This document shows positions 1 through 61,946 of a stretch of DNA of 61,946 bases, piece after piece. The stretch is from Actinomycetes bacterium (GTDB lineage Bacteria > Actinomycetota > Acidimicrobiia > Acidimicrobiales > GCA-2861595). The stretch covers positions 1 to 61,946 of the forward strand of contig JAHFUS010000013.1 in assembly GCA_023264975.1 (NCBI GenBank), written 5' to 3'. The notes under the pieces were generated by a model. The model was not told the origin of the DNA. It saw nothing but the letters and a program-made list of their open reading frames with translations, and searched no databases. Each line of letters starts with the position of its first letter. Positions within the stretch are counted from its first letter, which is position 1. A program made the translations under genes and the position numbers.

Positions 1-105
1 GCGGTTCACGAGGACGCCGGCCAGTACGACCGTGATGAGGGCCAATACCACGGAGAACGAGGCTTGGCCCCGTTCGCTCCGGGTACGCCACCACCGGTTT
101 GTCAT
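1..105 (-). CDS. TadE-like pilus/secretion protein, N-terminal part
   Basis: The first 35 codons of a gene that runs off the left edge. The start is ATG at 105-103, with an AGGGGAG ribosome site 8 bases upstream. The peptide opens with a basic, Trp/Arg-rich stretch, then a RGQAS motif leading into a hydrophobic segment (SVVLALITVVLAGVL). This is the usual layout of TadE/TadG-like or other Flp-pilus-associated proteins, whose class III leader precedes one membrane helix. It would be a membrane-anchored pseudopilin or Tad secretion component. Only the N-terminus is visible, so the family call is an inference from the leader and helix. Confidence 0.5.
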   Translation of the reverse strand, partial: MTNRWWRTRSERGQASFSVVLALITVVLAGVLVNR

Positions 106-583
106 GTGATCTCCCCTTCTCAGATGGACCGGGCACGCAGGGGCCGGCCTCCGGACCGCCGGTGTCGGCGGAAAATGGAGGAGCCCCTTGCGAGTGAAAA
201 GACAGCTACGGGCACAAGAAAATTCGCGTCACTTTTCTCACGTCGAAACGACCGATGTCCGTTTCATTAGCTCAATGCGGTCCTGACCTGCTCCTTCCTT
301 TCCGATCGTTGCCCATCCCCTCGGCGCATGTCGTCAGAGCCTTAGTCGCCTTTTGCCGCAGGCCGAATGTCCCGCCTGGTCGGGCCGGCACGATCGGACC
401 GGCGCGTACTCTCCCGGCTTCGTTCTACATAGGTCCGCCCCATGTAGTCACAGACTTCCTGTGGACCGGTGGGAGGACAGCGGGACGCGTCTTTTTCCAG
501 TTACCGTCATCCGCGCCGTAGGTCAGAGTCGAACAGCGCCCGGGGGAGAACCTGACCCGCCAGTGTGAAGGAGGTCTGCCCCG
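106..583. other. Intergenic region with divergent promoters
   Basis: A 478-bp stretch with no convincing gene. It separates the divergent pilus-like gene and the MerR-like gene. Parts are clearly more AT-rich than the surroundings (about 190-270), as expected of a promoter region. I saw no riboswitch consensus; I looked for a c-di-GMP-I type aptamer because of the pilus-like gene and did not find one. A strong AAGGAGG at 568-574 belongs to the downstream gene. Confidence 0.4.
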
Positions 584-1342
584 GTGGCCATGGACAACCG
601 ATCGCCCGATGATGCGCTCGTCGATCCTGTCCACGTGCCGGTGGGTCTCCACGAAGCGAAGGCTCGGGTGGGGGGCGAGTACTCCGGGCCCGAAGCGGCG
701 GACCTGGCCGGCATCAGCTACCGACAACTCGACTACTGGGCCCGGCGCGAGTGGGTCGTGCCGTCGAGAGTCGACTGTGAAGGCGTGCAGCGCCGGGTGT
801 ACACCACGGCCGACATCGTCCGCCTTGGCGCCCTCGGCCACCTCGGCCGCTCACATATCGACGTGGCCACATACGGCAAAGCCACCGGCCGCCTCCGGGT
901 GTCCGACGCCATGGGCGATCTCGTCGTATGGGCCATCCATGATGAGACCGTCCTGCTGGCCAGCCCCAAGGACCTTCGCCGGGTGACGAGCAAGCCCGGC
1001 CGCTATGTGATCTTCGACCCGGCGCCGCTGCTTCGCAGCCTCGGCCGCCGTCAGGCCGAGACCACCGCGGTCAAGCCCAAGCGGAGGACGTTCACGGCGG
1101 CCTACAAGCTGGGCGTGCTGGCGGAGTACGAGCGCATCAGCGAACCGGGAGCCAAGGGGGCACTCCTGCGCCGCGAGGGACTGCACACGTCCCACCTCGT
1201 CGCCTGGCGGCGTGGCCGGGAGGCCGGCGAACTGGCGCCGGCGGCGCGCCGGACCGGTCCCCAGCGTCGCGCTCCGGCTGTGGCTCAGCGGCGGAGCCGC
1301 TACAACGACGCAGTCGTCGCGGCGAACGTCCGGCCGGCCTGA
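584..1342 (+). CDS. MerR-like regulator fused to an IS3 OrfA-type helix-turn-helix
   Basis: A 252-residue protein, GTG start with AAGGAGG 9 bases upstream (an ATG two codons later has poor spacing). Residues 33-80 are a MerR-type winged helix (YSGPEAADLAGISYRQLDYW), followed by about 80 residues resembling the effector part of small actinobacterial MerR proteins. Residues about 167-215 (RRTFTAAYKL through LLRREGLHTSHLVAWRRGR) closely resemble the N-terminal HTH of IS3-family OrfA transposases. The join is in frame without a linker gene. It may be a domesticated fusion, or a MerR gene whose 3' end was replaced by an IS remnant. The basic tail after residue 215 looks like random read-through. 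DNA binding is likely; target unknown. Confidence 0.65.
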   Translation: MAMDNRSPDDALVDPVHVPVGLHEAKARVGGEYSGPEAADLAGISYRQLDYWARREWVVPSRVDCEGVQRRVYTTADIVRLGALGHLGRSHIDVATYGKATGRLRVSDAMGDLVVWAIHDETVLLASPKDLRRVTSKPGRYVIFDPAPLLRSLGRRQAETTAVKPKRRTFTAAYKLGVLAEYERISEPGAKGALLRREGLHTSHLVAWRRGREAGELAPAARRTGPQRRAPAVAQRRSRYNDAVVAANVRPA

Positions 1343-1395
1343 CCGCTCCTCGGGCTACGACTTCCAGGTGTCGTCGTTGCGGCCGTGGAACGCCC

Positions 1396-2067
1396 CTACG
1401 GCTCGGCCGCAGGCGGAGACGCCCGCCGGCGCTGGTCCGCCCGCTCGAGGATCGCCCTGTTGTCGGCCGCCATCGCCTCGAGAACGCCGACGTCGGGCGT
1501 AGCCGTCCTGATGTCGTCCGGCCACGTCTCCACGGTCGCGGCGGCCCGGTCGGCCCACAGCTCCACCATGTTGAGGAAGTCCTGGAGGAACTGCCCGGTG
1601 AGGAGGATCCAGGGCAGGCGCTCCGGGTAGGGGCCCCGCCCCTCCAGGTACTCGCCGGTGATGTGAACGCCCAGGGTGGCCTGTGCCTCGGTCCACGCCC
1701 GGACCAGGCCGATGGTGGCCAGCAGGTCGTCCTTCGTCCCGTGCTCGGCGAAGAAGACCTTGATGAGCAACTCGAACTCCAGGACGGGCGGAGCGCCGGC
1801 CAGCGGCAGCCATCTCGAAAGCGCCTGTCGCCCATCGTCGGTGATCGAGTACACCGTGCGCCGGCGCTTCCCCACAGATTCCCGATCAGCCGTCGCCAGA
1901 CCGAGGGCCACGAGTTTCTTGGGCTCCTCGTAGAGCTTGCTCTCGGCGCGGGGCCAGAACTGGCCGAGGGCCCGCCCCATCTGCTGCGCCAGCTCATAGG
2001 TGGTCCATGGCTTCAGGGCCAGGAGGCCGAGGATGGCATAAGACGTGGTAGTCAGTCCGTGGGCCAT
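1396..2067 (-). CDS. PadR family transcriptional regulator
   Basis: A 223-residue protein. The N-terminal winged helix (residues 8-80: TTSYAILGLLALKPWTTYEL, then the wing RRRTVYSITDDGRQAL) is typical of PadR repressors. The C-terminal half (from about residue 95) is the helical dimerisation domain (Vir_act_alpha_C type). The ATG at 2067 has GGAGG just upstream; longer in-frame starts would run through the operator. It is divergent from a SAM methyltransferase, and a large dyad covers both promoters, so it probably represses itself and that gene in response to an unknown small molecule. Confidence 0.85.
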   Translation of the reverse strand: MAHGLTTTSYAILGLLALKPWTTYELAQQMGRALGQFWPRAESKLYEEPKKLVALGLATADRESVGKRRRTVYSITDDGRQALSRWLPLAGAPPVLEFELLIKVFFAEHGTKDDLLATIGLVRAWTEAQATLGVHITGEYLEGRGPYPERLPWILLTGQFLQDFLNMVELWADRAAATVETWPDDIRTATPDVGVLEAMAADNRAILERADQRRRASPPAAEP

Positions 2068-2075
2068 TTGACATC

Positions 2076-2110
2076 CTCCCTTTGGGAGTATATAGTATTC
2101 CCAAAGGGAG
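2076..2110. promoter_or_regulatory. PadR operator overlapping divergent promoters
   Basis: Perfect 12-bp inverted repeat CTCCCTTTGGGA (2076-2087) and its complement (2099-2110), separated by 11 bases containing TATAGTAT. Each arm is itself a palindrome (TCCC-TTT-GGGA), so there are two dyads about 22 bp apart, two helical turns. It lies between the PadR start (2067) and the methyltransferase start (2129) and overlaps the PadR Shine-Dalgarno sequence. It is most likely the PadR binding site. Confidence 0.75.
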
Positions 2111-2128
2111 CGTAAGAAAAGGGGAAGC

Positions 2129-2971
2129 ATGTCGACCATCGCCAATGTCGAGATGGCCGCCGCATGGGACGGCGAGGAGGGCGACCGCTGGACCGAGCAG
2201 GCGGACCGTTACGAGGCGGCCGGACGGCGGCTGTGGGCGCGGCTGGTCGAGGTCAGCGGCGTCACCGCCGGCCGCCGGGTGCTCGACATCGGGTGCGGCA
2301 CCGGGAAGTCAACGCGTGACGTGGCCCACCTGGCCGCACCCGGCGCCGTCCTCGGCGTGGACCTCTCGGCCCGGATGCTCGACGAGGCCCGGGCCCGCAG
2401 CGCGGCCGAGGGGCTCACGAACGTGCGCTTCGAGCGGGTCGACGCACAGGTGCACCCCTTCGAGGAAGCGGCGTTCGACGTCGTGATCAGCTCGTTCGGG
2501 GCCATGTTCTTCAACGACAGGGCCGCCGCCTTCGCCAACCTCGCCCGGGCCGTGCGCTCCGGCGGGACCCTGGCCATGCTGGCCTGGCGGGAGCTGGCCG
2601 ACAACGAGTGGTTGCTGGCGATCCGCGATGCCCTGGCCGCCGGGCGCACGCTGCCCGTCCCGCCGGCAGGTGGAGTCGGCCCCTTCGGTCTGGCCGACAG
2701 CGACGACGCGGCCGCCGTGATCGGCGGCGCCGGCTTCACCGACGTGGCGTTCACCGCCGTGGACCATCCCATCGAGATCGGCGCCGACGCGGACGCCGCG
2801 TTTGCCTTCGCAAGCACCATGGGAATCGTGAAGGGCCTCACCCAGGACCTTGACGAGGAGACGCGCGCGTCCGCCCTGACGCGTCTGCGCGCAGTGCTGG
2901 CCGACCACCAAACCGGCGAAGGCGTGCTGTTCGGTGCCGCGGCCTGGTTGATCACCGCCCGCCGGGCCTGA
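2129..2971 (+). CDS. class I SAM-dependent methyltransferase
   Basis: A 280-residue methyltransferase of the UbiE/COQ5-like type. Motif I is VLDIGCGTG (residues 51-59), followed by an acidic loop (GVDLSARMLDEAR) and the post-motif region VVISSFGAMFFND. It probably methylates a small molecule in the cytosol; the substrate cannot be read from sequence. The ATG follows AAGGGGAAG. It is divergent from the PadR gene across the dyad at 2076-2110, which suggests it is the main PadR target, perhaps a detoxification or resistance methylation. Confidence 0.85.
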   Translation: MSTIANVEMAAAWDGEEGDRWTEQADRYEAAGRRLWARLVEVSGVTAGRRVLDIGCGTGKSTRDVAHLAAPGAVLGVDLSARMLDEARARSAAEGLTNVRFERVDAQVHPFEEAAFDVVISSFGAMFFNDRAAAFANLARAVRSGGTLAMLAWRELADNEWLLAIRDALAAGRTLPVPPAGGVGPFGLADSDDAAAVIGGAGFTDVAFTAVDHPIEIGADADAAFAFASTMGIVKGLTQDLDEETRASALTRLRAVLADHQTGEGVLFGAAAWLITARRA

Positions 2972-3013
2972 CGAGTCGCCGCAACATTCGGCGGCCTGAC
3001 AGGCCCTTCGGCG

Positions 3014-4165
3014 TCAGTCGAGGCCGTGGAGGGGGAAGACGAGCCGACGGAGATCGGCGACCACCCCGTGCACGGCAGCCCAGTCGCCCGCCGGGCCCTG
3101 CACCGCCGGCTCCGAGAGCCGGGATGGCAGTGCCCGGCCCGTCTCCGCACCCGCCCGTTCCAGCCAGTTCGCCGGCAGCTCGTCGGGCACGCTGACTCCT
3201 GCCATCTCGGAGAAGTAGATCGTCCACGCTCTCGGCACCACCGCCGCCCACTGGTAACCGCCGCCCCCCATGGCCACCCACCGGCCCCCAGCCGCCTTGT
3301 GGGCCAGGTCGTGCAGAATCGACGCCGTCCGGCGATAGGCGGCGGTCGTGAGCATGAGGTTGGCAAGCGGGTCGCTGTGGTGGGTATCGCAGCCCAATTG
3401 GGTGACAAGGACCTCGGGCACCCAGGCCTCCACGAGCGGCACAGCCACGCTGCGGAATGCCTCCAGCCAGAGCTCCTCGCCCGTGAATGGGGGCAGGGGG
3501 ATGTTGACGGCGGTACCCCGTGCATCGCCGCTGCCGATCTCGTCGACGGACCCGGTGCCGGGGAACAGAGTCGCCCCGGACTGGTGGACCGAGACGGTGA
3601 GAACCCTCGGGTCGTCGTAGAAGATGGCCTGCGGGCCGTCACCGTGGTGGACGTCGACGTCCACGTACGCGACCCGTTCGGCGCCGTGATCGAGCAGCCA
3701 GGCGATGGCGACGGCCGGGTCGTCGTACACGCAGAAGCCGCTGGCGCGTGCGGGCATGGCGTGATGGAGCCCGCCTGCCGGGTTGAAGGCGTGCTCGGCC
3801 CGGCCCGACCACACCGCCTCGGCCGCCATCAGGCTGGCGCCGGCGGCGCGCGCCGACGCCTCGTGCATCTGAGGGAAGATCGGGTTGTCGCCCGGCCCGA
3901 AGCCGAACTCCCACCAGGGCCCCTTCTCGCCGTGGCCCGCCTGCCGCACGGCGTCGACGTAGCGCTCGCTGTGCACCAGAAGCAGTTCGTCGTCGGTCGC
4001 TGTCCTGGCCGGCGTCTCCAGCACTCGGTCACCGTCGATCAGACCGTAGGCGTGGATCAGTTCCCTGGTGAGGATGACCCGGGAAAAGCGCAGCGGGTGC
4101 TGGGGGCCCAGGTCGTATACGGGCGCATCATCGCCGTACCAGACCAGCTCGACCCGGGCGCTCAC
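3014..4165 (-). CDS. acuC: histone deacetylase family protein, AcuC-like
   Basis: A 383-residue arginase-fold deacetylase. The HDAC signature is intact: the GGLHHA histidine pair (residues 134-135), the zinc-site strand YVDVDVHHGDG (167-177), GCDTHHSDPL with a further zinc aspartate, and MGGGGY near the end with the catalytic-site tyrosine. AcuC proteins remove acetyl groups from lysines, classically those of acetyl-CoA synthetase, so it probably reverses protein acetylation. The length fits the family. It lies last in a run of minus-strand genes, 88 bp from corA, and may be independently transcribed. Confidence 0.9.
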   Translation of the reverse strand: MSARVELVWYGDDAPVYDLGPQHPLRFSRVILTRELIHAYGLIDGDRVLETPARTATDDELLLVHSERYVDAVRQAGHGEKGPWWEFGFGPGDNPIFPQMHEASARAAGASLMAAEAVWSGRAEHAFNPAGGLHHAMPARASGFCVYDDPAVAIAWLLDHGAERVAYVDVDVHHGDGPQAIFYDDPRVLTVSVHQSGATLFPGTGSVDEIGSGDARGTAVNIPLPPFTGEELWLEAFRSVAVPLVEAWVPEVLVTQLGCDTHHSDPLANLMLTTAAYRRTASILHDLAHKAAGGRWVAMGGGGYQWAAVVPRAWTIYFSEMAGVSVPDELPANWLERAGAETGRALPSRLSEPAVQGPAGDWAAVHGVVADLRRLVFPLHGLD

Positions 4166-4253
4166 AGGACACTGTTGAGCGGCGGGCGGTGCAGGTGCAT
4201 TCGTCGTTCACCCTACGCCCGGCGCCCAGTCGGTTCCCGTCCCGCCGGGCGGC

Positions 4254-5207
4254 TCAAAGCCAGTCCTTGCGCTTGAAGTACTGGTACCCGAGGATCGTGA
4301 CGACTGCCATGAGCGACAGGGCGAACGGGTAGCCGTAGCGCCAGTGCAGCTCCGGCATGTGGTCGAAGTTCATGCCGTAGATGCCGGCCAGGAGGGTGGA
4401 AACGAGGAGGATGGCGCCCCACGAGGTCATGCGCTTCATGACCTCGTTCATGCGGTTCGACATCATCGCCAGGTTGGCGTCGACGGCGTTGCCAACCAGC
4501 TCACGATGGGCGTCGAGCTGGTCGACGACGCGCAGGACGTGGTCGTACACGTCCCGCATGTGGACGCGGGCCTTCTCGTCCACCGCCCCCACCTCGCCCC
4601 GCAGGATCGCCTGCACCACGTCGCGCAGCGGGACGACCACCCGCCGGAAGGCCACCAGCTTCCTGCGCACCTCGAAGAGCTGCTGGTGGATCTCGCCGGC
4701 ATCGGCGCCGAACGCCCTGAAGATCGTGCCCTCCACGTCGTCGAGCACGTCCTCGGTGGAGTCGGCGGAGGCGAAGTACCCGTCGACCAGCTCGTCGAGC
4801 AGCACGTAGAGCAGGAACCCCACGGTCGCCACGTCGGCCGTCATGCGCTCGAAGCGGGTGCGAGCGCCCTCGTTGTCCCAGGCCTTGCCGTCCTCGTCGT
4901 GCTCGCGCACGGTGACCAGCCAGTGTTCGCCGACGAAGAAGTCGACCTCCTGGAGGTCGTTGCTGTAGGCGACGACGAAGGCGTGGGTCGGGTACTGGTC
5001 GAGCTTCGGGCGCTGGTGGTGCTTGCGCACGTCCTCCATGGCCAGCGGATGGAGGTTGAACTGCTCCTCGAGGCACGCCAGGTCGTCCTCGTCGGGCTCC
5101 ACCAGGTCGACCCAGAGCAGGCCGTCGCAGCCATCAGCCAGCTTGGCGATCTCCTTGGGATCGTGCTCGCTGGCCTTCCCGCCGTGGTAGGTGCGGACCG
5201 CGATCAC
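4254..5207 (-). CDS. corA: CorA-type magnesium/cobalt transporter
   Basis: A 317-residue CorA protein. A long acidic, helical cytoplasmic N-terminal domain leads to the stalk helix and two C-terminal membrane helices. The selectivity-loop motif YGMNF sits at the end of the first helix, and the protein ends in a basic tail (FKRKDWL), both diagnostic. It forms pentameric channels for Mg2+ (also Co2+/Ni2+). The start is GTG. It lies 36 bp downstream of uppP on the same strand and may share its transcript. No Mg2+ sensor RNA is visible. Confidence 0.93.
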   Translation of the reverse strand: MIAVRTYHGGKASEHDPKEIAKLADGCDGLLWVDLVEPDEDDLACLEEQFNLHPLAMEDVRKHHQRPKLDQYPTHAFVVAYSNDLQEVDFFVGEHWLVTVREHDEDGKAWDNEGARTRFERMTADVATVGFLLYVLLDELVDGYFASADSTEDVLDDVEGTIFRAFGADAGEIHQQLFEVRRKLVAFRRVVVPLRDVVQAILRGEVGAVDEKARVHMRDVYDHVLRVVDQLDAHRELVGNAVDANLAMMSNRMNEVMKRMTSWGAILLVSTLLAGIYGMNFDHMPELHWRYGYPFALSLMAVVTILGYQYFKRKDWL

Positions 5208-5243
5208 ACGTCACGGTAACCGCTGGCGAAACCGGCCCTGTGG

Positions 5244-6077
5244 CTACCGGAACGACGAAGCGGCGATGCCCACGACGGCCAGGCCGGCCATCACCCGGTA
5301 GATCACGAACGGGGTGAACGAGCGCGACCGCACCAGACGGAGCAGCGCCCACACGGCCACGAACCCCGTGACCGCCGACGCGGCCATCCCCCAGGCGAAA
5401 GCGGGACCGAACCCGGCCGGGATGCCCCCACCGGTGAACACCTTGGCACCCTTGTAGACGCCCACGCCGCCGATGAGGGGCAGGGCCATGAGGAACGAGA
5501 TCCGGGCGGCGGCGTCGCGGGTCAGGCCCAGCCGGCGGCCCATCGAGATGGTGGCGCCCGACCGGGAGACGCCCGGTTGGAGGGCGCACGCCTGAGCCAG
5601 CCCCATGAGCAGTGCCTGGCGGGTGCCGAAACCCTCCTCCCCCTTGTCCCCCGGCAGGTGGTCGGCTGCGTAGAGGACCAGGCCGAACACGACGAGCATC
5701 ACGCCGATCAGCCACTCGGAGCTCAGATGCTCCTCGACGGTGGAGTCGAGCACGACACCGATCAAGCCGGCCGGCATCGAGGAGAGCAGCAGGAGCCACG
5801 CCATCCGCTCGTCCGGCTCGCTCACCGAGCGCGTGCGCAGCGACCGCCAGGCGGCCCCGGCGAACCGGGCGATGTCGACCCGGAAGTAGGCCACTGCGCC
5901 TACGAACGTGCCGATGTGCAGGGCCACGTCGAACGTGCGGTTCAGGTCGGGATTGCGGGTGAGCTCGGTCCAGTCGAACAGCCAGGGCACCAGGATGAGG
6001 TGGCCGCTCGACGACACGGGCAGGAACTCGGTGAGCCCCTGGACGATGCCGAGGACGATGGCGTGGAGGATGGGCAC
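5244..6077 (-). CDS. uppP: undecaprenyl-diphosphatase (BacA/UppP)
   Basis: A 277-residue integral membrane phosphatase that recycles undecaprenyl diphosphate to the monophosphate for cell-wall synthesis; over-expression gives bacitracin resistance in known cases. Both family signatures are present: QGLTEFLPVSSSGH (residues 13-26) and QPGVSRSGATI in the second half, with about eight hydrophobic segments. The length is normal. The start is GTG and no clear ribosome site is seen. It follows pmbA by 39 bp on the same strand. Confidence 0.93.
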   Translation of the reverse strand: MPILHAIVLGIVQGLTEFLPVSSSGHLILVPWLFDWTELTRNPDLNRTFDVALHIGTFVGAVAYFRVDIARFAGAAWRSLRTRSVSEPDERMAWLLLLSSMPAGLIGVVLDSTVEEHLSSEWLIGVMLVVFGLVLYAADHLPGDKGEEGFGTRQALLMGLAQACALQPGVSRSGATISMGRRLGLTRDAAARISFLMALPLIGGVGVYKGAKVFTGGGIPAGFGPAFAWGMAASAVTGFVAVWALLRLVRSRSFTPFVIYRVMAGLAVVGIAASSFR

Positions 6078-6116
6078 TGGTCGAGGGAGGGACGGTGGAT
6101 CGGCGGCGTCGGGCCG

Positions 6117-7460
6117 CTACGCGCCGCTCATGCTCATGTCGGCGATGGCCAGCGTGACACCGGCTGCCGAACCCGGCAGCCACTCCAGGTCGTTGCCCAC
6201 CGCCACCACGTCGCGCAGCATGCGCTGGATGGTGGACGCGACCGTGATCTCCCGCACCGGCTCGGCCAGTTCGCCGTCGCGGATCATCAGGCCCTCGGCG
6301 CCCACCGAGAAGTCGCCGCTCACAGGGTTGACGCCCGAGTGGACGCCGCTGATGCCCTGCACCAGCAGGCCGTCGCCCACACGCTTCATGATCTCCTCCT
6401 GGCTCTCGGTGCCCGGCGTCAGGCTCAAGGCCCGGCAGCCCACACCGGGAGCCGACTTGAAGCCGCCCCGCACGGCCGACCCGGTCGAGGCCACGCCCGC
6501 CAGCCGGCCGGCGTGGGTGTCGTAGACGAAGCCGTGCAGCACGCCGTCACGGATAAGGACGTTGCGCCGGCACGCCAGCCCCTCGGCGTCGTACGCCGAT
6601 GCGCCGTAGGCGTCCGGGTTGGTCGGGTCGTCGACCAGCGACAGGAAGTCGACGGCCACGGCCTCCGCCACCCGGTTGGCGAACAGCGAGCGGCCCTTCA
6701 GGACCGACTCGCCGTTGAGGGTGCCGGCCAGGATGGAGAGCAGCGTCGTCGTGATGCGGTTGTCGAGCACCACGGTGAGGCGGGCCGAGGGCGGCTTGCG
6801 GGCGCCGAGCAGTCGGGTGGAGCGCTCCACCGCGTCGGCGGCCGCCTCCTCCATGTCGAGGTCGGCCGGGCTGCGGCCCACGGAGTACCCGCCGCCCGTC
6901 TGGGTCTCGTCGCCCTCGCCTGCCAGCGCGTAGGCGGACACATGGCATCCGGTGCGCCTGGTGGTGGCGGCGATGCCGGTGCTGGTGGCCACGGCCGACT
7001 CGGACGCGCCGTCGCCGTAGTTGGCCGACTCGACCGAGCGGATGCGGGCGTCGCCGGCCCACACCCGACGCTCCAGATCGAGGGCCAGATCGATCTTAGC
7101 CTGGGTTCCGAAGGCGGCCAGATCGTCACGCCACAGGTCGAGGTCCGCGACCGGCACGCCGTCGGGGACGGCCAGGCCGAGGTACTCGTCGACCGTGCCG
7201 AAAGCGGCGTTGTCACGGGCCTCGGCGAGCGTCTCGGATACGACCGACATGTCGAGCGAGCCGGCGTAGGCGAACCCCTGACGTCCGTCGGCGATGACCC
7301 TGATGCCAACGCCCGCGGACGTGGCCGACGACAGTGACTCGATCTCGCCGCCGTAGATCACCACGTCGGTGTCGGAACGGCGGCCCACGAAGGCCTCGAC
7401 CTGCTCGCCGCCGCGCGCCCACCCGGCCACACGGGTGGCCAGATCGAGAAGTTCGCTCAA
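6117..7460 (-). CDS. pmbA: TldE/PmbA-like metalloprotease partner
   Basis: A 447-residue protein of the TldD/PmbA family. It lacks the HExxxH zinc motif, as expected of the PmbA (TldE) subunit, which pairs with TldD to cleave unfolded or modified peptides (for example microcin precursors, CcdA). Shared family elements include GVGIRVIADGRQGFAYAG near the N-terminus and GVSSTGSAVRG-like and SGDFSVGAEG stretches near the end. The chosen TTG start (7460) overlaps the tldD stop as TTGA, so the two subunits are translationally coupled. An upstream ATG would lie inside tldD and adds a non-homologous basic tail. Confidence 0.9.
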   Translation of the reverse strand: MSELLDLATRVAGWARGGEQVEAFVGRRSDTDVVIYGGEIESLSSATSAGVGIRVIADGRQGFAYAGSLDMSVVSETLAEARDNAAFGTVDEYLGLAVPDGVPVADLDLWRDDLAAFGTQAKIDLALDLERRVWAGDARIRSVESANYGDGASESAVATSTGIAATTRRTGCHVSAYALAGEGDETQTGGGYSVGRSPADLDMEEAAADAVERSTRLLGARKPPSARLTVVLDNRITTTLLSILAGTLNGESVLKGRSLFANRVAEAVAVDFLSLVDDPTNPDAYGASAYDAEGLACRRNVLIRDGVLHGFVYDTHAGRLAGVASTGSAVRGGFKSAPGVGCRALSLTPGTESQEEIMKRVGDGLLVQGISGVHSGVNPVSGDFSVGAEGLMIRDGELAEPVREITVASTIQRMLRDVVAVGNDLEWLPGSAAGVTLAIADMSMSGA

Positions 7461-8857
7461 CGGGCTGTGCCGCCGACGGTGACGCCGGTGATCCGCAGGG
7501 TGGGCTGGCCCATGCCGACCGGCACGCTCTGACCGTTCTTGCCGCACATGCCGCCGCTGTCGGCCATGGCGAAGTCGCCTGCCACGGCGTCGATGTTGCG
7601 CAGCACCTCGGGGCCGTTGCCGATGAGATTGGCGTCACGCAGGGGGAGGGTGACCTCGCCGTCCTCGATGAGGTACGCCTCGGTCATGCCGAACACGAAG
7701 TCCCCGGTCGCCGGGGTGACCTGGCCGCCGCCCATCGACGCCACGTACACGCCGTGGGGCGTCTGGCGCACGATCTCGTCGGCGTCCTCGGTGCCGCCCA
7801 GCAGGTACGTGTTGGTCATCCGCACCATGGGCAGGTCCTGGTAGCTCTGGCGCCGGCCGTTGCCGGACGAGGGCCTGGCCGCCTTGCGGGAGCGCAGGAA
7901 GTCCCACATGTAGTCGGTGAGCATGCCCTTGTCGATGAGGACGTTGCGCTGGGCCGGGCGTCCCTCGTCATCGATCGAGAAGGCGCCCCACTCGCTGCCC
8001 ATGGTGCCGTCGTCGACCAGGGTGACGTGGGGGCCGGCGACCATGTCGCCCACCCGACCGTGGTAGACGGAGGACCGCTTCTCTATGTGGTCTGCCTCCA
8101 GGCCGTGGCCGCACGCCTCGTGGAACAGCACGGCGCCCCGGCCGGCGGCGATGACCACCGGCACCTTGCCACTGGGCGCGGGGCGGGCGGCCAGCTTGGC
8201 CAGCGCCCGGGCGACGGCTTTGGCCGCCACCTCGTCCACGTCGACGTCGTCGAAGATCTCGAAGCCCATGGTGCGGGCGACCGCCTCGTAGCCGGTCTGC
8301 ATACCGGTGTCGCCCATGGCCACAGCGGACACGCCGAAGCGGGTGCGCACCACCTCGTCGGCGGCCAGCAGGCCGTCGGAGTTGGCCACCTGTATGCACC
8401 GGCGGGAGTCGGCGTAGCCGGCGCTCACCTGCTTGACGGCCGACGAGCCCGACCCGGCCCGGGCGGCGTGATCGGCCCGCAGGAGCAGCTCGACCTTCCT
8501 CGACTTGGCCACCTCGTCGGGGCGGGTACGGACCTCGTAGGGGCGGGGGGCCGAGACAGCCGTCAGGGCGACGGTGCGCACGCCTCCGCCCCCGCCGCGA
8601 GCCGCCGCCCCGGCCGCCTCGGCGGCACGGCCCAGGCCGTCCTCGGAGAGGTCGCTGGTGTGGGCGAAGCCGGTGGTGTCACCCACCACCACGCGGATTC
8701 CGGCGCCCCGGTCGCGCCCCGAGGTGAGCTCCTCGACCTTGCGGTCGTCGAGGCGGGCGGACGAGGTGCGCTTGTCCTCCACGAACACCTCGGCGAAGTC
8801 GCCGCCGGTGCGGAGAGCGGTGCCGAGGGCGCGCTGGAGCACTTCGGGTTCGAGCAC
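7457..8857 (-). CDS. tldD: TldD metalloprotease catalytic subunit
   Basis: A 466-residue TldD protein. The zinc-binding motif HEACGH (residues 246-251) is intact, followed by GLEAD. The N-terminal domain has the family stretch GIRVVVGDTTGFAHTSDL and the C-terminus has GDFVFGMTEAYLIEDGE. With PmbA it makes a heterodimeric peptidase in the cytosol that trims unstructured peptides and matures or inactivates ribosomal peptide products. The start is GTG. Coupled to pmbA by a TTGA overlap. No peptide-natural-product cluster is seen nearby, so a housekeeping role is likely. Confidence 0.93.
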   Translation of the reverse strand: MLEPEVLQRALGTALRTGGDFAEVFVEDKRTSSARLDDRKVEELTSGRDRGAGIRVVVGDTTGFAHTSDLSEDGLGRAAEAAGAAARGGGGGVRTVALTAVSAPRPYEVRTRPDEVAKSRKVELLLRADHAARAGSGSSAVKQVSAGYADSRRCIQVANSDGLLAADEVVRTRFGVSAVAMGDTGMQTGYEAVARTMGFEIFDDVDVDEVAAKAVARALAKLAARPAPSGKVPVVIAAGRGAVLFHEACGHGLEADHIEKRSSVYHGRVGDMVAGPHVTLVDDGTMGSEWGAFSIDDEGRPAQRNVLIDKGMLTDYMWDFLRSRKAARPSSGNGRRQSYQDLPMVRMTNTYLLGGTEDADEIVRQTPHGVYVASMGGGQVTPATGDFVFGMTEAYLIEDGEVTLPLRDANLIGNGPEVLRNIDAVAGDFAMADSGGMCGKNGQSVPVGMGQPTLRITGVTVGGTAR

Positions 8858-8892
8858 CTTGGCAGCGTACCGCCCGCCCCCCGATGCGCCGC

Positions 8893-9501
8893 TCAGGGCG
8901 ACGGTGTGGCGACGAAGTCGAAGAAGTCGACGGTGATCAGGCGGGGAAGCACCTTGGCGCGGTCCGGAGGGCGCTCGGTGGTCTTCTCCACCGGGACCTG
9001 GATCCTGCGCAGCCGCCCGTCGCCGTCGATCCAGACGTCGGCGTAGAACGCGGGGGCGCCCAGGGCGGCGGCGAACGCCTCCATGCGGGCCCTGCCGTCG
9101 GGCGGCGTCTCGGCCACGGCCCGCTCGACGTTGATGACCGTCTCGTACCGGAACGTCGATGCCCCCCGCACCGCGGCACCGCCGTAGGACACCGACCCCA
9201 GCGCACCCCGCACCAGGTCGACCACCGAGGCGGGGTCTTCCAACTCGGGGTGTTCGACGGCGTTCCGGCCGTCCCTGGCGCCCGTCACCTGGCCGTGCGA
9301 CCCGAACTCGACCTCACCGCTGCGCTCGGCATCGGGGGCGGTGGCGTCGAACGAGGCCCCCCCGGCGGCCACCGTGCGGTCCGGCGAGGCGTCGACCACG
9401 GCCTGCGGCTCGCCCCGGGGCCCACCCGTGCGGCCGGAACCACACGCCACAAGGCTCCCAATGACCGCAATCGTGACGAAGAAGGGATCCCAACGGCGCA
9501 T
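8893..9501 (-). CDS. putative secreted lipoprotein
   Basis: A 202-residue protein starting MRRWDPFF with a lipoprotein signal (VIGSLVAC, lipid-anchored Cys20). The mature part is rich in charged and beta-prone residues (YADVWIDGDGRLRRIQVPV), reminiscent of actinobacterial LppX/LprG-like proteins that bind lipids in the envelope, but the similarity is only in pattern. An in-frame ATG 15 codons upstream precedes the signal and is not favoured. It is 35 bp upstream of tldD on the same strand and divergent from the flippase-like gene at 9541. Confidence 0.65.
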   Translation of the reverse strand: MRRWDPFFVTIAVIGSLVACGSGRTGGPRGEPQAVVDASPDRTVAAGGASFDATAPDAERSGEVEFGSHGQVTGARDGRNAVEHPELEDPASVVDLVRGALGSVSYGGAAVRGASTFRYETVINVERAVAETPPDGRARMEAFAAALGAPAFYADVWIDGDGRLRRIQVPVEKTTERPPDRAKVLPRLITVDFFDFVATPSP

Positions 9502-9540
9502 GAACGGCTCTAACCTAGGTGGGGTTGCTGACCAGGGGGA

Positions 9541-10506
9541 ATGCACGTGGACTGGAGGAAGGTTCTACCGCCCGCCCTCCGCATTGTCGCGACCCTCGCC
9601 ATGGTGGCGTGGCTTTCCCAGCACGCGCACCTGTCGCAACTGCACACCCCGCCGTGGCGCCCCACCACGCTCCTGTGGCTGTCCGCCGCCCTGGTCGTGT
9701 CCTTCATCGGGGTGCTCCTCTCGGCCCTTCGCTGGCAGCGGGTGCTGGCGACGCTCGACCTGGCCGCGTCCACCCCCACGCTTGTGCGTCACTACCTGGC
9801 CGGCCAGTTCGTGGGCAACTTCCTGCCCACGACCATCGGGGGCGATGTCCTGCGGGTCAGCCGCCTGGCGGCGTCGAACGGTGAGACGCCGCGCACGGTG
9901 GCCTCGGTCGTCCTGGAGCGACTGACCGGCTGGCTAATCCTGCCCCTCCTGACCCTGTTCGCCCTCATGATGAACCCCGGCCTGCGCCGGGTGGCGCCCG
10001 GGCCCGCCGCCACCGCGATGTGGCTGGCCGTGGCCACCCTGGTGGCCCTCGGCGTACTCCTGGTCCTGGCCGCCAGCCCCTGGTTCGGCAACCGCCTGAG
10101 CAGCACCGACGGGTGGCGTCGCTTCACCGGCGCCATCCACCTCGGCCTGGACCGGGTGCGGCACCAGCCCGTCCTGGCCTTCGAGGTGCTCACCGTCGGC
10201 TTCGCCTACCAGCTGGCCGTGATGCTGGCCGCCTTCCTGTCCGCCAAGGCCCTCAGCCTCAGCGTGGGCTGGACAGCGATCCTCGCCTTCTTCCCGGTGG
10301 TGGCCATCGTGCAGGTGCTGCCCCTCACTGTCGGTGGCCTGGGCACCCGGGAGGCGGCGCTGATCTTCTTCCTGCACCCGCTGGGTGTGGCCCAGGCCGA
10401 CGCCTTCGCCCTCGGCCTCCTGGTGTACCTCGTGACCCTCGGCGTCAGCCTCCTCGGCGCCCCCGCCTTCGCATTCGGTAGTCGCCGGGTCCGCGCCGTC
10501 GCGTGA
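9541..10506 (+). CDS. YbhN/UPF0104 flippase-like membrane protein
   Basis: A 321-residue polytopic membrane protein of the lysylphosphatidylglycerol synthase TM-region family (UPF0104). The family core GNFLPTTIGGDVLRVSRL (about residues 98-115) and the late motif LPLTVGGLGTREA (about 260-272) are present, with seven or eight hydrophobic helices. Members act as lipid flippases or as membrane halves of lipid-modifying enzymes. Its stop overlaps the GTG of the next gene (GTGA), a PAP2-type phosphatase, so the pair probably works on the same polyprenyl- or phospho-lipid. Confidence 0.8.
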   Translation: MHVDWRKVLPPALRIVATLAMVAWLSQHAHLSQLHTPPWRPTTLLWLSAALVVSFIGVLLSALRWQRVLATLDLAASTPTLVRHYLAGQFVGNFLPTTIGGDVLRVSRLAASNGETPRTVASVVLERLTGWLILPLLTLFALMMNPGLRRVAPGPAATAMWLAVATLVALGVLLVLAASPWFGNRLSSTDGWRRFTGAIHLGLDRVRHQPVLAFEVLTVGFAYQLAVMLAAFLSAKALSLSVGWTAILAFFPVVAIVQVLPLTVGGLGTREAALIFFLHPLGVAQADAFALGLLVYLVTLGVSLLGAPAFAFGSRRVRAVA

Positions 10507-11423
10507 CGGGGGCGCCCGCCGGTGGCCCCGAGCCCGCTCCGCCGGCCGGCGACGAGGTGGACACGGAGGTCGGCGACGTCCCGGTAGCCGCCCACAGGGC
10601 AGGGCGGGACCGCTCGCCCCGGCTGCGGTGGTGGCGCGAGGTGGTCTACATCCTCGCCTTCTACTCCGTGTACAGCTTCATCCGGAACAAGGGTGTCGCC
10701 ACCGGCTCGGTGGCGCTCGCCCGCCGCCACGCCGTCGAGGTCATCGACCTCGAGCAGCGGCTCGGCAGCTTCCGCGAGGAGTCCATCCAGGACTGGTTCC
10801 TCCGCTGGCCCGACTTCGTCAAGTTCTGGAACGTCTTCTACGGCACGGCCCACTTCGTCGTGACGGTGGTGGCGCTCGTGTACATGTTCCGCCACATGAG
10901 CGACCGCTACGCGCTGTGGCGCAACACCCTGGCCTTCACCACCGGCCTCGCCCTGATCGGCTTCGCCTTCTACCCCCTCATGCCCCCCCGCCTGCTGCCC
11001 TCCTACGGCTTCGTCGACACACTCAAAGAGCTCGGAGGGCTGTGGTCGTTCGACTCCGGCGCCGTGGCCAAGGTGTCCAACCAGTATGCGGCCATGCCCA
11101 GCCTGCACTTCGCCTGGTCGTCGTGGTGCGCCTTCGTCCTCTACCCCGCCCTGCGCCGGCCGTGGGCCCGGGCCGTCATGTTGGCGTACCCGTTCATCAC
11201 CTTGTTCGCCATCGTGGTGACGGCCAACCACTACTGGCTGGACGCAGCCGGGGGCGCCGTCACTCTCGCCGCCGGCTTCGTGCTCGGCCGGGCCCTCACC
11301 CGCTTTTTGTGCGCCCGGGGGATGCAGCCCGTCCCCGCTCCGGACGACGAGGGCGACTGCGCCGGTGATGCCGGGACCGGGACCGACACCGATCCGGTGC
11401 CGGTCCCGGCACCAGAAGGCTGA
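10503..11423 (+). CDS. PAP2-superfamily membrane phosphatase/transferase
   Basis: A 306-residue membrane protein with a hydrophilic N-terminus and about six helices. The PAP2 motifs C2 (MPSLHFAWSSW) and C3 (TANHYWLDAAGG) are clear. The RNKGVATGS and MPPRLLP segments resemble the inositol phosphorylceramide synthase-like (AUR1) subgroup common in actinobacteria. It would dephosphorylate or transfer headgroups of lipid phosphates. Translationally coupled to the flippase-like gene upstream by a GTGA overlap. The C-terminal 30 residues are Pro/Asp-rich and probably disordered. Confidence 0.8.
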   Translation: MTGAPAGGPEPAPPAGDEVDTEVGDVPVAAHRAGRDRSPRLRWWREVVYILAFYSVYSFIRNKGVATGSVALARRHAVEVIDLEQRLGSFREESIQDWFLRWPDFVKFWNVFYGTAHFVVTVVALVYMFRHMSDRYALWRNTLAFTTGLALIGFAFYPLMPPRLLPSYGFVDTLKELGGLWSFDSGAVAKVSNQYAAMPSLHFAWSSWCAFVLYPALRRPWARAVMLAYPFITLFAIVVTANHYWLDAAGGAVTLAAGFVLGRALTRFLCARGMQPVPAPDDEGDCAGDAGTGTDTDPVPVPAPEG

Positions 11424-11436
11424 GCCGCGCCGGCGG

Positions 11437-11808
11437 TCAGGTGCGCCGGGCTTCGGCCCACCGGGCCGCCTGGGCCCTGGCCTCCTCCTCGAAAGGGATG
11501 GCCAGGTAGGCATCCCGGTGGCGGCGGAGCCTTCGGCGGTTGCGCAGGTACGCGGTGACGTAACGCCACAGGAACCGGGGCATGCCCAGTTCGGCGTACT
11601 GCACGGCGTGGACCAGTTCGTGGGCCAGCAGCTCCCGTTCGCCGCCACGCTGCTCGGGGTCGTCTCGGCGGAGCAGGACGAAGCGGCCGAGCGTCATGCC
11701 GTCGGCGCCGTTCGCCAACACCGGCACCCGCACGATGCGGACCCGCGCCGCCACCGCAGGCGGGATGTGGTCGTAGGCCCGCAACTCGGCGTCGGTGAGG
11801 CGTCGCAC
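11437..11808 (-). CDS. small DUF4157-like zincin protein
   Basis: A 123-residue protein with a zinc-protease core HELVHAVQYAELG (about residues 63-75), the HExxH helix found in DUF4157 (eCIS-core-like) proteins. The region before it (GRFVLLRRDD) fits the strand that precedes the active-site helix. It is much shorter than most DUF4157 proteins and may be a minimal peptidase or a non-enzymatic fold. It faces the PAP2 gene (13-bp gap) and is divergent from the polyprenyl synthase. No signal peptide is seen. Substrate unknown. Confidence 0.65.
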   Translation of the reverse strand: MRRLTDAELRAYDHIPPAVAARVRIVRVPVLANGADGMTLGRFVLLRRDDPEQRGGERELLAHELVHAVQYAELGMPRFLWRYVTAYLRNRRRLRRHRDAYLAIPFEEEARAQAARWAEARRT

Positions 11809-11861
11809 CTCGCCAGCTTGCCAGAGCGCCCGTCATCCGGACCGGCCCGTAGGCTCGAAAG

Positions 11862-12932
11862 GTGTCCGTGCCCTCCGCGCCCCTCGCGCCCGAATCCCTC
11901 GCAGGCATCGCCGAACGGGTCGACGTGCGCATCGAGCGCCTCCTGCGCCACGAGGTCGAGCGCTGGAGCGCACTCGACGCCGACCTGTTCGAACCGGTGG
12001 ACGCCATCCGGGAGCTGGTGATGGCGGGGGGCAAACGCCTGCGGCCGGCGTTCTGCCAGTGGGCCTACGTGGCCGGCGGCGGCGACCCGGCCGACGCGCT
12101 GGTGGTCGACGCCGGCGCGGCGCTGGAGCTGCTGCACACGTTCGCCCTCATCCACGACGACATCATGGACGGCTCAACCGTGCGCCGGGGCATGCACTCG
12201 GTGCACCGCAACTTCGAAGCCCGCCACGCCATCCGCGACTGGCGGGGCGAGGGCCGGCGCTTCGGCGAGGGCGTGGCCATCCTCGTGGGTGACCTGGCCT
12301 TCGTGTACGCCGACCTCCTGCTGGCAAACGCCCCTCGGCCGGCGCTCGACGTGTTCACCGAGTTGCGCCTCGAGGTCAACATCGGCCAGTACCTCGACCT
12401 GTTGGGAACGGTGCGGGGCGGTGTGAGCGTCGACCAGGCGCGGCGCATCTGCCTCTACAAGTCCGGCAAGTACACGATCGAGCGACCGCTCCACCTGGGC
12501 GCGGCGCTGGCCGGCCGCCTCGACGAATTGGGCCCCGTGCTCTCGGCATACGGCATCCCGCTGGGCGAGGCCTTCCAGCTCCGCGACGACCTGCTCGGCG
12601 CCTTCGGCGACGCCGCGCTTACGGGCAAGCCGGTGGGCGAGGACATCCGGGAGGGTAAGCCCACCGCCCTCTACGCCTTCGCCGCCGGGGCCGCGGACGG
12701 GACGGCCGCCAAGCTGCTGGCCGACCGCTTCGGCGCTCCTGACCTCACCCAGGCCGAGGTGGGCGAGCTGCAGGCGATCTTCGAGTCGACCGGCGCCCGT
12801 CGCCAGGTCGAGTGCTGCATCGACCGGCTGGTCGAAAAGGCGCTCGGCGCCCTCGACGGCGCCGGGCTCGATGGTGAGGCCCGGCCCCGCCTGACCGAGC
12901 TGGCCTCCTTCGTGGCCGGCCGCCAGTACTGA
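11862..12932 (+). CDS. polyprenyl (geranylgeranyl-type) diphosphate synthase
   Basis: A 356-residue all-trans prenyltransferase. GGKRLRP (residues 56-62), the first aspartate-rich motif DDIMD (99-103) and the second (RDDLLGAFGD, about 233-242) are all intact. It condenses isopentenyl diphosphate onto allylic diphosphates, in this subgroup typically making geranylgeranyl diphosphate for menaquinone tails, carotenoids or other lipids. Start GTG at 11862; no strong ribosome site, so it may be leaderless. No other isoprenoid gene is adjacent, so the product chain length is uncertain. Confidence 0.9.
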   Translation: MSVPSAPLAPESLAGIAERVDVRIERLLRHEVERWSALDADLFEPVDAIRELVMAGGKRLRPAFCQWAYVAGGGDPADALVVDAGAALELLHTFALIHDDIMDGSTVRRGMHSVHRNFEARHAIRDWRGEGRRFGEGVAILVGDLAFVYADLLLANAPRPALDVFTELRLEVNIGQYLDLLGTVRGGVSVDQARRICLYKSGKYTIERPLHLGAALAGRLDELGPVLSAYGIPLGEAFQLRDDLLGAFGDAALTGKPVGEDIREGKPTALYAFAAGAADGTAAKLLADRFGAPDLTQAEVGELQAIFESTGARRQVECCIDRLVEKALGALDGAGLDGEARPRLTELASFVAGRQY

Positions 12933-12957
12933 GGCAGGTCGCCTGGCGACGAAGGCC

Positions 12958-13013
12958 GGGGCCCCTGGTCTCGCCTCCGCTGCGCTCCGGCTCACTCGGG
13001 ACTCCTCTGGGCC
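12958..13013. repeat. dispersed intergenic repeat, copy A
   Basis: A roughly 57-bp element bounded by GGGGCCC and GGGCCC and sharing a CGCCTCCGCTGCGCTC core with a second copy at 16038-16094; I count about 9 differences. It sits in the gap between the polyprenyl synthase and the LigD-type gene. The GC-rich ends and internal dyads would fold into a hairpin. It looks like a REP-type dispersed palindromic element. Confidence 0.55.
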
Positions 13014-13044
13014 CGCGCGGGGAGATGCGAAATAGCGTGGCGGG

Positions 13045-14073
13045 GTGGCCAAGGGTGACCCCGGGACGATCGTGGTACTCGACGGGCGCGAGGTTCCCAT
13101 CTCCAGCCCGGGCAAGGTGTTCTTCGCCGAGCACGGCGCGACCAAGCTCGACCTGATCCGCTTCTACGAAGCGGTCGGCGGGCCCCTGCTGGCGGCCATG
13201 GGCGGGCGCCCCGTGCTCCTCCAGCGATTCCCCGACGGGGCGGGCGGTAGCTCGTTCTTCCAGAAGCGGGTGCCGGCGTCGAAGCCGTCATGGCTCAAGA
13301 CGGCCGACGTCAGCACGCCCAACGGCACCATCTCCAACGCGCTGGTGGCGGCGGACGTGGCCCACATCGCCTGGGCCGTCAACATCGGCTGCCTCGGCTT
13401 CCACGTGTGGCCGGCGCGCGCCGACCGCCCCGACATCGCCGACGAGCTGCGGATCGATCTCGACCCCACGCCGGGCGTCGACTTCGCCATGGTGCGCGCC
13501 GCCGCCCTGCTCGTACGGGACCTCTTCGCCGACCTCGGCATGACCGGCTGGCCCAAGACCACCGGAAACCGGGGCATCCATATCTACGTGCGGCTGGAGC
13601 CCCGCTGGGACAGCTACCAGGTGCGTGCCGCAGCGGTGGCATTCGCCCGGGAGCTCGAGCGCCGGCACCCCGACCTCGTCACCGCCGCCTGGTGGAAGGA
13701 GGAACGGGGGCGCCGGGTATTCGTCGACTTCAACCAGAACGCGCCGCACAAGACGGTTTTCGGGGCGTGGTGCGTGCGGGCCCGTCCGGGCGCCCAGGTG
13801 TCCACGCCGTTCTCGTGGGACGAGCTCGACGCCGATGCCTCGTTCCACCCCGACAGGTTCACGATCCCGGTGGTCGCCGAGCGGGTGGCGGCCGGCGGCG
13901 ACCCGTGGTCCGGCATGTACGAGCGCCCCCAGTCGATCGAGCCGCTCCTCGCCATGTACGAGCAGGACATGGCGGCCGGACTCATGGACGCGCCGTGGCC
14001 ACCCGTCTACCCGAAGCAGCCGAACGAGCCGCCGCGCGTCGCTCCCAGCCGGGCGAGGAAGCCGGCGGAGTGA
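13045..14073 (+). CDS. stand-alone LigD-type polymerase/primase domain protein
   Basis: A 342-residue archaeo-eukaryotic primase-fold protein equal to the PolDom of bacterial LigD. The catalytic metal aspartates in ELRIDLDPTPG (D138, D140), FHVWPAR (about 119-125), TGNRGIHIYV and VFVDFNQN match the family. It would extend or fill DNA ends during Ku-dependent end joining, preferring ribonucleotides in known cases. No ligase or nuclease domain is fused and no ku gene is nearby, so the partner lies elsewhere or the enzyme works alone. Start GTG at 13045. Confidence 0.88.
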   Translation: MAKGDPGTIVVLDGREVPISSPGKVFFAEHGATKLDLIRFYEAVGGPLLAAMGGRPVLLQRFPDGAGGSSFFQKRVPASKPSWLKTADVSTPNGTISNALVAADVAHIAWAVNIGCLGFHVWPARADRPDIADELRIDLDPTPGVDFAMVRAAALLVRDLFADLGMTGWPKTTGNRGIHIYVRLEPRWDSYQVRAAAVAFARELERRHPDLVTAAWWKEERGRRVFVDFNQNAPHKTVFGAWCVRARPGAQVSTPFSWDELDADASFHPDRFTIPVVAERVAAGGDPWSGMYERPQSIEPLLAMYEQDMAAGLMDAPWPPVYPKQPNEPPRVAPSRARKPAE

Positions 14074-14239
14074 TGCCCTGCCGCCGGGGAGGGGCCGTAC
14101 GCGTGCGGGGACACGCCCTCGATGGTGCAGCCACCCCCCGGCGGCGGGGCCTGTCCCCTTGACCGGGCGTCGCCCGGTGGAAGGTGCCAGCGCCGTTTGC
14201 CCGGGGGCGGTCATCGAAGGTCCCGGCTACCGTCCCGGC

Positions 14240-14440
14240 ATGCGGGTGACGGCAAACGGCGACCCGGTGGACCTGGCCGGCGAGGCGACCGTGTCCGACC
14301 TCCTGGCCGCCCTCGGGCTGGGCGGCAAGTGGGTACTGGTCGAGCGCAACGGGAGCCCGGTCCGGCGCGCCGACCTCGACGCCACCCGTCTGGAGGACGG
14401 CGACCGCCTCGAGCTGGTCCGTGCGGTGGCCGGTGGCTGA
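14240..14440 (+). CDS. thiS: sulfur carrier protein ThiS
   Basis: A 66-residue beta-grasp protein ending in the diagnostic Gly-Gly (RAVAGG). The sequence MRVTANGDPVDL followed by TVSDLLAALGL and LEDGDRLELVRAV fits ThiS throughout. The C-terminal thiocarboxylate donates sulfur for the thiazole half of thiamine. The start is the ATG at 14240; longer in-frame extensions are not homologous. The thiE reading frame begins inside its last codons, so the two are co-translated. thiG and thiF are not in the window. Confidence 0.85.
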   Translation: MRVTANGDPVDLAGEATVSDLLAALGLGGKWVLVERNGSPVRRADLDATRLEDGDRLELVRAVAGG

Positions 14441-15170
14441 CGGCGCCGACCCGGCCGCTCCGGTCAGCGGATCAGCGCCGGCCCGGCACGTTCCGGCTGA
14501 CCAGAACCGACTTGGCGGGCGCCGGCTCTACCTGTGCACGGCTGACCGGCCCGACCTCGCCGCCTTCCTCGCCGCCTGCATCCGGGGCGGGGTCGACATC
14601 GTGCAGCTCCGGGACAAGGACCTCGACGCCCGGCCCCTGCTGGCGCGGGCCGCCGTAGCGCTGGCGGTGTGCCGGAACGCCGGCGTGCCCTTCATCCTCA
14701 ACGACCGGCCTGATCTCGCCCTGGAGGCGGGAGCGGACGGCGTGCACGTCGGACAGGACGACGCCCCGCCGGCGCTGGCCCGCCGCATCCTGGGGCCCGA
14801 CGCCATCGTCGGCTACTCGACCCACGCCACCGCCGAGCTCGACGCCAGCGTGGCCGAGCCGGTGGACTACGTGTCCGCCGGGCCGGTCGCGGAGACGCCC
14901 ACCAAGCCCGGTCGCCCCGGCACCGGCCCCGGCTACGTCACGTACGCCGCCGCCCGGGCCGGCCGACCCGTGTACGTCACCGGTGGCGTCACCCCCGACA
15001 CCGTGGCGCCCCTGGTGGCCGCCGGCGCCGGCCGGTTCGTCGTGGTGCGCTGGCTCACCGAGGCAGCCGATCCCGAGGCCAACGCCCGGGCGCTGCGGAC
15101 CGCCATCGACAGGCTCCTCCCACCGCCGGCGGAAGCGGCGGCGGCTCTCTGGAGTCCCACGTCCGGATAG
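14421..15170 (+). CDS. thiE: thiamine phosphate synthase
   Basis: A 249-residue TIM-barrel enzyme that joins HMP-PP and thiazole phosphate into thiamine phosphate. Family motifs are present: VQLRDKDLDARPLL, the NDRPDLALEAGADGVHVGQDD stretch, STHATAELDAS and the phosphate-binding TGGVTPDTV. The frame overlaps the 3' end of thiS; GTG at 14421 or 14433 is the likely start and neither has a clear ribosome site, fitting translational coupling. The first 30 residues are non-conserved. The C-terminal extension after LRTAIDRLL is short and low-complexity. Confidence 0.9.
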   Translation: MRWPVADGADPAAPVSGSAPARHVPADQNRLGGRRLYLCTADRPDLAAFLAACIRGGVDIVQLRDKDLDARPLLARAAVALAVCRNAGVPFILNDRPDLALEAGADGVHVGQDDAPPALARRILGPDAIVGYSTHATAELDASVAEPVDYVSAGPVAETPTKPGRPGTGPGYVTYAAARAGRPVYVTGGVTPDTVAPLVAAGAGRFVVVRWLTEAADPEANARALRTAIDRLLPPPAEAAAALWSPTSG

Positions 15171-15222
15171 AGGGCCGGGACTCCGCAGAACGATGCCGGG
15201 CGCCGGCGGCGTCCGGACCCCG

Positions 15223-15990
15223 TCAGGTCTGGCGGTCGAGCCAGCCCAGGAGGACGGCGATGGCGCGGGGGTCGTGGCGGAGGCGGCTGCCGGCGCTGGC
15301 CAGGATGCGCAGCTCGGCCTCGCCGTCGGTGGCGTCGCCGAGGGCCCGGGCGTCCATGGGCGAAACCACGTCGTCGTCGCCTCCGTGCACGAGGAGGACG
15401 GGCCGGGGGGCCAGCTTGCCGATCAGGCCGACGGGGCGGATGTCGTGCAGCTCGCGCGCCCACTGGGAGAAGTCCTCCGGGAACTCCGGGTCACGGATGA
15501 CGCCGATGCTGCGGCCGTGCTCGAGGAACAAGCGGGGGTCGGCGGCCCAGGAGTCGAAGTCGGCGGGCGCCGAGAAGGCGACCACGCCGCCCACCCGCCC
15601 GTCCTCCGCCGCCGCACACAGGGCCAGCGCCCCGCCGGTGCCGAAGCCGGCCAGCCAGACCCGGTCGACGTCGGTGTTGGTGAGCAGGAAGTCCACTGCC
15701 GCTCGCAGGTCGCACACCCAGCCGCCGAGGGAGAAATTGCCCTCCGAGGCGCCGGTGCCCCGGAAGTTGAACGTGAGCACGACCCAGCCGGTGTCGGCCG
15801 CCACCCGGTCCGCCAGGTTCGGGTAACTCCGGGCCGTGGTGGCAGCGCCGCCGGGACCGTTGGGAAAACCGTGGCAGATCACCAGACCGTGGCGCGCCAG
15901 GCCGGGGCCGCCCGCCGAAGCCGGGGGGCGGGCCAGGTGACCGCACAATGTGAGGCCGTCGGAGACGATGGCCGTGTCCACCAGGTTCAC
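15223..15990 (-). CDS. alpha/beta hydrolase-fold protein without the nucleophile serine
   Basis: A 255-residue alpha/beta hydrolase fold protein similar to dienelactone-hydrolase/acyl-peptidase-like enzymes. HGFPNGPGG (oxyanion region), FRGTGASEG, and the acid-site segment LLVHGGDDDVVSP are in place, but the nucleophile elbow reads LAGFGTGGAL: Gly occupies the position of the usual Ser in G-x-S-x-G. Either it uses a different residue, or it is a non-catalytic binding protein. A late histidine (SRLRHDPRAI) is present. It is a single gene, convergent with thiE. Confidence 0.75.
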   Translation of the reverse strand: MNLVDTAIVSDGLTLCGHLARPPASAGGPGLARHGLVICHGFPNGPGGAATTARSYPNLADRVAADTGWVVLTFNFRGTGASEGNFSLGGWVCDLRAAVDFLLTNTDVDRVWLAGFGTGGALALCAAAEDGRVGGVVAFSAPADFDSWAADPRLFLEHGRSIGVIRDPEFPEDFSQWARELHDIRPVGLIGKLAPRPVLLVHGGDDDVVSPMDARALGDATDGEAELRILASAGSRLRHDPRAIAVLLGWLDRQT

Positions 15991-16037
15991 GGTACGCCCG
16001 GCCGGCCCCGAATGGGGCGCATGTGACGGGAACGGGT

Positions 16038-16094
16038 GGGGCCCCCGGTCCCGCCTCCGCTGCGCTCGGACCCGCTCGGGACTCCGTCGGGCCC
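16038..16094. repeat. dispersed intergenic repeat, copy B
   Basis: Second copy of the element at 12958-13013 (about 84% identical by eye over 57 bp), again in an intergenic gap, between the alpha/beta hydrolase start and the Cys-rich small gene. It has the same GGGGCCC and GGGCCCC ends and the same CGCCTCCGCTGCGCTC core. No coding potential. Confidence 0.55.
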
Positions 16095-16116
16095 CGGCCG
16101 GGACGATGAGATCGGG

Positions 16117-16338
16117 TCAGCGGGCTCCGCAGTGACGGCAGCAGTGACGGCAGGGGCGGTAGCCACGGTTGCGCGCCTCGACCGGCGAATCAGGCCCGAA
16201 CGAGGCGGCCCGCAAGGAGGCGACCAACTGGTCGATGCCGCACCCGGGCACGGCGGCGTCGAGATCGTGGACGACCATCGTGCGCTTGTCGCCCAGCCAC
16301 CGCACGGAGGCGAACCGGGCCGGGCGGGCGACGGTCAC
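16117..16338 (-). CDS. small Cys-rich protein with an Ada-like zinc motif
   Basis: A 73-residue protein starting GTG-ACC at 16338. The C-terminal part SPVEARNRGYRPCRHC resembles the second half of the Ada/methylphosphotriester zinc-binding fold (aeA-x-x-GfRPCkrC), and an earlier PGCGID may supply another ligand; the last residues (CCRHCGAR) add more cysteines. It probably binds zinc. It could be a minimal sensor or stress protein. It lies directly downstream of a strong hairpin (16352-16385) and the structured leader at 16481-16561, so its expression may be attenuated. The start is uncertain because the frame is open further upstream through the hairpin. Confidence 0.5.
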   Translation of the reverse strand: MTVARPARFASVRWLGDKRTMVVHDLDAAVPGCGIDQLVASLRAASFGPDSPVEARNRGYRPCRHCCRHCGAR

Positions 16339-16351
16339 CTTCGATGGAAAG

Positions 16352-16385
16352 CAGACGAGGGGGTGCTCGCGCACCCCCTCGTCTG
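16352..16385 (-). terminator. 15-bp perfect hairpin, terminator or attenuator
   Basis: Perfect inverted repeat CAGACGAGGGGGTGC with a 4-base loop. On the minus strand it is followed by CTTTCC, a weak U-tract, which is common in high-GC actinobacteria. It lies between the structured RNA at 16481-16561 and the Cys-rich gene starting at 16338. It could end a short RNA or act as an attenuator for that gene. Confidence 0.6.
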
Positions 16386-16480
16386 ACAAGACTTGCTGGA
16401 AAGGACTCGGGAACCGGAGTGCGTCGGAAGGGACCAATCTCCGACCGGCACCGCGAGTGGTGTCTGGCTGGTTCTCGCCG

Positions 16481-16561
16481 GGTGGTCCAGCTGCCGCGTC
16501 AGCGGCCAGCCACCTCCAGGGTCCCAAAACGCTGACTGTGCAGTTGGACCACCTCCTTTCT
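16481..16561 (-). ncRNA. structured leader/small RNA with a buried, extended Shine-Dalgarno sequence
   Basis: On the minus strand the sequence begins AGAAAGGAGGTGGTCC (16561 downwards) and continues for 24 nt almost fully complementary to the consensus actinobacterial 16S 3' end (two wobbles, one mismatch). Most of this is the 5' arm of a long hairpin: outer arms 16540-16553 and 16481-16494 (14 bp, one mismatch), a symmetrical 3x3 internal loop, an inner 7-bp stem (16530-16536 with 16498-16504), and a 25-nt loop that carries a second GGAGGTGG. No normal ORF starts at the usual distance; a GTG frame directly after the site has only 18 codons. A dyad (16567-16588) lies in the presumed promoter. 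Function unknown. Confidence 0.5.
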
Positions 16562-16566
16562 CTGGT

Positions 16567-16588
16567 ACGGATATGAAACCACATCCGT
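16567..16588 (-). promoter_or_regulatory. dyad in the putative promoter of the 16.5-kb RNA
   Basis: Inverted repeat ACGGAT/ATCCGT with a 10-base spacer, upstream of the extended ribosome-binding sequence. A TTGCGC box (16590-16595) is at a plausible -35 distance from an AT-rich CATATCC. It could be an operator or part of the leader fold. Confidence 0.3.
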
Positions 16589-16608
16589 CGCGCAAAGTCG
16601 CCACAAAA

Positions 16609-17055
16609 TCAGTGGTCGGGCCCCTCGTCCGGCGATGCCTCGGGACCGATGGCGCCGATGGCCTCAAGGTAGGTGAGCTGGGCGTCCAGCACGGCGTGCA
16701 CCTGGACGGGAGTGTAGGGCGATCCGAGCGCTTCGGCCCGGGCCAGCACGTAGTCGACCGTCTCGGCGCCGCCCACCACCACCGGCCCCACCGACTCGGG
16801 CGAGTGGCCATTGCCGGACACGCCCTTCATGCGGAAGTACTCGAGGTTCCAGTCGATGATCCGGCGGACGTCGTCGTGGCTGAGCACGGCGCTCACCTCG
16901 AACGGGAGGTTCTCGGCCACCCACTGCACCGCCTCGTCGAGGTCGAAGGTGGGCTGGGGCGGCACGGCGTCGAGGCGGCGGGCCTCCCGGCCGATCACGA
17001 ACGCGGCGATGGCGAAGACGATCGCCACCACCACGAACCCGTAGACGACCATCAT
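16609..17055 (-). CDS. membrane-anchored protein of unknown function
   Basis: A protein of about 148 residues starting MMVVYGFVVVAIVFAIAAFVIG, an N-terminal membrane anchor, followed by a soluble domain. The core (FDLDEAVQWVAENLPFEVSAVLSHDDVRRIIDWNLEYFRMKGV) is helical and acidic with no family motif I recognise. The N-terminal extension in the open frame is Cys/His-rich and not protein-like, so the start at 17055 (or 17052) is chosen. No ribosome site is seen. It is divergent from the metallo-beta-lactamase-fold gene with about 80 bp between starts. Confidence 0.65.
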   Translation of the reverse strand: MMVVYGFVVVAIVFAIAAFVIGREARRLDAVPPQPTFDLDEAVQWVAENLPFEVSAVLSHDDVRRIIDWNLEYFRMKGVSGNGHSPESVGPVVVGGAETVDYVLARAEALGSPYTPVQVHAVLDAQLTYLEAIGAIGPEASPDEGPDH

Positions 17056-17137
17056 CGGCCGCGGACAGTAGTGCCTGGCCCCCGCCGGCACGCCCGGTCC
17101 TGCATGCGTGGCGTGGTGCGCTAGACCGGTCCCCACC

Positions 17138-17746
17138 ATGTTGCGGTTCCAGGACGAGCGCGTCGAGGTGCACACGGTGGTGGTCGGTCCGCTGTCGACC
17201 AACGTCTACGTGCCCCGCTGCAGGCACACGGGCCGCGCGGTGCTGATCGACGCCGCCGCCGACGGTGCCCGACTGGTCGAGTTGTGCCACAGGCTCGGCG
17301 TCGAGCGGGTACTCGAGACCCACGGCCACGCCGACCACATCGCGGCCGTACCGGCGGTGCGGGCGGCCGGCTACGAGGTCGGCATCTCAGCCGAGGATTC
17401 CCACAACCTCGACGGGCACGACTTCGACCTGGTGGACGGCGAGGTGTTCGAGGTCGGCGCCCTGCGCCTGCGCACCATCTTCACGCCGGGTCACACGCCG
17501 GGCTCCACGTCGTTCCTGCTCGAAGGCGCTCCTCCCCTCCTGTTCGGCGGCGACACGCTCTTCCCCGGAGGCCCGGGCGCCACCCGGCCCGAAACCGGCG
17601 GACACTTCCCCACCATCGTCCGCACCCTCACCGAGACGCTGTTCACCCTCGACCCGGAGACGATCGTGCTGCCCGGCCACGGGGCCGACACCACCATCGG
17701 CGCCGAGCGCCCCCATCTCCAGGAGTGGGTCCAGCGGGGCTGGTAG
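17138..17746 (+). CDS. metallo-beta-lactamase-fold hydrolase
   Basis: A 202-residue MBL-fold protein of the glyoxalase II/persulfide dioxygenase-like type. The zinc motif THGHADH (T-H-x-H-x-D-H) is followed by FTPGHTPGS (third metal histidine), FGGDTLF (bridging Asp) and LPGHG near the end. A hydrolytic role on thioesters or related small molecules in the cytosol is likely. The start MLRFQDERVEV at 17138 is preferred over an upstream ATG that adds a basic stretch. It is followed after 17 bp by the nitroreductase gene, a probable operon. Confidence 0.85.
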   Translation: MLRFQDERVEVHTVVVGPLSTNVYVPRCRHTGRAVLIDAAADGARLVELCHRLGVERVLETHGHADHIAAVPAVRAAGYEVGISAEDSHNLDGHDFDLVDGEVFEVGALRLRTIFTPGHTPGSTSFLLEGAPPLLFGGDTLFPGGPGATRPETGGHFPTIVRTLTETLFTLDPETIVLPGHGADTTIGAERPHLQEWVQRGW

Positions 17747-17763
17747 AGGCCGCCGGCCACGAC

Positions 17764-18345
17764 ATGGACGCCCTCGACGCCATCTTCTCCCGCCGGTCCA
17801 CCGGCCGCCTCACCGAGCCCGCCCCCGGAGGCGACGACCTGCAACAGATCCTGGAGGCGGCCGCCGCCGCCCCCGACCACGGCGAGTTGCGGCCGTTCCG
17901 CTTCGTGCTGCTGACCGGCGTCGCCAAGGACGCCTTCGGCCAGGTGCTGGCCGGCGCCTACCTGGCCCGCTGCGAAGCGGTAGGCGCGTCGCCCACCCCC
18001 GGCCAGCTGACCAAGGAGCGCACCAGGCTGGGCCGGGCCCCCCTCGTCCTGGTGGTGGGGGCGGTGCACAGCGATGACGAGGTCATCCCGTGGGTGGAGC
18101 AGCAGGCGGCTGCTCAGGCCGCCGCCGAGAACGCCCTCATCGCCGCCACCGCCCTCGGGTACGGCTCCATGTGGCGCACCGGCGACCCGGCCTACGACCA
18201 GCAGGTGAAGGGCGCCCTCGGCTTCGGCCCCCACGACGCCGTCGTCGGCTTCCTCTACCTCGGCACCGTCAACGAGGGCGGGGCCAAGCCCCCTCGGCGG
18301 CCGGACCTCGACGGCCTGGTGACCTGGTGGGAGCCGCCGGCCTGA
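17764..18345 (+). CDS. nitroreductase family flavoprotein
   Basis: A 193-residue FMN-dependent nitroreductase-fold protein. The start MDALDAIFSRRSTGRL carries the classic N-terminal RRSx(G) FMN-binding segment; AAAAAPDHGELRPFRFVLL and the late ALGYGSMWRTG and GFLYLGT stretches also match. It probably reduces nitro-aromatics, quinones or similar acceptors with NAD(P)H. It lies in the same operon as the MBL-fold gene. The open frame upstream of 17764 is not homologous. Confidence 0.85.
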   Translation: MDALDAIFSRRSTGRLTEPAPGGDDLQQILEAAAAAPDHGELRPFRFVLLTGVAKDAFGQVLAGAYLARCEAVGASPTPGQLTKERTRLGRAPLVLVVGAVHSDDEVIPWVEQQAAAQAAAENALIAATALGYGSMWRTGDPAYDQQVKGALGFGPHDAVVGFLYLGTVNEGGAKPPRRPDLDGLVTWWEPPA

Positions 18346-18398
18346 CGGCCAAAAGGCGAACTTCCCGCTTCAGCGGCCTCAGATCGGTGGATCGAGGC

Positions 18399-20546
18399 TC
18401 AGTCGGTGGCTGTAAGGGGGTCGCGGGGGACGGTGATGAGCTCGACGTCCGCCGCCAGGCCTTCGACCTTGACGTTGCCGTCGTCGGCCTGCACCCCCAC
18501 GCGCCGGCCCCCGAGGGGGATGCGGTAGACGCGGAGGCGGTGGATCTCCGGGGGGAGGGCGGGCGAGATCCACACCTTGTGGTGCGGCACCCACGGCTCC
18601 AGGCGCAGGAGCGTGCGCAGGAACAGCAGGGGCGAGGCGGCCGCCCACGCCTGCGGGGAGCACGATGTGGGGTAACCCACCACACCCGGGAAGTCGCCCC
18701 GGTCGAGGCCGGTGAACAGCTCGGGGAGGCGGCCGCCCTGGCTGTCGGCGGCGTCGAGCAGGGCCATGATCACCCGCTGCGCCTCCTCGACGAACCCGTA
18801 ACGCATGAGGCCGGCGGCGATCAGGGCGTTGTCGTGCGGCCACACCGACCCGCAGTGGTAGCTGATCGGGTTGTAGCCCCCCATGTTGGTGGCGAGGGTG
18901 CGGACGCCCCACCCGCTGAACATTTCGGGCGACAGAAGGTGGGCCGACACCCGGGCGGCCTTGTCCTCGTCCACGATCCCGGTCCACAGGCAGTGGCCCA
19001 TGTTGGAGGCCAGCGAATCGACCGGGCGCTTCTTGGCATCGAGGGCGATGGCGAACCAACCCCGCTCCTCGATCCAGAAATCCCGGTTGAACGCCTCCTT
19101 CAGATCGTGCGCCTTGGCCCGGTACCGGTCGCACAGCGCCATGTCGCCCTGCTCGTGGGCGAAGTGGGCCCGGGCCAGGTAGGCGCCGTACACGTAGCCC
19201 TGGACCTCGCACAGGGCGATGGGCGCCTTGGCCACCTCGCCGTCGGCGAAGCGCACGCCGTCCCACGAGTCCTTCCAGCCTTGGTTGACCAGGCCGCGGT
19301 CGCTGGCCCGCTGGTACTCGACGTACCCGTCGCCGTCGCGGTCGCCGTAGTGCTCGATCCACTCCATGGCCCGGTCGGCATGGGGCATGAGCTGGTCGAC
19401 GACCTCGCCGGCCAGGCCCCACCGGCGCAGCTCGCCGAGCAGCATGACGAACAGGGGCGTGGCGTCGGCCGTGCCGTAGTACACCTGCCCGCCACCGAGC
19501 GAGAGCGACGCCGCCTCGCCGAAGCGCATCTCGTGCAGGATCTTGCCGGGCTCCTCGTCCTGGCGGGCGTCGACCTTGGTGCCCTGGAAGCGGGCCAGGG
19601 TCTGGAGCACGCCGAGGGCCAGGTCGGGGTCGACCAGCAGGGCCATCCAGGCGGTGAGGATGGAATCACGCCCGAACAGGGTCATGAACCACGGGGCGCC
19701 TGCGGCCACGACGGTGCGCTCCGGGTAGTCGGGATCGAAGATGCGCAGTGCCCCCAGGTCCTCGGCGCTGCTGGCCACGGCCCGGCGCAGGCCCTCGTGG
19801 TCGGTGTCGACGGCCGGCATCTGCTTGCGCCACCTGGCCATGCGCTCCATCGGCTCAGCCCGGCTGACGGGCTCTCCGCACGGGTAGCGGGGCTGGATCA
19901 CCTCGCCGTCGATGATCGGCGTGAGCTGGACGCAGGTGGTCCACTCGGAACGGGCGGGGACGATTACCTCGAACACGGCCCGGCCGGTGCCCAGCTGGGC
20001 CGGCCGGCTGAACGAGACCCGGGCGCTGCGCCGCATCGACCCCTTGCGCACCCGGAACAACAGCGCGCCGTCGTCCTCCTCCACCTCTAGCTCACGGTCG
20101 GGATCGCCGCCCGCCCTTCCCTCCTTGACCTCGAACAGATGGGCGAAGTCGGCCTCCAGGACCAGCTCGATCGAGCAGTACGAGGGCTCGTCGGCGAAGT
20201 TGCGGACGACCAGGTCCTCGCGCATCCCCCGTCCGATCCAGCGGTGGCGGAACACCAGCAGCGTGCTGTCGACCTGCCCGGCTCGGGGACGCGTGCGCGA
20301 GACGTACACCGCGCTGAACGGATCGGGCGTCGACGAGGCCAGCGGCTCGGGACGCTGGCCGTTCAGGCGAAGCTCGAAGCGGGACAGGAACCGGCTGTCC
20401 CGGAAGAACAGACCGTGGGGAGCGCCTGCGGTCATGTCACCCGAGCGACCCGAGATGCAGAACGCCGAGCCCTGGACCAGGGTCACGATCCCGTCGTGCT
20501 GCCCGAGGGACACGCTCTCGCCGGTGAAGTTCCAGGCGTCGACCAC
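18399..20546 (-). CDS. glycogen debranching-like glycosidase (amylo-alpha-1,6-glucosidase type)
   Basis: A 715-residue cytosolic glycosidase. An N-terminal beta-sandwich (FRDSRFLSRFELRLNGQRPEPL) leads into an (alpha/alpha)6 catalytic barrel with PWFMTLFGRDSILTAWM, KILHEMR, YYGTADATPLFVMLL, DRDGDGYVEYQR and NQGWKDSWDGV, matching the bacterial amylo-alpha-1,6-glucosidase/GH63-like family. It probably releases alpha-1,6-linked glucose from glycogen or trehalose-like glucans. The GTG start lies 8 bases after a TACGCT -10-like box, so the message is probably leaderless. It is divergent from sufC1. Confidence 0.85.
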   Translation of the reverse strand: MVDAWNFTGESVSLGQHDGIVTLVQGSAFCISGRSGDMTAGAPHGLFFRDSRFLSRFELRLNGQRPEPLASSTPDPFSAVYVSRTRPRAGQVDSTLLVFRHRWIGRGMREDLVVRNFADEPSYCSIELVLEADFAHLFEVKEGRAGGDPDRELEVEEDDGALLFRVRKGSMRRSARVSFSRPAQLGTGRAVFEVIVPARSEWTTCVQLTPIIDGEVIQPRYPCGEPVSRAEPMERMARWRKQMPAVDTDHEGLRRAVASSAEDLGALRIFDPDYPERTVVAAGAPWFMTLFGRDSILTAWMALLVDPDLALGVLQTLARFQGTKVDARQDEEPGKILHEMRFGEAASLSLGGGQVYYGTADATPLFVMLLGELRRWGLAGEVVDQLMPHADRAMEWIEHYGDRDGDGYVEYQRASDRGLVNQGWKDSWDGVRFADGEVAKAPIALCEVQGYVYGAYLARAHFAHEQGDMALCDRYRAKAHDLKEAFNRDFWIEERGWFAIALDAKKRPVDSLASNMGHCLWTGIVDEDKAARVSAHLLSPEMFSGWGVRTLATNMGGYNPISYHCGSVWPHDNALIAAGLMRYGFVEEAQRVIMALLDAADSQGGRLPELFTGLDRGDFPGVVGYPTSCSPQAWAAASPLLFLRTLLRLEPWVPHHKVWISPALPPEIHRLRVYRIPLGGRRVGVQADDGNVKVEGLAADVELITVPRDPLTATD

Positions 20547-20633
20547 GGGCGGAGCGTAACCGCAGGCCACCGTGGGCCCGGCTGGGGAGCCCTCGTCCCG
20601 ATGTCGTCGTCCTCGACCGAGTGGGCTATTTCC

Positions 20634-20653
20634 ACTACCCGCGTAGGAGTAAT
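20634..20653 (+). promoter_or_regulatory. shared suf promoter motif, sufC1 copy
   Basis: The 20 bases match a second copy on the opposite strand in front of sufB (32936-32955) at 16 of 20 positions (consensus ACTAYNNGCGTAGGAGWAAT). Here a CTAC/GTAG half-dyad precedes a TAATAC -10 box (20650-20655), and the sufC1 GTG lies about 10 bases downstream. Its placement over the core promoter suits a repressor, plausibly an Fe-S-sensing SufR/Rrf2-type protein. Confidence 0.55.
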
Positions 20654-20664
20654 ACACTTGGGCC

Positions 20665-21411
20665 GTGGTTGAACCCGTCTTCGCCGTCGAAGGCCTGCAT
20701 GTGGTCGCAGATGGCCATCCCATCCTCCGGGGCCTCGACCTGGCCGTCCTGCCCGGGGAGGTCCACGCAATCATGGGCCCCAACGGCTCGGGCAAGTCCA
20801 CCCTCGCCAACGCCATCCTTGGCAACCCCGATTACCAGGTCACGGCGGGCAAGATCGTGTTCAAGGGTGAGGACATAACCGACTGGCCCACCGACGTGCG
20901 GGCCAAGGCCGGCCTGTTCCTCGCCTTCCAGTACCCCGAGGAGATCGCCGGCGTCCCGGTCATCCAGTTCCTGCGCCAGGCCCTGTCGGCCCGCAAGGGC
21001 ATCGACCTGTCGGTACTCGAGCTGCGCCTGGCGATCATGGACTGGATGCGCAAGCTCGACATGGACCCGTCGTTCGGCGACCGGTATGTGAACGAGGGAT
21101 TCTCGGGCGGCGAGAAGAAGCGCAACGAGGTGCTCCAGATGGCCATCCTCGAGCCCGACATGGCCATCCTCGACGAGACCGATTCCGGCCTCGACATCGA
21201 CGCCCTTCGGGTCGTCGCCAGGGGCGTCGAGGAGGTGCGGGCCTCGCGCCCCCACCTGGGCGTGCTGCTCATCACCCACTACCAGCGCATCCTCGACGAG
21301 CTCACCCCCGACCGGGTCCACATCCTGGTCGACGGGCGAATAGTCGACAGCGGCGGGCCCGAGCTGGCGAAGCGGCTGGAAGACGAGGGTTACGAGGCGT
21401 GGAGAAGCTGA
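20665..21411 (+). CDS. sufC: Fe-S cluster assembly ATPase SufC (first copy)
   Basis: A 248-residue ABC-type ATPase of the SUF system. Walker A (MGPNGSGKST), Q-loop FQYPEEI, signature FSGGEKKRNE, and Walker B AILDETDSGLD with the SufC-specific DETDSGLD are intact, plus H-loop THYQR. SufC powers cluster assembly on SufB/SufD. It leads an operon: sufS begins 11 bases after it, then sufU and a ferredoxin. The GTG start is very close to the TAATAC box, suggesting leaderless translation. A second SufC is encoded at 27176-27961. Confidence 0.95.
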   Translation: MVEPVFAVEGLHVVADGHPILRGLDLAVLPGEVHAIMGPNGSGKSTLANAILGNPDYQVTAGKIVFKGEDITDWPTDVRAKAGLFLAFQYPEEIAGVPVIQFLRQALSARKGIDLSVLELRLAIMDWMRKLDMDPSFGDRYVNEGFSGGEKKRNEVLQMAILEPDMAILDETDSGLDIDALRVVARGVEEVRASRPHLGVLLITHYQRILDELTPDRVHILVDGRIVDSGGPELAKRLEDEGYEAWRS

Positions 21412-21421
21412 GGCACTGCGC

Positions 21422-22654
21422 ATGACCCTCGACGTGGCGCGGGTCCAGAAGGACTTCCCCATCCTCGACCGCGCCATGCCCGGCGGCGGGCGGCTGGTGT
21501 ACCTCGACTCGGCGGCGTCGTCCCAGAAACCGCAGTCCGTGCTCGACGCCATGACGCGGTACTACGAGACCACCCACGCCAACGTCCACCGGGGCGTGTA
21601 CGGCATCGCCGAGGAGGCCACCCGGCTGATGGAGGAGGCGCGCGACAAGGTCGGCCGCTTCATCGGCGCCGGCCCGTCGCACGAGGTGATCTTCGCCAAG
21701 AACGGCACCGAGTGCCTCAACCTGGTGGCCAACGCCTGGGGGCGGGCCAACCTCCGCTCCGGCGACGCCGTCCTGCTCACCGAGATCGAGCATCACGCCA
21801 ACCTGGTGCCCTGGCTCATGCTGCGCGAGCAACTCGGCGTCGAGCTGCGGTACATCCCGCTGGGCGACGACGGCCACCTCGACCTCAGCGAGCTCGACCG
21901 CCTGGTCGACGGCGTGAAGCTGGTCGCCGTCACGGCCATGTCGAACGTGCTGGGCACGCTCACGCCGGTGCGCCTCATCGCCGACACCGCCCACGCCGCC
22001 GGCGCGGTGGTGGTGGTGGACGGCGCCCAGTACGCGCCCCACCTGCCCACGAACGTGGGCGATCTGGGCGCCGACTTCTTCGCCTTCACCGGCCACAAGC
22101 TGCTCGGGCCGACGGGCATCGGCGTGCTGTGGGGCAAGACCGAGCTGCTCGAGGCCATGCCCCCGTTCCTGGGCGGCGGCGAGATGATCCGTGACGTTCG
22201 CCTCGACGGCTTCACGCCCAACGAGCTGCCCTGGAAGTTCGAGGCGGGCACCCCCCCGATCGCCGAGACAGTGGGCCTGGGTGCGGCGGTCGACTACCTG
22301 GAGGCCCTCGGTATGGACGCCGTGCGGGCCCACGAGGTCGAGCTCACCGGCTACGCCCTTCGCACCCTCGCGGCCCGCTTCGGGCCCGACATGACGATCT
22401 ACGGCCCAACGGAGCCGGCCGAGCGGGGCGGCGTGATCTCCTTCGCCTACAAGGACATCCATCCCCACGACATCTCCCAGGTGCTCGACCAGTCCGGGGT
22501 GTGCGTGCGGGCCGGCCACCACTGCGCCAAGCCGCTGATGCGCCGCCTCGGGATCGGCGCCACCGCCCGGGCGTCGTTCTACGTGTACAACGACGAGTCC
22601 GACGTCGACGCGCTGGCCGACGCCCTCGACGCCACCTCGGCCTTCTTCTCCTAG
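21422..22654 (+). CDS. sufS: cysteine desulfurase SufS
   Basis: A 410-residue PLP-dependent group II cysteine desulfurase. NGTECLNLVA (phosphate/PLP binding), LTEIEHHANLVPW, VVVVDGAQYAPH, the lysine region TGHKLLGPTGIGVLWG (PLP Schiff-base Lys), and the active-site cysteine segment GVCVRAGHHCAKPL are in place. It transfers persulfide sulfur from cysteine to SufU. It follows sufC1 by 11 bases and is followed by sufU (15-base gap; the ribosome site partly overlaps its stop). Confidence 0.96.
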   Translation: MTLDVARVQKDFPILDRAMPGGGRLVYLDSAASSQKPQSVLDAMTRYYETTHANVHRGVYGIAEEATRLMEEARDKVGRFIGAGPSHEVIFAKNGTECLNLVANAWGRANLRSGDAVLLTEIEHHANLVPWLMLREQLGVELRYIPLGDDGHLDLSELDRLVDGVKLVAVTAMSNVLGTLTPVRLIADTAHAAGAVVVVDGAQYAPHLPTNVGDLGADFFAFTGHKLLGPTGIGVLWGKTELLEAMPPFLGGGEMIRDVRLDGFTPNELPWKFEAGTPPIAETVGLGAAVDYLEALGMDAVRAHEVELTGYALRTLAARFGPDMTIYGPTEPAERGGVISFAYKDIHPHDISQVLDQSGVCVRAGHHCAKPLMRRLGIGATARASFYVYNDESDVDALADALDATSAFFS

Positions 22655-22669
22655 GAGCACCACCACCCC

Positions 22670-23161
22670 ATGGGCCTCGAAGACCTGTACCGGGAGATCA
22701 TCCTCGACCACTATCGCTCCCCCCGGAACCGGGGCGAACTGGAGTCCCCGCCAGCCGTTCGGGTGGAGGGCTACAACCCCCTGTGCGGCGACGAGATCGT
22801 GGTGTACCTCGACGTGCAGGACGGGGTGGTCGCCGACCTGAAGATCGGCGGCCAGGGCTGCTCCATCAGCCAGTCGTCCGCCTCGATGATGGCGGCCGCC
22901 GTGAAGGGCAAGACCGTGCCCGAGGCCCGCGCCGTCATCCGTGCCTTCAAGGCGATGATGTCGATCCACGAGCAGCGCCTCGACGCCGACGGCGATGACG
23001 CGGCCGAGAAGGCGGCTGCCGAGATGGCCGAGGTGAAGCTGGGCGACCTGGAGGCGCTACAGGGCGTCGTGCGCTTCCCGGTGCGGATCAAGTGCGCCAC
23101 CCTGTCGTGGAACACGCTCCAGCAGGGGCTCGACGAAGCAGGGGCGGCCCAGGCCGGATGA
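22670..23161 (+). CDS. sufU: SufU-type sulfur transfer protein
   Basis: A 163-residue zinc protein of the IscU-like fold. The three conserved cysteines appear in PLCGDEI, GGQGCSISQSSASMM and RIKCATLSW, with the SufU-specific insertion between the second and third. It accepts persulfide sulfur from SufS and passes it to the SufBCD scaffold. Its stop overlaps the ATG of the next ferredoxin gene (ATGA). Confidence 0.95.
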   Translation: MGLEDLYREIILDHYRSPRNRGELESPPAVRVEGYNPLCGDEIVVYLDVQDGVVADLKIGGQGCSISQSSASMMAAAVKGKTVPEARAVIRAFKAMMSIHEQRLDADGDDAAEKAAAEMAEVKLGDLEALQGVVRFPVRIKCATLSWNTLQQGLDEAGAAQAG

Positions 23162-23349
23162 AGGTCGCCGTCGACCTCGAACGGTGCCAGGGCAACGGGG
23201 TGTGCGCCAGGAAGGCGCCCGAGGTCTTCGGGCTGGACGGCAGTGGGCGCGTGACCGTGCTCCAGCCCGAGCCCCGGCCCGACGTTCACCGGTCCGTGCG
23301 CGAGGCGGTGCGCCGCTGCCCCACGCAGGCCCTCACCATCGAGGCGTGA
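23158..23349 (+). CDS. small [3Fe-4S]-type ferredoxin
   Basis: A 63-residue ferredoxin. Cys-x5-Cys (ERCQGNGVC) and a late RRCPTQA give three ligands, the pattern of actinobacterial single-cluster [3Fe-4S] ferredoxins; a fourth ligand is missing. In such genomes these donate electrons to cytochrome P450s or to biosynthetic enzymes; here the position at the end of the suf operon, overlapping sufU by four bases, suggests a role in Fe-S assembly or as a first acceptor of clusters. Confidence 0.9.
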   Translation: MKVAVDLERCQGNGVCARKAPEVFGLDGSGRVTVLQPEPRPDVHRSVREAVRRCPTQALTIEA

Positions 23350-23434
23350 CGCAGCGCCCGGTTTCCTTGGTGGCGGAATCGCGCCCCGGGGTGCTCGTTC
23401 CCGCTACCAGACCGACAGTGTTCCGGATGCGGAT

Positions 23435-24802
23435 GTGAGTGGCAGCAGGAAGGGTTTCAGCGCGTCGTTCCACCCGCTGCGGACGCGCGGCTTCGCCCTG
23501 CTGTGGGGGTCGAGCCTGGTGTCCAACATCGGCACGTGGATGCAGACGGTGGCGGTGGGCACCCTCGTCACCCAGCGCACAGGTCAGGCTCGCTGGACGG
23601 CGCTGGTGGCAGTAGCCGCCTTCCTCCCGCTCGGCCTGCTGGCGCCGGTGGGCGGGGCGGTGGCCGACCGCACCGACCGTCGGCGGTGGCTGCTCCGGGG
23701 CAGCCTGGCGGAGACGGCGCTGGCCGCCGGCCTGGCCGTGCTGTCGGCCACCGGCCGGGCGTCACCCGGCGTCGTCACCCTGGTCGTGTTCGCCGGCGGA
23801 TGCATGGCCGCCCTCCTGCTGCCGGTGCAGCAGTCGCTCGTGCCCGACCTGGTCGGGCGCGACGACGTCTTGGCCGCGTCCTCCCTTGGGATGGCGCAGT
23901 ACAACCTCGGGCGGGTGGTCGGCCCGGCCCTGGCCGCCATCGTCATCGCGGTGGGATCGTTCACCCTCGCCTTCGCCATCAACGCCGCGTCGTTCCTCGC
24001 CGTAACGGTGGCCGTGTACCTGCTCCGGGTACCTCCCCGCCCCGCCCACGCAGGCGAGGGGATCTGGCGAAGCATCAAGCAGGGCGCCCAGGCGGCGTGG
24101 ACGGAACCGGGCTGCCGCTCGGCCATCGTCCTCATCGCCCTGGCCGCCTTCCTCGTGTCGCCGTTCATCGCCCTCATCCCGGCCAAGGCGGCGGTGCTCG
24201 CCCACGGGGGCGACAAGGCCACCGCCGCCGTCACGGGAGCCCTCACCACCGCCCAGGGCGTGGGTGCGGTGGCGGGCGCCTTGCTGCTGGCGCCGTTCGC
24301 CGCCCGCTTCGGGCGCCGCCGCGTCGTGCTGATCGCCATCGCCGGCACCTCGGGCGCTCTGTGCCTGTACGCCGTCGCCCCGTCGGTGCCTGCCGCCGTC
24401 GCCGCCCTCGGCCTGGTGGGCATCCTCTATGTAGGCATCCTCACCGGCCTCAGCACGGTCGTCCTCCTGGCCGCCCCTGCCGAGAGCCGGGGCCGGGCGA
24501 CGAGCCTGTTCTTCGTGGCCCTCGGCACCATCTATCCACTCGGCGCGCTGGTACAGGGCGTGGTGGCCGACCGGGCCAGCCTGCAGGCCGCCACCATCGG
24601 CGGAGCCCTGCTGCTGGTGGCTGTCGTGGGGACGCTGGCTGTCACCCGCCCCGCGTTCGTGGCCGCCCTCGACGCCGCGCCGGCCGCGGCGGCCATCGCC
24701 TCCGGCGCATCCGGGCCACGGAGCGGGGGTACCCACCCGACGGGTCTCCCCGCTCCGGTCGAACCGCCCTTCATGCCGTTTGCCGGAAAGGAACCGGAAT
24801 AG
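23435..24802 (+). CDS. MFS transporter, EntS-like exporter family
   Basis: A 455-residue major facilitator with twelve predicted helices, of the transmembrane secretion effector (MFS_3) type that includes enterobactin exporter EntS. The N-terminal FHPLRTRGFALLWGSSLVSNIGTWMQ and the loop GAVADRTDRRRWLL are characteristic. The start is GTG. The substrate is unknown. Being 85 bp downstream of the suf operon on the same strand could suggest a siderophore or iron link, but that is only context. Confidence 0.85.
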   Translation: MSGSRKGFSASFHPLRTRGFALLWGSSLVSNIGTWMQTVAVGTLVTQRTGQARWTALVAVAAFLPLGLLAPVGGAVADRTDRRRWLLRGSLAETALAAGLAVLSATGRASPGVVTLVVFAGGCMAALLLPVQQSLVPDLVGRDDVLAASSLGMAQYNLGRVVGPALAAIVIAVGSFTLAFAINAASFLAVTVAVYLLRVPPRPAHAGEGIWRSIKQGAQAAWTEPGCRSAIVLIALAAFLVSPFIALIPAKAAVLAHGGDKATAAVTGALTTAQGVGAVAGALLLAPFAARFGRRRVVLIAIAGTSGALCLYAVAPSVPAAVAALGLVGILYVGILTGLSTVVLLAAPAESRGRATSLFFVALGTIYPLGALVQGVVADRASLQAATIGGALLLVAVVGTLAVTRPAFVAALDAAPAAAAIASGASGPRSGGTHPTGLPAPVEPPFMPFAGKEPE

Positions 24803-24892
24803 GCGAATCGATTTCTGGGGAAGGTTTGTCCCATACTTGTTCGTCGAGCCACTGCGATGCGGTTGGACTTTCCCCGAACCCTGGTCGTCACC

Positions 24893-25915
24893 ATGCCCCT
24901 GCACGCCCGTCATCGCTCCAGGCTCGCCGCCGCCGCGGCGCTGTCGCTCCTCCTCGCCGGCTGCCGCAGCTACTCCGGCCCACCCGAGGAGGCGGCGCCC
25001 GTCCGCACCACGAGCACCACCACCACGACGGCGCCCACCACGACCACCACGGCGGTGCCCGTCACCACCGCTCCGGTCACCGTGCCCGGCACTGCGACGA
25101 CGGTGCCGCTGCCCGGCCTGCAGAGAGGCTCGTCGGGGGCCGAGGTGAAGGCTCTCGAGGAGAAGCTGGCCGCGCTGCGCTTCGACGTGGGCGCCGTCGA
25201 CGGCAACTTCGACGCCGCCACCGTCCATGCCGTCATGGCCTTCCAGAAGGCCAACGGCCTGGCGCGCACCGCCCGCGCCACGCCCGACGTGGTCGCCGCC
25301 CTGACCACCGCCGGCATGCCCGCCGCCCAACTGGCCGACGGCGGGACAGATCGGATCGAGATCGACCTCCCCCGCCAGATCCTCACGCTGTGGCAGGGCG
25401 GCCAGCTCGTGCGCACGCTGTCGGTGTCCACCGGCAACAACAAGCGCTACTGCGTCGACGGCGGCTGCGCCACGGCGGTGACCCCGGGCGGGTCGTTCAA
25501 GGTCACCCGCAAGATCAACGGCCTCCGGGTCAGCCGGCTGGGCAAGCTCTACAACCCGCTCTACTTCAACGGCGGCATCGCCATCCACGGCTCCGGCTCC
25601 GTGCCCGCCGGGCCTGCCTCTCACGGCTGCGTGCGCATCCCGATGACGGCGTCGAAATGGTTCCACGACATCGTGGCCGTGGGTACCCCGGTTTATGTGA
25701 TCGGCGGCAAGAAAGCCCCGGTGCCGTTCAACGAGCAGGCGCCCGGAGACGAGACAGCCACGACGACGACGACCACCGCCGCCGCCGCCGCCGCTCCGGT
25801 GACGTCGCCCACGACCGTCGCCGTCGACCCCGGTACGACCACCACGACGCCGACCACCAGCCTGCCGCTACCCACCCTCGTCACCACGACCACGACGGTG
25901 GCTCCGACCCCGTAG
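24893..25915 (+). CDS. lipoprotein L,D-transpeptidase with peptidoglycan-binding domain
   Basis: A 340-residue surface enzyme. A signal with lipobox LLLAGC (Cys24) is followed by a Thr/Pro-rich linker, a peptidoglycan-binding 1 domain (LQRGSSGAEVKALEEKLAAL), and a YkuD catalytic domain ending in the cysteine motif SHGCVRI. It would make 3-3 cross-links or attach proteins to peptidoglycan. A second Thr-rich tail of about 60 residues follows the catalytic domain. The start chosen (ATG 24893) gives a normal signal peptide; an ATG 12 codons upstream (24857) is possible. No strong ribosome site. The CATACT at 24831-24836 may be its -10. Confidence 0.88.
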   Translation: MPLHARHRSRLAAAAALSLLLAGCRSYSGPPEEAAPVRTTSTTTTTAPTTTTTAVPVTTAPVTVPGTATTVPLPGLQRGSSGAEVKALEEKLAALRFDVGAVDGNFDAATVHAVMAFQKANGLARTARATPDVVAALTTAGMPAAQLADGGTDRIEIDLPRQILTLWQGGQLVRTLSVSTGNNKRYCVDGGCATAVTPGGSFKVTRKINGLRVSRLGKLYNPLYFNGGIAIHGSGSVPAGPASHGCVRIPMTASKWFHDIVAVGTPVYVIGGKKAPVPFNEQAPGDETATTTTTTAAAAAAPVTSPTTVAVDPGTTTTTPTTSLPLPTLVTTTTTVAPTP

Positions 25916-26031
25916 GCACCGCCTTGTGGATTCGGAGCTCCGCCCCAGCCGGCGGTGGCGATCCGGCTGAGCGCGTCCATTCCGGGCACGAGGCAGTCGG
26001 GACCGCCGCGGGTCGTGGCGAAGCGAGACGG

Positions 26032-26054
26032 CACTGTACAGAGGGTCTACAGTG
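26032..26054 (+). promoter_or_regulatory. candidate operator of the TetR gene
   Basis: Inverted repeat CACTGTA (26032-26038) and TACAGTG (26048-26054) with a 9-base spacer, about 100 bp before the TetR start and next to a CTATCC box. The half-site CTACAGTG occurs again after the gene (26915-26922). Probably the autoregulatory site. Confidence 0.5.
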
Positions 26055-26155
26055 TCTATCCGACCCGGGAGATAGGCGCCGGGTCGCCGTTCGTCAATTG
26101 CAAAGGTGCGGAACGTGGCCGCATCGCCATCGCCCGGGGGAGTTGCTACGAAGCG

Positions 26156-26878
26156 GTGCCCGACCAACCGACCAGATCGCCCAGTCAGCCGCGGTGGATC
26201 ACCGACGACGCGCCCGAGCAGCCGGTACGCCAGCCGCTGTCCCGGCGCCGGATCGTCAACGCCGCCCTGGCCCTGGCCGAGTCGGAGGGGCTGGGCGGGC
26301 TCACCATGCGCAGCGTGGCCGCGTCGCTCGACGTCACACCCATGTCGCTCTACAACCACGTGGCCGACAAGGCGGAACTGCTCGACCTCATGCTCGACTT
26401 CGTCATCGGCGACGTGGTGCGCGCCTGTGAGCACGACACCGGCACGTGGGACGAACGGCTGGAAGCCCTGGTCAGACGCTACCACGCCCTGTGGGAACGC
26501 CACCCCGTGTTCGCCCAGGTGTACCTCGACGGCGTCACCATCGGACCTCACGGCCTGGCCAACATGGAGAACATCATGGCCATCCTGCGCGAGGCGGGCC
26601 TCGACGACGACGAGGCGGCCGGGGCGTTCTCCACGCTGTGGAACTTCGCGGTGGCGTCGATGCTGGTGGGCAAGGCCCGCCCGGTCGACCGCACCAAGCG
26701 CCGTAGCCACAGCGACGGCACCCGCCAGGGCCTGATCGACACCTACTTTCCGGCCCTGCCGGTCGATCGCATCCCCAACGTGGCGGCGGTGGCGCCGTAC
26801 CTGGTCGCCGACTGCTTCGAGTTCGGCCTCGGGCTGTTTCTCGACGGTCTGCGGGCCCGTCTGGGAGAAAGCGGTTGA
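26156..26878 (+). CDS. TetR/AcrR family regulator with TetR_C domain
   Basis: A 240-residue regulator. The N-terminal HTH (RRRIVNAALALAESEGLGGLTMRSVAASLDVTPMSLYNHVADKAELLDLML) is textbook TetR, and the C-terminal domain (WERHPVFAQVYLDGV onward) matches TetR class-like ligand-binding cores. The GTG at 26156 is chosen; the open frame upstream continues to 25955 but lies over the operator. It is monocistronic. The target is not adjacent, other than the palindromic region downstream. Confidence 0.85.
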   Translation: MPDQPTRSPSQPRWITDDAPEQPVRQPLSRRRIVNAALALAESEGLGGLTMRSVAASLDVTPMSLYNHVADKAELLDLMLDFVIGDVVRACEHDTGTWDERLEALVRRYHALWERHPVFAQVYLDGVTIGPHGLANMENIMAILREAGLDDDEAAGAFSTLWNFAVASMLVGKARPVDRTKRRSHSDGTRQGLIDTYFPALPVDRIPNVAAVAPYLVADCFEFGLGLFLDGLRARLGESG

Positions 26879-26900
26879 CAGCCGAACGCCTGTCGGCCAA

Positions 26901-26944
26901 TATACGTTGTATACCTACAGTGACGAGCGCACATACGCTGTAGG
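26901..26944. promoter_or_regulatory. second palindromic cluster after the TetR gene
   Basis: Two dyads: TATAC-GTT-GTATA (26901-26913) and CCTACAG/CTGTAGG (26914-26920 and 26938-26944, 17-base spacer). CTACAGTG (26915-26922) repeats the half-site of the TetR operator. A TATACC box here could drive transcription rightwards into the hairpin-rich stretch, but no protein gene follows on that strand. Confidence 0.45.
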
Positions 26945-27119
26945 CGGTGGTCCCGGGGGGTGATCACTACAAGCTGCAAGCACCAGGCACACCGGGTTCG
27001 CCCGGCGCAGTGAAGGAGCGGCGGGCCGGCAATCCGGGGGGAACCGGCCCGCAACTCCGGTGCACCATCCAGATCTCGTCCTGTGTCGGCTGGCGCACCC
27101 GGTGGACAGCAAGGACGAA
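26945..27119 (+). other. hairpin-rich stretch without a gene, candidate small RNA
   Basis: Non-coding sequence with hairpins CCGGG-TTCG-CCCGG (26992-27005) and a 9-bp GCGGGCCGG/CCGGCCCGC (27021-27029, 27044-27052). It lies between the palindromic cluster and the strong hairpin at 27120-27165. It could be a short RNA transcribed from the TATACC box, with the later hairpins as terminators. No protein reading frame looks real. Confidence 0.3.
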
Positions 27120-27165
27120 CGAGGCGGCGGTGTGGCTCCTGTCCATGCGCCACGCCGCCGCCTCG
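27120..27165 (-). terminator. 17-bp hairpin terminator of the sufB-sufC2 operon
   Basis: Inverted repeat CGAGGCGGCGGTGTGGC (27120-27136) with GCCACGCCGCCGCCTCG (27149-27165), one G-T pair, 12-base loop, beginning 11 bases after the sufC2 stop. No U-tract. Being nearly symmetrical it could also stop rightward transcription. Confidence 0.65.
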
Positions 27166-27175
27166 AGTCCGTTGC

Positions 27176-27961
27176 TCAGGCGAAGGGGTCGTCGGCTGCC
27201 GCTCGACCCGGGGCGGAGGTGGCGGGCGCGTCGTCCTCGCCGTAGGCCGCATAGCCCGTCCGCTCCAGCTCCTCGGGCAGGTCCGGCCCGCCGGAGGTGA
27301 CGATGCGGCCCTTCACCAGCACGTGCACGGTGTCGGGGCGCAGCTCGTGCAGCAGCCGGTTGTAGTGCGTGATGGCGAGGACGCCGAGGGCGTCCTCCGA
27401 GGTCTGCGCCTCGACCCGCCGGGACACGGCCCGCAGCAGGTCGAGGTCGAGACCGGAGTCGATCTCGTCGAGGACGGCGAAGCGTGGGCGGATGACCGCC
27501 AGCTGCACCGTCTCGCTGGCCTTCTTCTCGCCACCGGAGAACTCGACGTTGATGGCCCGCGACAGCAGTTCGGGATCGAGCCCGACCCGGGCCGCCTCCT
27601 TCACCAGGAGGTCGCCGACCTCGCCGGCGTCGCGGCCCGAGGCCGCGAACGACTCCCGCAGCGCCTCGTCGAGGGCCACGCCGGGCACCTCGATCGGGTA
27701 CTGCATGGCGAGGAACAGGCCGGCGTGGGCCCGCTTCCACGTGGGCAGGCCGAGGAGCTCGACCCCGTCGATGGTGACACTGCCGCCGGTGACCTCGTAC
27801 TCGGCGCGGCCCATCAGGACATGGGCCAGCGTGCTCTTCCCCGACCCGTTCGGGCCCATGACGGCGTGGACCTCGCCGCTGGCGACGGTGAGGTCGACGC
27901 CCCGCAGGATCTCCTTGCCGCCGATGCCGGCCCGCAGGTCACGGATCTCGAGTGTGCTCAT
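27176..27961 (-). CDS. sufC: Fe-S cluster assembly ATPase SufC (second copy)
   Basis: A 261-residue SufC paralogue. Walker A (MGPNGSGKST), FSGGEKKASE signature and AVLDEIDSGLD are present; compared with the copy at 20665 the signature tail is changed (KKASETVQ versus KKRNEVLQ) and the usual DETDSGLD reads DEIDSGLD. It lies last in the sufB-sufD-Rieske run with a 4-base ATGA overlap, so it is likely the one made together with SufB and SufD. An Ala/Asp-rich tail follows the domain. Confidence 0.92.
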   Translation of the reverse strand: MSTLEIRDLRAGIGGKEILRGVDLTVASGEVHAVMGPNGSGKSTLAHVLMGRAEYEVTGGSVTIDGVELLGLPTWKRAHAGLFLAMQYPIEVPGVALDEALRESFAASGRDAGEVGDLLVKEAARVGLDPELLSRAINVEFSGGEKKASETVQLAVIRPRFAVLDEIDSGLDLDLLRAVSRRVEAQTSEDALGVLAITHYNRLLHELRPDTVHVLVKGRIVTSGGPDLPEELERTGYAAYGEDDAPATSAPGRAAADDPFA

Positions 27962-28275
27962 GTCACCTTCACCAGGACGTCGGGGCCTTCGCGCACCACG
28001 TCGTAGACGGGAACGGGCTTGGTGGCGGGCAGGGACTGGGGCTCGCCCGACTTCAGCGAGAACGTGCTGCCGTGCTTCCAGCACTCGATCTCGCAGTCGT
28101 CGGCCAGCACCTCGCCCTCGGCCAGCGAGAAGTCGGCGTGGCTGCAGCGGTCACCGATGGCATAGAAATCCTCGCCGATGCGCACGAGGGCTACGCGATG
28201 GTCGCCGACGTCGAAGCGGCGGGCCTCGCCCGGCGCCAACTCGTCGGCTGCGCACAGGCGCACCGTCTTACTCAT
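27958..28275 (-). CDS. Rieske-type [2Fe-2S] ferredoxin
   Basis: A 105-residue soluble Rieske protein. The two ligand pairs CSHADF (Cys-x-His) and CWKHG (Cys-x2-His) are intact and spaced normally; the fold continues with FSLKSGEP. Such NirD/BphF-type ferredoxins are common in actinobacterial suf operons. It may supply electrons for cluster assembly. Its start overlaps the sufD stop by 8 bases and its stop overlaps the sufC2 start (ATGA), so the three are translationally linked. Confidence 0.93.
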   Translation of the reverse strand: MSKTVRLCAADELAPGEARRFDVGDHRVALVRIGEDFYAIGDRCSHADFSLAEGEVLADDCEIECWKHGSTFSLKSGEPQSLPATKPVPVYDVVREGPDVLVKVT

Positions 28276-29653
28276 CGCCGCTCAGCCGGCCGCCGGGCCC
28301 ACCCCCGCCTGGTGGGACCGCTCGTGCATCCCGCCCGAGCTTGGCCGCGACGGCAGCGCGCAGCAGCGGGCGCAGGGCCGGCACCGGTGCGCTGCGGTGG
28401 GCGATGACGTCGTCGAAGAAGCCGAGCACGATAAGGCGCTCGGCCACCTCCGGCGGCACGCCCCGCGCTTCGAGGTAGTACCGCTGGTCCTCGTCGACCG
28501 GCCCGACGGCCGAGGCGTGGGTGCAACGGACGTCGTTCTCCTCGATCTCCAGGTTGGGCACTGAGTCGGCCCGGGCACCGGCGTCGAGGACCAGGTTGCG
28601 GTTGGTCTGGGCGGCATCGGTGCCGGCTGCGCCCTTGCGGACCCGGATGAGGCCTGAGTACACGGCGTGCGACTCGTCCTCCACCGCCCCCTTGAACAGC
28701 AGCTTGCTGGTGGTGCGGGGCGCGGCATGGTCCTGGAGGGTGCGGAAGTCGTGCATCTGCTCACCGTCGCCGAAATAGGCGGCCAGCAGGTTGCTGGTGC
28801 CACCCCTGCCGGCGAGCTCGGAGTCGGTGCGGACCCGGGCGTAGCTGCCGCCCAGGGCGACGATGCTGGACGTGAGCGTGGCGTCGGCGCCCACCCGGCT
28901 TGCGTGGTAGCCGATCTGCCACGCGTCGCGGCCGAGCTCCTGGATGGCCAGGTAGCCGGCGTTGGCGTTGTCGGCCACGTCGAGCTCGACGACGGGGGCC
29001 ACGAAGACGGCCACGCCGGCAGGCGAGCCGATGTGGTCGAGCACGGTGACCTGGGAGGACTCGCCGGCCTGCACGACCAGGCGGGGGAAGAGCGCAGCGC
29101 CGGGGACGTCGACCCAGTGCAGGAGGACGACCGGATGGGGCACCACCACGCCGCGGGGCACCCGCACCAGCAGGCCTTCGGAGACGAAGGCGGTGCTCAG
29201 GCTGACGAAGGCGTCGACGGGCCCGGCCACCGAGCCGAGCAGGTCGGCGCCGTCCGGCGCGTCGGCCAGGGAGCCGACGTAGACGCCCCTGGCGGCCAGC
29301 GCCGGGTCGAGATGGGCCAGGGCGATGCGACCGTTGCGCACCAGCACCATGGCCGAGTGCTCACCGGTCGCCCGCAGCAGCGGCACCAGCTCGTCGGGGA
29401 CGCCCTCGGGGACGGGGCCATCGTCGCCCGTGACCGGGGCGAAGGCGTCGAGATCGAGGGCGCCGATGCGGCTGTACCGCCAGATCTCCTCGGCCTCGGT
29501 GGGCAGCGGGGCGGCGGCGAAGCGCTCGTACGCCTCGACCCGACGTGCCCGCAGCCACGCAGGCCCCGGCAGGGCGGCAGAAGCGTCTGCAGTGAACGTG
29601 CTCAGGGGGTACCTCTCGCGGAACAGGGGCCGACCGGCCCCCGTGGGGCCCAT
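28268..29653 (-). CDS. sufD: Fe-S cluster assembly protein SufD
   Basis: A SufD protein of roughly 445-461 residues. The N-terminal PGPAWLRARRVEAYERFAAAPLPTEAEEIWRYSRI and the beta-helix core (including GGTSNLLAAYFGDGEQMHDFRT, NLVLDAGARADSVPNLEIEENDVRCTHASA) are diagnostic. SufD pairs with SufB and SufC to build clusters. The annotated ATG at 29653 adds an unconserved stretch and overlaps a TAGGAT box; a CTG at 29605 that follows GAGAGG with 7-base spacing fits the homologous start better. Downstream comes the Rieske gene. Confidence 0.93.
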   Translation of the reverse strand: MGPTGAGRPLFRERYPLSTFTADASAALPGPAWLRARRVEAYERFAAAPLPTEAEEIWRYSRIGALDLDAFAPVTGDDGPVPEGVPDELVPLLRATGEHSAMVLVRNGRIALAHLDPALAARGVYVGSLADAPDGADLLGSVAGPVDAFVSLSTAFVSEGLLVRVPRGVVVPHPVVLLHWVDVPGAALFPRLVVQAGESSQVTVLDHIGSPAGVAVFVAPVVELDVADNANAGYLAIQELGRDAWQIGYHASRVGADATLTSSIVALGGSYARVRTDSELAGRGGTSNLLAAYFGDGEQMHDFRTLQDHAAPRTTSKLLFKGAVEDESHAVYSGLIRVRKGAAGTDAAQTNRNLVLDAGARADSVPNLEIEENDVRCTHASAVGPVDEDQRYYLEARGVPPEVAERLIVLGFFDDVIAHRSAPVPALRPLLRAAVAAKLGRDARAVPPGGGGPGGRLSGDE

Positions 29654-29869
29654 CCTACTGCCGGGGGACAGAAAGGGTGGGGCGGCCGGTGGCGCAGGCC
29701 GCAACCCGCCCACCCACCTGCACGGCGCCCTCCTCGGCGTGGACCTCGATGCGGCACGGGCCCGATCGCCGGCGAACCACCCCACGCCGGCATGGCCGGG
29801 CGGTGCTTCTTGTCGGTGCATGGCCGCGAACCTTGCCGCGATTCGCCGACAAGAACGGCGCCGAGGTCG

Positions 29870-31051
29870 TCACGGCGCGGGCTCGTCGCCGGCCGGGGGC
29901 GGGCGGGGCGGGCGGGGCGACCCCGGAGGGCGGGTCGTGCGCGGCCGGCGGACGCGGGGAGGTCCCTGGGTCGTCGGGACGGCCTCGGGCGCCCATGGCG
30001 ACGGTGCCTCGGGCGGGGCGTCGGGGACGGAGAGGGGCGCCAACGCGCCCGTACCCCGGGAGCCGTCGCCGGGGTCACCGACCGAGGGCACGGACGGCCC
30101 GCCGGCGGGTGCATCGGGCGCCGGCTCGCCCATCAGCGCGCCGGCATACGGCGCCGCGAATACCAGTCCCGCTCCTGCGAGCACCACGACGACGGCAGCC
30201 ACGCTGGTGCGGTCGGAGACAGCGTCGCAGAGGGTCAGCAAGCCGTAGACGGCCACGGCCAGGCCGAGCCAGGTGGTCCCCCGCCGCCGGCAGCGGGCGC
30301 CCACCAGCGCGACAGCGGCCCCGACGGTCAGCAGCACTGCGCCCGTGCCGACGTCGCCGAGGTCGCGGGCGACGGCGAAGGCCCCTGCCGGCAGGGCCAC
30401 GGCGGCGACGCCGAGGAACGGCGTGGCCATCCCCTGGAGGCCCTTGTCGTGCAGCCACGAGCCCACGCCGAGATAGATCACAGCCACCACCATCGACGCT
30501 GCACCTGCGGTCGACACGGCCTTGCCGACGGTGCCGAAGCCGCCGAAGACGAACCCCTCGAGGCCGAAATTCCCGAAGGACACGGCGAACACCCAACCGG
30601 CGACCACGAGTATCGCCAGGTGGAAGGTGTGGCCCCGCCACGGCCCCGCGGCATAGAGGCCGGCCAGGAGCAGGGCGGCCAGGATGGCCACTTCCCGGAC
30701 CGACGGGACCCCGCCGCCGGCCGAGAGGAAGAAGGCGACCGCAGGGGCGGCCACACCGGCGGCGCCGACCCCGGCCACCGCCAGACGCGCAGGGAGCCTG
30801 ACGGTCGCGGCCACGCCGGCGACGAGGAGCGCCCCCGACAGGAGCGCCCCCAGGGCGCCCGAGCCCGATGACGCCCAGTGTTGGCCGGCGAGCGCCACGC
30901 CGCCAGCGGCGGTCAGTGCACCCCCTACGCCGGCGAGCGCGCGGCTGATCGACGGCGGCGGCCGATGCGCCGCCAGCGGGCCCAGTCGGGCCAGCCATGC
31001 GGACGGTCCGCCCGGCGTGGTGCCTGCCGGGCCGGCGGTGACGCCGGTCAA
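29870..31051 (-). CDS. multi-pass membrane protein of unknown function in the suf operon
   Basis: A protein of about 393 residues. Roughly ten hydrophobic helices (from SISRALAGVGGALTAAGGVALAG to VVVVLAGAGLVFAAPYAGALMG) are followed by a Pro/Gly-rich cytosolic or extracellular tail of about 90 residues. No family motif recognised. The TTG start (31051) overlaps the stop of the Cys-rich gene (TTGA). Together they are inserted between sufB and sufD. It may be a transporter-like or energy-coupling protein, but nothing shows this directly. Confidence 0.65.
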   Translation of the reverse strand: MTGVTAGPAGTTPGGPSAWLARLGPLAAHRPPPSISRALAGVGGALTAAGGVALAGQHWASSGSGALGALLSGALLVAGVAATVRLPARLAVAGVGAAGVAAPAVAFFLSAGGGVPSVREVAILAALLLAGLYAAGPWRGHTFHLAILVVAGWVFAVSFGNFGLEGFVFGGFGTVGKAVSTAGAASMVVAVIYLGVGSWLHDKGLQGMATPFLGVAAVALPAGAFAVARDLGDVGTGAVLLTVGAAVALVGARCRRRGTTWLGLAVAVYGLLTLCDAVSDRTSVAAVVVVLAGAGLVFAAPYAGALMGEPAPDAPAGGPSVPSVGDPGDGSRGTGALAPLSVPDAPPEAPSPWAPEAVPTTQGPPRVRRPRTTRPPGSPRPPRPPPAGDEPAP

Positions 31052-31398
31052 CGACGCCGGAAGAACCGCCTCCAGCGAGGCTGGTCCTCGCGGCGACTGG
31101 CCCGCGCGCGGGCCACGTCGTCGAGGATCCCGGGGCCGACGGCGTTGACGATGTCCTCGGCCTGGTCGAGGAGGGCGGCCGTGTCGGCGTCGAGGCGGGG
31201 CGGGTCCTCCGGAAGGCGCTTGCGAGCCAGGCTTCCCTGCGTCCAGCCGGCGTCGAAAGTGCGCTGCTCGAACCTGGGGCAGTCGTCGGGGCACCGCCAG
31301 GGCGCCTCGGGAGCGAGGTCGAGCCGGCACATGTGCACGGTCTCGCCGCTGCCGTAGGTGCGCGTCTCGTAGTGCTTGCAGTTCACACGCATCGGCAC
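31048..31398 (-). CDS. small Cys4 protein of unknown function
   Basis: A 116-residue protein with an N-terminal Cys cluster (NCKHYETR, VHMCRLDL, WRCPDDCPRF), the pattern of a four-Cys zinc or Fe-S site. The rest is helical (LDADTAALLDQAEDIVNAVG) and basic at the end. Start GTG at 31398, or ATG two codons later. It is 86 bp downstream of sufB and translationally coupled to the membrane protein. The position inside the suf operon makes an Fe-S or iron-related role plausible. Confidence 0.7.
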   Translation of the reverse strand: MPMRVNCKHYETRTYGSGETVHMCRLDLAPEAPWRCPDDCPRFEQRTFDAGWTQGSLARKRLPEDPPRLDADTAALLDQAEDIVNAVGPGILDDVARARASRREDQPRWRRFFRRR

Positions 31399-31483
31399 CC
31401 GCCCATGGTACGCGCCGGCCGCTGCGATGGCCCGCCCGCCTGACGCCCGTCGACCCGCCTGAGCGGGTGACGAGCTACGTCAC

Positions 31484-32887
31484 CTAGCCGACCGAGCCCT
31501 CCATCTGCAGCTCGATGAGCCGGCTCCACTCCACCGCGTACTCCATGGGCAGCGTCTTGGTGATCGGCTCGATGAAGCCGTTCACGATCATGCCCATGGC
31601 CTGCTCCTCGGAGAGGCCGCGGCTCATGAGGTAGAAGAGCTGCTCCTGGCCCACCCGCGACACCGTGGCCTCGTGGCCGATGCGGGCGTCGCGCTCCTCG
31701 ATCTCCATGTACGGGTAGGTGTCGGAGCGGCTGTGCTCGTCGAGGATCAGGGCGTCGCAGCGCACGAAGCTCTTGGAGCCGGTGGCGCCCTTGTCGACGT
31801 GCACCTTGCCCCGGTACGAGGTGCGGCCGCCGTCCTTGCAGATCGACTTGGAGATGATGGTGGACGTGGTCTCGGGGGCGGCGTGCACCATCTGCGCCCC
31901 GGCGTCCTGGTGCTGGCCGGCGCCCGAGTAGGCCACCGAGAGCACCTCGCCCGACGCCTTGGGGCCCATGAGGTACACGGACGGGTACTTCATGGTGAGC
32001 TTGGAGCCGATGTTGCCGTCGATCCACTCGACCCGCGCCTCGGTCTCGGCCCGGGCCCGCTTGGTGACCAGGTTGTAGACGTTGGGCGACCAGTTCTGGA
32101 TGGTGGTGTAGGTGATGCGGGAGCCGGGCAGGGCCACCAGCTCGACCACGGCCGAGTGCAGGGAGTCGCCGCTGTACACGGGGGCCGAGCAGCCCTCGAT
32201 GTAGTGCACCTGGGAGCCCTCGTCGGCGATGATCAGCGTGCGCTCGAACTGGCCGGCGTACTCGGAGTTGATCCGGAAGTAGGCCTGGAGCGGCATCTCG
32301 CAGTTCACGCCGGGCGGGATGTAGATGAAGCTGCCCCCCGACCACACGGCCGAGTTGAGGGCGGCGAACTTGTTGTCTCCCGGCGGGATGATCTTGCCGA
32401 AGAACCGGCGCACGATCTCGGGGTGCTCCCGGATGGCCGTGTCCATGTCGGAGAACAGGATCCCCTGGGCCTCGAGATCCTCGCGGTTCTTGTGGTAGAC
32501 GACCTCGCTTTCGTACTGCGCGGTGACGCCGGCCAGGTACTTGCGCTCCGCCTCGGGGATGCCGAGCTTCTCGTAGGTGTTCTTCATCTGCTCGGGCAGG
32601 TCGTCCCAGTTGTCCACCTGCTCGCCCGAGGGCTTGAGGTAGTAGTAGATCTCGTCGAAGTCGATCTGCGGCATGTTGACGGCGAACCAGGGCTTCATGG
32701 GCATGCGCTCGAAGTGGCGCAGCGCCTTGAGGCGGAACTGGGTCATCCAGTCCGGTTCGCCCTTCCACCACGAGATCTCCCGCACCACGTCCTCGTTGAC
32801 GCCCTTCTTGGGCGTGAACGCGTAGTCGATGACGCCGTCGTTCCAACCGAGCTTGTACTTGCCTAGGTCGAGTTCGGTGGTAGCCAT
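31484..32887 (-). CDS. sufB: Fe-S cluster assembly protein SufB
   Basis: A 467-residue scaffold protein. The start MATTELDLGKYKLGWND, GIPEAERKYLAGVTAQYESEVVYH, the central AVWSGGSFIYIPPGVNCEMPLQAYFRIN and the cysteine-containing ending (NLVTKRARAE to SKSFVRCDALILDEHSRSDTYPYMEI) all match SufB. It receives sulfur and iron and assembles clusters with SufC and SufD. The ATG follows GAGGAG at normal spacing. It leads the second suf transcription unit from the promoter described at 32936-32955. Confidence 0.96.
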   Translation of the reverse strand: MATTELDLGKYKLGWNDGVIDYAFTPKKGVNEDVVREISWWKGEPDWMTQFRLKALRHFERMPMKPWFAVNMPQIDFDEIYYYLKPSGEQVDNWDDLPEQMKNTYEKLGIPEAERKYLAGVTAQYESEVVYHKNREDLEAQGILFSDMDTAIREHPEIVRRFFGKIIPPGDNKFAALNSAVWSGGSFIYIPPGVNCEMPLQAYFRINSEYAGQFERTLIIADEGSQVHYIEGCSAPVYSGDSLHSAVVELVALPGSRITYTTIQNWSPNVYNLVTKRARAETEARVEWIDGNIGSKLTMKYPSVYLMGPKASGEVLSVAYSGAGQHQDAGAQMVHAAPETTSTIISKSICKDGGRTSYRGKVHVDKGATGSKSFVRCDALILDEHSRSDTYPYMEIEERDARIGHEATVSRVGQEQLFYLMSRGLSEEQAMGMIVNGFIEPITKTLPMEYAVEWSRLIELQMEGSVG

Positions 32888-32935
32888 GGGACCAGCTCCT
32901 CAGGGGTGGTGCTCTCGGGGTGGTGCTCGAGGGGA

Positions 32936-32955
32936 ATTTCTCCTACGCTCATAGT
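32936..32955 (-). promoter_or_regulatory. shared suf promoter motif, sufB copy
   Basis: On the minus strand this reads ACTATGAGCGTAGGAGAAAT, 16 of 20 identical to the motif at 20634-20653. A TACTAT box (32951-32956) overlaps its start, so it covers the -10/start region. About 50 bp upstream of the sufB ATG. Likely bound by the same regulator as the sufC1 promoter. Confidence 0.55.
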
Positions 32956-33095
32956 AACAATCCCCGGGACCTTGGTCATCCCAGCAGGAGATGGTCATCT
33001 CGGGGAGAGCTTCATCCGTAGGGCCATGTGTGCCGAAGGAACAAGGACGGGACAAGGGAACACAGGCCGCCGACCGAACGTTGGAACGGAACGAC

Positions 33096-33341
33096 ATGGA
33101 CGAGACAGCGCAGATCATCGGGCAACTGAGGGCTTCGGCCGCCGACCAGGCGTACTTCAGCTCCTCCCGCGTGCAGAACTCGCTCTTCGACCTCTACGGC
33201 GTGGTGGGCACCGACGAGGCCAAGCGCCTCGTCGAGACGTGGCTCACGCTCACCATCCAGCGTGATCTGTTCTCCGGCGCCGAGCTGCTCGAGCTGCTCG
33301 ACGATCTGGAGGGTTGCCTCACCTCCAGCATCCCCGGCTAG
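33096..33341 (+). CDS. small hypothetical protein
   Basis: An 81-residue, mostly helical acidic protein (MDETAQIIGQLRASAADQAYFSS and DLFSGAELLELLDDLEGCL). No motif recognised. The ATG at 33096 is chosen because the upstream open frame (to 32991) is unlike protein. It is divergent from sufB across the suf promoter region, so its transcription may be tied to that regulation. A weak GGAACG ribosome site is seen. Confidence 0.55.
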   Translation: MDETAQIIGQLRASAADQAYFSSSRVQNSLFDLYGVVGTDEAKRLVETWLTLTIQRDLFSGAELLELLDDLEGCLTSSIPG

Positions 33342-33370
33342 ACGCAGCAGCCCGCTCCTCGCCCGACTGG

Positions 33371-33613
33371 TCAGCCGGGGGGGACCGCGGGGGTACTGAT
33401 CGGCGGACCAGACCGGCGCTCTCCGTCCAGCCGGATCAGTTCGTCCACGCCGCCGAGCATCTCCTCGCCCATCACCGCGGCCAGGTCGGGGTCGTCCCCC
33501 ACGAAGCCGGCCGCCCGCTCGCCGGCGGCGCGGCGGCGGCGCACCTCCCGGCCCACCGCACCACCATCCGTGCCGACGACGACCACTGCGTGCGGTTTCG
33601 CCGGGTCGGCCAC
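33371..33613 (-). CDS. small hypothetical protein
   Basis: An 80-residue protein (VADPAKPHAVVVVGTDGGAVGREVRRRRAAGERAAGF), with codon use like its neighbours. The start is uncertain: GTG at 33613 has AGGGTGG upstream, but the frame is open further. It converges with the small gene at 33096 and is divergent from ptrB. No family known. It could be a chance open frame. Confidence 0.4.
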   Translation of the reverse strand: MADPAKPHAVVVVGTDGGAVGREVRRRRAAGERAAGFVGDDPDLAAVMGEEMLGGVDELIRLDGERRSGPPISTPAVPPG

Positions 33614-33632
33614 GAGGTGCCACCCTAGGACG

Positions 33633-35693
33633 ATGCCTGAGCCGACCTTCACCGCGCCCGTCGCCCCCAAGCGCCCGACCACGCTGACCGCCTACGGGGA
33701 CGAGCGGGTGGACGAGTGGTACTGGCTGCGGGACAAGGACGACCCCGAGGTCGTCGCCCTCTTGGAGGCGGAGAACGACCACACCGCAGCCGTCCTCGCC
33801 CCCACCGAGGACCTCCAGCAGCGCATCTACGAGGAGATCGTGGGCCGCATCCTGGAGACCGACCTGTCGGTGCCAGCCCGCAAGGGCGAGTGGTGGTACC
33901 TGTCCCGCACCGTCGAGGGTCTCCAGTACCCGATCTGGTGCCGGCGCAAGGGCGAGCCCGACGGGCCCGAGGAGGTCATCCTCGACCAGAACGCCCTCGC
34001 GGCCGGCTCCGACTACTTCGCGGTCGCCAACACGGCCGTGAGCCCCGACACGAACCGCCTCGTCTACGGCACCGACGACAACGGCAGCGAGCGGTACACG
34101 CTCCGCATCCGGGACCTCACGACGGGCGACGACCTGGCCGACGAGGTGCCCGGCACGTACTACGGCGTGGCGTGGGCGGGCGACAACGCCACGCTCTTCT
34201 ACACCCGGGTCGACGACGCCATGCGGCCGTACCAGGTGTGGCGCCACGCGGTCGGCACGCCGGCGGCCGACGACGTGCTCGTGTTCCAGGAGGACGACGA
34301 GCGCTTCTTCCTGGGCGTCAGTGGCACCAAGAGCGAGCAGTACGTGGTGCTGTCGACGGAAAGCAAGATCACGAGCGAGTACCACGTGCTCCGGGCCGAC
34401 GACCCGGGCGGCGAGTTCCGGGTCGTGCAGCCCCGCGAGCAGGGCGTGGAGTACTCCATCGACCACTATGGCGACCGCTTTCTCATCGTCACCAACGCCG
34501 ACGGGGCCGAGAACTTCAAGCTGATGGAGGCGCCGGTCGACGACCCCGGGCGACCGAACTGGGCCGAGGTCGTCGCCCACCGCGCCGACGTGAAACTCGA
34601 CGGCATCGACGTCTTCGCCGGCCATGTGACCCTGTTCGAGCGGGCCGAGGGCCTCCGCCGCATCGCCGTGCGCCGCATGGCCGACGGCGACACCCACGTC
34701 ATCGCGCTGCCCGAGCAGGTCTCCACAGTCTTCACCGACGCCAACATGGAGTTCGACACCACCGTCCTCCGCTTCGGCTACACATCGATGGTCACACCCC
34801 GGTCCGTCTACGACTACGACATGGAGGGCCGCACCCGCGAGCTGCTGAAGCAGCAGCCCGTGCTCGGCGACTACGACCCGGCCGACTACGAGACCAGCCG
34901 CAGTTGGGCGACGACGGCCGACGGCGAGCGCATCCCGATGTCGCTCGTCCACCGCAAGGGGGTGGCCCTCGACGGGACGGCGCCGGCGCTGCTCTACGGG
35001 TACGGGTCCTACGAGATCAGCATCGACCCGACCTTCTCGCCGCTGCGCCTCAGCCTCCTCGACCGGGGCGTGGTGTTCGCCATCGCCCATGTCCGCGGCG
35101 GTGGGGAGATGGGCCGGCGCTGGTACGAGCACGGCAAGATGCTGCACAAGAAGCACACGTTCACCGACTTCGTAGCCTGCGCCGAGCACCTGATCGAGGG
35201 TGGCTACACATCTGCCGAGCGGCTGGCCATGCGGGGCGGCAGCGCCGGCGGCCTGCTCATGGGTGCCGTGTTGAACCTGCGGCCCGACCTGTTCCGGGCG
35301 GTGGTGGCCGACGTGCCCTTCGTCGACGTGCTCACCACGATCCTCGACGAGACCCTGCCCCTCACCGTCACCGAATGGGAGGAATGGGGCAATCCCAAGG
35401 CCGACCCCGAGGTCTACGCCTACGTGAAGTCGTATTCGCCGTACGACAACGTGGCCGCCGTCGACCACCCGGCCCTGCTCGCCATCGGCGGGCTCAACGA
35501 TCCCCGGGTCAGCTACTGGGAGCCGGCAAAATGGGTACAGCGCCTGCGCGACCGGGGCACCGGCTCGCGCCCCGTGCTCTTGAAGACCGAGATGGGCGCC
35601 GGCCACGGAGGCCCGTCCGGGAGGTACGACTCCTGGCGCGAAGAGGCGCTCGTCTACGCATTCGTGCTCGACGCCCTGGGTGTCAAGGACTAG
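33633..35693 (+). CDS. ptrB: oligopeptidase B-like prolyl oligopeptidase
   Basis: A 686-residue S9A serine peptidase. The N-terminal beta-propeller (DEWYWLRDKDDPEV through the DNGSERYTLRIRD repeats) leads to the alpha/beta hydrolase domain with GYGSYEISIDPTFSPLRLSLLDRG, nucleophile Ser537 in RGGSAGG, Asp623 in GGLNDPRV and His658 in GAGHGG. It cleaves short peptides after basic residues in the cytosol. Length is normal. The ATG start is preceded by the convergent/divergent small gene. A short inverted repeat after the stop (35716-35740) may terminate it. Confidence 0.93.
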   Translation: MPEPTFTAPVAPKRPTTLTAYGDERVDEWYWLRDKDDPEVVALLEAENDHTAAVLAPTEDLQQRIYEEIVGRILETDLSVPARKGEWWYLSRTVEGLQYPIWCRRKGEPDGPEEVILDQNALAAGSDYFAVANTAVSPDTNRLVYGTDDNGSERYTLRIRDLTTGDDLADEVPGTYYGVAWAGDNATLFYTRVDDAMRPYQVWRHAVGTPAADDVLVFQEDDERFFLGVSGTKSEQYVVLSTESKITSEYHVLRADDPGGEFRVVQPREQGVEYSIDHYGDRFLIVTNADGAENFKLMEAPVDDPGRPNWAEVVAHRADVKLDGIDVFAGHVTLFERAEGLRRIAVRRMADGDTHVIALPEQVSTVFTDANMEFDTTVLRFGYTSMVTPRSVYDYDMEGRTRELLKQQPVLGDYDPADYETSRSWATTADGERIPMSLVHRKGVALDGTAPALLYGYGSYEISIDPTFSPLRLSLLDRGVVFAIAHVRGGGEMGRRWYEHGKMLHKKHTFTDFVACAEHLIEGGYTSAERLAMRGGSAGGLLMGAVLNLRPDLFRAVVADVPFVDVLTTILDETLPLTVTEWEEWGNPKADPEVYAYVKSYSPYDNVAAVDHPALLAIGGLNDPRVSYWEPAKWVQRLRDRGTGSRPVLLKTEMGAGHGGPSGRYDSWREEALVYAFVLDALGVKD

Positions 35694-35715
35694 GAGTGCG
35701 GGGTCGAACGCCGAC

Positions 35716-35740
35716 GGCCGCCCCACCGCCGAAGGCGGCC
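35716..35740. terminator. GC-rich hairpin after oligopeptidase gene
   Basis: GGCCGCC (35716-35722) pairs with GGCGGCC (35734-35740) across an 11-base loop, 22 bases past the ptrB stop. No U-tract. A second small hairpin GGAAGC-TCC-GCTTCC follows at 35818-35832. Weak terminator candidates. Confidence 0.35.
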
Positions 35741-35916
35741 ACCCGGCTGTCGGCAGGACGAATTGGAGCGGAGGGGGCCGGCTTGGCCGCCCGCCCGCAG
35801 CACCGTCAACTCGCCGAGGAAGCTCCGCTTCCGGGTGCGAAGGAGCGACAGCGACCCGCGTGCCGTCGTGCACCATCGGGGTTCAAGGAATGCGACCGGA
35901 ACGTCGAGGACACCCT

Positions 35917-37482
35917 ATGGCAGCGAAGGGGGAGGCCGCGGACGACCACCGGGCCTCCGGCCCGGACGACGCGCCTGCGCTCCCCCCGGACCACCAGCCC
36001 GAGCACGAAGGCCGCCGCGGCTCCCGGGCGATGGCATGGGCAGCAGGCGCCTTCTGTGCGGTGTTCACCGGATGGGTCGTCGTCCACGCCGGCTCCCCGC
36101 ACCAGCGCGAGCTGCTGAGCGACCTCGCTCCACTGCCGCTGGGCCTCGCCGCCTGGGCGACCGCCCTGCGGGCAGGCAGCCGGACAGGGGCCGACCCGGC
36201 GTCACGCCGGGCATGGCGGCGTATTGCCGCCGCCTTCATCCTGTGGTGGCTAGCCGACGCCGCGTGGTTCGCCCAGGAGGTGGTGCTCCAGCGCCCGCCC
36301 TTCCCGTCCCCGGCCGACATCGGCTACCTGGCGTCGTACCCCGTACTCGCCTGGGGCCTGCTGTCTCTGCCCGGGGCGCGGCGTCTTCGAGCCGAGTGGT
36401 TGCGGGTGGCGCTCGACGCCGTCACCGTACTGCTGGCCGCGGCCATGGTGGTCTGGTACCTCGTGGTCGGGCCGAGCGTGCACAACGCGCCGGGCACCCT
36501 CGTCACCGCCCTCAACGTGGCGTACCCCGTCGGCGACCTGCTGCTCCTCTTCGCCGCTGCCGCGGTGATGCTCGGCGGCCCTCGCAGGGAGCGGTCATTG
36601 TGGCTGCTGCTCGGAGGGACGGCCGCGCTGGTGGTAGCCGACGTGGCGTACGCCCGCCTCTCCCTCTCCGATTCCTACGCCGGCGGGGACTGGCCGGACG
36701 TGTTCTGGATTCTCGCCCAGGCACTGTTCGTTGTGGCGGCCGTCAACCACCGCCACCCGCCGCGCCACGTCCGCCCCCAGTCCAGCCGAACGGCCCAGAG
36801 CAGGCTCAGCAACCTGCCGTACGCGGCGGTCGTGCTCGGCTACGGCCTGCTGTTCGCCGTCGGCCGGAGCGAGGCGTCGTATTCCCTGAACGGGCTACTG
36901 GTGGGCGCCGGGCTGATCACCGCGGTGGTGATGGCGCGCCAGATCCGGGTCACGGCCGAGAACGGTCACCTCCTCGGGCAGCTGCACTACTTGGCCGAGG
37001 TGGACGGCCTCACCTCGATCCTCAACCGGCGCAGCTTCTTCGAGGCGGGCGGGCACCTGATCGCCTGGGCGCGTGAGGCCGGGCGCCCGCTCACCGTCCT
37101 CATGATCGACGTCGACCACTTCAAACAGGTCAACGACACCTTCGGCCACGCGGCGGGCGACGAGGTCCTGACCGTCGTGGCCGCGCTCACCAAGTCGCAG
37201 CTGCGTGATTCGGACCTGGTGGGCCGCTACGGCGGCGACGAGCTGGCCGTGGTCATACCCGACTGCCTTGTCCAGAGGGGCCTCGATGTGGCAGAACGCA
37301 TCCAGGCTGCCGTCGCCCACGCAGCCGTCCTCACCTCCGACGGAGTAGTGCGGGTCAGCCTCAGCGTCGGTGTGGCCGAAGCCCGTGACTCCACCGACCT
37401 CACCACCGCCCTCGCCCGGGCCGACGCCGCCCTCTACCAAGCCAAGCAGGCCGGCCGGGGGTGCGCCCGCGCCGTCGCCTGA
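35917..37482 (+). CDS. membrane diguanylate cyclase (GGDEF domain)
   Basis: A 521-residue protein with about eight to ten membrane helices (residues about 30-330) that may form an MASE-type sensory unit, followed by a GGDEF domain. The active site reads RYGGDELAVV, so the usual Phe is Leu (GGDEL), and an RxxD inhibitory site (RDSD) lies five residues before it. DVDHFKQVNDTFGHAAGDEVL is normal. It likely makes c-di-GMP, though the F-to-L change could lower activity. The ATG at 35917 has GAGGAC upstream and is preferred over the open frame before it. Confidence 0.85.
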   Translation: MAAKGEAADDHRASGPDDAPALPPDHQPEHEGRRGSRAMAWAAGAFCAVFTGWVVVHAGSPHQRELLSDLAPLPLGLAAWATALRAGSRTGADPASRRAWRRIAAAFILWWLADAAWFAQEVVLQRPPFPSPADIGYLASYPVLAWGLLSLPGARRLRAEWLRVALDAVTVLLAAAMVVWYLVVGPSVHNAPGTLVTALNVAYPVGDLLLLFAAAAVMLGGPRRERSLWLLLGGTAALVVADVAYARLSLSDSYAGGDWPDVFWILAQALFVVAAVNHRHPPRHVRPQSSRTAQSRLSNLPYAAVVLGYGLLFAVGRSEASYSLNGLLVGAGLITAVVMARQIRVTAENGHLLGQLHYLAEVDGLTSILNRRSFFEAGGHLIAWAREAGRPLTVLMIDVDHFKQVNDTFGHAAGDEVLTVVAALTKSQLRDSDLVGRYGGDELAVVIPDCLVQRGLDVAERIQAAVAHAAVLTSDGVVRVSLSVGVAEARDSTDLTTALARADAALYQAKQAGRGCARAVA

Positions 37483-37592
37483 CGGCCGGTCTTTCCTCCG
37501 TGCGGTCGTGCTGGTGTCCCAGGGGTCGCTGCTGGTGGAGAGCGTCCGCCGGCGGGGCGGCCGGGTGTCGTGCACCGCAAAGGCCCGAACGG

Positions 37593-38024
37593 TCAGCACG
37601 AGACCGCCCGTTGGGTGGTGTAGACGCTGCGCCAGTTGCCGTAGGAGGCCCGGACCACGAAATAGTAGGTCGTGAGCAGCGACAGGCCTGTCACCGTCTT
37701 GGTGGGAAGGACGCTCGTGGTCGATCCTGTCGTGTAGGGACCGCCTGAGGTCGTCCCCCAGCGGATCTCGTAGCCGTCGGCCCACGTGCTCGGGGTGGCC
37801 GTCCAGTTCAGCGTCACCGAGCCCAGCAGGCACAGGCCGGCACCCAGGCTGGTAGGGGGCGCCAGGGTGGAGGTGGACAGCGTGGCCGTGGCACTGGCCC
37901 CGTCGAGGAACGAGGCCAGGGCCCAGGTCGTAGTGGCCGCGGAGAACAGTAGGGTCAACCCGGCGGCGACCGACGCCCGGGCCGGCCGGGACAGGGCCCG
38001 CCGAGGCCGTACGCCGTCAGGCAT
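37593..38024 (-). CDS. secreted FN3-like protein, probable SipW-type substrate
   Basis: A 143-residue exported protein. The N-terminus (RASVAAGLTLLFSAATTTWALASFLDGASATATLSTSTL) resembles the signal and early mature part of SipW-dependent secreted proteins. The rest (LNWTATPSTWADGYEIRWGTTSGG, TVTGLSLLTTYYFVVRASYG) is a fibronectin type III domain. Its start overlaps the stop of the signal peptidase gene by 8 bases. It is last in the cluster TasA-like, signal peptidase, FN3, and may coat or cross-link surface fibres. Confidence 0.7.
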   Translation of the reverse strand: MPDGVRPRRALSRPARASVAAGLTLLFSAATTTWALASFLDGASATATLSTSTLAPPTSLGAGLCLLGSVTLNWTATPSTWADGYEIRWGTTSGGPYTTGSTTSVLPTKTVTGLSLLTTYYFVVRASYGNWRSVYTTQRAVSC

Positions 38025-38658
38025 TGGCAGCGACCAGCGCCGGCGACCGGCGTCGGCGGCGCACGATCCGCGTCAGCCCGGCCGTGAACAGGCAGCCGAC
38101 GACGAACCCGCCACGCGGGGTGGCGAACCAGGCGCCCACCCGGCCGAGCTGCGGGAGCTGGTATACCAGCCGGTCGGCCCGGCGCACCGTCACGGGCACG
38201 GCGTCGGGGTCCTCGTTGGCGTCGCCCTTCATCGTGAGCTCGGCCGTCCCGCCGTGGTTCTCGACCTCCACCACCCGGTGGGTCACTCGGGTGCGGTCAG
38301 GACGCTCGACGGCGACGATGTCGCCCAGGTGGATCTCGCTCGCGTCGATCCGGCGGACGAGGACCATGGAGCCGGTCGGGATGGTCGGCTCCATGGAGCC
38401 CGACCGGACCACCAGCGGGCGCAGGCCCGTCCGGGCGGCCAGCACGGTGACGCCGGTCACGGCCACGCCCAGGAGGGCCCCCATGGTGAGCACCACCTCG
38501 ACCACCAGGCTACGGCCGCGCCGGCGGCCGGCCGGGACCGGGGTCGTGGCGGCTTGCGGGCGGGGCGGGCGGGCGGGGCGGGGCGGGCGCCGGCCGGTAC
38601 GGCCAGAAGCACGCCGGCGGGCGGCGGGGAGGATGTCGTCTTCGCTGCGGGTGTACAC
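38017..38658 (-). CDS. SipW/ER-type signal peptidase I
   Basis: A 213-residue signal peptidase. A Pro/Arg-rich cytosolic N-terminus precedes a membrane helix; the nucleophile Ser88 is in VRSGSMEPTI and the general base is His127 in RVTHRVV, the ER/archaeal-type Ser-His dyad rather than Ser-Lys. A further helix lies near the C-terminus. The GTG start has AGGAGG at 8 bases. It lies between the TasA-like gene and the FN3 gene, so it is probably their dedicated processing enzyme, as SipW is for TasA. Confidence 0.85.
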   Translation of the reverse strand: MYTRSEDDILPAARRRASGRTGRRPPRPARPPRPQAATTPVPAGRRRGRSLVVEVVLTMGALLGVAVTGVTVLAARTGLRPLVVRSGSMEPTIPTGSMVLVRRIDASEIHLGDIVAVERPDRTRVTHRVVEVENHGGTAELTMKGDANEDPDAVPVTVRRADRLVYQLPQLGRVGAWFATPRGGFVVGCLFTAGLTRIVRRRRRSPALVAANA

Positions 38659-38698
38659 GCCCGGTGCCTCCTGGTTGGGGCTCCCCACTCGCTCGATG

Positions 38699-39259
38699 TC
38701 AGGACTGGGTGGCGCTGAAGGTGAAGGTGGCGGTGGTCGTGGCCGCCTGGAAGGCGTCGCCCGAGCCGCTGGGCAGCTCGACCCGGAAGCAGGCAACCTC
38801 GCTGGCGCTGGCGGCGAGGGTCCGACTGGAGATGGCGCCCGCGCTAAGCGCGCCCGACGAGGTGAGGGTGACAGTCGAGGCGGCGTACCCGACGCCGGCC
38901 GAGTCGCAGGCGGCCGAGTTGGCGACGGCCTTGACGCCGAGGGTGAGCTGGTCCTTCAGGCCCTTGGAGTCGGCGTTGGTGGCCGACGTGGCCATCGTGT
39001 AGCTGAAGCCCAGGGTGCCGTTGTTGGCGATGGTGAGGGGGGCGTACTTCACGTCGCCCGGCTTCATGTTGGACATCTCGATGGCGGTGAAGGCGTAGGC
39101 GTCGTCGGCCTCGCTGCTGATGAGGAGGTCCACAGTCCCGGCCGTGAAGGTTGAGTCTGCCGTGCCGGAGTCGGTGAAGGTGGCGAAGGTCCCGGCCCAC
39201 AGGAGGGCCGACAGGGAGCCGAAGCAGAGGACGAGGCGGAGGTTCCTGGCGATGTGCAT
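38699..39259 (-). CDS. TasA/camelysin-like fibre-forming secreted protein
   Basis: A 186-residue exported protein. After the signal (LRLVLCFGSLSALLWAGTFATFTDSGTADST) comes FTAGTVDLLISSEADDAYAF and NMKPGDVKYAPLTIANNGTLGFSYTM, the hallmarks of the TasA/camelysin (Peptidase_M73) family, followed by a Ser/Thr-rich beta region. TasA is the major fibre of Bacillus biofilms. The gene is first in the cluster with a SipW-type peptidase. The start is the ATG at 39259 (GAAGGG upstream). Confidence 0.8.
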   Translation of the reverse strand: MHIARNLRLVLCFGSLSALLWAGTFATFTDSGTADSTFTAGTVDLLISSEADDAYAFTAIEMSNMKPGDVKYAPLTIANNGTLGFSYTMATSATNADSKGLKDQLTLGVKAVANSAACDSAGVGYAASTVTLTSSGALSAGAISSRTLAASASEVACFRVELPSGSGDAFQAATTTATFTFSATQS

Positions 39260-39476
39260 CGGTGCGGCGTGCCCTTCCCGTTGAGCTGTCGTTGTCGCTA
39301 CGTTGAGTAAGTCGGTCAGCGGCGCGCCGGGATGAGGGTTGTCTTCCACCACCACCCGAACGGGCCATGGACGGCCTGGCCCGCGGGTGGGGCGAAAGTC
39401 ACGAAAACCCCGGGGACCCACCGGCCCGCCACCCAGGGGACGGGGTCTCGGGCGACCGGCCGATTGCGACCTGCTG

Positions 39477-41336
39477 TCAGGCCTCCACGTCGTCGGCCCG
39501 CAGGCGGGCGGCGGCGCCTGCGGGCTCCTCGAACAGTGCGGGCTCCTCGAACAGCCGCAGGTCGAGCACGTCGCCGTTGCTGCCTCCACTCCCGGCGACC
39601 ACCAGCACGGCGGTGATCTCGTCGGCCACCAGCTCCTCGTGCTCGAGCAGCGCGTCGCGCAGAGCCTCCACCAGGTGGCGGTTGCGGTCGAGCATCTCGG
39701 TGACATCGGCCTTCGCCTCGTCGAGGATCTTCTCCAGCGCCTCGCGGCCCTGGTCGCTCGACAGCACCTTGGTGACGATGTTGGCGCCGGTGCCGGCCGC
39801 CGCCGCCTCCAGCGACACCAGCGAGCCGCCCATACCGAGCGAGCCCACCATCTGGGCCGCCGCCCTGGTGGCGGAGTCGAGGTCGCCACTGGGGCCCGTA
39901 CCCGACTCACCGAAGAACAGCTCCTCGGCCACCATCCCGCCGAAGGCGATCTGGATGAGGCTCACGATCTCGGAGCGGGTCTTGGTGAAGCGCTCCTCGG
40001 TCTCGGAGTGGGCCAGGAGACCGAGCGAGGCGCCCCGCTTTATGATCGAGAGCACCTCGAGCTTGCGGCCCTTGCCCACCAGGTGGGCCACCGTGGCGTG
40101 ACCCGCCTCGTGGGTGGCGATGGTGCGGCGCTCGTCCTCGGTGTACTCCACGGGGTGCTTGAGGCCCAGCTCCTCGGTCATCCGGGCCTGCTGCAGGTCC
40201 TCCCAGTTCAGGCCGTCTCCGCCCCGGCGCAGGGCCCACACCAGCGCCTCGTCGAGCAGGTGCTCGATCATCACCGGCGAGTACCCGAAGGTCATGGCGG
40301 CAAGGGTGTCGCGGCGGGCAGGCTCGTCGAGCTCCGGGCCGTGGACCTTCTTGGCAAGGTAGTAGTCGATGATCTCGCGGCGCCCGCTGCGGCTCGGCAG
40401 GTCGAAATAGATCGAGCGGTCGAAGCGGCCCGGCCGCAACAGGGCAGGATCGAGGTCGCCGGCCCGGTTGGTGGCACCGACCACCAGGATGTTGGCGGCG
40501 GGCGCGGCGGACTTGCGCAGCTGCGACTCGGCCGACAGCCAGCGGTTGGCCTGGTCGATGAACCAGCCGCGGAAGCGCTGGCTGAGTGGTGGGGCGTCGA
40601 ACGACTGGAGCTGGATCAGCAGCTCGTTCACCACGCCGGTGACGCCTTCGCGCCCGCCGGAGCCGCCCATGCCGGTGCGAGCGCCGCCGATGGCGTCGAT
40701 CTCCTCGATGAAACCGATGGCCCCGCCCTCGCGGCGGGCGTGCTTGCGGAGGGCCTTGAAGTAACTGCGGATCTTGCGGTTGGTCTGGCCGTAGTACATC
40801 GACTGGAACGCCGACGACGACACGAACAGGAACGGGACCCCGGCTTCGCGCGCCATGGCCTTGGCCAGGTAGGTCTTGCCGGTGCCGGGAGGGCCCTCGA
40901 ACAGGATCGCCCTCCGCGGCGTGCCGCCCATCTGCTCCTTGAACGTGCGGTGGGCGAGGAAGAGGTTGAGCGTGCGCGTCACCTCTTCGACCACCACGCC
41001 GGCGCCCTTCACGTCGTCGAGCGACGTGTCGATCTCGCCCGGCCGGTACAGCACGTGGGGCGACTTTCCGGCACCCAGCATCGGCACCAGCAGAACGGCT
41101 GACAGCACGAGGATGAGGAGCAGGCCGGGGACCAGCTCGGGTGGGATGGGGAGCGACGGGAAGTCGGGCCGGACCTGGTTGCCGAGCAACGTCCGCGTCC
41201 ACAGCCACAGGGCCAAGGGCGCCAGGATGCCCATGAGCCGGGTGAGCCGCCGGCGTCGCGACCGCTCACGGGCGATTGCCACGTCGGCCGCCGCGACCCG
41301 GAGGACCTGCGCCTGTCCGAGCCTGCTGAGCTCCAT
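39477..41336 (-). CDS. FtsH-like AAA+ membrane protease, divergent
   Basis: A 619-residue protein. Two membrane helices near the N-terminus (about residues 31-52 and 68-88) precede an AAA domain with Walker A GPPGTGKT (148-155) and Walker B IGFIEEIDAIG, where a usual Asp is Glu (FIEEIDA for FIDEIDA). The zinc motif HEAGH (about 409) and a later SGDLDSATRAA place it in the FtsH family. The membrane spacing and sequence differ clearly from housekeeping FtsH, so this is probably a second, specialised copy. The ATG has GAAGGA upstream. It lies upstream of the SipW/TasA cluster on the same strand, about 217 bp away. Confidence 0.85.
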   Translation of the reverse strand: MELSRLGQAQVLRVAAADVAIARERSRRRRLTRLMGILAPLALWLWTRTLLGNQVRPDFPSLPIPPELVPGLLLILVLSAVLLVPMLGAGKSPHVLYRPGEIDTSLDDVKGAGVVVEEVTRTLNLFLAHRTFKEQMGGTPRRAILFEGPPGTGKTYLAKAMAREAGVPFLFVSSSAFQSMYYGQTNRKIRSYFKALRKHARREGGAIGFIEEIDAIGGARTGMGGSGGREGVTGVVNELLIQLQSFDAPPLSQRFRGWFIDQANRWLSAESQLRKSAAPAANILVVGATNRAGDLDPALLRPGRFDRSIYFDLPSRSGRREIIDYYLAKKVHGPELDEPARRDTLAAMTFGYSPVMIEHLLDEALVWALRRGGDGLNWEDLQQARMTEELGLKHPVEYTEDERRTIATHEAGHATVAHLVGKGRKLEVLSIIKRGASLGLLAHSETEERFTKTRSEIVSLIQIAFGGMVAEELFFGESGTGPSGDLDSATRAAAQMVGSLGMGGSLVSLEAAAAGTGANIVTKVLSSDQGREALEKILDEAKADVTEMLDRNRHLVEALRDALLEHEELVADEITAVLVVAGSGGSNGDVLDLRLFEEPALFEEPAGAAARLRADDVEA

Positions 41337-41458
41337 CGTTCCTTCGGCCCCTCCTCTCCCCACGACCACTGTAGGTGGTCAGGGGCCAGAGAATCCAGCG
41401 CCCACCTTGACTGGTCCTCACGAAGGGGACGCGGCCGAGCCGAGACGCGACACTTCCG

Positions 41459-42010
41459 TCAGGGGCGCAGTCCCCAATACGGCCGGCGGCCGGCGGGGAT
41501 CGTGTCGCGGGACGGGTTGGTGCGGTCCCGTTCCGACACTATGGGGCTCACGACGCCCCAGTCGGCGTTCACCGCCGGGTCGTCCCACGCCAGCCCAAGC
41601 TCGTCGGCCGCGTTGTAGTAGCTGTCGACGAGGTAGGTGAGGGTGAGGTCGGTGATCGAGGCGAAGCCATGGGCCACGCCGGGCGGGATGAACACGCCCC
41701 GCTCGGACTCACCGTCCATCTCGAGCGTGAGGGTGGCGCCGTCGGTGGGCGATCCCTCCCGGAGGTCGTGCAGCACCACTTGGGCCCGGCCCCGGATCAT
41801 GTACCAGTAATCGGCCTGGTGCAGGTGGTAGTGCAGGCCCACCAGGGCACCGGCCTGCTTCTCGGACCGGTTGCCCTGCACCATCTCCCGCCCCGACCCG
41901 AACCACGAGCGTCGGTAGCTCTCGACGAACCGGCCCCGGGCGTCGCCGTGGACGGCCGGTTCGACGATCACCACGCCGTGAACAACGTCGGATTCCTCGA
42001 TCTTCGCCAT
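41459..42010 (-). CDS. dTDP-4-dehydrorhamnose 3,5-epimerase-like protein
   Basis: A 183-residue cupin of the RmlC type. GRFVESYRRSWF, the catalytic-site segment GLHYHLHQADYWYMIRGRAQVVLHDLR and FIPPGVAHGFASITD fit RfbC/RmlC. It converts dTDP-4-keto-6-deoxyglucose towards dTDP-rhamnose or related sugars for surface polymers. The ATG at 42010 is used; the longer open frame upstream overlaps the MauE-like gene. No rfbA, B or D gene is nearby. Confidence 0.85.
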   Translation of the reverse strand: MAKIEESDVVHGVVIVEPAVHGDARGRFVESYRRSWFGSGREMVQGNRSEKQAGALVGLHYHLHQADYWYMIRGRAQVVLHDLREGSPTDGATLTLEMDGESERGVFIPPGVAHGFASITDLTLTYLVDSYYNAADELGLAWDDPAVNADWGVVSPIVSERDRTNPSRDTIPAGRRPYWGLRP

Positions 42011-42021
42011 TGAGAGCGACC

Positions 42022-42468
42022 CTACGCTCTGGATCGGGCCGCCAGCACGAAGGCGACGGCCGCGGCCACCCCGGCCACCACCGACACGGGCCCGCCGCCG
42101 CCGCGGCCCGTGATGGCGGCTGCGAGGGCGGCGAGCAGCAGCACCACGTTGCGAGCCAGTGTGTCGAAGCCCACCGGCCGGGACGAGGTCTCGCCGAAGC
42201 ACCCGCACGGGACGGGTTGGCCGAGCAGCAGGCGCAGGGCCACCATGGCCGTGAAGGCCAGCAACAGGCCGGCGGCGGCCATAGCCGTCCACGGCAGACC
42301 GACCGACGTGACGAGGAGTGCGCCCACCGCCACCTCGATCCACGGGATGGCGGTGGCCAGGCGGCGAGGCGCTCCGAAGGCGGCCGCCGAGGCCGGCCAC
42401 TCGGGCTGGCGCAGCTTGGCCGCCCCGGCCACGAGGAGCACAAGCCCCACGAAGACGGACGCAGCCAT
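42022..42468 (-). CDS. MauE/DoxX-like membrane protein
   Basis: A 148-residue membrane protein with four helices. The motif VPCGCFGE between helices, with GAAKLRQPEWPA near the start, is typical of the MauE family (MauE of methylamine dehydrogenase, TlpA-linked membrane proteins). It probably handles disulfide or redox partner proteins at the membrane. Ends 12 bases before the epimerase start on the same strand, but no functional link is obvious. Confidence 0.75.
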   Translation of the reverse strand: MAASVFVGLVLLVAGAAKLRQPEWPASAAAFGAPRRLATAIPWIEVAVGALLVTSVGLPWTAMAAAGLLLAFTAMVALRLLLGQPVPCGCFGETSSRPVGFDTLARNVVLLLAALAAAITGRGGGGPVSVVAGVAAAVAFVLAARSRA

Positions 42469-42561
42469 GTCAGGCGCGGCCCGACGGGCGTGTGGGATTC
42501 CGGGTGCGGAAACTCGCCCGGGAGCGAGAGATCCCGCACCGGGAACGGCGTCGCTCCACCT

Positions 42562-43128
42562 TTACGGCCGGCCGGCGTACCCGAAGCGGCCGTACCCGCC
42601 CCGGTAGAACAACAGCGGGCCCCCGTCGCCCTCGACGCCCATGTCCACCACCCGGGCCAGAACCACCAGGTGGTCGCCGCCGTCGTGCTCCGCCTCGATT
42701 CGGCAGTCGACCCATGCCACCCCGCCATCGAGCACCGGCGAGCCGGACACCACCGACGGTCTCCACCCGACACCCTCGAACTTGTCGGCGCCGCGGGTGG
42801 CGAAGAGCCGCGCCAGCGCCTCCTGGTCCTCGGCCAGGACGTTCACACAGAACACGCCGGCCGAGCGGATGCGGGGCCAGCTACCCGACGTGCGGGACGG
42901 GCAGATTGCCACGAGCGGAGGGTCGAGCGACACCGAGGAGAAGGACTGGACGGTGAAGCCGACCGGCTCGCCCGGCATCGCCGTCACCACGGTGACGCCG
43001 GTGCAGAAGTGCCCCAGGACCTGGCGGAACCGGGCGGCATCGATCGGCGACGCCGAGGCGGGCAGAGCCGTGGCAGCGCCGGAAGCGTCGTCGAAAGGGA
43101 GGTCGGACGAACCGGAGATGGCGCGCAT
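42562..43128 (-). CDS. flavin reductase family protein
   Basis: A 188-residue flavin-binding domain protein (FMN reductase fold). FRQVLGHFCTGVTVVTAMPGEPVGFTVQSFSSVSLDPPLVAICPSRTSGSW and the closing GPLLFYRGGYGRFG are typical of the reductase components of two-component monooxygenases. It would pass reduced FMN or FAD to a partner oxygenase; none is seen nearby. The ATG start at 43128 is clear. It lies between pilT and the MauE-like gene. Confidence 0.85.
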   Translation of the reverse strand: MRAISGSSDLPFDDASGAATALPASASPIDAARFRQVLGHFCTGVTVVTAMPGEPVGFTVQSFSSVSLDPPLVAICPSRTSGSWPRIRSAGVFCVNVLAEDQEALARLFATRGADKFEGVGWRPSVVSGSPVLDGGVAWVDCRIEAEHDGGDHLVVLARVVDMGVEGDGGPLLFYRGGYGRFGYAGRP

Positions 43129-43160
43129 CGTAGGCGCCGGCCGCGGTCCGGCCGCCGGGG

Positions 43161-44267
<1,107 letters not shown>

Positions 44268-44480
44268 GACAGAGATTATCGGGCTCCAGGAGGTCGCCCT
44301 GTAGACGCCGTTTGCGCCGGGCCGGCGCCCGCCGTTCCCGGCGTGCGCAGCGGGCCTTGTCCGGATGCGCCGCGCCGCCGGCGCCGGCCGTTCCCGGCAG
44401 GCCCGGGAAGGTCCCGTCGTCGTCGGCCAACCTCTCCACCACGAGGGTGGCCACCGCCCGCCGCGCCCGGCCTTCGTCGC

Positions 44481-45161
44481 ATGCGAGGCCGGCGCACGGG
44501 CAATGATGCGGAGGTGATCGAGCTCGGCCTGCGAAACGACGTGTACCGCCGGCCCCTCGCCACCGCCCTCGACCGGCTCGGGCTGCGGGAAGGGTGGCGC
44601 TGCGTGGACGTGGGAGCGGGTGGGGGCGACGTCACGGTGGCACTGGCCGAGATCGTGGGGCGCGACGGGCGCGTCTACGCCGTCGACAGCGACCCCCGGT
44701 CGCGGGACGAGACGGCCGAGGCGGCTGCCGCCCACGCCCAGGTGATCGCCCTCACCCAGGCCGGCGAGGACCTCGTGCTGCCCGAACCCGTCGACCTCGC
44801 CTTCTGCCGCTTCCTGCTCATGCACGTGTTCGACCCCGTGGCCGTCCTGCGCCGGATGTGCGGGGCGGTGCGCCCGGGCGGCTGGGTGGTGGCGCAGGAG
44901 CCCATCACGTCGGCCGGTCGCATCGACGGCTCGCCCCTGTCGATGCCCGACGCCCGCGACCCCGACGTCGGCGCCCGCCTCCCCGCCCTCGTCCGCCAGG
45001 CCGGTCTGGAGACGGTCGACGCCTGGGCCGAGGCGCCCGCCGGGGCCGGGCCGGGCCCCGTGCACGACTACCTGGCATCCCTCACCGGTGTCGACCCGGG
45101 CGACGACCCCGTGGTACTGCCACCCCTCGTCACCGTGGTCGCCCGCCGGCCGGCGGGCTAG
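44481..45161 (+). CDS. class I SAM-dependent methyltransferase
   Basis: A methyltransferase of about 226 residues with motif I CVDVGAGGGDVTVAL, YAVDSDPRSRDE and VDLAFCRFLLMHVFDPVAVLRR, then the usual late GGWVVAQEP. Similar to UbiE-like small-molecule methyltransferases. The start could be ATG 44481 or GTG 44514; neither has an ideal ribosome site. It ends two bases before the Asp-box protein gene, so the two are likely co-transcribed. Confidence 0.8.
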   Translation: MRGRRTGNDAEVIELGLRNDVYRRPLATALDRLGLREGWRCVDVGAGGGDVTVALAEIVGRDGRVYAVDSDPRSRDETAEAAAAHAQVIALTQAGEDLVLPEPVDLAFCRFLLMHVFDPVAVLRRMCGAVRPGGWVVAQEPITSAGRIDGSPLSMPDARDPDVGARLPALVRQAGLETVDAWAEAPAGAGPGPVHDYLASLTGVDPGDDPVVLPPLVTVVARRPAG

Positions 45162-45163
45162 CG

Positions 45164-46663
45164 GTGGCCAGGAAACCGACGTCGCGCGACGCAATCCTCC
45201 CCGGTGCCGCCGCTCTGGTCGCCCTCGGCCTCGGCTTGGCCGGTCTGGGCCTGGCCACGAAGCCGCCGAGCCTCGACCCCAGCGCCTTCGCCTTCTTGAG
45301 CACCGATCCCCGCCCCAGCATCACCGCCCACAACTCGCCGGCCGTCGCCGTCCACCAGTCGGACCCGGACGTCGTTGCGGTGGCCGACAAGATCGACACA
45401 CCCCTCACCAACTGCACCGTGTCGATGTCGACCAACGGCGGCGACAACTGGACGCCCTCCGACCCGGTACCGCCCGACCCGGCCACCCGCTGCTACTGGC
45501 CCGACGTCGCCTTCAACGCCGGGGGCGACCTGCTCGTGCTCTACACGGCCATGCTCGAGAACTTCAACGGGAGCGTGGGCGTCTTCCTCCAGCGTTACTC
45601 GGGAGGCCGGCCTGCGGGCGCACCTGTCGCCGTCACCGGCCCGAAGGCCTTCCACGCCCGGCTGGCGGTCGACGCCCGGCGGGTCCTCGTGACATGGGTG
45701 CAGGTCGACGCCGACGTCCCGTTCCAGGCGGGCTCGGCGGCGACCAGCAAGCTCGTTCTGGCTGCGTCGGACGACGGCGGCGCCACGTTCGCCCCGCCCG
45801 TCACCGTGAGCAAGCCCGGGCAGCTGCTCCTGCAGCCCACCGTGTTGGTGGCCAAGGGCGGCGAGGTCGTTGTGGGCGCCCTCGACCTGGGGGCCGACCT
45901 GCTCGACTACGAATCGCAGCACCAGGGCCAGAACGGGGCGCCCTACGACGGCAGGTGGCAGGTCGTGACGTACACGTCCGCCGACGGTGGCGTCACGTTC
46001 GGCGATCGCACGGCGGTGAGCGACGTCGTCCCGCCCAAGCGGATCTATCCCGACGTGAGCGCGCCCGCCCCGGGCTTCGCCGTCGACCCGGGAAGCGGCC
46101 GGATCTTCGCCACGTGGGACTCGGGCCGGGGCAACGGCCGGGACGTCTACCTGTCGTGGTCCGACGACGCCGGCCGCACCTGGGAGCGGCCCACCCAGTT
46201 CGCCCGGGCGAGCAGCCAGACGCTCCCCACGGTGGGCGTGTCGACCGACGGCCGGGTCGACCTGTTCTTCTACGACCGGAGCAAGGACCCCACCGACGTG
46301 ATGACCGAGCCGGTGCTGGCATCGTCGTTCGACGGCGGGGTCACCTTCGCCGACCGCTCGGTATCGGGCCGCACCTTCGACTCCCGTATCGGCTTCGGCA
46401 GCGCGCAGGGGCTCGCCTCACTGGGCCAGCAGCTCGGCCTGGTGAGCCAGCCCGGGCGGGCGCTCACCTTCTGGTCCGACACCCGCAAGGGAACGGCGGA
46501 CGACAACAACCAGGAGCTGGCCCTCGCCATCGTGGACGTGAAGGACGGCCGGGGCCGGCGCATTCCGCTCGTGCTGCTCGGCGTGCTGCTGATCGCCGCC
46601 GGCGCCGGGCTGGCGCTGACGAAGGGCCGTCAGCCCTCGTCGGCCAGGCCGAACAACAGGTAG
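45164..46663 (+). CDS. membrane-anchored Asp-box (BNR) repeat protein
   Basis: A 499-residue protein with an N-terminal anchor (AALVALGLGLAGLGLA) and a C-terminal helix (LVLLGVLLIAAGAGLALT). In between are at least five Asp-box repeats (STNGGDNWTP, SDDGGATFAP, SADGGVTFGD, SDDAGRTWERP, SFDGGVTFADR), the mark of sialidase-like or sortilin-like beta-propellers. No sialidase catalytic arginine triad could be confirmed, so the propeller may only bind. The start is GTG. Its last 34 bases overlap the convergent gene. Confidence 0.8.
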   Translation: MARKPTSRDAILPGAAALVALGLGLAGLGLATKPPSLDPSAFAFLSTDPRPSITAHNSPAVAVHQSDPDVVAVADKIDTPLTNCTVSMSTNGGDNWTPSDPVPPDPATRCYWPDVAFNAGGDLLVLYTAMLENFNGSVGVFLQRYSGGRPAGAPVAVTGPKAFHARLAVDARRVLVTWVQVDADVPFQAGSAATSKLVLAASDDGGATFAPPVTVSKPGQLLLQPTVLVAKGGEVVVGALDLGADLLDYESQHQGQNGAPYDGRWQVVTYTSADGGVTFGDRTAVSDVVPPKRIYPDVSAPAPGFAVDPGSGRIFATWDSGRGNGRDVYLSWSDDAGRTWERPTQFARASSQTLPTVGVSTDGRVDLFFYDRSKDPTDVMTEPVLASSFDGGVTFADRSVSGRTFDSRIGFGSAQGLASLGQQLGLVSQPGRALTFWSDTRKGTADDNNQELALAIVDVKDGRGRRIPLVLLGVLLIAAGAGLALTKGRQPSSARPNNR

Positions 46664-46998
46664 GCGGCCGCGTCGGGCGGCGCGCCCGCCCGGGCCCGGG
46701 TGCGGTCGGCCAGGTCGCCCTCCAGCTCGATGGCCAGGCAGATCGTCGGGTCGGCCCGCAGGGCGGCCGCCACTTCGTCCACTGCGCCCCGGTGCTCCTC
46801 GGGCACGTCGGCCGTCGCCCCGGGGTCCTGGGCCACCCGCTGCACCCACGTGCCCAGCTTCGACGGGTTGGCGCCTGCCGGCACGTCGACCCGGCGGACC
46901 GCCTTGGTGGAAGCCAGGGGGCCGCCCTGGGCGACGGCCGTGGCGTACGCCTCATCGAGGCCTGGTCCAGCTCCCAACGTCGTGAACGCCCGTGCCAT
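46630..46998 (-). CDS. hypothetical protein
   Basis: A 122-residue protein (MARAFTTLGAGPGLDEAY, VDVPAGANPSKLGTWVQRVAQDP, EEHRGAVDEVAAALRADPTICLAIELEGDL). Codon use looks real. No family recognised; an in-frame ATG upstream (47007) gives only three extra residues. It converges with the Asp-box gene and overlaps it by 34 bases, an arrangement more often seen between real tails than artefacts. Confidence 0.5.
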   Translation of the reverse strand: MARAFTTLGAGPGLDEAYATAVAQGGPLASTKAVRRVDVPAGANPSKLGTWVQRVAQDPGATADVPEEHRGAVDEVAAALRADPTICLAIELEGDLADRTRARAGAPPDAAAYLLFGLADEG

Positions 46999-47131
46999 GG
47001 GCGGCACCCTACCCGGGCGTCGCCGAGCGTGGCCCGGGGGATTTCTCCTGCTTCACCGAGCTGTCGTGGCTCAACCCGGTGGTCGCCGCCTGAGCTGCCG
47101 CCGAGCCGGATGCGCCGGCGGGCCCAGGCAG

Positions 47132-47770
47132 CTACCGCTCGATGGTGAGGTCCTTCAGGTAGAACCAGTAGGTCCGCTTGCGGCACACGCCCCAAAGCGC
47201 CCACAGCTGCTTGAACATCGCCCAGGTGCGGCGGTAACCCTCGCGCCAGCCGAACTTGTCCCGCTTGGTGCGGTGGGTCACGCCCCGCATCACCCGGGCG
47301 GTGCACGGCATGCGGCCCTCGGTGACGACCTCGTTCAGCATGATCTCGATGAGGTACCCGTCCCGCTTGGCCGGCGGCACCGATTCGAAGACCCAGCGGG
47401 GGACGATGCGCTCGCCGGACGTGGGTGGGAAGCGCAGCACGAGTGGGTTCCACAACCCGTAGTCGAAGACGCCGAGCGACATGGCGGCGCGTCCCTCCAG
47501 GAAGGGGCGGCAGATGTCGTCGAGGTGGGCGGCGGTGAGGCCCAGGAGGTCGGCGTCGACGAATAGAATGGCGTCGGCGTCGCTCAGCTCGACTCCCGCT
47601 TCCATGGCCAGTGCCTTTGACCCGGGAGCACCCGGCCCGCCCGGCCGGCGCGCCACCTTGGCCCCGGCCGCCAACGCCTGCTCGGCGGTGTCGTCGCTCG
47701 ACCCGTCGTCCACCACGATCACCTCCCGTACGGCGGCGCAGCCCCGGCAGGCGGCCACCACCGATGCCAC
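47132..47770 (-). CDS. family 2 glycosyltransferase, start codon unclear
   Basis: A GT2 enzyme: REVIVVDDGSSDDTAEQALAAG, the DxD in LFVDADLLGL and YLIEIMLNEVVTEG. It is close to glucosyl-3-phosphoglycerate-synthase-like and dolichol-P-sugar-type enzymes. GTG at 47770 truncates the first strand. The homologous start (VDAVIPARDEAPTVASVV) lies 12-13 codons upstream, in frame, but a TAG stop at 47851 leaves only CTG codons (47839, 47827) as possible initiators. So either it begins at CTG or an upstream frameshift split the gene. Confidence 0.8.
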   Translation of the reverse strand: MASVVAACRGCAAVREVIVVDDGSSDDTAEQALAAGAKVARRPGGPGAPGSKALAMEAGVELSDADAILFVDADLLGLTAAHLDDICRPFLEGRAAMSLGVFDYGLWNPLVLRFPPTSGERIVPRWVFESVPPAKRDGYLIEIMLNEVVTEGRMPCTARVMRGVTHRTKRDKFGWREGYRRTWAMFKQLWALWGVCRKRTYWFYLKDLTIER

Positions 47771-47973
47771 CGTGGGCGCCTCGTCGCGCGCCGGGATGAC
47801 GGCGTCGACGATCGAGTCTCGGCGCAGGCGGGCAGGCAGCGTGGCGACCTAGGCGGAAGCGTGCAGCGGCGTGGGACCCACATTCGGAGACTAGAGGCTT
47901 ACCTCGCGGGACTCCCCTGTCTGGGCATTGTGCGAATACTCCGTGACCGCATGAATGCCCGGCGCCGTTCCCC

Positions 47974-48432
47974 TCAGCCGGGGGCGCCCATCTTGGCGTG
48001 GTCCCACGACACCACCTGCTCGACGTCGATGCGCACGACCACCCGCTTGGCGCTCATGCGCTCGAGACGGGGACGGTCGTCGGTGGTGAACGGCCCCTGG
48101 TAACGCTCGAACACGCTCTGGCCCACCGCCAGCACCACCGCCGGATCCTCGACGATCGTCCCCCGCGCCACCAGCTCGACGCCCTTGAGCTCGCCGTACG
48201 CGCGCCCTGACTCCGCCAGGCAGGTGAGGCGCGGGTCGCGCCGGAGGTTCACCACCTTCTGGGAACGGGCGTAGGTCCACAGGGCGGGGGCCCCGTCCAA
48301 GAAGCCGTACCACATGGTCACCAGATGTGGTCTTCCGGAAACCCCGATGGTGGCGACCTGGAGGTGGTGCGGCTCGGCCAGGAAGACCCCCACCTCGGCT
48401 TCGGTCATGCGGATCTCGGCTCGGCGGCTCAC
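47974..48432 (-). CDS. PPOX-class/F420-type split-barrel protein
   Basis: A 152-residue split-barrel protein (pyridoxamine-phosphate-oxidase fold), in the actinobacterial FMN/F420-binding group. LAEPHHLQVATIGVSGRPHLVTMWYGFLDGAPALWTYARSQKVVNLRRDPR is diagnostic. It probably reduces or oxidises a small molecule using F420 or FMN. GTG at 48432 (VSRRAEIRMTEAEVG) is preferred; ATG 48408 is also possible. Confidence 0.8.
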   Translation of the reverse strand: MSRRAEIRMTEAEVGVFLAEPHHLQVATIGVSGRPHLVTMWYGFLDGAPALWTYARSQKVVNLRRDPRLTCLAESGRAYGELKGVELVARGTIVEDPAVVLAVGQSVFERYQGPFTTDDRPRLERMSAKRVVVRIDVEQVVSWDHAKMGAPG

Positions 48433-48525
48433 GGAATGGACGCTATTGGACGGACCGCCCGAACAAGCCGAACCACAAGTTCCTGCACCCCTGCCGAACA
48501 TCCTCGGCTACTGCCTAACCACGCT

Positions 48526-48690
48526 ACCCCGCAGCGTGGCCGACGTCTTCGCCGACCACGTCATTTTGGAAGTGCAGTCCATCGACCGGAGGTACCTGAA
48601 CCTCTACAGCCCTGCCCCCAAGTAAGAACTCGGGGTGGCGGGTTCTTCAAGGGCCACCGGAGTTCCGGTTCACGAGATCCAGTGCCCAGC
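48526..48690 (+). pseudogene. remnant of a mobile-element-associated gene, frameshifted
   Basis: The stretch SVADVFADHVILEVQSIDRRYLNLYSPAP followed, in another frame, by GGFFKGHRSS matches the opening of a protein that I recall from actinobacterial mobile contexts (DHVTLEVECIDRMYLNVYQPKLQ ... FFRGHRG). It is truncated, shifted and followed by unrelated sequence, so it is a decayed copy. It lies at the left edge of the accessory stretch. The family memory is not certain. Confidence 0.5.
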
Positions 48691-50067
48691 GAACTTGGTG
48701 AGGCGAGCCCTTCCCGGCGGCGCGTGTTCGGCGACCCGCGCCGCGGCCGCGAGCACCTCGGGCCGGTCTCGCTGCCCCGGCTCGATCCGCGCCGGGTTGA
48801 GTGCGCAGCCGTTGGCCCAGGCGGCGATGTCGGCCTCGGCACCAAAGGCTGCGGCCGCAGCCGCTCCCCGCGACTGCATCTCTGACCAGTCGGTCGTGGT
48901 GTTGGGCAGCGTGTTCGTCGGGCAGAGGCGGTTGCGTTCGAGGTCGTCGTCCCTGGTGGCCTCGACGAAGCCCACGAGGGCGGCATTGAAGCACGGAAAG
49001 CCGGCGCGGCTCGTTTGCACACGAACCTTGTCCTGCCCCCAGATCGGCACCATCGGCGGGTACTGCAGCCCCGAGGCTGCGCAGTGGACGACCAACGCGT
49101 TGGACGGCAAGGACACCACCGCACCCTCGAACTCGATCTCCCCCGCCGTCACGCCTTTGATGTGGCCGTTCCGCACGACGTTCTCGACGGTTCGGAGCAG
49201 GTCGAGTTCCCACATTCCGAGCGTCGGGGTCTTGGCCATCGTCGGGAGTACGTCGGGGTCGATCCGCAACATGACGCCAGCCGCTTCGAGGCGCAGGAAC
49301 ATCTCGTCAGGCGACGCCGAACTGGCGGCAGCCTCGAAGGTATCGGCCGCTAGGCCCAACGCGACGACGGGATCCGGCTGCACGCACGCCCGGTTGAGCA
49401 TCCACGGATCGCGGGGCCGGACCCACATGATCCGGTCGGCCTCGACGCCGTTGCGCAGCAACCACACAATCGCATCCGTCGCCGTCTTCCCGGCACCGAC
49501 GATCACGTATGCGCCCGGTGTCTCCACGACTGCGGGCAAGTCGTTCACGGCCACGACCCGAGCGCCGTCGGTGACGCCGAACGGTGGCGGCGTCGTCGCG
49601 GGAATCGTCGGTGCGAGGTAGGTCGCATCCACGAGGCGCCTCCGGACGTCGACCTCCACGTGCTCGCCCGAGACGTGGGAAACGACGCGGTGCGTATTCC
49701 CGTCGTCGCTGCCGAGGTACTCACTCGCCGGAAGGAACGTGACCCGACCGGAGCCGAGAAAACGGCGATAGAGGATGTCGTCGTAGTACGCCTGGATCTC
49801 CGCACGCCGGGCTCGTTCCTGGAGACCTACCTCCGGACCGTCCTGCTGGATCGCTCCGCTGCCAAGCACGGTCGACGCCACGCCGTAGAACACCGACGCC
49901 TGGTGGAGTTGCACGAATGGGTACGCGTCGTTCCAGTGACCACCCGCGGCGTGCCGCCGATCGAGGAGCGTGACGTGGACGTCAGCGTGATCGATCAGCG
50001 CGTCAGCGAAGGCCATGCCCGTCGCACCAGCACCGACGACGAGATAGTCCGTGTCCAGCTTCGGCAT
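48670..50067 (-). CDS. FAD-dependent oxidoreductase
   Basis: A 465-residue flavoprotein with two Rossmann motifs: LVVGAGATGMAFADAL near the N-terminus (FAD) and VIVGAGKTATDAIVWLL around residue 194 (NAD(P)). The middle resembles flavin monooxygenase/thioredoxin-reductase-like oxidoreductases. The substrate is unknown. Codon use is slightly less GC-biased than in the core genes, in keeping with acquisition. It is in the accessory region with remnants on both sides. The ATG at 50067 begins MPKLDTDYLV. Confidence 0.75.
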   Translation of the reverse strand: MPKLDTDYLVVGAGATGMAFADALIDHADVHVTLLDRRHAAGGHWNDAYPFVQLHQASVFYGVASTVLGSGAIQQDGPEVGLQERARRAEIQAYYDDILYRRFLGSGRVTFLPASEYLGSDDGNTHRVVSHVSGEHVEVDVRRRLVDATYLAPTIPATTPPPFGVTDGARVVAVNDLPAVVETPGAYVIVGAGKTATDAIVWLLRNGVEADRIMWVRPRDPWMLNRACVQPDPVVALGLAADTFEAAASSASPDEMFLRLEAAGVMLRIDPDVLPTMAKTPTLGMWELDLLRTVENVVRNGHIKGVTAGEIEFEGAVVSLPSNALVVHCAASGLQYPPMVPIWGQDKVRVQTSRAGFPCFNAALVGFVEATRDDDLERNRLCPTNTLPNTTTDWSEMQSRGAAAAAAFGAEADIAAWANGCALNPARIEPGQRDRPEVLAAAARVAEHAPPGRARLTKFAGHWIS

Positions 50068-50076
50068 TTGCGCTCA

Positions 50077-51405
50077 TCATCGCGCCGGCGGTGACCGGCT
50101 ACCCGGTACCGCTGAGCGGACCATCCAACCACCGCGACCTTTCGGGCCGAGTCGATCGGTTCGACCTCGCCCGCGCGTATCGCCTGTCGGGCTGGCGAGC
50201 TGTCGTTCGAGCGCCGTGAAGGCGTCGATGATGGCCGGGGCCTCGAACGCTCGGTTGCGGCGGCCGACGTTGACCTGCCGGACGACGCCGGCGGCTTCCA
50301 GACGGGTCACCGCCTCGTTGGTTGCCTGGAAGCTGCGACCGATGAGGTTGGCGGCGCTCGACACCGAGACGACCGGCGCCCCCGGCAATGCCCCGACGAG
50401 CAGGTCGGTGGCCGACCCTCTGCGGACCGTGCCCGCGGCCGCTCGCCAGTCCCGCTGGATGGTCGCCACCCGTTCCTCGAACGCCATGGCGTCATCGACG
50501 GCACGCCGGCACGCCGCCGCGAGCAGTCCGATCCAGCTGTTGACGCCGTCGTGGGCTGCGCTCGAGTCAGGACGGCCGCGGTAGCGCGTGGCGGTGAGGC
50601 CTCCGATGTAGGACCGCGACCAGGTGGCGAGCACGAGTGAGATCGGCGGGAGGATCCGGGGGGCGACCCCTCGCCGACGGAGCACGACGTGGATGAGGGC
50701 GCGCCCTGTGCGGCCGTTGCCGTCAACGAACGGGTGGATCGTCTCGAACTGCGCGTGGGCGATCGCAGCCTGGGCGATAGCGGGAAGCGAGTCGTCGTTG
50801 ACGAACGCGCACAGGTCGGCCAGCAGCTGCTCGACGTGATCGGGGGGTGGAGGGACGAACGCCGCGGAGCACGGGTTGAAGCTGCTCCCGCCGATCCAGT
50901 TCTGCACCGAACGGATCTGGCCGGCGTGCTCACTCAGGCGAGTGCGTGCGAGAAGGCGCTCGTGCAGGTGCAGCAGCCCGTCGACCGTCACCGCCTCCGC
51001 GGCGCTGAGGCTCTCGACCGCCCACGTCATCGAGTCGATGTTCCCGAGGACCTCGTCAGCGGTGACGTCGATGTCGGTCTCGCCGGCCAGGCGCGCTGCT
51101 TCGGCTCGCAGCAGGCGACGGCCGCCCACGACGAGTCCTTCGATGAAGGACGAGGCGACCGACTCGGCCCGAAGCAGCAGCCGGGCGAGGGCCTCGGTGT
51201 TGGCGAGGGCGTCGGCGGTTGCATCCAGGGTCGCGATGGCCCGTTCGGCGTCGGCGACGTCCGCCGCCACGGAGCCATCGAGCCGGAACGTCCGGCCGAC
51301 GAGAGGGTCGGGGACGTACGCTTCGTACTCGCAGCCCTGGCGCTCCTTTCGCGACAGGCCGCTCTCCAAGCTGGACTGCCAGCGTTTGCGAAGAACCTTG
51401 CTCAC
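50077..51405 (-). CDS. Fic family protein with C-terminal winged helix
   Basis: A 442-residue Fic enzyme. The catalytic loop HPFVDGNGRTGR is intact (AMP transfer to a target hydroxyl, sometimes dephosphorylation-type reactions). The N-terminal SSFIEG (residues 85-90) is the class II inhibitory alpha-inh motif (S/TxxxE(G/N)). The C-terminus (SSAANLIGRSFQATNEAVTRLEAAGVVRQ) is a winged helix, a domain known to let such proteins bind their own promoter. The GTG start has AAGGAGG inside one arm of the 51410-51450 dyad. Confidence 0.9.
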   Translation of the reverse strand: MSKVLRKRWQSSLESGLSRKERQGCEYEAYVPDPLVGRTFRLDGSVAADVADAERAIATLDATADALANTEALARLLLRAESVASSFIEGLVVGGRRLLRAEAARLAGETDIDVTADEVLGNIDSMTWAVESLSAAEAVTVDGLLHLHERLLARTRLSEHAGQIRSVQNWIGGSSFNPCSAAFVPPPPDHVEQLLADLCAFVNDDSLPAIAQAAIAHAQFETIHPFVDGNGRTGRALIHVVLRRRGVAPRILPPISLVLATWSRSYIGGLTATRYRGRPDSSAAHDGVNSWIGLLAAACRRAVDDAMAFEERVATIQRDWRAAAGTVRRGSATDLLVGALPGAPVVSVSSAANLIGRSFQATNEAVTRLEAAGVVRQVNVGRRNRAFEAPAIIDAFTALERQLASPTGDTRGRGRTDRLGPKGRGGWMVRSAVPGSRSPPAR

Positions 51406-51409
51406 GCGG

Positions 51410-51450
51410 CCTCCTTGTTCAAGGAATGACTATAACCTTGAACAAGGAGG
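51410..51450. promoter_or_regulatory. 15-bp dyad operator with mirrored ribosome sites
   Basis: Perfect inverted repeat: CCTCCTTGTTCAAGG (51410-51424) and CCTTGAACAAGGAGG (51436-51450), with an 11-base spacer holding a TATA box usable in both directions. Each arm contains AAGGAGG: the left arm (read on the minus strand) is the Fic Shine-Dalgarno, the right arm sits just before a rightward GTG frame at 51455. Probably bound by the Fic winged helix. Confidence 0.75.
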
Positions 51451-51454
51451 TTCG

Positions 51455-51724
51455 GTGTTCACGGCGCTTCTGACCACTGACCGGATCCGTGCCCTCGAAG
51501 AGACACGCAGCTGCCAGTTGCCCGGGCTCCGTACGAGCATCGATCCACGCTCGGTCGACACGGCAGCCCGTAGATGGACAGAACGGATGGACAGCGGCCG
51601 CCTCACCGCCCGCCGGCCTTGCTTCTCAGCATGCCTTAGGGCTCTGACCAGCCCTGTTACTGGCGCCCCCGGTAGGACTCGAACCTACGCACACGGTTTA
51701 GGAAACCGACGCTCTATCCTCTGA
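51455..51724 (+). CDS. short ORF opposite the Fic gene, possibly a remnant
   Basis: An 89-codon frame starting GTG, preceded by AAGGAGG (from the palindrome arm) with 4-base spacing. It reads FTALLTTDRIRALEETRSCQLPGLRTSIDPRS. The frame runs antisense into the tRNA-Arg, so the 3' part is probably not coding; only the first 60-70 codons could be real. It may be an antitoxin-like partner of the Fic protein or a truncated gene. No homology recognised. Confidence 0.3.
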   Translation: MFTALLTTDRIRALEETRSCQLPGLRTSIDPRSVDTAARRWTERMDSGRLTARRPCFSACLRALTSPVTGAPGRTRTYAHGLGNRRSIL

Positions 51725-51735
51725 GCTACGGGGGC
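51661..51735 (-). tRNA. tRNA-Arg (anticodon CCU), CCA encoded
   Basis: Cloverleaf on the minus strand: acceptor GCCCCCG, D-arm GCTCAGAGGATAGAGC, anticodon loop TTCCTAA with CCT at the anticodon, T-arm GTAGGTTCGAGTCCTAC, acceptor CGGGGGC, discriminator G and encoded CCA (51663-51661). The anticodon stem has one terminal mismatch. tRNA-Arg(CCU) genes are well-known integration sites, which fits the remnants on both sides. Confidence 0.95.
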
Positions 51736-51859
51736 TGGCGTTGTGAAGGCGCTGGTCAGGGCCCATTGTTGCCGATGTGCGGGCTGCGCCGCCGACCGGT
51801 GGGCGGCGGCTGGGCGACGGACCGCAGACCAGCAGCGGAACGACGGCGCCCAGCGCCCA

Positions 51860-52075
51860 CGACTAGAGGGGGGCGGCGCTCTGGCCGGTCTCGTGCACGG
51901 CGGTGGAGATGACGGCCACTCCTCGGCGTCGAGCTCCTGCACCTCGTCGACGAGCACGACCACGCCGGTGCCCAGCTCGGTCGCAGAGTCAGCCACATCG
52001 CGGGCCAGCTCGGAGATCCAGCTCCAGGGAGCCGGAATCGGCCCGACCAGCGCGCGGATCGACTTCGATACCGAG
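51860..52075 (-). pseudogene. decayed AAA ATPase fragment next to the tRNA gene
   Basis: On the minus strand, SIRALVGPIPAPWSWISELARDVADSATELGTGVVVLVDEVQELDAEE matches the Walker-B region of the AAA ATPases found in mobile contexts in actinobacteria. It continues in a shifted frame as AVISTAVHETGQS and, later, VVVGAG. Walker A and the N- and C-terminal parts are gone. It is a clear remnant, lying beside the tRNA-Arg gene as if a former integrated element had decayed. Confidence 0.6.
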
Positions 52076-52191
52076 CGAGCGCGATCCCAAGGGAGTGCCT
52101 CGTCCCGCCACCACGTGGGGGCATGAATTCGATCGGGTGAACAGCCGAATACTTGCGAGCCATTCCGTTGGCGGCCACCCGCGTCCCGCGC

Positions 52192-52779
52192 TCAGTCGAG
52201 CGTGTCGTTCCAGCGCCCGACCACGGCCTGCTCCCGCTCCCAGGCAAGGACGCTCACGCTGGCCGGGCCGAGGGCGAGGAGGCGTCCGTCGGCCGGCGCC
52301 AGGCCGAGCCAGCGGGTGGCCAGGACACGCAGGAAGTGGCCGTGGGAGAACACCGCCGAGTTGCCCGGAAGGGAGCGCAACCGCTCGATGACCCCGTCCG
52401 CCCGGGCAGCGACGTCGGCCGCTGTCTCCCCGCCGGGCACGCCGTCGGACCACAAGGACCAGCCGGGGTGCTCGACGCGGATCTCGGCCGTCGTACGGCC
52501 GTCGTAGGCTCCGTAGTCCCACTCGAGCACGCCGTCGGACACCTCGGCCGTGTCGCCCAGCCCGGCCAGGCGACAAGTCTCGAGAGCTCGCCCGAGCGGG
52601 CTGGTGAGCACCACCTCGAACCGGCGCCCGGCCAGGCGGGGCGCCAGTCGCGCAGCCTGGCGCCGGCCGACGTCGGTGAGCGGGATGTCGGTGCGCCCGG
52701 TATGCTGCCCGCTGATCGTCCACGCCGTCTCGCCATGGCGCACCAGCACTACCTGCGGGCGATCTGTCCCCGTCGTCAT
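52192..52779 (-). CDS. histidine phosphatase (phosphoglycerate-mutase-like)
   Basis: A 195-residue histidine phosphatase. LVRHGETAWTISGQHTGRTDIPLTDVGRRQA has the RHG catalytic motif, SPLGRALETCRLAG the second Arg, and FSHGHFLRVLATR the second catalytic His. It belongs to the cobalamin phosphatase/PhoE-like group that dephosphorylates small metabolites. The ATG overlaps the stop of the upstream methyltransferase gene (ATGA) and has AGGAGA before it. Confidence 0.88.
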   Translation of the reverse strand: MTTGTDRPQVVLVRHGETAWTISGQHTGRTDIPLTDVGRRQAARLAPRLAGRRFEVVLTSPLGRALETCRLAGLGDTAEVSDGVLEWDYGAYDGRTTAEIRVEHPGWSLWSDGVPGGETAADVAARADGVIERLRSLPGNSAVFSHGHFLRVLATRWLGLAPADGRLLALGPASVSVLAWEREQAVVGRWNDTLD

Positions 52780-53327
52780 GCGGTTCTCCTGTCGGTGCGC
52801 AGGCGGTTGTCGCCCACCCGCCACCCGTGCTTGGAGGCGACGAGGCTGTGCACCATGATGTCCTGCACGGGACGAAGCGGTCGGCGATGAGCCGCAGCTG
52901 GCCGACGTCTCCCGGGTGCCGCCAGTTCGAGCACAGCCCGTGGCCGCCCCGCTCCAGGGCAACCGGCGACGTCATCGAGAAACCGGGCCGGGTCGTCGTC
53001 GGGGCACGACATGACCTCATTGGCCACCACCACGTCGAGGTGCTCGAGGTGCGGTCCGGGGCGGACGGCCACCGCGAACGCAGTCCGGTCGTCGGTCAGG
53101 GGGCAGGCCTTGTCGATGGCGGCCGGCGACACGTCGAAGCCGAGGTGCCGGCGGAAGGGGATTGCGTCGATCCGCGTGCGGAACAGCCCCGGGCCACACC
53201 CCACCTCGAGCACGTCCAGCCTGCCGTCGACGGGGGCGACGAACTCGGCGAGCACGGCGGACCGGCCTCGCCCATGTCCCCTTGCGTCTCGCCTCGTCAT
53301 CGGTCGGCGCAACCGTACCCGTGCCAC
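52776..53327 (-). pseudogene. SAM methyltransferase disrupted by two frameshifts
   Basis: The N-terminal half reads LDVLEVGCGPGLFRTRIDAIP (motif I) and HLDVVVANEVMSCP in one frame. After FLDDVAG the homologous continuation is in another frame (ALERGGHGLCSNWRHPGDVGQLRLIADRFVP) and then returns to the first (VQDIMVHSLVASKHGWRVGDNRLRTDR). So two compensating shifts separate three homologous pieces. Either the gene has decayed recently or the sequence has two errors. The stop still overlaps the phosphatase ATG. Confidence 0.6.
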
Positions 53328-53380
53328 CCGTCGCCGGACCGGCGGCGACAGGCGCCCGCACCCCGTCGTAGACTGCCCGG

Positions 53381-54052
53381 ATGGCCGAGATCACCCTCCC
53401 TGTTGAAAGCGGCCGTCCCGTCGGCTCCCGTTCGTCCGGGCGCCTGCGGGCGGCCGGCAAGATCCCCGGGGTCGTCTACGGCCACGGTATCGACCCGCTT
53501 CCTGTTTCGGTCGACCAGCGTGCCCTGCGCGCCGCCCTCACCACCGATTCGGGCCTCAACGCCCTGCTCAACCTCCAGGTCGACGGCGCCTCGCACCTCA
53601 CCCTCGCCCGGGAGCTGCAGCGCCATCCCGTGCGTCACAACGTCATCCACGTCGACTTCCAGATCGTGCGCCGTGATGAGGTCATGTCCGTCGACGTGCC
53701 CATCAACCTGGTGGGCGACGCCGTCCAGGTCCACCGCGGCGACGGTGTGATCGACCAGCAGGTGTTCTCGCTCACCGTACAGGCCACCCCCGCCCTCATC
53801 CCCAACTCGATCGACATCGACATCAGGGGGCTCACCATCGGCGACGCCGTCCGGGTGGCCGACCTCTCCCTACCCACGGGCGTGGAGACCGAGGTCGACC
53901 CCGAGGTGGCCATCGTCATCGCCCAGCCGCCGCAGGTGAGTGAGGGCGACCTGCTCACCGAGGCGGATGTCGAGGCGGCCGAGGCTGCGGCGGAGGGCGA
54001 AGCGGGCGAAGGCGGCGACGCAGCCGCGGCGTCCGAGGGTGGCGAGGGGTAG
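53381..54052 (+). CDS. rplY: 50S ribosomal protein L25, CTC form
   Basis: A 223-residue L25/CTC protein: an N-terminal 5S rRNA-binding domain (RSSGRLRAAGKIPGVVYGHGIDPLPVSVDQRALRAAL) and the C-terminal TL5 domain (INLVGDAVQVHRGDGVIDQQVFSLTV), with an acidic Ala/Glu-rich tail (TEADVEAAEAAAEGEAGEGGD). It binds 5S rRNA in the large subunit and is linked to stress in species with the CTC form. Precedes pth, a common pairing. Confidence 0.95.
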   Translation: MAEITLPVESGRPVGSRSSGRLRAAGKIPGVVYGHGIDPLPVSVDQRALRAALTTDSGLNALLNLQVDGASHLTLARELQRHPVRHNVIHVDFQIVRRDEVMSVDVPINLVGDAVQVHRGDGVIDQQVFSLTVQATPALIPNSIDIDIRGLTIGDAVRVADLSLPTGVETEVDPEVAIVIAQPPQVSEGDLLTEADVEAAEAAAEGEAGEGGDAAAASEGGEG

Positions 54053-54097
54053 GACCTGCTCGGTCCCCGTACCGGCACCCCGGCCGACCTGCTGGCC

Positions 54098-54664
54098 GTG
54101 GGGCTGGGCAACCCCGGCGACGAGTACGCCGGCACCCGTCACAACGCCGGCGCCGATGTCATCGCCCTGCTGGCCAGGCGCCACGGCGGCCGCCTGCGCA
54201 AGGGCAAGGAGCGCGCCCTGGTGGACGAGGTGCGCGTCGACGGCCGGCGCCTGGCCCTCGCCTTCCCATCCACCTACATGAACGAGTCGGGTATGGCCGT
54301 GGCGCCGCTGGTGCGCCGGTTCGGGGTGGGCGAAGACCTGCACCGGCTGGTGGTGGTCCACGACGAGCTCGACCTTCCGGTGGGTCGCATCCGGGTGAAG
54401 GTGGGCGGCGGCCTAGCCGGCCACAACGGCCTGAAGTCGATCACCGCCCACCTCGGGAGCGACGACTTCGTGCGTATCCGTATCGGCATCGGCAAGCCCC
54501 CGGGTCGCAGCCAGGGCGTCGACCACGTGCTGAAAGCGCCCGGCAAGGCGGAGCGGGCCGAGCTGGCGGTGGCCATCGAGGAGGCGGCCGACGCGGTGGA
54601 GGCCATCCTGGCCGAGGGCCCGGCACCGGCCATGAACCGCTACAACGGAAGTCCTTCGACCTGA
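54098..54664 (+). CDS. pth: peptidyl-tRNA hydrolase
   Basis: A Pth enzyme: GLGNPGDEYAGTRHNAG, PSTYMNESG, VVVHDELDLPVGRIRVK and GGGLAGHNGLKSI with the catalytic His, Asp and Asn positions. It releases peptides from stalled tRNAs. With GTG 54098 the first strand (LLAVGLGNPG) is cut; the longer frame upstream has no ATG/GTG/TTG after the TAG at 54050-54052, only CTG codons (54056, 54089, 54092), and CTG 54056 follows GAGGGG at 5-7 bases. I keep GTG as the conservative start and suspect CTG. Confidence 0.92.
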   Translation: MGLGNPGDEYAGTRHNAGADVIALLARRHGGRLRKGKERALVDEVRVDGRRLALAFPSTYMNESGMAVAPLVRRFGVGEDLHRLVVVHDELDLPVGRIRVKVGGGLAGHNGLKSITAHLGSDDFVRIRIGIGKPPGRSQGVDHVLKAPGKAERAELAVAIEEAADAVEAILAEGPAPAMNRYNGSPST

Positions 54665-54706
54665 CGGGTCCGCCGCATTCCCCCGGATGAGCGGCATCCT
54701 TGCGGA

Positions 54707-55822
54707 ATGGGTGAAGCAGGGGCCCGGCGACCGTCACGCCGCTCGGGTCGCTGGTGGGTGACGGCGGCCGCGGCCGCCCTCGGCGTGGTTGCGATGGCCG
54801 TGCCCCGCGCGGGCCAGCCCGTGCGGGTGACCATCGACGGGACCTCCGTCGAGGTGTCCGGTCGTCACCCGAGCGTGGCCGCCGCTCTGCGGGCCGCCGG
54901 GCGCACACCGCGCGACGGCGCCCTGCGATCGGCCGGCACGGGCACGGTGCTGGAGGCGCACGCCCATCCGGCGGTCGTCGCGGTGGGCGGCGTCACCGTC
55001 GCCCTCGCCCGGCCGTTGCGTGCGGGCGACCGTATCGCCGTCACCGACGGCGAGGACACGGTGGAGCCGACCGAGAAGCGCCAGGTCGAGGTGCCGCCGC
55101 CATCGCTGCCGCCGGTGGAGAGCGTGCTCTGGTACCCGGGGGCGCCGGGCGTGGACGAACAGACGGTCGGCGTGATCAGCGACGAGGTTGTCAGCAGCGC
55201 TCGGCTGGTGGAGCCGGTGGCGCCCCGGCGGGAGGAGGGCCAGGTCATTGCCCTCACCTTCGACGACGGCCCCAGCCCCACGTGGACCCCGCAGGTCCTG
55301 CAGATACTGGCCGAGGAGGGCGTGCACGCCACCTTCTGCCTGGTGGGCGACATGGTGCGCAAGCGGCCCGAGATCACCCGCACCATCGCCGGCCACGGCC
55401 ACACCCTGTGCTCGCACACCATGAACCACGCCTTCCTCGACGCTGTGCCGCCCGAGCAGGCCGCGCAGGAGGTAGTGGCCGGCGCCGACGAGGTGGCGGG
55501 CGTCACCGGCCAGCCGGTGACGCTGTTCCGGGCACCGTCGGGGCGCACCACGCCGGCGATACTCGACCTCGTCCACGGCCGGGGCTTGCGCGTCCTCGAC
55601 TGGACGGTCGACGTGGAGGCGTCCGAGCACCGCAGCGCGGCCGAGCTCATCCAACGGGTGCAGGACCACCTCAAGCCGGGCGCCGTGATCCTGCTCCACG
55701 ACGGCGGCGGCGTCCGGGACACGACCGTGGAGATGCTGCGCCCGCTCATCCAGTCGCTCAAGGCGGCCGGCTGGCAGTTCGCCACTCCGACGGCCCCGCC
55801 GCCCCCGCCGCCTCCCGCCTAG
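54707..55822 (+). CDS. exported polysaccharide deacetylase with YabE-like domain
   Basis: A 371-residue exported enzyme. Signal segment WWVTAAAAALGVVAMAVPRAG, then a YabE/DUF348-like domain (RVTIDGTSVEVSGRHPSVAAALRAAG) and a NodB domain with TFDDGPSPTW (metal aspartates), SHTMNH (His-x3-His), FRAPSG and LLHDGG. It deacetylates N-acetyl sugars in peptidoglycan or other surface glycans. The Pro-rich tail (about 10 residues) is probably a wall-facing linker. Confidence 0.85.
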   Translation: MGEAGARRPSRRSGRWWVTAAAAALGVVAMAVPRAGQPVRVTIDGTSVEVSGRHPSVAAALRAAGRTPRDGALRSAGTGTVLEAHAHPAVVAVGGVTVALARPLRAGDRIAVTDGEDTVEPTEKRQVEVPPPSLPPVESVLWYPGAPGVDEQTVGVISDEVVSSARLVEPVAPRREEGQVIALTFDDGPSPTWTPQVLQILAEEGVHATFCLVGDMVRKRPEITRTIAGHGHTLCSHTMNHAFLDAVPPEQAAQEVVAGADEVAGVTGQPVTLFRAPSGRTTPAILDLVHGRGLRVLDWTVDVEASEHRSAAELIQRVQDHLKPGAVILLHDGGGVRDTTVEMLRPLIQSLKAAGWQFATPTAPPPPPPPA

Positions 55823-55914
55823 ACGGGCCCGTCCCCCACTTGCGACGGCATCGGGGTGCGAATCCGGGGCCTGGTGCCGTCGGGAACTCGCGGCGGGCTC
55901 AGATGTGACGTGGA

Positions 55915-55951
55915 ACGGCGTGAGGGTGAGGAATCCAAACCCTCACGCCGT
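55915..55951. terminator. 12-bp hairpin between deacetylase and mfd
   Basis: ACGGCGTGAGGG (55915-55926) and its complement (55940-55951) flank a 13-base loop. Within the loop GAGG and CCTC add pairing. It lies about 90 bp after the deacetylase stop and 70 bp before mfd. A terminator without a U-tract, or a small regulatory hairpin. Confidence 0.45.
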
Positions 55952-56023
55952 CAGGCCGGACGCGGCCTACCGGCACCGGCCCGAAACGACGACCGCCGGG
56001 CGGCCCCTAGCCTTGTCTCCACC

Positions 56024-59000
56024 GTGAGCCTTCGCTCGCTCCCCCAACTGCTCCGCAACGACCACACGCTCGCCGCGCTGGCGGGTCGTGGCGCGGCCGT
56101 GGTCGCCGTGCCCGAGCCGGCGCGCGCCTTCACGGTGGCGGGGCTGGCCCACCTGTCGGACCGTCACCCGCTGGTGGTGGCGACGCCGACCGCCACCGAC
56201 GCCGAGCGCCTGGCCCATGACCTTCGCACCTTCCTCGGGGACGATCAGGTCGACGTCTTCCCGGCGTGGGAGACGCTTCCGTTCGAGCGGGTGAGCCCGA
56301 GCGTGGAGACCATGGGCCGGCGCCTGCGCACCATGTGGCGCCTGCGAAATCCCGACGGGGCGCCCCGGGTGCTCGTGGCGCCGGTGAAGGCGCTGGTCCA
56401 GCGCCTCGGCCCCCACGTGGAGGAGGCGGAGCCCACCATCGTCGGCCCGGGCGACCAGGTGGAGGCGGAAGAGCTGATCGGGCGGCTCGTCCGGGCCGGC
56501 TACCGGCGCGAGTACCAGGTGGAGCACCGGGGCGAGGTGGCGGTGCGGGGCTCGATCGTCGACGTGTTCCCGTCCACCGCCGACGTCCCCGTGCGCATCG
56601 ACCTGTGGGGCGACGAGGTCGACCGCCTCACCGAGTTCGCGGTGGCCGACCAGCGCTCCACCGTCGATGTCGGGTGCGCCGAGATCTTCGCCTGCCGGGA
56701 GCTGCTGCCCACGACCGAGGTGCGCGAGCGGGCAGGCAAGCTCGTCGCCACGGAGCCGTGGGGCCGCGAGCAGTGGGAGCGGCTGGCCGAGGGCCTGGTG
56801 TTCGACGGCATGGAGTCGTGGCTGCCGTGGCTCACCGAGGGCGAGCACCTGCTGCCCGACCTCATCGGGCCCGACGCCCAGGTCCTGCTGATCGAGCCCC
56901 GCCGCATGCGCGACCGGGCGGCCGAGCTGCTCGACGAGGAGCGCGCCCTCGCCGGCACCCTGGCCGGCACCTGGGGGGCGGGTGAGAAGAGCTTCCCACC
57001 GCTGCACCTTCCCTTCGAGCGCCTGCTGGCCCACACCAGGGCCCCGGTCTGGTCCGTCACCAGCGTGGCCGAGGGCCCCGACACGGCGGCCCTCCAGGCC
57101 GGCGGCTGGGACCCCGTGGTGGGTGACGGCTCCCGTCTGGCCAAGCAACTCAACGACCTGGTGGGCGATGGCTTCCGGGTGATAGTGGCGGCCGATGCCG
57201 ATGCGTCGGCGGTGCGCATCGCGTCGCGCCTGAAGGACGAGGGCGTCGTCGGCGCCGAGGTGGTGGTGGCGCCGCTGGCGCGGGGCTTCATCCTCCCCAC
57301 CCTCAAGCTTGCGGTGCTGGGTGAGAGCGACCTCACCGGCCGGCGCCGGGCCCACCGCCGCCCCAAGCCGAGAGCCAGGGCGACCGAAGGATTCTTCGAC
57401 GACCTGGCGCCGGGCGACTACGTCGTCCACCACTCCCACGGCGTGGCCCGCTACGGCGGCATGGTGAAGCGCTCCATGGGCGGGGCCGAGCGCGACTACC
57501 TGATGCTCGAGTACCGGGGCGGCGACCGCCTGTACGTGCCGTCCGACCAGATCGACCTTGTGCGCCCCTACACCGGCGGCGAGTCGCCCACCCTGCACAA
57601 GCTGGGTGGTGTCGACTGGGGTCGCAGCAAGGCAAAGGTCCGTTCTGCGGTGCGCGAGATCGCCCAGGAGCTGATCGTGCTCTACCGGCGCCGGGTCACC
57701 ACACCGGGCCACGCCTTCGAGTCCGACACGCCGTGGCAGCACGAGATGGAGCAGGCCTTCCCCTACGTCGAGACACCCGACCAGCTGAAGGCCATCGAAG
57801 AAGTGAAAGCCGACATGGAGGACCCGTCTCCCATGGACCGCCTGGTGTGCGGCGACGTGGGCTTCGGCAAGACCGAGGTCGCCATCCGGGCCGTGTTCAA
57901 GGCTGTGCAGGCGGGCAAGCAGGCGGCCGTGCTGGTGCCCACCACCCTGCTGGCCCAGCAGCATTTCTCCACCTTCTCCGACCGCTTCGCGGGCTACCCG
58001 GTGCGGGTCGAGGTGCTGAGCCGGTTCCTCACCGCCCAGGAGGCGAAGAAGGTCACCCAGGGCATGAAGGACGGCACCGTCGACGTCGTCATCGGCACCC
58101 ACCGCCTCCTCAGCGCCGACATCGCCTTCAAGGACCTGGGCCTGCTGGTGGTCGACGAGGAGCAGCGCTTCGGCGTCACCCACAAGGAGAACATCAAGAA
58201 GCTCCGCGCCGAGGTCGACGTGCTCACCCTCACGGCCACGCCGATCCCCCGCACGCTGGAGATGAGCCTCACCGGCATCCGCGACCTGACCCTGCTCAAC
58301 ACACCGCCGGCCGACCGCCAGCCGATTCTCACCTACGTGGGCGAGTACGACGAGCGGGCGGTGGCCGAGGCGCTGCGGCGCGAGCTGCTGCGTGAGGGCC
58401 AGGTGTTCTTCGTCCACAACCGCATCGCCGACATCGAGCACGTGGCCCGCGACCTCCGGCACCTGGTACCCGAGGCCCGTATCGCCGTGGCCCACGGCCA
58501 GATGGACGAGGGAACGCTGGAGAAGGTCGTCCTCGACTTCTGGGAGGGCGCCTACGACGTGCTCGTGTGCACCACCATCATCGAGTCCGGCATCGACATG
58601 CCAACCGTGAACACCCTGGTGGTCGACCGGGCCGACCTGCTCGGCCTGGGCCAGCTCCACCAGCTGCGGGGCCGCGTCGGCCGGGCCGGGTCGAGGGCCT
58701 ATGCCTACCTGTTCTTCCCGCCCGAGCGGTCCCTGTCGGAGCAGGCCTACGAGCGGCTGAAGACCATCGGTGAGCACACCGAGCTGGGCTCGGGCTTCAA
58801 GATCGCCATGCGCGATCTGGAGATCCGCGGCGCCGGGAACCTGCTGGGCGCCGACCAGACCGGCCACATCGCGGCGGTCGGCTACGACCTCTACGTCCAG
58901 CTGGTGAGCGAGGCGGTGGCCGAGCTCAAGGGCGAGAAGCCCCGTGAGCCGGCCGAGATCAAGCTCGACCTCCCGGTGAACGCCAACCTCCCACCCGACT

Positions 59001-59410
59001 ACGTCTCCCGGGAGGACCTGCGGCTGGAGGCCTACCGCCGGCTGTCCACCGTCACCACCCATGTCGAGGTGGACGACATCCGCGACGAATGGCTCGACCG
59101 CTACGGCCCGCTGCCCAAGCCGGCCGAGGCCCTGCTCGCGGTCGGACGCCTGCGGGCCGAGTGCGCCCGCACCGGGGTGCGCGAGGTCAACGTCTCGCGA
59201 GACGTGGTGCGGCTGGCCCCGCTGGCCCTCAAGACGAGCCAGACCATCCGCCTGCGCCGGCTGTTCCCCAAAGCCGTCTACAAGGAGGACATCGCCCAGC
59301 TGGTGGTGCCGCTGGCGAGGGGCGCCCAGCCGGTCGACGCGGTGCTGGCCCTGATCGAAACCCTCGTCCCGGCCGGAGACGAGGCCCCGGCGGCGGGGGC
59401 CACCGCCTAA
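56024..59410 (+). CDS. mfd: transcription-repair coupling factor Mfd
   Basis: A 1128-residue Mfd. The UvrB-homology and interaction domains ([25 protein letters not shown] to [19 protein letters not shown]), RNA-polymerase-binding region ([13 protein letters not shown]) and RecG-like translocase ([17 protein letters not shown] Walker [35 protein letters not shown]) are all intact, plus a TRCF C-terminal domain. It removes stalled polymerase and recruits UvrA. The GTG at 56024 follows a TAGCCT box closely, suggesting leaderless translation. Confidence 0.95.
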
Positions 59411-59421
59411 CATCGGCCGCC

Positions 59422-60471
59422 GTGAACCGGATCGCCGCGCTGGCCGCCGCCACCTCGTTGCTGCTCGTGGCCGGGTGCGGGTCGTTCACCTCCTACGCGG
59501 CGGAGGTCAACGGCGAGCGCATCAGCCAGAACGACCTGCGCCGGGAGCTCAACGCCATCCTGGGCAACAAGAAGTACCTCGATCGCATCGACCAGAGCTT
59601 CAGCGCCAACAGCAACGGCCAGGAGAAGGTCCGCGGAGAGGGCGAGGGCACCTTCGACACCGTGTTCGTCGCCGCCGTGCTCGACCGCCGCATCGGGTTC
59701 GCCCTCATCCGCCAGGAGGTCGAGCGGCGCAAGCTGAAGGTGTCCACCAAGGTCCTCGACGAGACCCGCACCGGCCTCGAGGAACGGTATGACAAGGCGA
59801 TTTTTCGCGCCTTCCCCAAGGCGTACCGGGACGATCTCGTGCGGGTCTTCGCCGAGCAGACGGTGCTGCAGGAGGCGCTCGGCACAGGCGCCGTCGACGA
59901 CGACATGGTCAAGGCGTTCTACGAGGCCAACCGTCAGTCGTTCGATCAGACGTGCGTGCGCCACATCCTGGTGAACAGCGAGGCGGCCGCCGCCGCTGTC
60001 AAGGCCCGCCTCGACGCCGGTGAGGACTTCGCCACCATCGCAAAGGCGGAGTCCACCGACAACCAGGGAGCCGCCGGTGGGAGTGCGGCGAAGGGCGGCG
60101 ACCTCGGCTGCATCGGGCCAGGCGCCTTCGTCCCCGAGTTCGAAGAGGCCATGGCACCGCTCCAGCCCGGCGAGATCAGTGGTCCCGTGAAGACCCAGTT
60201 CGGCTTTCACATCATCGGGGTGACGGAGCGCAAGACGCAGACGCTCGAGGAAGCGGCGCCGCAGATCCGGGCCCAGCTCGAGTCGTCGGCGCCCGACCCG
60301 CTCGCCACCTACATAAACCGGGCGCTGGCCAAGGCCACGATCAAGGTGAACCCCCGCTACGGAACGTTCGTGAAGGAGCCCTCGCCGGGCGTGAAGGCGC
60401 CGAAGCTCCTGGACGCCTCGACCACGTCGGTCCCGGCCCTCCCCGCGCCCGAGACGTCGCCCAGGCCGTGA
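59422..60471 (+). CDS. SurA/PpiC-type peptidyl-prolyl isomerase lipoprotein
   Basis: A 349-residue lipoprotein (LLLVAGCGSFTS, Cys19). A SurA-like N-terminal chaperone region (AEVNGERISQNDLRRELNAIL) precedes a parvulin/PpiC rotamase domain (CVRHILVNSEAAAAAVKARLDAGEDFATIAK through GGDLGCIGPGAFVPEFEEAMAPLQPGEISGPVKTQFGFHIIGV). It helps fold or quality-check exported proteins. A Pro-rich tail ends the protein. Its stop overlaps the mazG start (GTGA). Confidence 0.9.
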   Translation: MNRIAALAAATSLLLVAGCGSFTSYAAEVNGERISQNDLRRELNAILGNKKYLDRIDQSFSANSNGQEKVRGEGEGTFDTVFVAAVLDRRIGFALIRQEVERRKLKVSTKVLDETRTGLEERYDKAIFRAFPKAYRDDLVRVFAEQTVLQEALGTGAVDDDMVKAFYEANRQSFDQTCVRHILVNSEAAAAAVKARLDAGEDFATIAKAESTDNQGAAGGSAAKGGDLGCIGPGAFVPEFEEAMAPLQPGEISGPVKTQFGFHIIGVTERKTQTLEEAAPQIRAQLESSAPDPLATYINRALAKATIKVNPRYGTFVKEPSPGVKAPKLLDASTTSVPALPAPETSPRP

Positions 60472-61898
60472 CCCGCCGGGTCGTGGTGGCCGGGCTCGGC
60501 CCGGCCGGTCCCGACCTTCTCACCGCCGCCACCACGGCGGCCCTGGGCCGCATCCCCGTGGTGTTCGTGCGCACGACTCGCCACCCGGCGGCCGTGGCCG
60601 CGCCGGAGGCCCGCAGTTTCGACGACCTCTATGACACCGCCGCCACGATCGACGACGTCTACGCCGGCATCGTCGAGGCGCTGGTCGACGCCGCCGCAGG
60701 GGCGACCGGCGGGGAGGTGCTGTACCTCGTGCCCGGGTCACCCGCCGTGGCCGAGCGCACGGTGGAGCTACTGCGGGCCGACGAGCGGGTCGACCTCGAG
60801 GTGCTGCCAGCCCTTTCGTTCCTCGACCTGGCGTGGGACCGCCTCGGCGTCGACCCGCTGGCCGCCGGCGCCCGGCTGGTCGACGGCCGGCGCTTCGCCG
60901 AGGAGGCGGCGGGCGAGCGGGGCCCGGTGCTCGTCGCCCAGTGCGACTCGGCGCTGGTGCTGTCGGACGTGAAGCTGGCCGTCGACGACCCGCCGGCGGT
61001 CGTCACCGTCCTCCAGCGCCTCGGCCTACCCGACGAGTCGGTGCGGGAGGTGGCGTGGGACGACCTCGACCGGGTGGTGGAGGCCGACCACCTCACGTCC
61101 CTGTGGATCCCGACGTTGGCTGCACCGGTCGGGCGCGAGCTGCTGCGTTTCGCCGAGCTGGTGCGCACCCTCCGCCGGCGCTGCCCATGGGACCGGGAGC
61201 AGACCCACGCCACCCTCGGTCGCCACCTGCTGGAGGAGGCGTACGAGACGCTCGAGGCCATCGAGCACCTCGACGAGCAGGACGGCATGGACCACCTGGG
61301 GGAGGAGCTGGGCGACCTGCTGTTCCAGGTCTACTTCCACGCCACCCTCGCCGCCGAGGAGGGCCACTTCACCCTGGCCGACGTGGCCCGGGGCGTCCAC
61401 GACAAGCTCGTCCGCCGCCACCCCCACGTGTTCGGCGACGTGCAGGCCGAAACGGCCGGCCAGGTGGTGGCCAACTGGGACCGCATCAAGACGGCCGAGA
61501 AGGGCCGCTCCAGCGTGATGGAGGGCATCCCCACGGCCCTGCCCTCGCTGCTGCTGGCGGCCAAGGTGCAGCGCCGGGCGGCGTCGCTCGGCTTCGATTG
61601 GGAGTCGGTCGAAGGCGCCTACCCCAAGGTCACCGAGGAGCTGGAGGAGCTGCGGGCCGAGCCGTCGGAGGAGGAGCTGGGCGACCTGCTGTTCGCGGTG
61701 GTGAACGTGGCCCGCCACCTCGGCTTCGACCCCGAGGGCGCCCTGCGGGGCGCCACCGTCAAGTTCCGGGACCGCTTCAGCGCCGTCGAGGTCCTGGCGC
61801 GCGTCCGGGGCCTCGACCTGGCCGCCCTCGACCTCGCCGGGCTCGACAGCCTGTGGGACGAGGTCAAGGCGGCGGCCAGCACGGCGACTCCCGAGTAA
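60468..61898 (+). CDS. mazG: MazG with N-terminal YabN-like domain
   Basis: A 476-residue protein. Residues 1-215 resemble tetrapyrrole methylase-fold (YabN) proteins (RVVVAGLGPAGPDLLTAATTAALG, YLVPGSPAVAERTVELL). The rest is MazG, two copies of the all-alpha NTP pyrophosphohydrolase core (LEEAYETLEAIE and EELGDLLFQVYFHA; EELEELRAEPSEEELGDLLFAVVNVARHL). It removes damaged or mispaired NTPs. Translationally coupled to the preceding gene. Its stop lies inside the palindrome at 61893-61929. Confidence 0.9.
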   Translation: MTRRVVVAGLGPAGPDLLTAATTAALGRIPVVFVRTTRHPAAVAAPEARSFDDLYDTAATIDDVYAGIVEALVDAAAGATGGEVLYLVPGSPAVAERTVELLRADERVDLEVLPALSFLDLAWDRLGVDPLAAGARLVDGRRFAEEAAGERGPVLVAQCDSALVLSDVKLAVDDPPAVVTVLQRLGLPDESVREVAWDDLDRVVEADHLTSLWIPTLAAPVGRELLRFAELVRTLRRRCPWDREQTHATLGRHLLEEAYETLEAIEHLDEQDGMDHLGEELGDLLFQVYFHATLAAEEGHFTLADVARGVHDKLVRRHPHVFGDVQAETAGQVVANWDRIKTAEKGRSSVMEGIPTALPSLLLAAKVQRRAASLGFDWESVEGAYPKVTEELEELRAEPSEEELGDLLFAVVNVARHLGFDPEGALRGATVKFRDRFSAVEVLARVRGLDLAALDLAGLDSLWDEVKAAASTATPE

Positions 61899-61929
61899 AT
61901 AGGGTGTCAAATTGACACCCTATTTACTC
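61893..61929. terminator. 18-bp AT-rich perfect palindrome overlapping the mazG stop
   Basis: GAGTAAATAGGGTGTCAA (61893-61910), one central base, then its complement (61912-61929): an 18-bp perfect stem without a real loop. It is far more AT-rich than its surroundings and overlaps the mazG stop codon (61896-61898). It could be a terminator, an integration or replication-related dyad, or a dyad introduced by assembly. Confidence 0.55.
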
Positions 61930-61946
61930 GAAAGACGGCGGTTAGC

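What the first reader, a model, noticed from the sequence alone, without database searches (positions are those of the whole stretch)
16481..16588. Hairpin that buries a 24-nt complement of the 16S rRNA 3' end
On the minus strand the RNA starting at 16561 (AGAAAGGAGGTGGTCC and on to 16538) could pair with the consensus actinobacterial 16S tail over 24 nt, with two wobbles and one mismatch. The same bases form the 5' arm of a nearly perfect hairpin: 14-bp outer stem (one mismatch), 3x3 loop, 7-bp inner stem, and a 25-nt loop with a second GGAGGTGG. No ordinary ORF starts at the right distance. A promoter dyad (16567-16588) lies upstream and a 15-bp terminator-like hairpin (16352-16385) downstream. 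A ribosome-titrating or ribosome-sensing small RNA or leader is possible.
Basis: partly seen in the sequence, partly recalled or inferred. Interest (0 to 1): 0.78.

Follow-up and report, generated by a model that had tools for sequence, protein, structure and literature searches.

The report
Small RNA built around mini-ORF
This is a conserved stand-alone small RNA of actinobacteria, related to one known only by name, in which a ribosome-matching landing site and a 14-codon reading frame are folded into a pseudoknotted structure, so that it probably senses or engages ribosomes; its function has not been tested.

Summary
The sequence observation holds. The minus strand at 16561 carries a 16-nt 16S-tail complement (24 nt with two wobbles and one mismatch) in the 5' arm of a strong hairpin. 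The element occurs once per genome in 78 of 118 genomes of the order and 52 of 149 of the phylum. It is a distant homologue of Rfam RF02471, Ms_IGR-5, an sRNA for which I found no known function (window 31.9 bits, cut-off 45). In 154 of 163 non-redundant elements the frame ends at one fixed stop codon. Four pairings, one a pseudoknot, covary strongly across 89 members. A -10-like box and a terminator-like hairpin frame about 215 nt, and the next gene is same-strand in 65 and convergent in 56 of 140: an autonomous sRNA, not a leader. Best reading: an sRNA whose fold is gated by ribosomes loading on and translating a mini-ORF. The gating is inferred.

The parts
16573..16583 (-). promoter-like -10 region: TGTG (16583-16580) and TTTCAT (16578-16573); start of transcription inferred near 16567
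   Evidence: 135 elements: TANNNT at -18 or -17 from the SD in 65, T at -12 in 71%, G at -19 in 74%; the window's own hexamer TTTCAT is not TANNNT but a weak version
16562..16565 (-). P0a 5' strand CCAG
   Evidence: covaries with 16519-16516: CCAG/CTGG, CCGA/TCGG, CCAA/TTGG, CACG/CGTG, CACA/TGTG, CGTG/CACG, CGAG/CTCG, CAGG/CCTG; a few elements do not pair, e.g. CCAG/CAGG in 3 of 154; 96.1% of cells paired in 89 members, 3 of 4 pairs with changes on both sides
16546..16561 (-). AGAAAGGAGGTGGTCC, 16-nt complement of the 16S rRNA 3' end (Shine-Dalgarno)
   Evidence: in 54 of 54 elements counted from 59 model-search loci all 16 positions can pair with the tail, the deviations from the exact complement being A to G only (GGAGG itself was required)
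16499..16543 (-). mini-ORF, CTG start, (M)HSQRFGTLEVAGR, TGA stop
   Evidence: fixed stop in 154 of 163 non-redundant elements; NTG start in 132 of 163 in this frame against 22 and 5 in the other two
16520..16525 (-). K 5' strand GGGACC, inside the ORF
   Evidence: pairs with the loop 16435-16430; 85.6% of cells paired in 89 members, 5 of 6 pairs with changes on both sides, although K was left out of the model; base before GGAC pairs with base after GUCC in 118 of 140, shuffle mean 87.5, 0 of 5000 as high
16516..16519 (-). P0a 3' strand CTGG, inside the ORF
16510..16517 (-). second SD-like box GGAGGTGG, inside the ORF
   Evidence: GAGGTG present in 163 of 164 elements, partly by selection, but also in 29 of 30 loci found with the first SD alone
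16505..16514 (-). P2 5' strand GGTGGCTGGC
   Evidence: covaries with 16468-16459
16481..16494 (-).
   Evidence: 97.4% of cells paired in 34 order-type sequences, no covariation possible; aligned partner missing in 20-28 of 78 wider members per pair
16459..16468 (-). P2 3' strand GCCAGACACC
   Evidence: 87-89% of cells paired in 89 members, the five inner pairs all with changes on both sides
16423..16445 (-). 3' hairpin HK with loop GGTCCC (16435-16430)
   Evidence: 140 of 143 elements have a fully paired 5-bp stem around GUCC, 58 different stem sequences (best stem chosen per element); 90.5% of cells paired in 89 members, 6 of 6 pairs with changes on both sides
16352..16385 (-). terminator-like hairpin, 15-bp stem
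   Evidence: stem score of 10 or more downstream in 110 of 135 elements, in 4 of 135 control stretches; median end +215 from the SD among the 99 with score 11 or more; T run weak (mean 2.2 T in the next 8)
16117..16338 (-). small conserved gene of unknown function (start GTG inferred); not part of the RNA
   Evidence: homologue in 86 of 148 order genomes; lies just downstream in 43 of 78 genomes with the RNA, elsewhere in 9, no match in 26

Best explanation
It is an autonomous sRNA gene of about 215 nt (roughly 16567 to 16350, minus strand), a divergent homologue of Ms_IGR-5. A ribosome binds the 16-nt Shine-Dalgarno sequence next to the RNA's 5' end and translates a 14-codon ORF, here with a weak CTG start. 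The ORF's own bases form the 5' strands of P2 and of the pseudoknot K and the 3' strand of P0a, so a ribosome that loads and moves through must open all three. In this order the SD can also be shut into the outer stem P1, which crosses P0a and P2. The RNA thus has a ribosome-free and a ribosome-engaged form, and its activity is probably gated by how readily 30S subunits initiate. Shown by comparison: gene limits, conserved frame, 16S complementarity, P0a, P2, K, HK. Inferred: that the forms exchange, that the exchange is regulatory, and what the output is. Selection seems to act on being translated and folded rather than on the peptide, whose conserved half coincides with the RNA pairing.
For: One copy per genome in 78 of 118 order genomes and 52 of 149 phylum genomes. 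Fixed stop in 154 of 163; in 30 loci found by the first SD alone, 29 have the second box and all 29 the in-frame stop, 0 and 0 in the other frames. All three stop codons are used there: TAG 98, TGA 46, TAA 10. 16-nt complementarity to 16S in 54 of 54 counted. On 89 members thinned by identity alone: covariation score 0.439 against 0.140 shuffled, 0 of 500; 89.5% of cells paired against 30-45% when slid. Next gene convergent in 56 of 140, same-strand in 65. Terminator-like and -10-like ends. The residue before EV changes L, S, P, R along with the P0a partner. Literature, passages only: an Ms_IGR-5 homologue is RNA-seq validated in S. lividans (PMC8079986); homologues are ribosome-protected in M. 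abscessus and M. smegmatis (PMC4974804).
Against: No transcript or ribosome data for this organism. No target, partner or phenotype was found or sought. In a nested energy model P1 is favoured over P0a+P2+HK in order-type sequences (mean -55.8 against -45.1 kcal/mol over 34; K is not counted there), and P1 has no covariation and is not general in the family. Nine of 163 elements with the second box lack the fixed stop. The GAGGTG box and the SD were search keys for part of the set, so their own conservation is partly by selection. 40 of 118 order genomes and 97 of 149 phylum genomes gave no match under strict filters; RF02471 rang in 0 of 14 named control genomes. The -10-like box is TANNNT in only 65 of 135.
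Confidence: 0.5

Rival explanations
1. A 30S decoy: the RNA's job is to hold or titrate small subunits by its 16-nt SD, and poor start codons make initiation slow so that the subunit stays parked. Translation is a by-product.
For: 16-nt complementarity in 54 of 54 counted. Commonest called start codon is CTG (46 of 154), then ATG 34, TTG 34, GTG 17, ATC 12, ACG 6, ATA 3, ATT 2 (called by a priority rule that favours ATG).
Against: A pure decoy needs no fixed stop codon, no open frame and no covarying P2/K. In the order the SD can be hidden by P1. A titrating RNA would have to be very abundant, which is unknown.
Confidence: 0.2
2. A cis-acting leader: ribosome-controlled termination at 16385-16352 regulates the small gene 16338-16117 (transcription attenuation).
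For: In 43 of 78 order genomes the small gene follows on the same strand at 45-575 nt, with the hairpin between them where looked at. When both are found in one genome they are neighbours in 43 of 52.
Against: 26 of the 78 genomes with the RNA gave no match for the gene, 9 have it elsewhere; over the family the next gene is same-strand in 65, convergent in 56 of 140; the terminator-like hairpin is there with or without the small gene.
Confidence: 0.12
3. A very small protein gene: the 12-15-residue peptide ending in xGT(L/S/P)EVxGR is the product and acts by itself.
For: Frame, start region and stop conserved; T in 143 of 154 and R in 131 of 154 at their positions.
Against: The first half of the peptide varies much; the conserved half coincides with P0a, K and P2, and the L/S/P/R switch follows the P0a partner. 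In two outlying kinds of locus the short ORF lies in another frame relative to the second box (L086, L093). E and V are invariant by selection of the loci.
Confidence: 0.1
4. A chance hairpin over a strong ribosome-binding site, without function.
For: The hairpin alone is only z = -1.93.
Against: Everything comparative: recurrence once per genome, frame, covariation.
Confidence: 0.01

Closest known systems
Ms_IGR-5 (Rfam RF02471), Actinobacteria sRNA named after Mycobacterium smegmatis
   Same: End-to-end alignment, model 1-184, at 16566-16399; the only match in the window's own genome. A model built only from order-type sequences (R1) finds the same place in 27 of the 31 phylum genomes with an RF02471 match, and the other four on direct scanning. 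Same SD, mini-ORF, P0a, P2 and K; one copy per genome.
   Different: The window scores 31.9 bits, below Rfam's cut-off of 45 (L072 and L163 of the same kind score 50.8 and 58). Rfam types it as an sRNA gene, and the first helix printed is not P0a or P2. Order-type members have a short middle part and the extra SD-hiding stem P1.
Leader-peptide attenuators (recalled, e.g. amino-acid biosynthesis or whiB7 leaders)
   Same: Short ORF inside competing RNA structures followed by a terminator-like hairpin.
   Different: No fixed downstream gene; no run of codons for one amino acid in the window's ORF; peptide not conserved at its start.
Dual-function sRNAs with a small ORF (recalled, e.g. SgrS, RNAIII)
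   Same: Independent sRNA gene with a reading frame.
   Different: No pairing target known or sought here; the ORF is inside the conserved fold itself.

Membership tests
Ms_IGR-5 (RF02471) | covariance-model score at or above the curated cut-off (45 bits) | tested here: not met
   window 31.9 bits, E 1.6e-5; L072 50.8 and L163 58 bits do meet it. Therefore called a divergent homologue, not a formal member
Ms_IGR-5 (RF02471) | full-length alignment to the model | tested here: met
   model positions 1-184 of 184
Ms_IGR-5 (RF02471) | reciprocal match by an independently built model at the same places | tested here: met
   R1 hits the same places in 27 of 31 genomes, the other four on direct scan of their loci
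Ms_IGR-5 (RF02471) | expressed as a discrete sRNA | not testable with these tools
   reported for relatives only: PMC8079986, PMC8780764, PMC10454040 (passages)
leader-peptide attenuator | controlled gene downstream on the same strand | tested here: not met
   next gene same-strand 65, convergent 56, none in reach 19 of 140 elements (simple gene caller, corrected where the small gene is known)
leader-peptide attenuator | short ORF overlapping competing helices | tested here: met
   ORF 16543-16499 overlaps P0a, K, P2 and the inner end of P1
dual-function sRNA | translated ORF in an independent sRNA gene | tested here: inconclusive
   frame conserved and ends framed; translation itself not measured here
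dual-function sRNA | regulation of targets by base pairing | not tested
   no target search was made

The most novel reading that the evidence does not exclude
An ancient RNA sensor of translation initiation: one copy per genome across much of Actinomycetota, and possibly beyond (look-alikes in records labelled Eisenbacteria and Planctomycetota), in which a maximal 16S-pairing site is coupled to often weak start codons, and the passage of a ribosome through a 12-15-codon ORF switches the RNA between a pseudoknotted and an open form, so that its state reports free 30S subunits or start-codon stringency to the cell.
Probability: 0.25. Interest if true: 0.88.

Novelty: new variant of a known kind. 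Interest (0 to 1): 0.66.

Why it matters
A one-per-genome RNA found across a phylum that includes major pathogens and antibiotic producers has had a name and, as far as I could find, no function. The anatomy given here (a conserved ORF inside a covarying pseudoknot, a 16-nt complement of the 16S tail, weak start codons) turns 'unknown sRNA' into a direct test: is its activity gated by initiating ribosomes? If so it would be a general RNA readout of translation capacity in actinobacteria.

Tried and rejected
Rfam at gathering threshold on the window gave only tRNA-Arg; the RF02471 link appeared only with the E-value threshold. The idea that the RNA is the leader of the small gene was set aside. 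The first run of the neighbour count (60 convergent, 59 same, 21 none) was found to miscall 6 of 26 loci where the small gene is known to follow, the window's own among them; one search corrects it to 56, 65 and 19. RNAalifold, which allows nested pairs only, chose other partners for the P2 strand in A1 and only four P2 pairs in A2; named structures were counted instead. A family-wide MAFFT alignment (A3) misplaced the P2 3' strand between groups and was not used for counts. A best-of-window partner search for P2 separated poorly from swapped controls (mean 9.02 against 8.66); the position-fixed counts are the evidence. Energies favour P1 over P0a+P2+HK, told as evidence against. Paper searches for the exact SD string (0 papers), Ms_IGR-5 (3), small RNA with IGR-5 and M. 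smegmatis (2), RF02471 (1) and two sets of descriptive terms (3 and 1) listed nothing that I saw to give this RNA a function or an ORF; only the held open-licence library was searched, and most listed papers were seen as listings or passages. PMC3828370 (outline, abstract and a term search) does not print IGR-5 in its held main text; that it is the founding paper rests on recall and on PMC10454040's reference. The small protein and the gene upstream matched nothing in NCBIfam and nothing over cut-off in Pfam.

Rows dropped. Of 164 non-redundant elements 1 lacks the second box and 9 more the fixed stop, leaving 154; 143 of these have GGAC where sought, 140 of them an all-paired 3' stem. A1 holds 29 of 30 thinned group-A elements and was picked partly by GCTGGAC, which favours P1; A2 holds 21 of 26; A4 34 of 38, not picked by P1. 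A5 (90.3% paired, score 0.432) holds 74 of 77 elements that had been filtered for a P2-like partner (115 of 154 passed, then thinned) plus L117, L180, L181, L185; because of that filter it was replaced by A6: all 164 elements thinned by identity alone to 93, of which 89 matched R1 (L111, L128, L133, L150 did not). In one search, of 59 loci 4 had no SD that passed the filter (three show the same SD; L245 not seen) and 1 was a duplicate.

Full report
WHAT WAS CHECKED. The 16 nt AGAAAGGAGGTGGTCC (16561-16546) complement the 16S tail, which was found exactly in 8 of 31 genomes searched, one of the same family. The 17-mer, with A or G at one position and up to one mismatch, occurs once in the 3.78-Mb assembly; the assembly shows no 16S tail, so its rRNA operon is probably missing. 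The fold of the 236-nt region is better than 200 of 200 dinucleotide shuffles (z = -4.17); the hairpin alone is less special (z = -1.93, 5 of 200 as good).

IT RECURS. The exact SD 17-mer sits at one place each in 38 of 296 genomes of the class. The flanking sequences are alike: ACCAG before the SD, then, in the window's kind, GGGACC-CTGG-AGGTG-GCTGGCCGCT, then more shared blocks. A covariance model from 34 order-type sequences (R1) finds one copy in each of 78 of 118 order genomes and 52 of 149 phylum genomes, never two at the threshold.

IT IS RELATED TO Ms_IGR-5. Rfam RF02471 aligns end to end at 16566-16399 with 31.9 bits, E 1.6e-5, below its cut-off of 45; L072, which has the same mini-ORF peptide, scores 50.8 and L163 58. 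RF02471 rings once per genome in 31 of 149 phylum genomes (14 over the cut-off), in the window's genome only here, and in 0 of 14 named control genomes. R1 finds the same place in 27 of those 31 and in the other four on direct scanning. Because the curated cut-off is not met, the window's copy is called a divergent homologue.

IT HOLDS A READING FRAME. After the SD comes CTG CAC AGT CAG CGT TTT GGG ACC CTG GAG GTG GCT GGC CGC TGA (16543-16499). Of 164 non-redundant elements, 163 have the second GAGGTG box; in 154 of the 163 a stop lies exactly 15 nt after the start of that box in this frame (TAG 98, TGA 46, TAA 10), the frame is open back to the SD in 156 (80 and 35 in the other frames), and an NTG start lies in the right window in 132 (22 and 5). 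GAGGTG and the SD were search keys for part of the set. In the 30 loci found with the first SD alone, 29 have the second box and all 29 the stop, with 0 and 0 in the other frames. Called start codons among 154: CTG 46, ATG 34, TTG 34, GTG 17, ATC 12, ACG 6, ATA 3, ATT 2. A maximal SD with such weak start codons is, from general knowledge, unusual.

THE FOLD. Four helices are supported. P0a pairs the bases just before the SD with CTGG inside the ORF, in many covarying versions. P2 pairs GGTGGCTGGC at the end of the ORF with GCCAGACACC downstream. HK is a hairpin, a fully paired 5-bp stem in 140 of 143 elements with 58 different stem sequences (best stem taken per element). K pairs GGGACC in the ORF with GGTCCC in the HK loop: a pseudoknot; the base before GGAC pairs with the base after GUCC in 118 of 140 (shuffle mean 87.5, 0 of 5000). 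All 164 elements were thinned by identity alone to 93; 89 matched R1 and were aligned by it. On these 89.5% of cells pair (30-45% when slid), 353 cells have changes on both sides (111 shuffled) and the covariation score is 0.439 against 0.140, 0 of 500 shuffles. The alignment leans towards P0a, P2 and HK, which R1 was given; K was not given and is 85.6% paired with 5 of 6 pairs changed on both sides. Its outermost pairs are the weakest (28 and 21 of 89 unpaired).

Its outer stem (P1) is kept in order-type sequences: 97.4% of cells in 34 and 97.7% in 29 picked partly for it, with the SD arm invariant, hence no covariation. Over 78 wider members its partner is often missing and shows no covariation. 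The inner stem is not conserved. P1 crosses P0a and P2, so in a plain fold it is an alternative to them; nested energies favour P1. Whether both forms exist is open.

RIBOSOME PAIRING IS KEPT. Of 59 loci from the model searches 54 could be counted; in 54 of 54 all 16 SD positions can pair with the 16S tail. The substitutions are A to G only, which keep pairing, and position 13 is always G (a wobble) where A would be the exact complement. That G is also what GGUCC needs to pair with GGACC. The model was built from elements chosen for this SD and GGAGG was required, so this count leans in its favour.

GENE LIMITS. In 135 elements a -10-like box (TANNNT) lies at -18 or -17 from the SD in 65, and a strong hairpin (stem score of 10 or more) follows in 110 against 4 in control stretches; its median end is +215 in the 99 with score 11 or more. 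The next gene downstream is same-strand in 65, convergent in 56, out of reach in 19 of 140 (a simple gene caller, corrected in the 26 loci where the small gene is known). In the order, the small gene that follows in the window lies just downstream in 43 of 78 genomes, elsewhere in 9, and gave no match in 26. So this is an sRNA gene with a favoured neighbour, not a leader.

MECHANISM. The ORF's own bases make up P0a's 3' strand and the 5' strands of K and P2. A ribosome that loads at the SD and moves to the stop must open them. The most likely working is therefore an RNA whose fold, and through it some unknown output, is gated by ribosome loading. Shown: anatomy and conservation. Inferred: translation here, switching, sensing, output. 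For relatives, an Ms_IGR-5 homologue is RNA-seq validated in S. lividans (PMC8079986), matched to an sRNA unit in S. avermitilis (PMC8780764), overlaps ncMSMEG15794c in M. smegmatis (PMC10454040) and shows ribosome-protected reads in M. abscessus and M. smegmatis (PMC4974804); passages only. The ribosome-protected reads fit translation; that paper itself calls coding potential of such RNAs difficult to assess.

NOVELTY. The family has a name; in the held open-licence library the searches showed me no function, ORF or fold of this kind for it. Hence: a new variant of a known kind, with an anatomy that makes its function testable.

Noticed in passing
window 16117-16338 (-): Small conserved protein (about 73 aa) of unknown family, pattern RFxxxRWLGDKR...NRGYRPCRHC, with a weak Ada-like zinc-binding resemblance at its end (Pfam E 0.048, below cut-off); homologues in 86 of 148 order genomes.
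   Followed up: partly
L094 4402-4547 (+); also L093, L109, L141, L167: In loci of which L094 and L109 are labelled Planctomycetota, an RNA-like stretch with the same 16-nt SD, a short ORF MIVRGSIRRWVR-stop in another frame, a second AGGAGGTGG and a terminator-like end; R1 scores only 26-31 bits on the four scanned, so homology or convergence is open.
   Followed up: partly
L117 7047-7196 (-), L133 536-710 (-), L128 6286-6414 (-): Look-alikes in records labelled Eisenbacteria (44.8 bits) and Acidobacteriota (15.5 and 18.8 bits); mis-binning not excluded.
   Followed up: no
L107 1651 (+), L066 6757 (-): In these two Thermoleophilia-type loci the gene upstream on the same strand looks like the end of gyrA (judged from recall of its sequence); other lineages have other neighbours.
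   Followed up: no
L111, L112, L150, L156: A divergent group with the SD and second box for which one search listed no NTG start with a stop in reach at the usual distance, in any frame.
   Followed up: no
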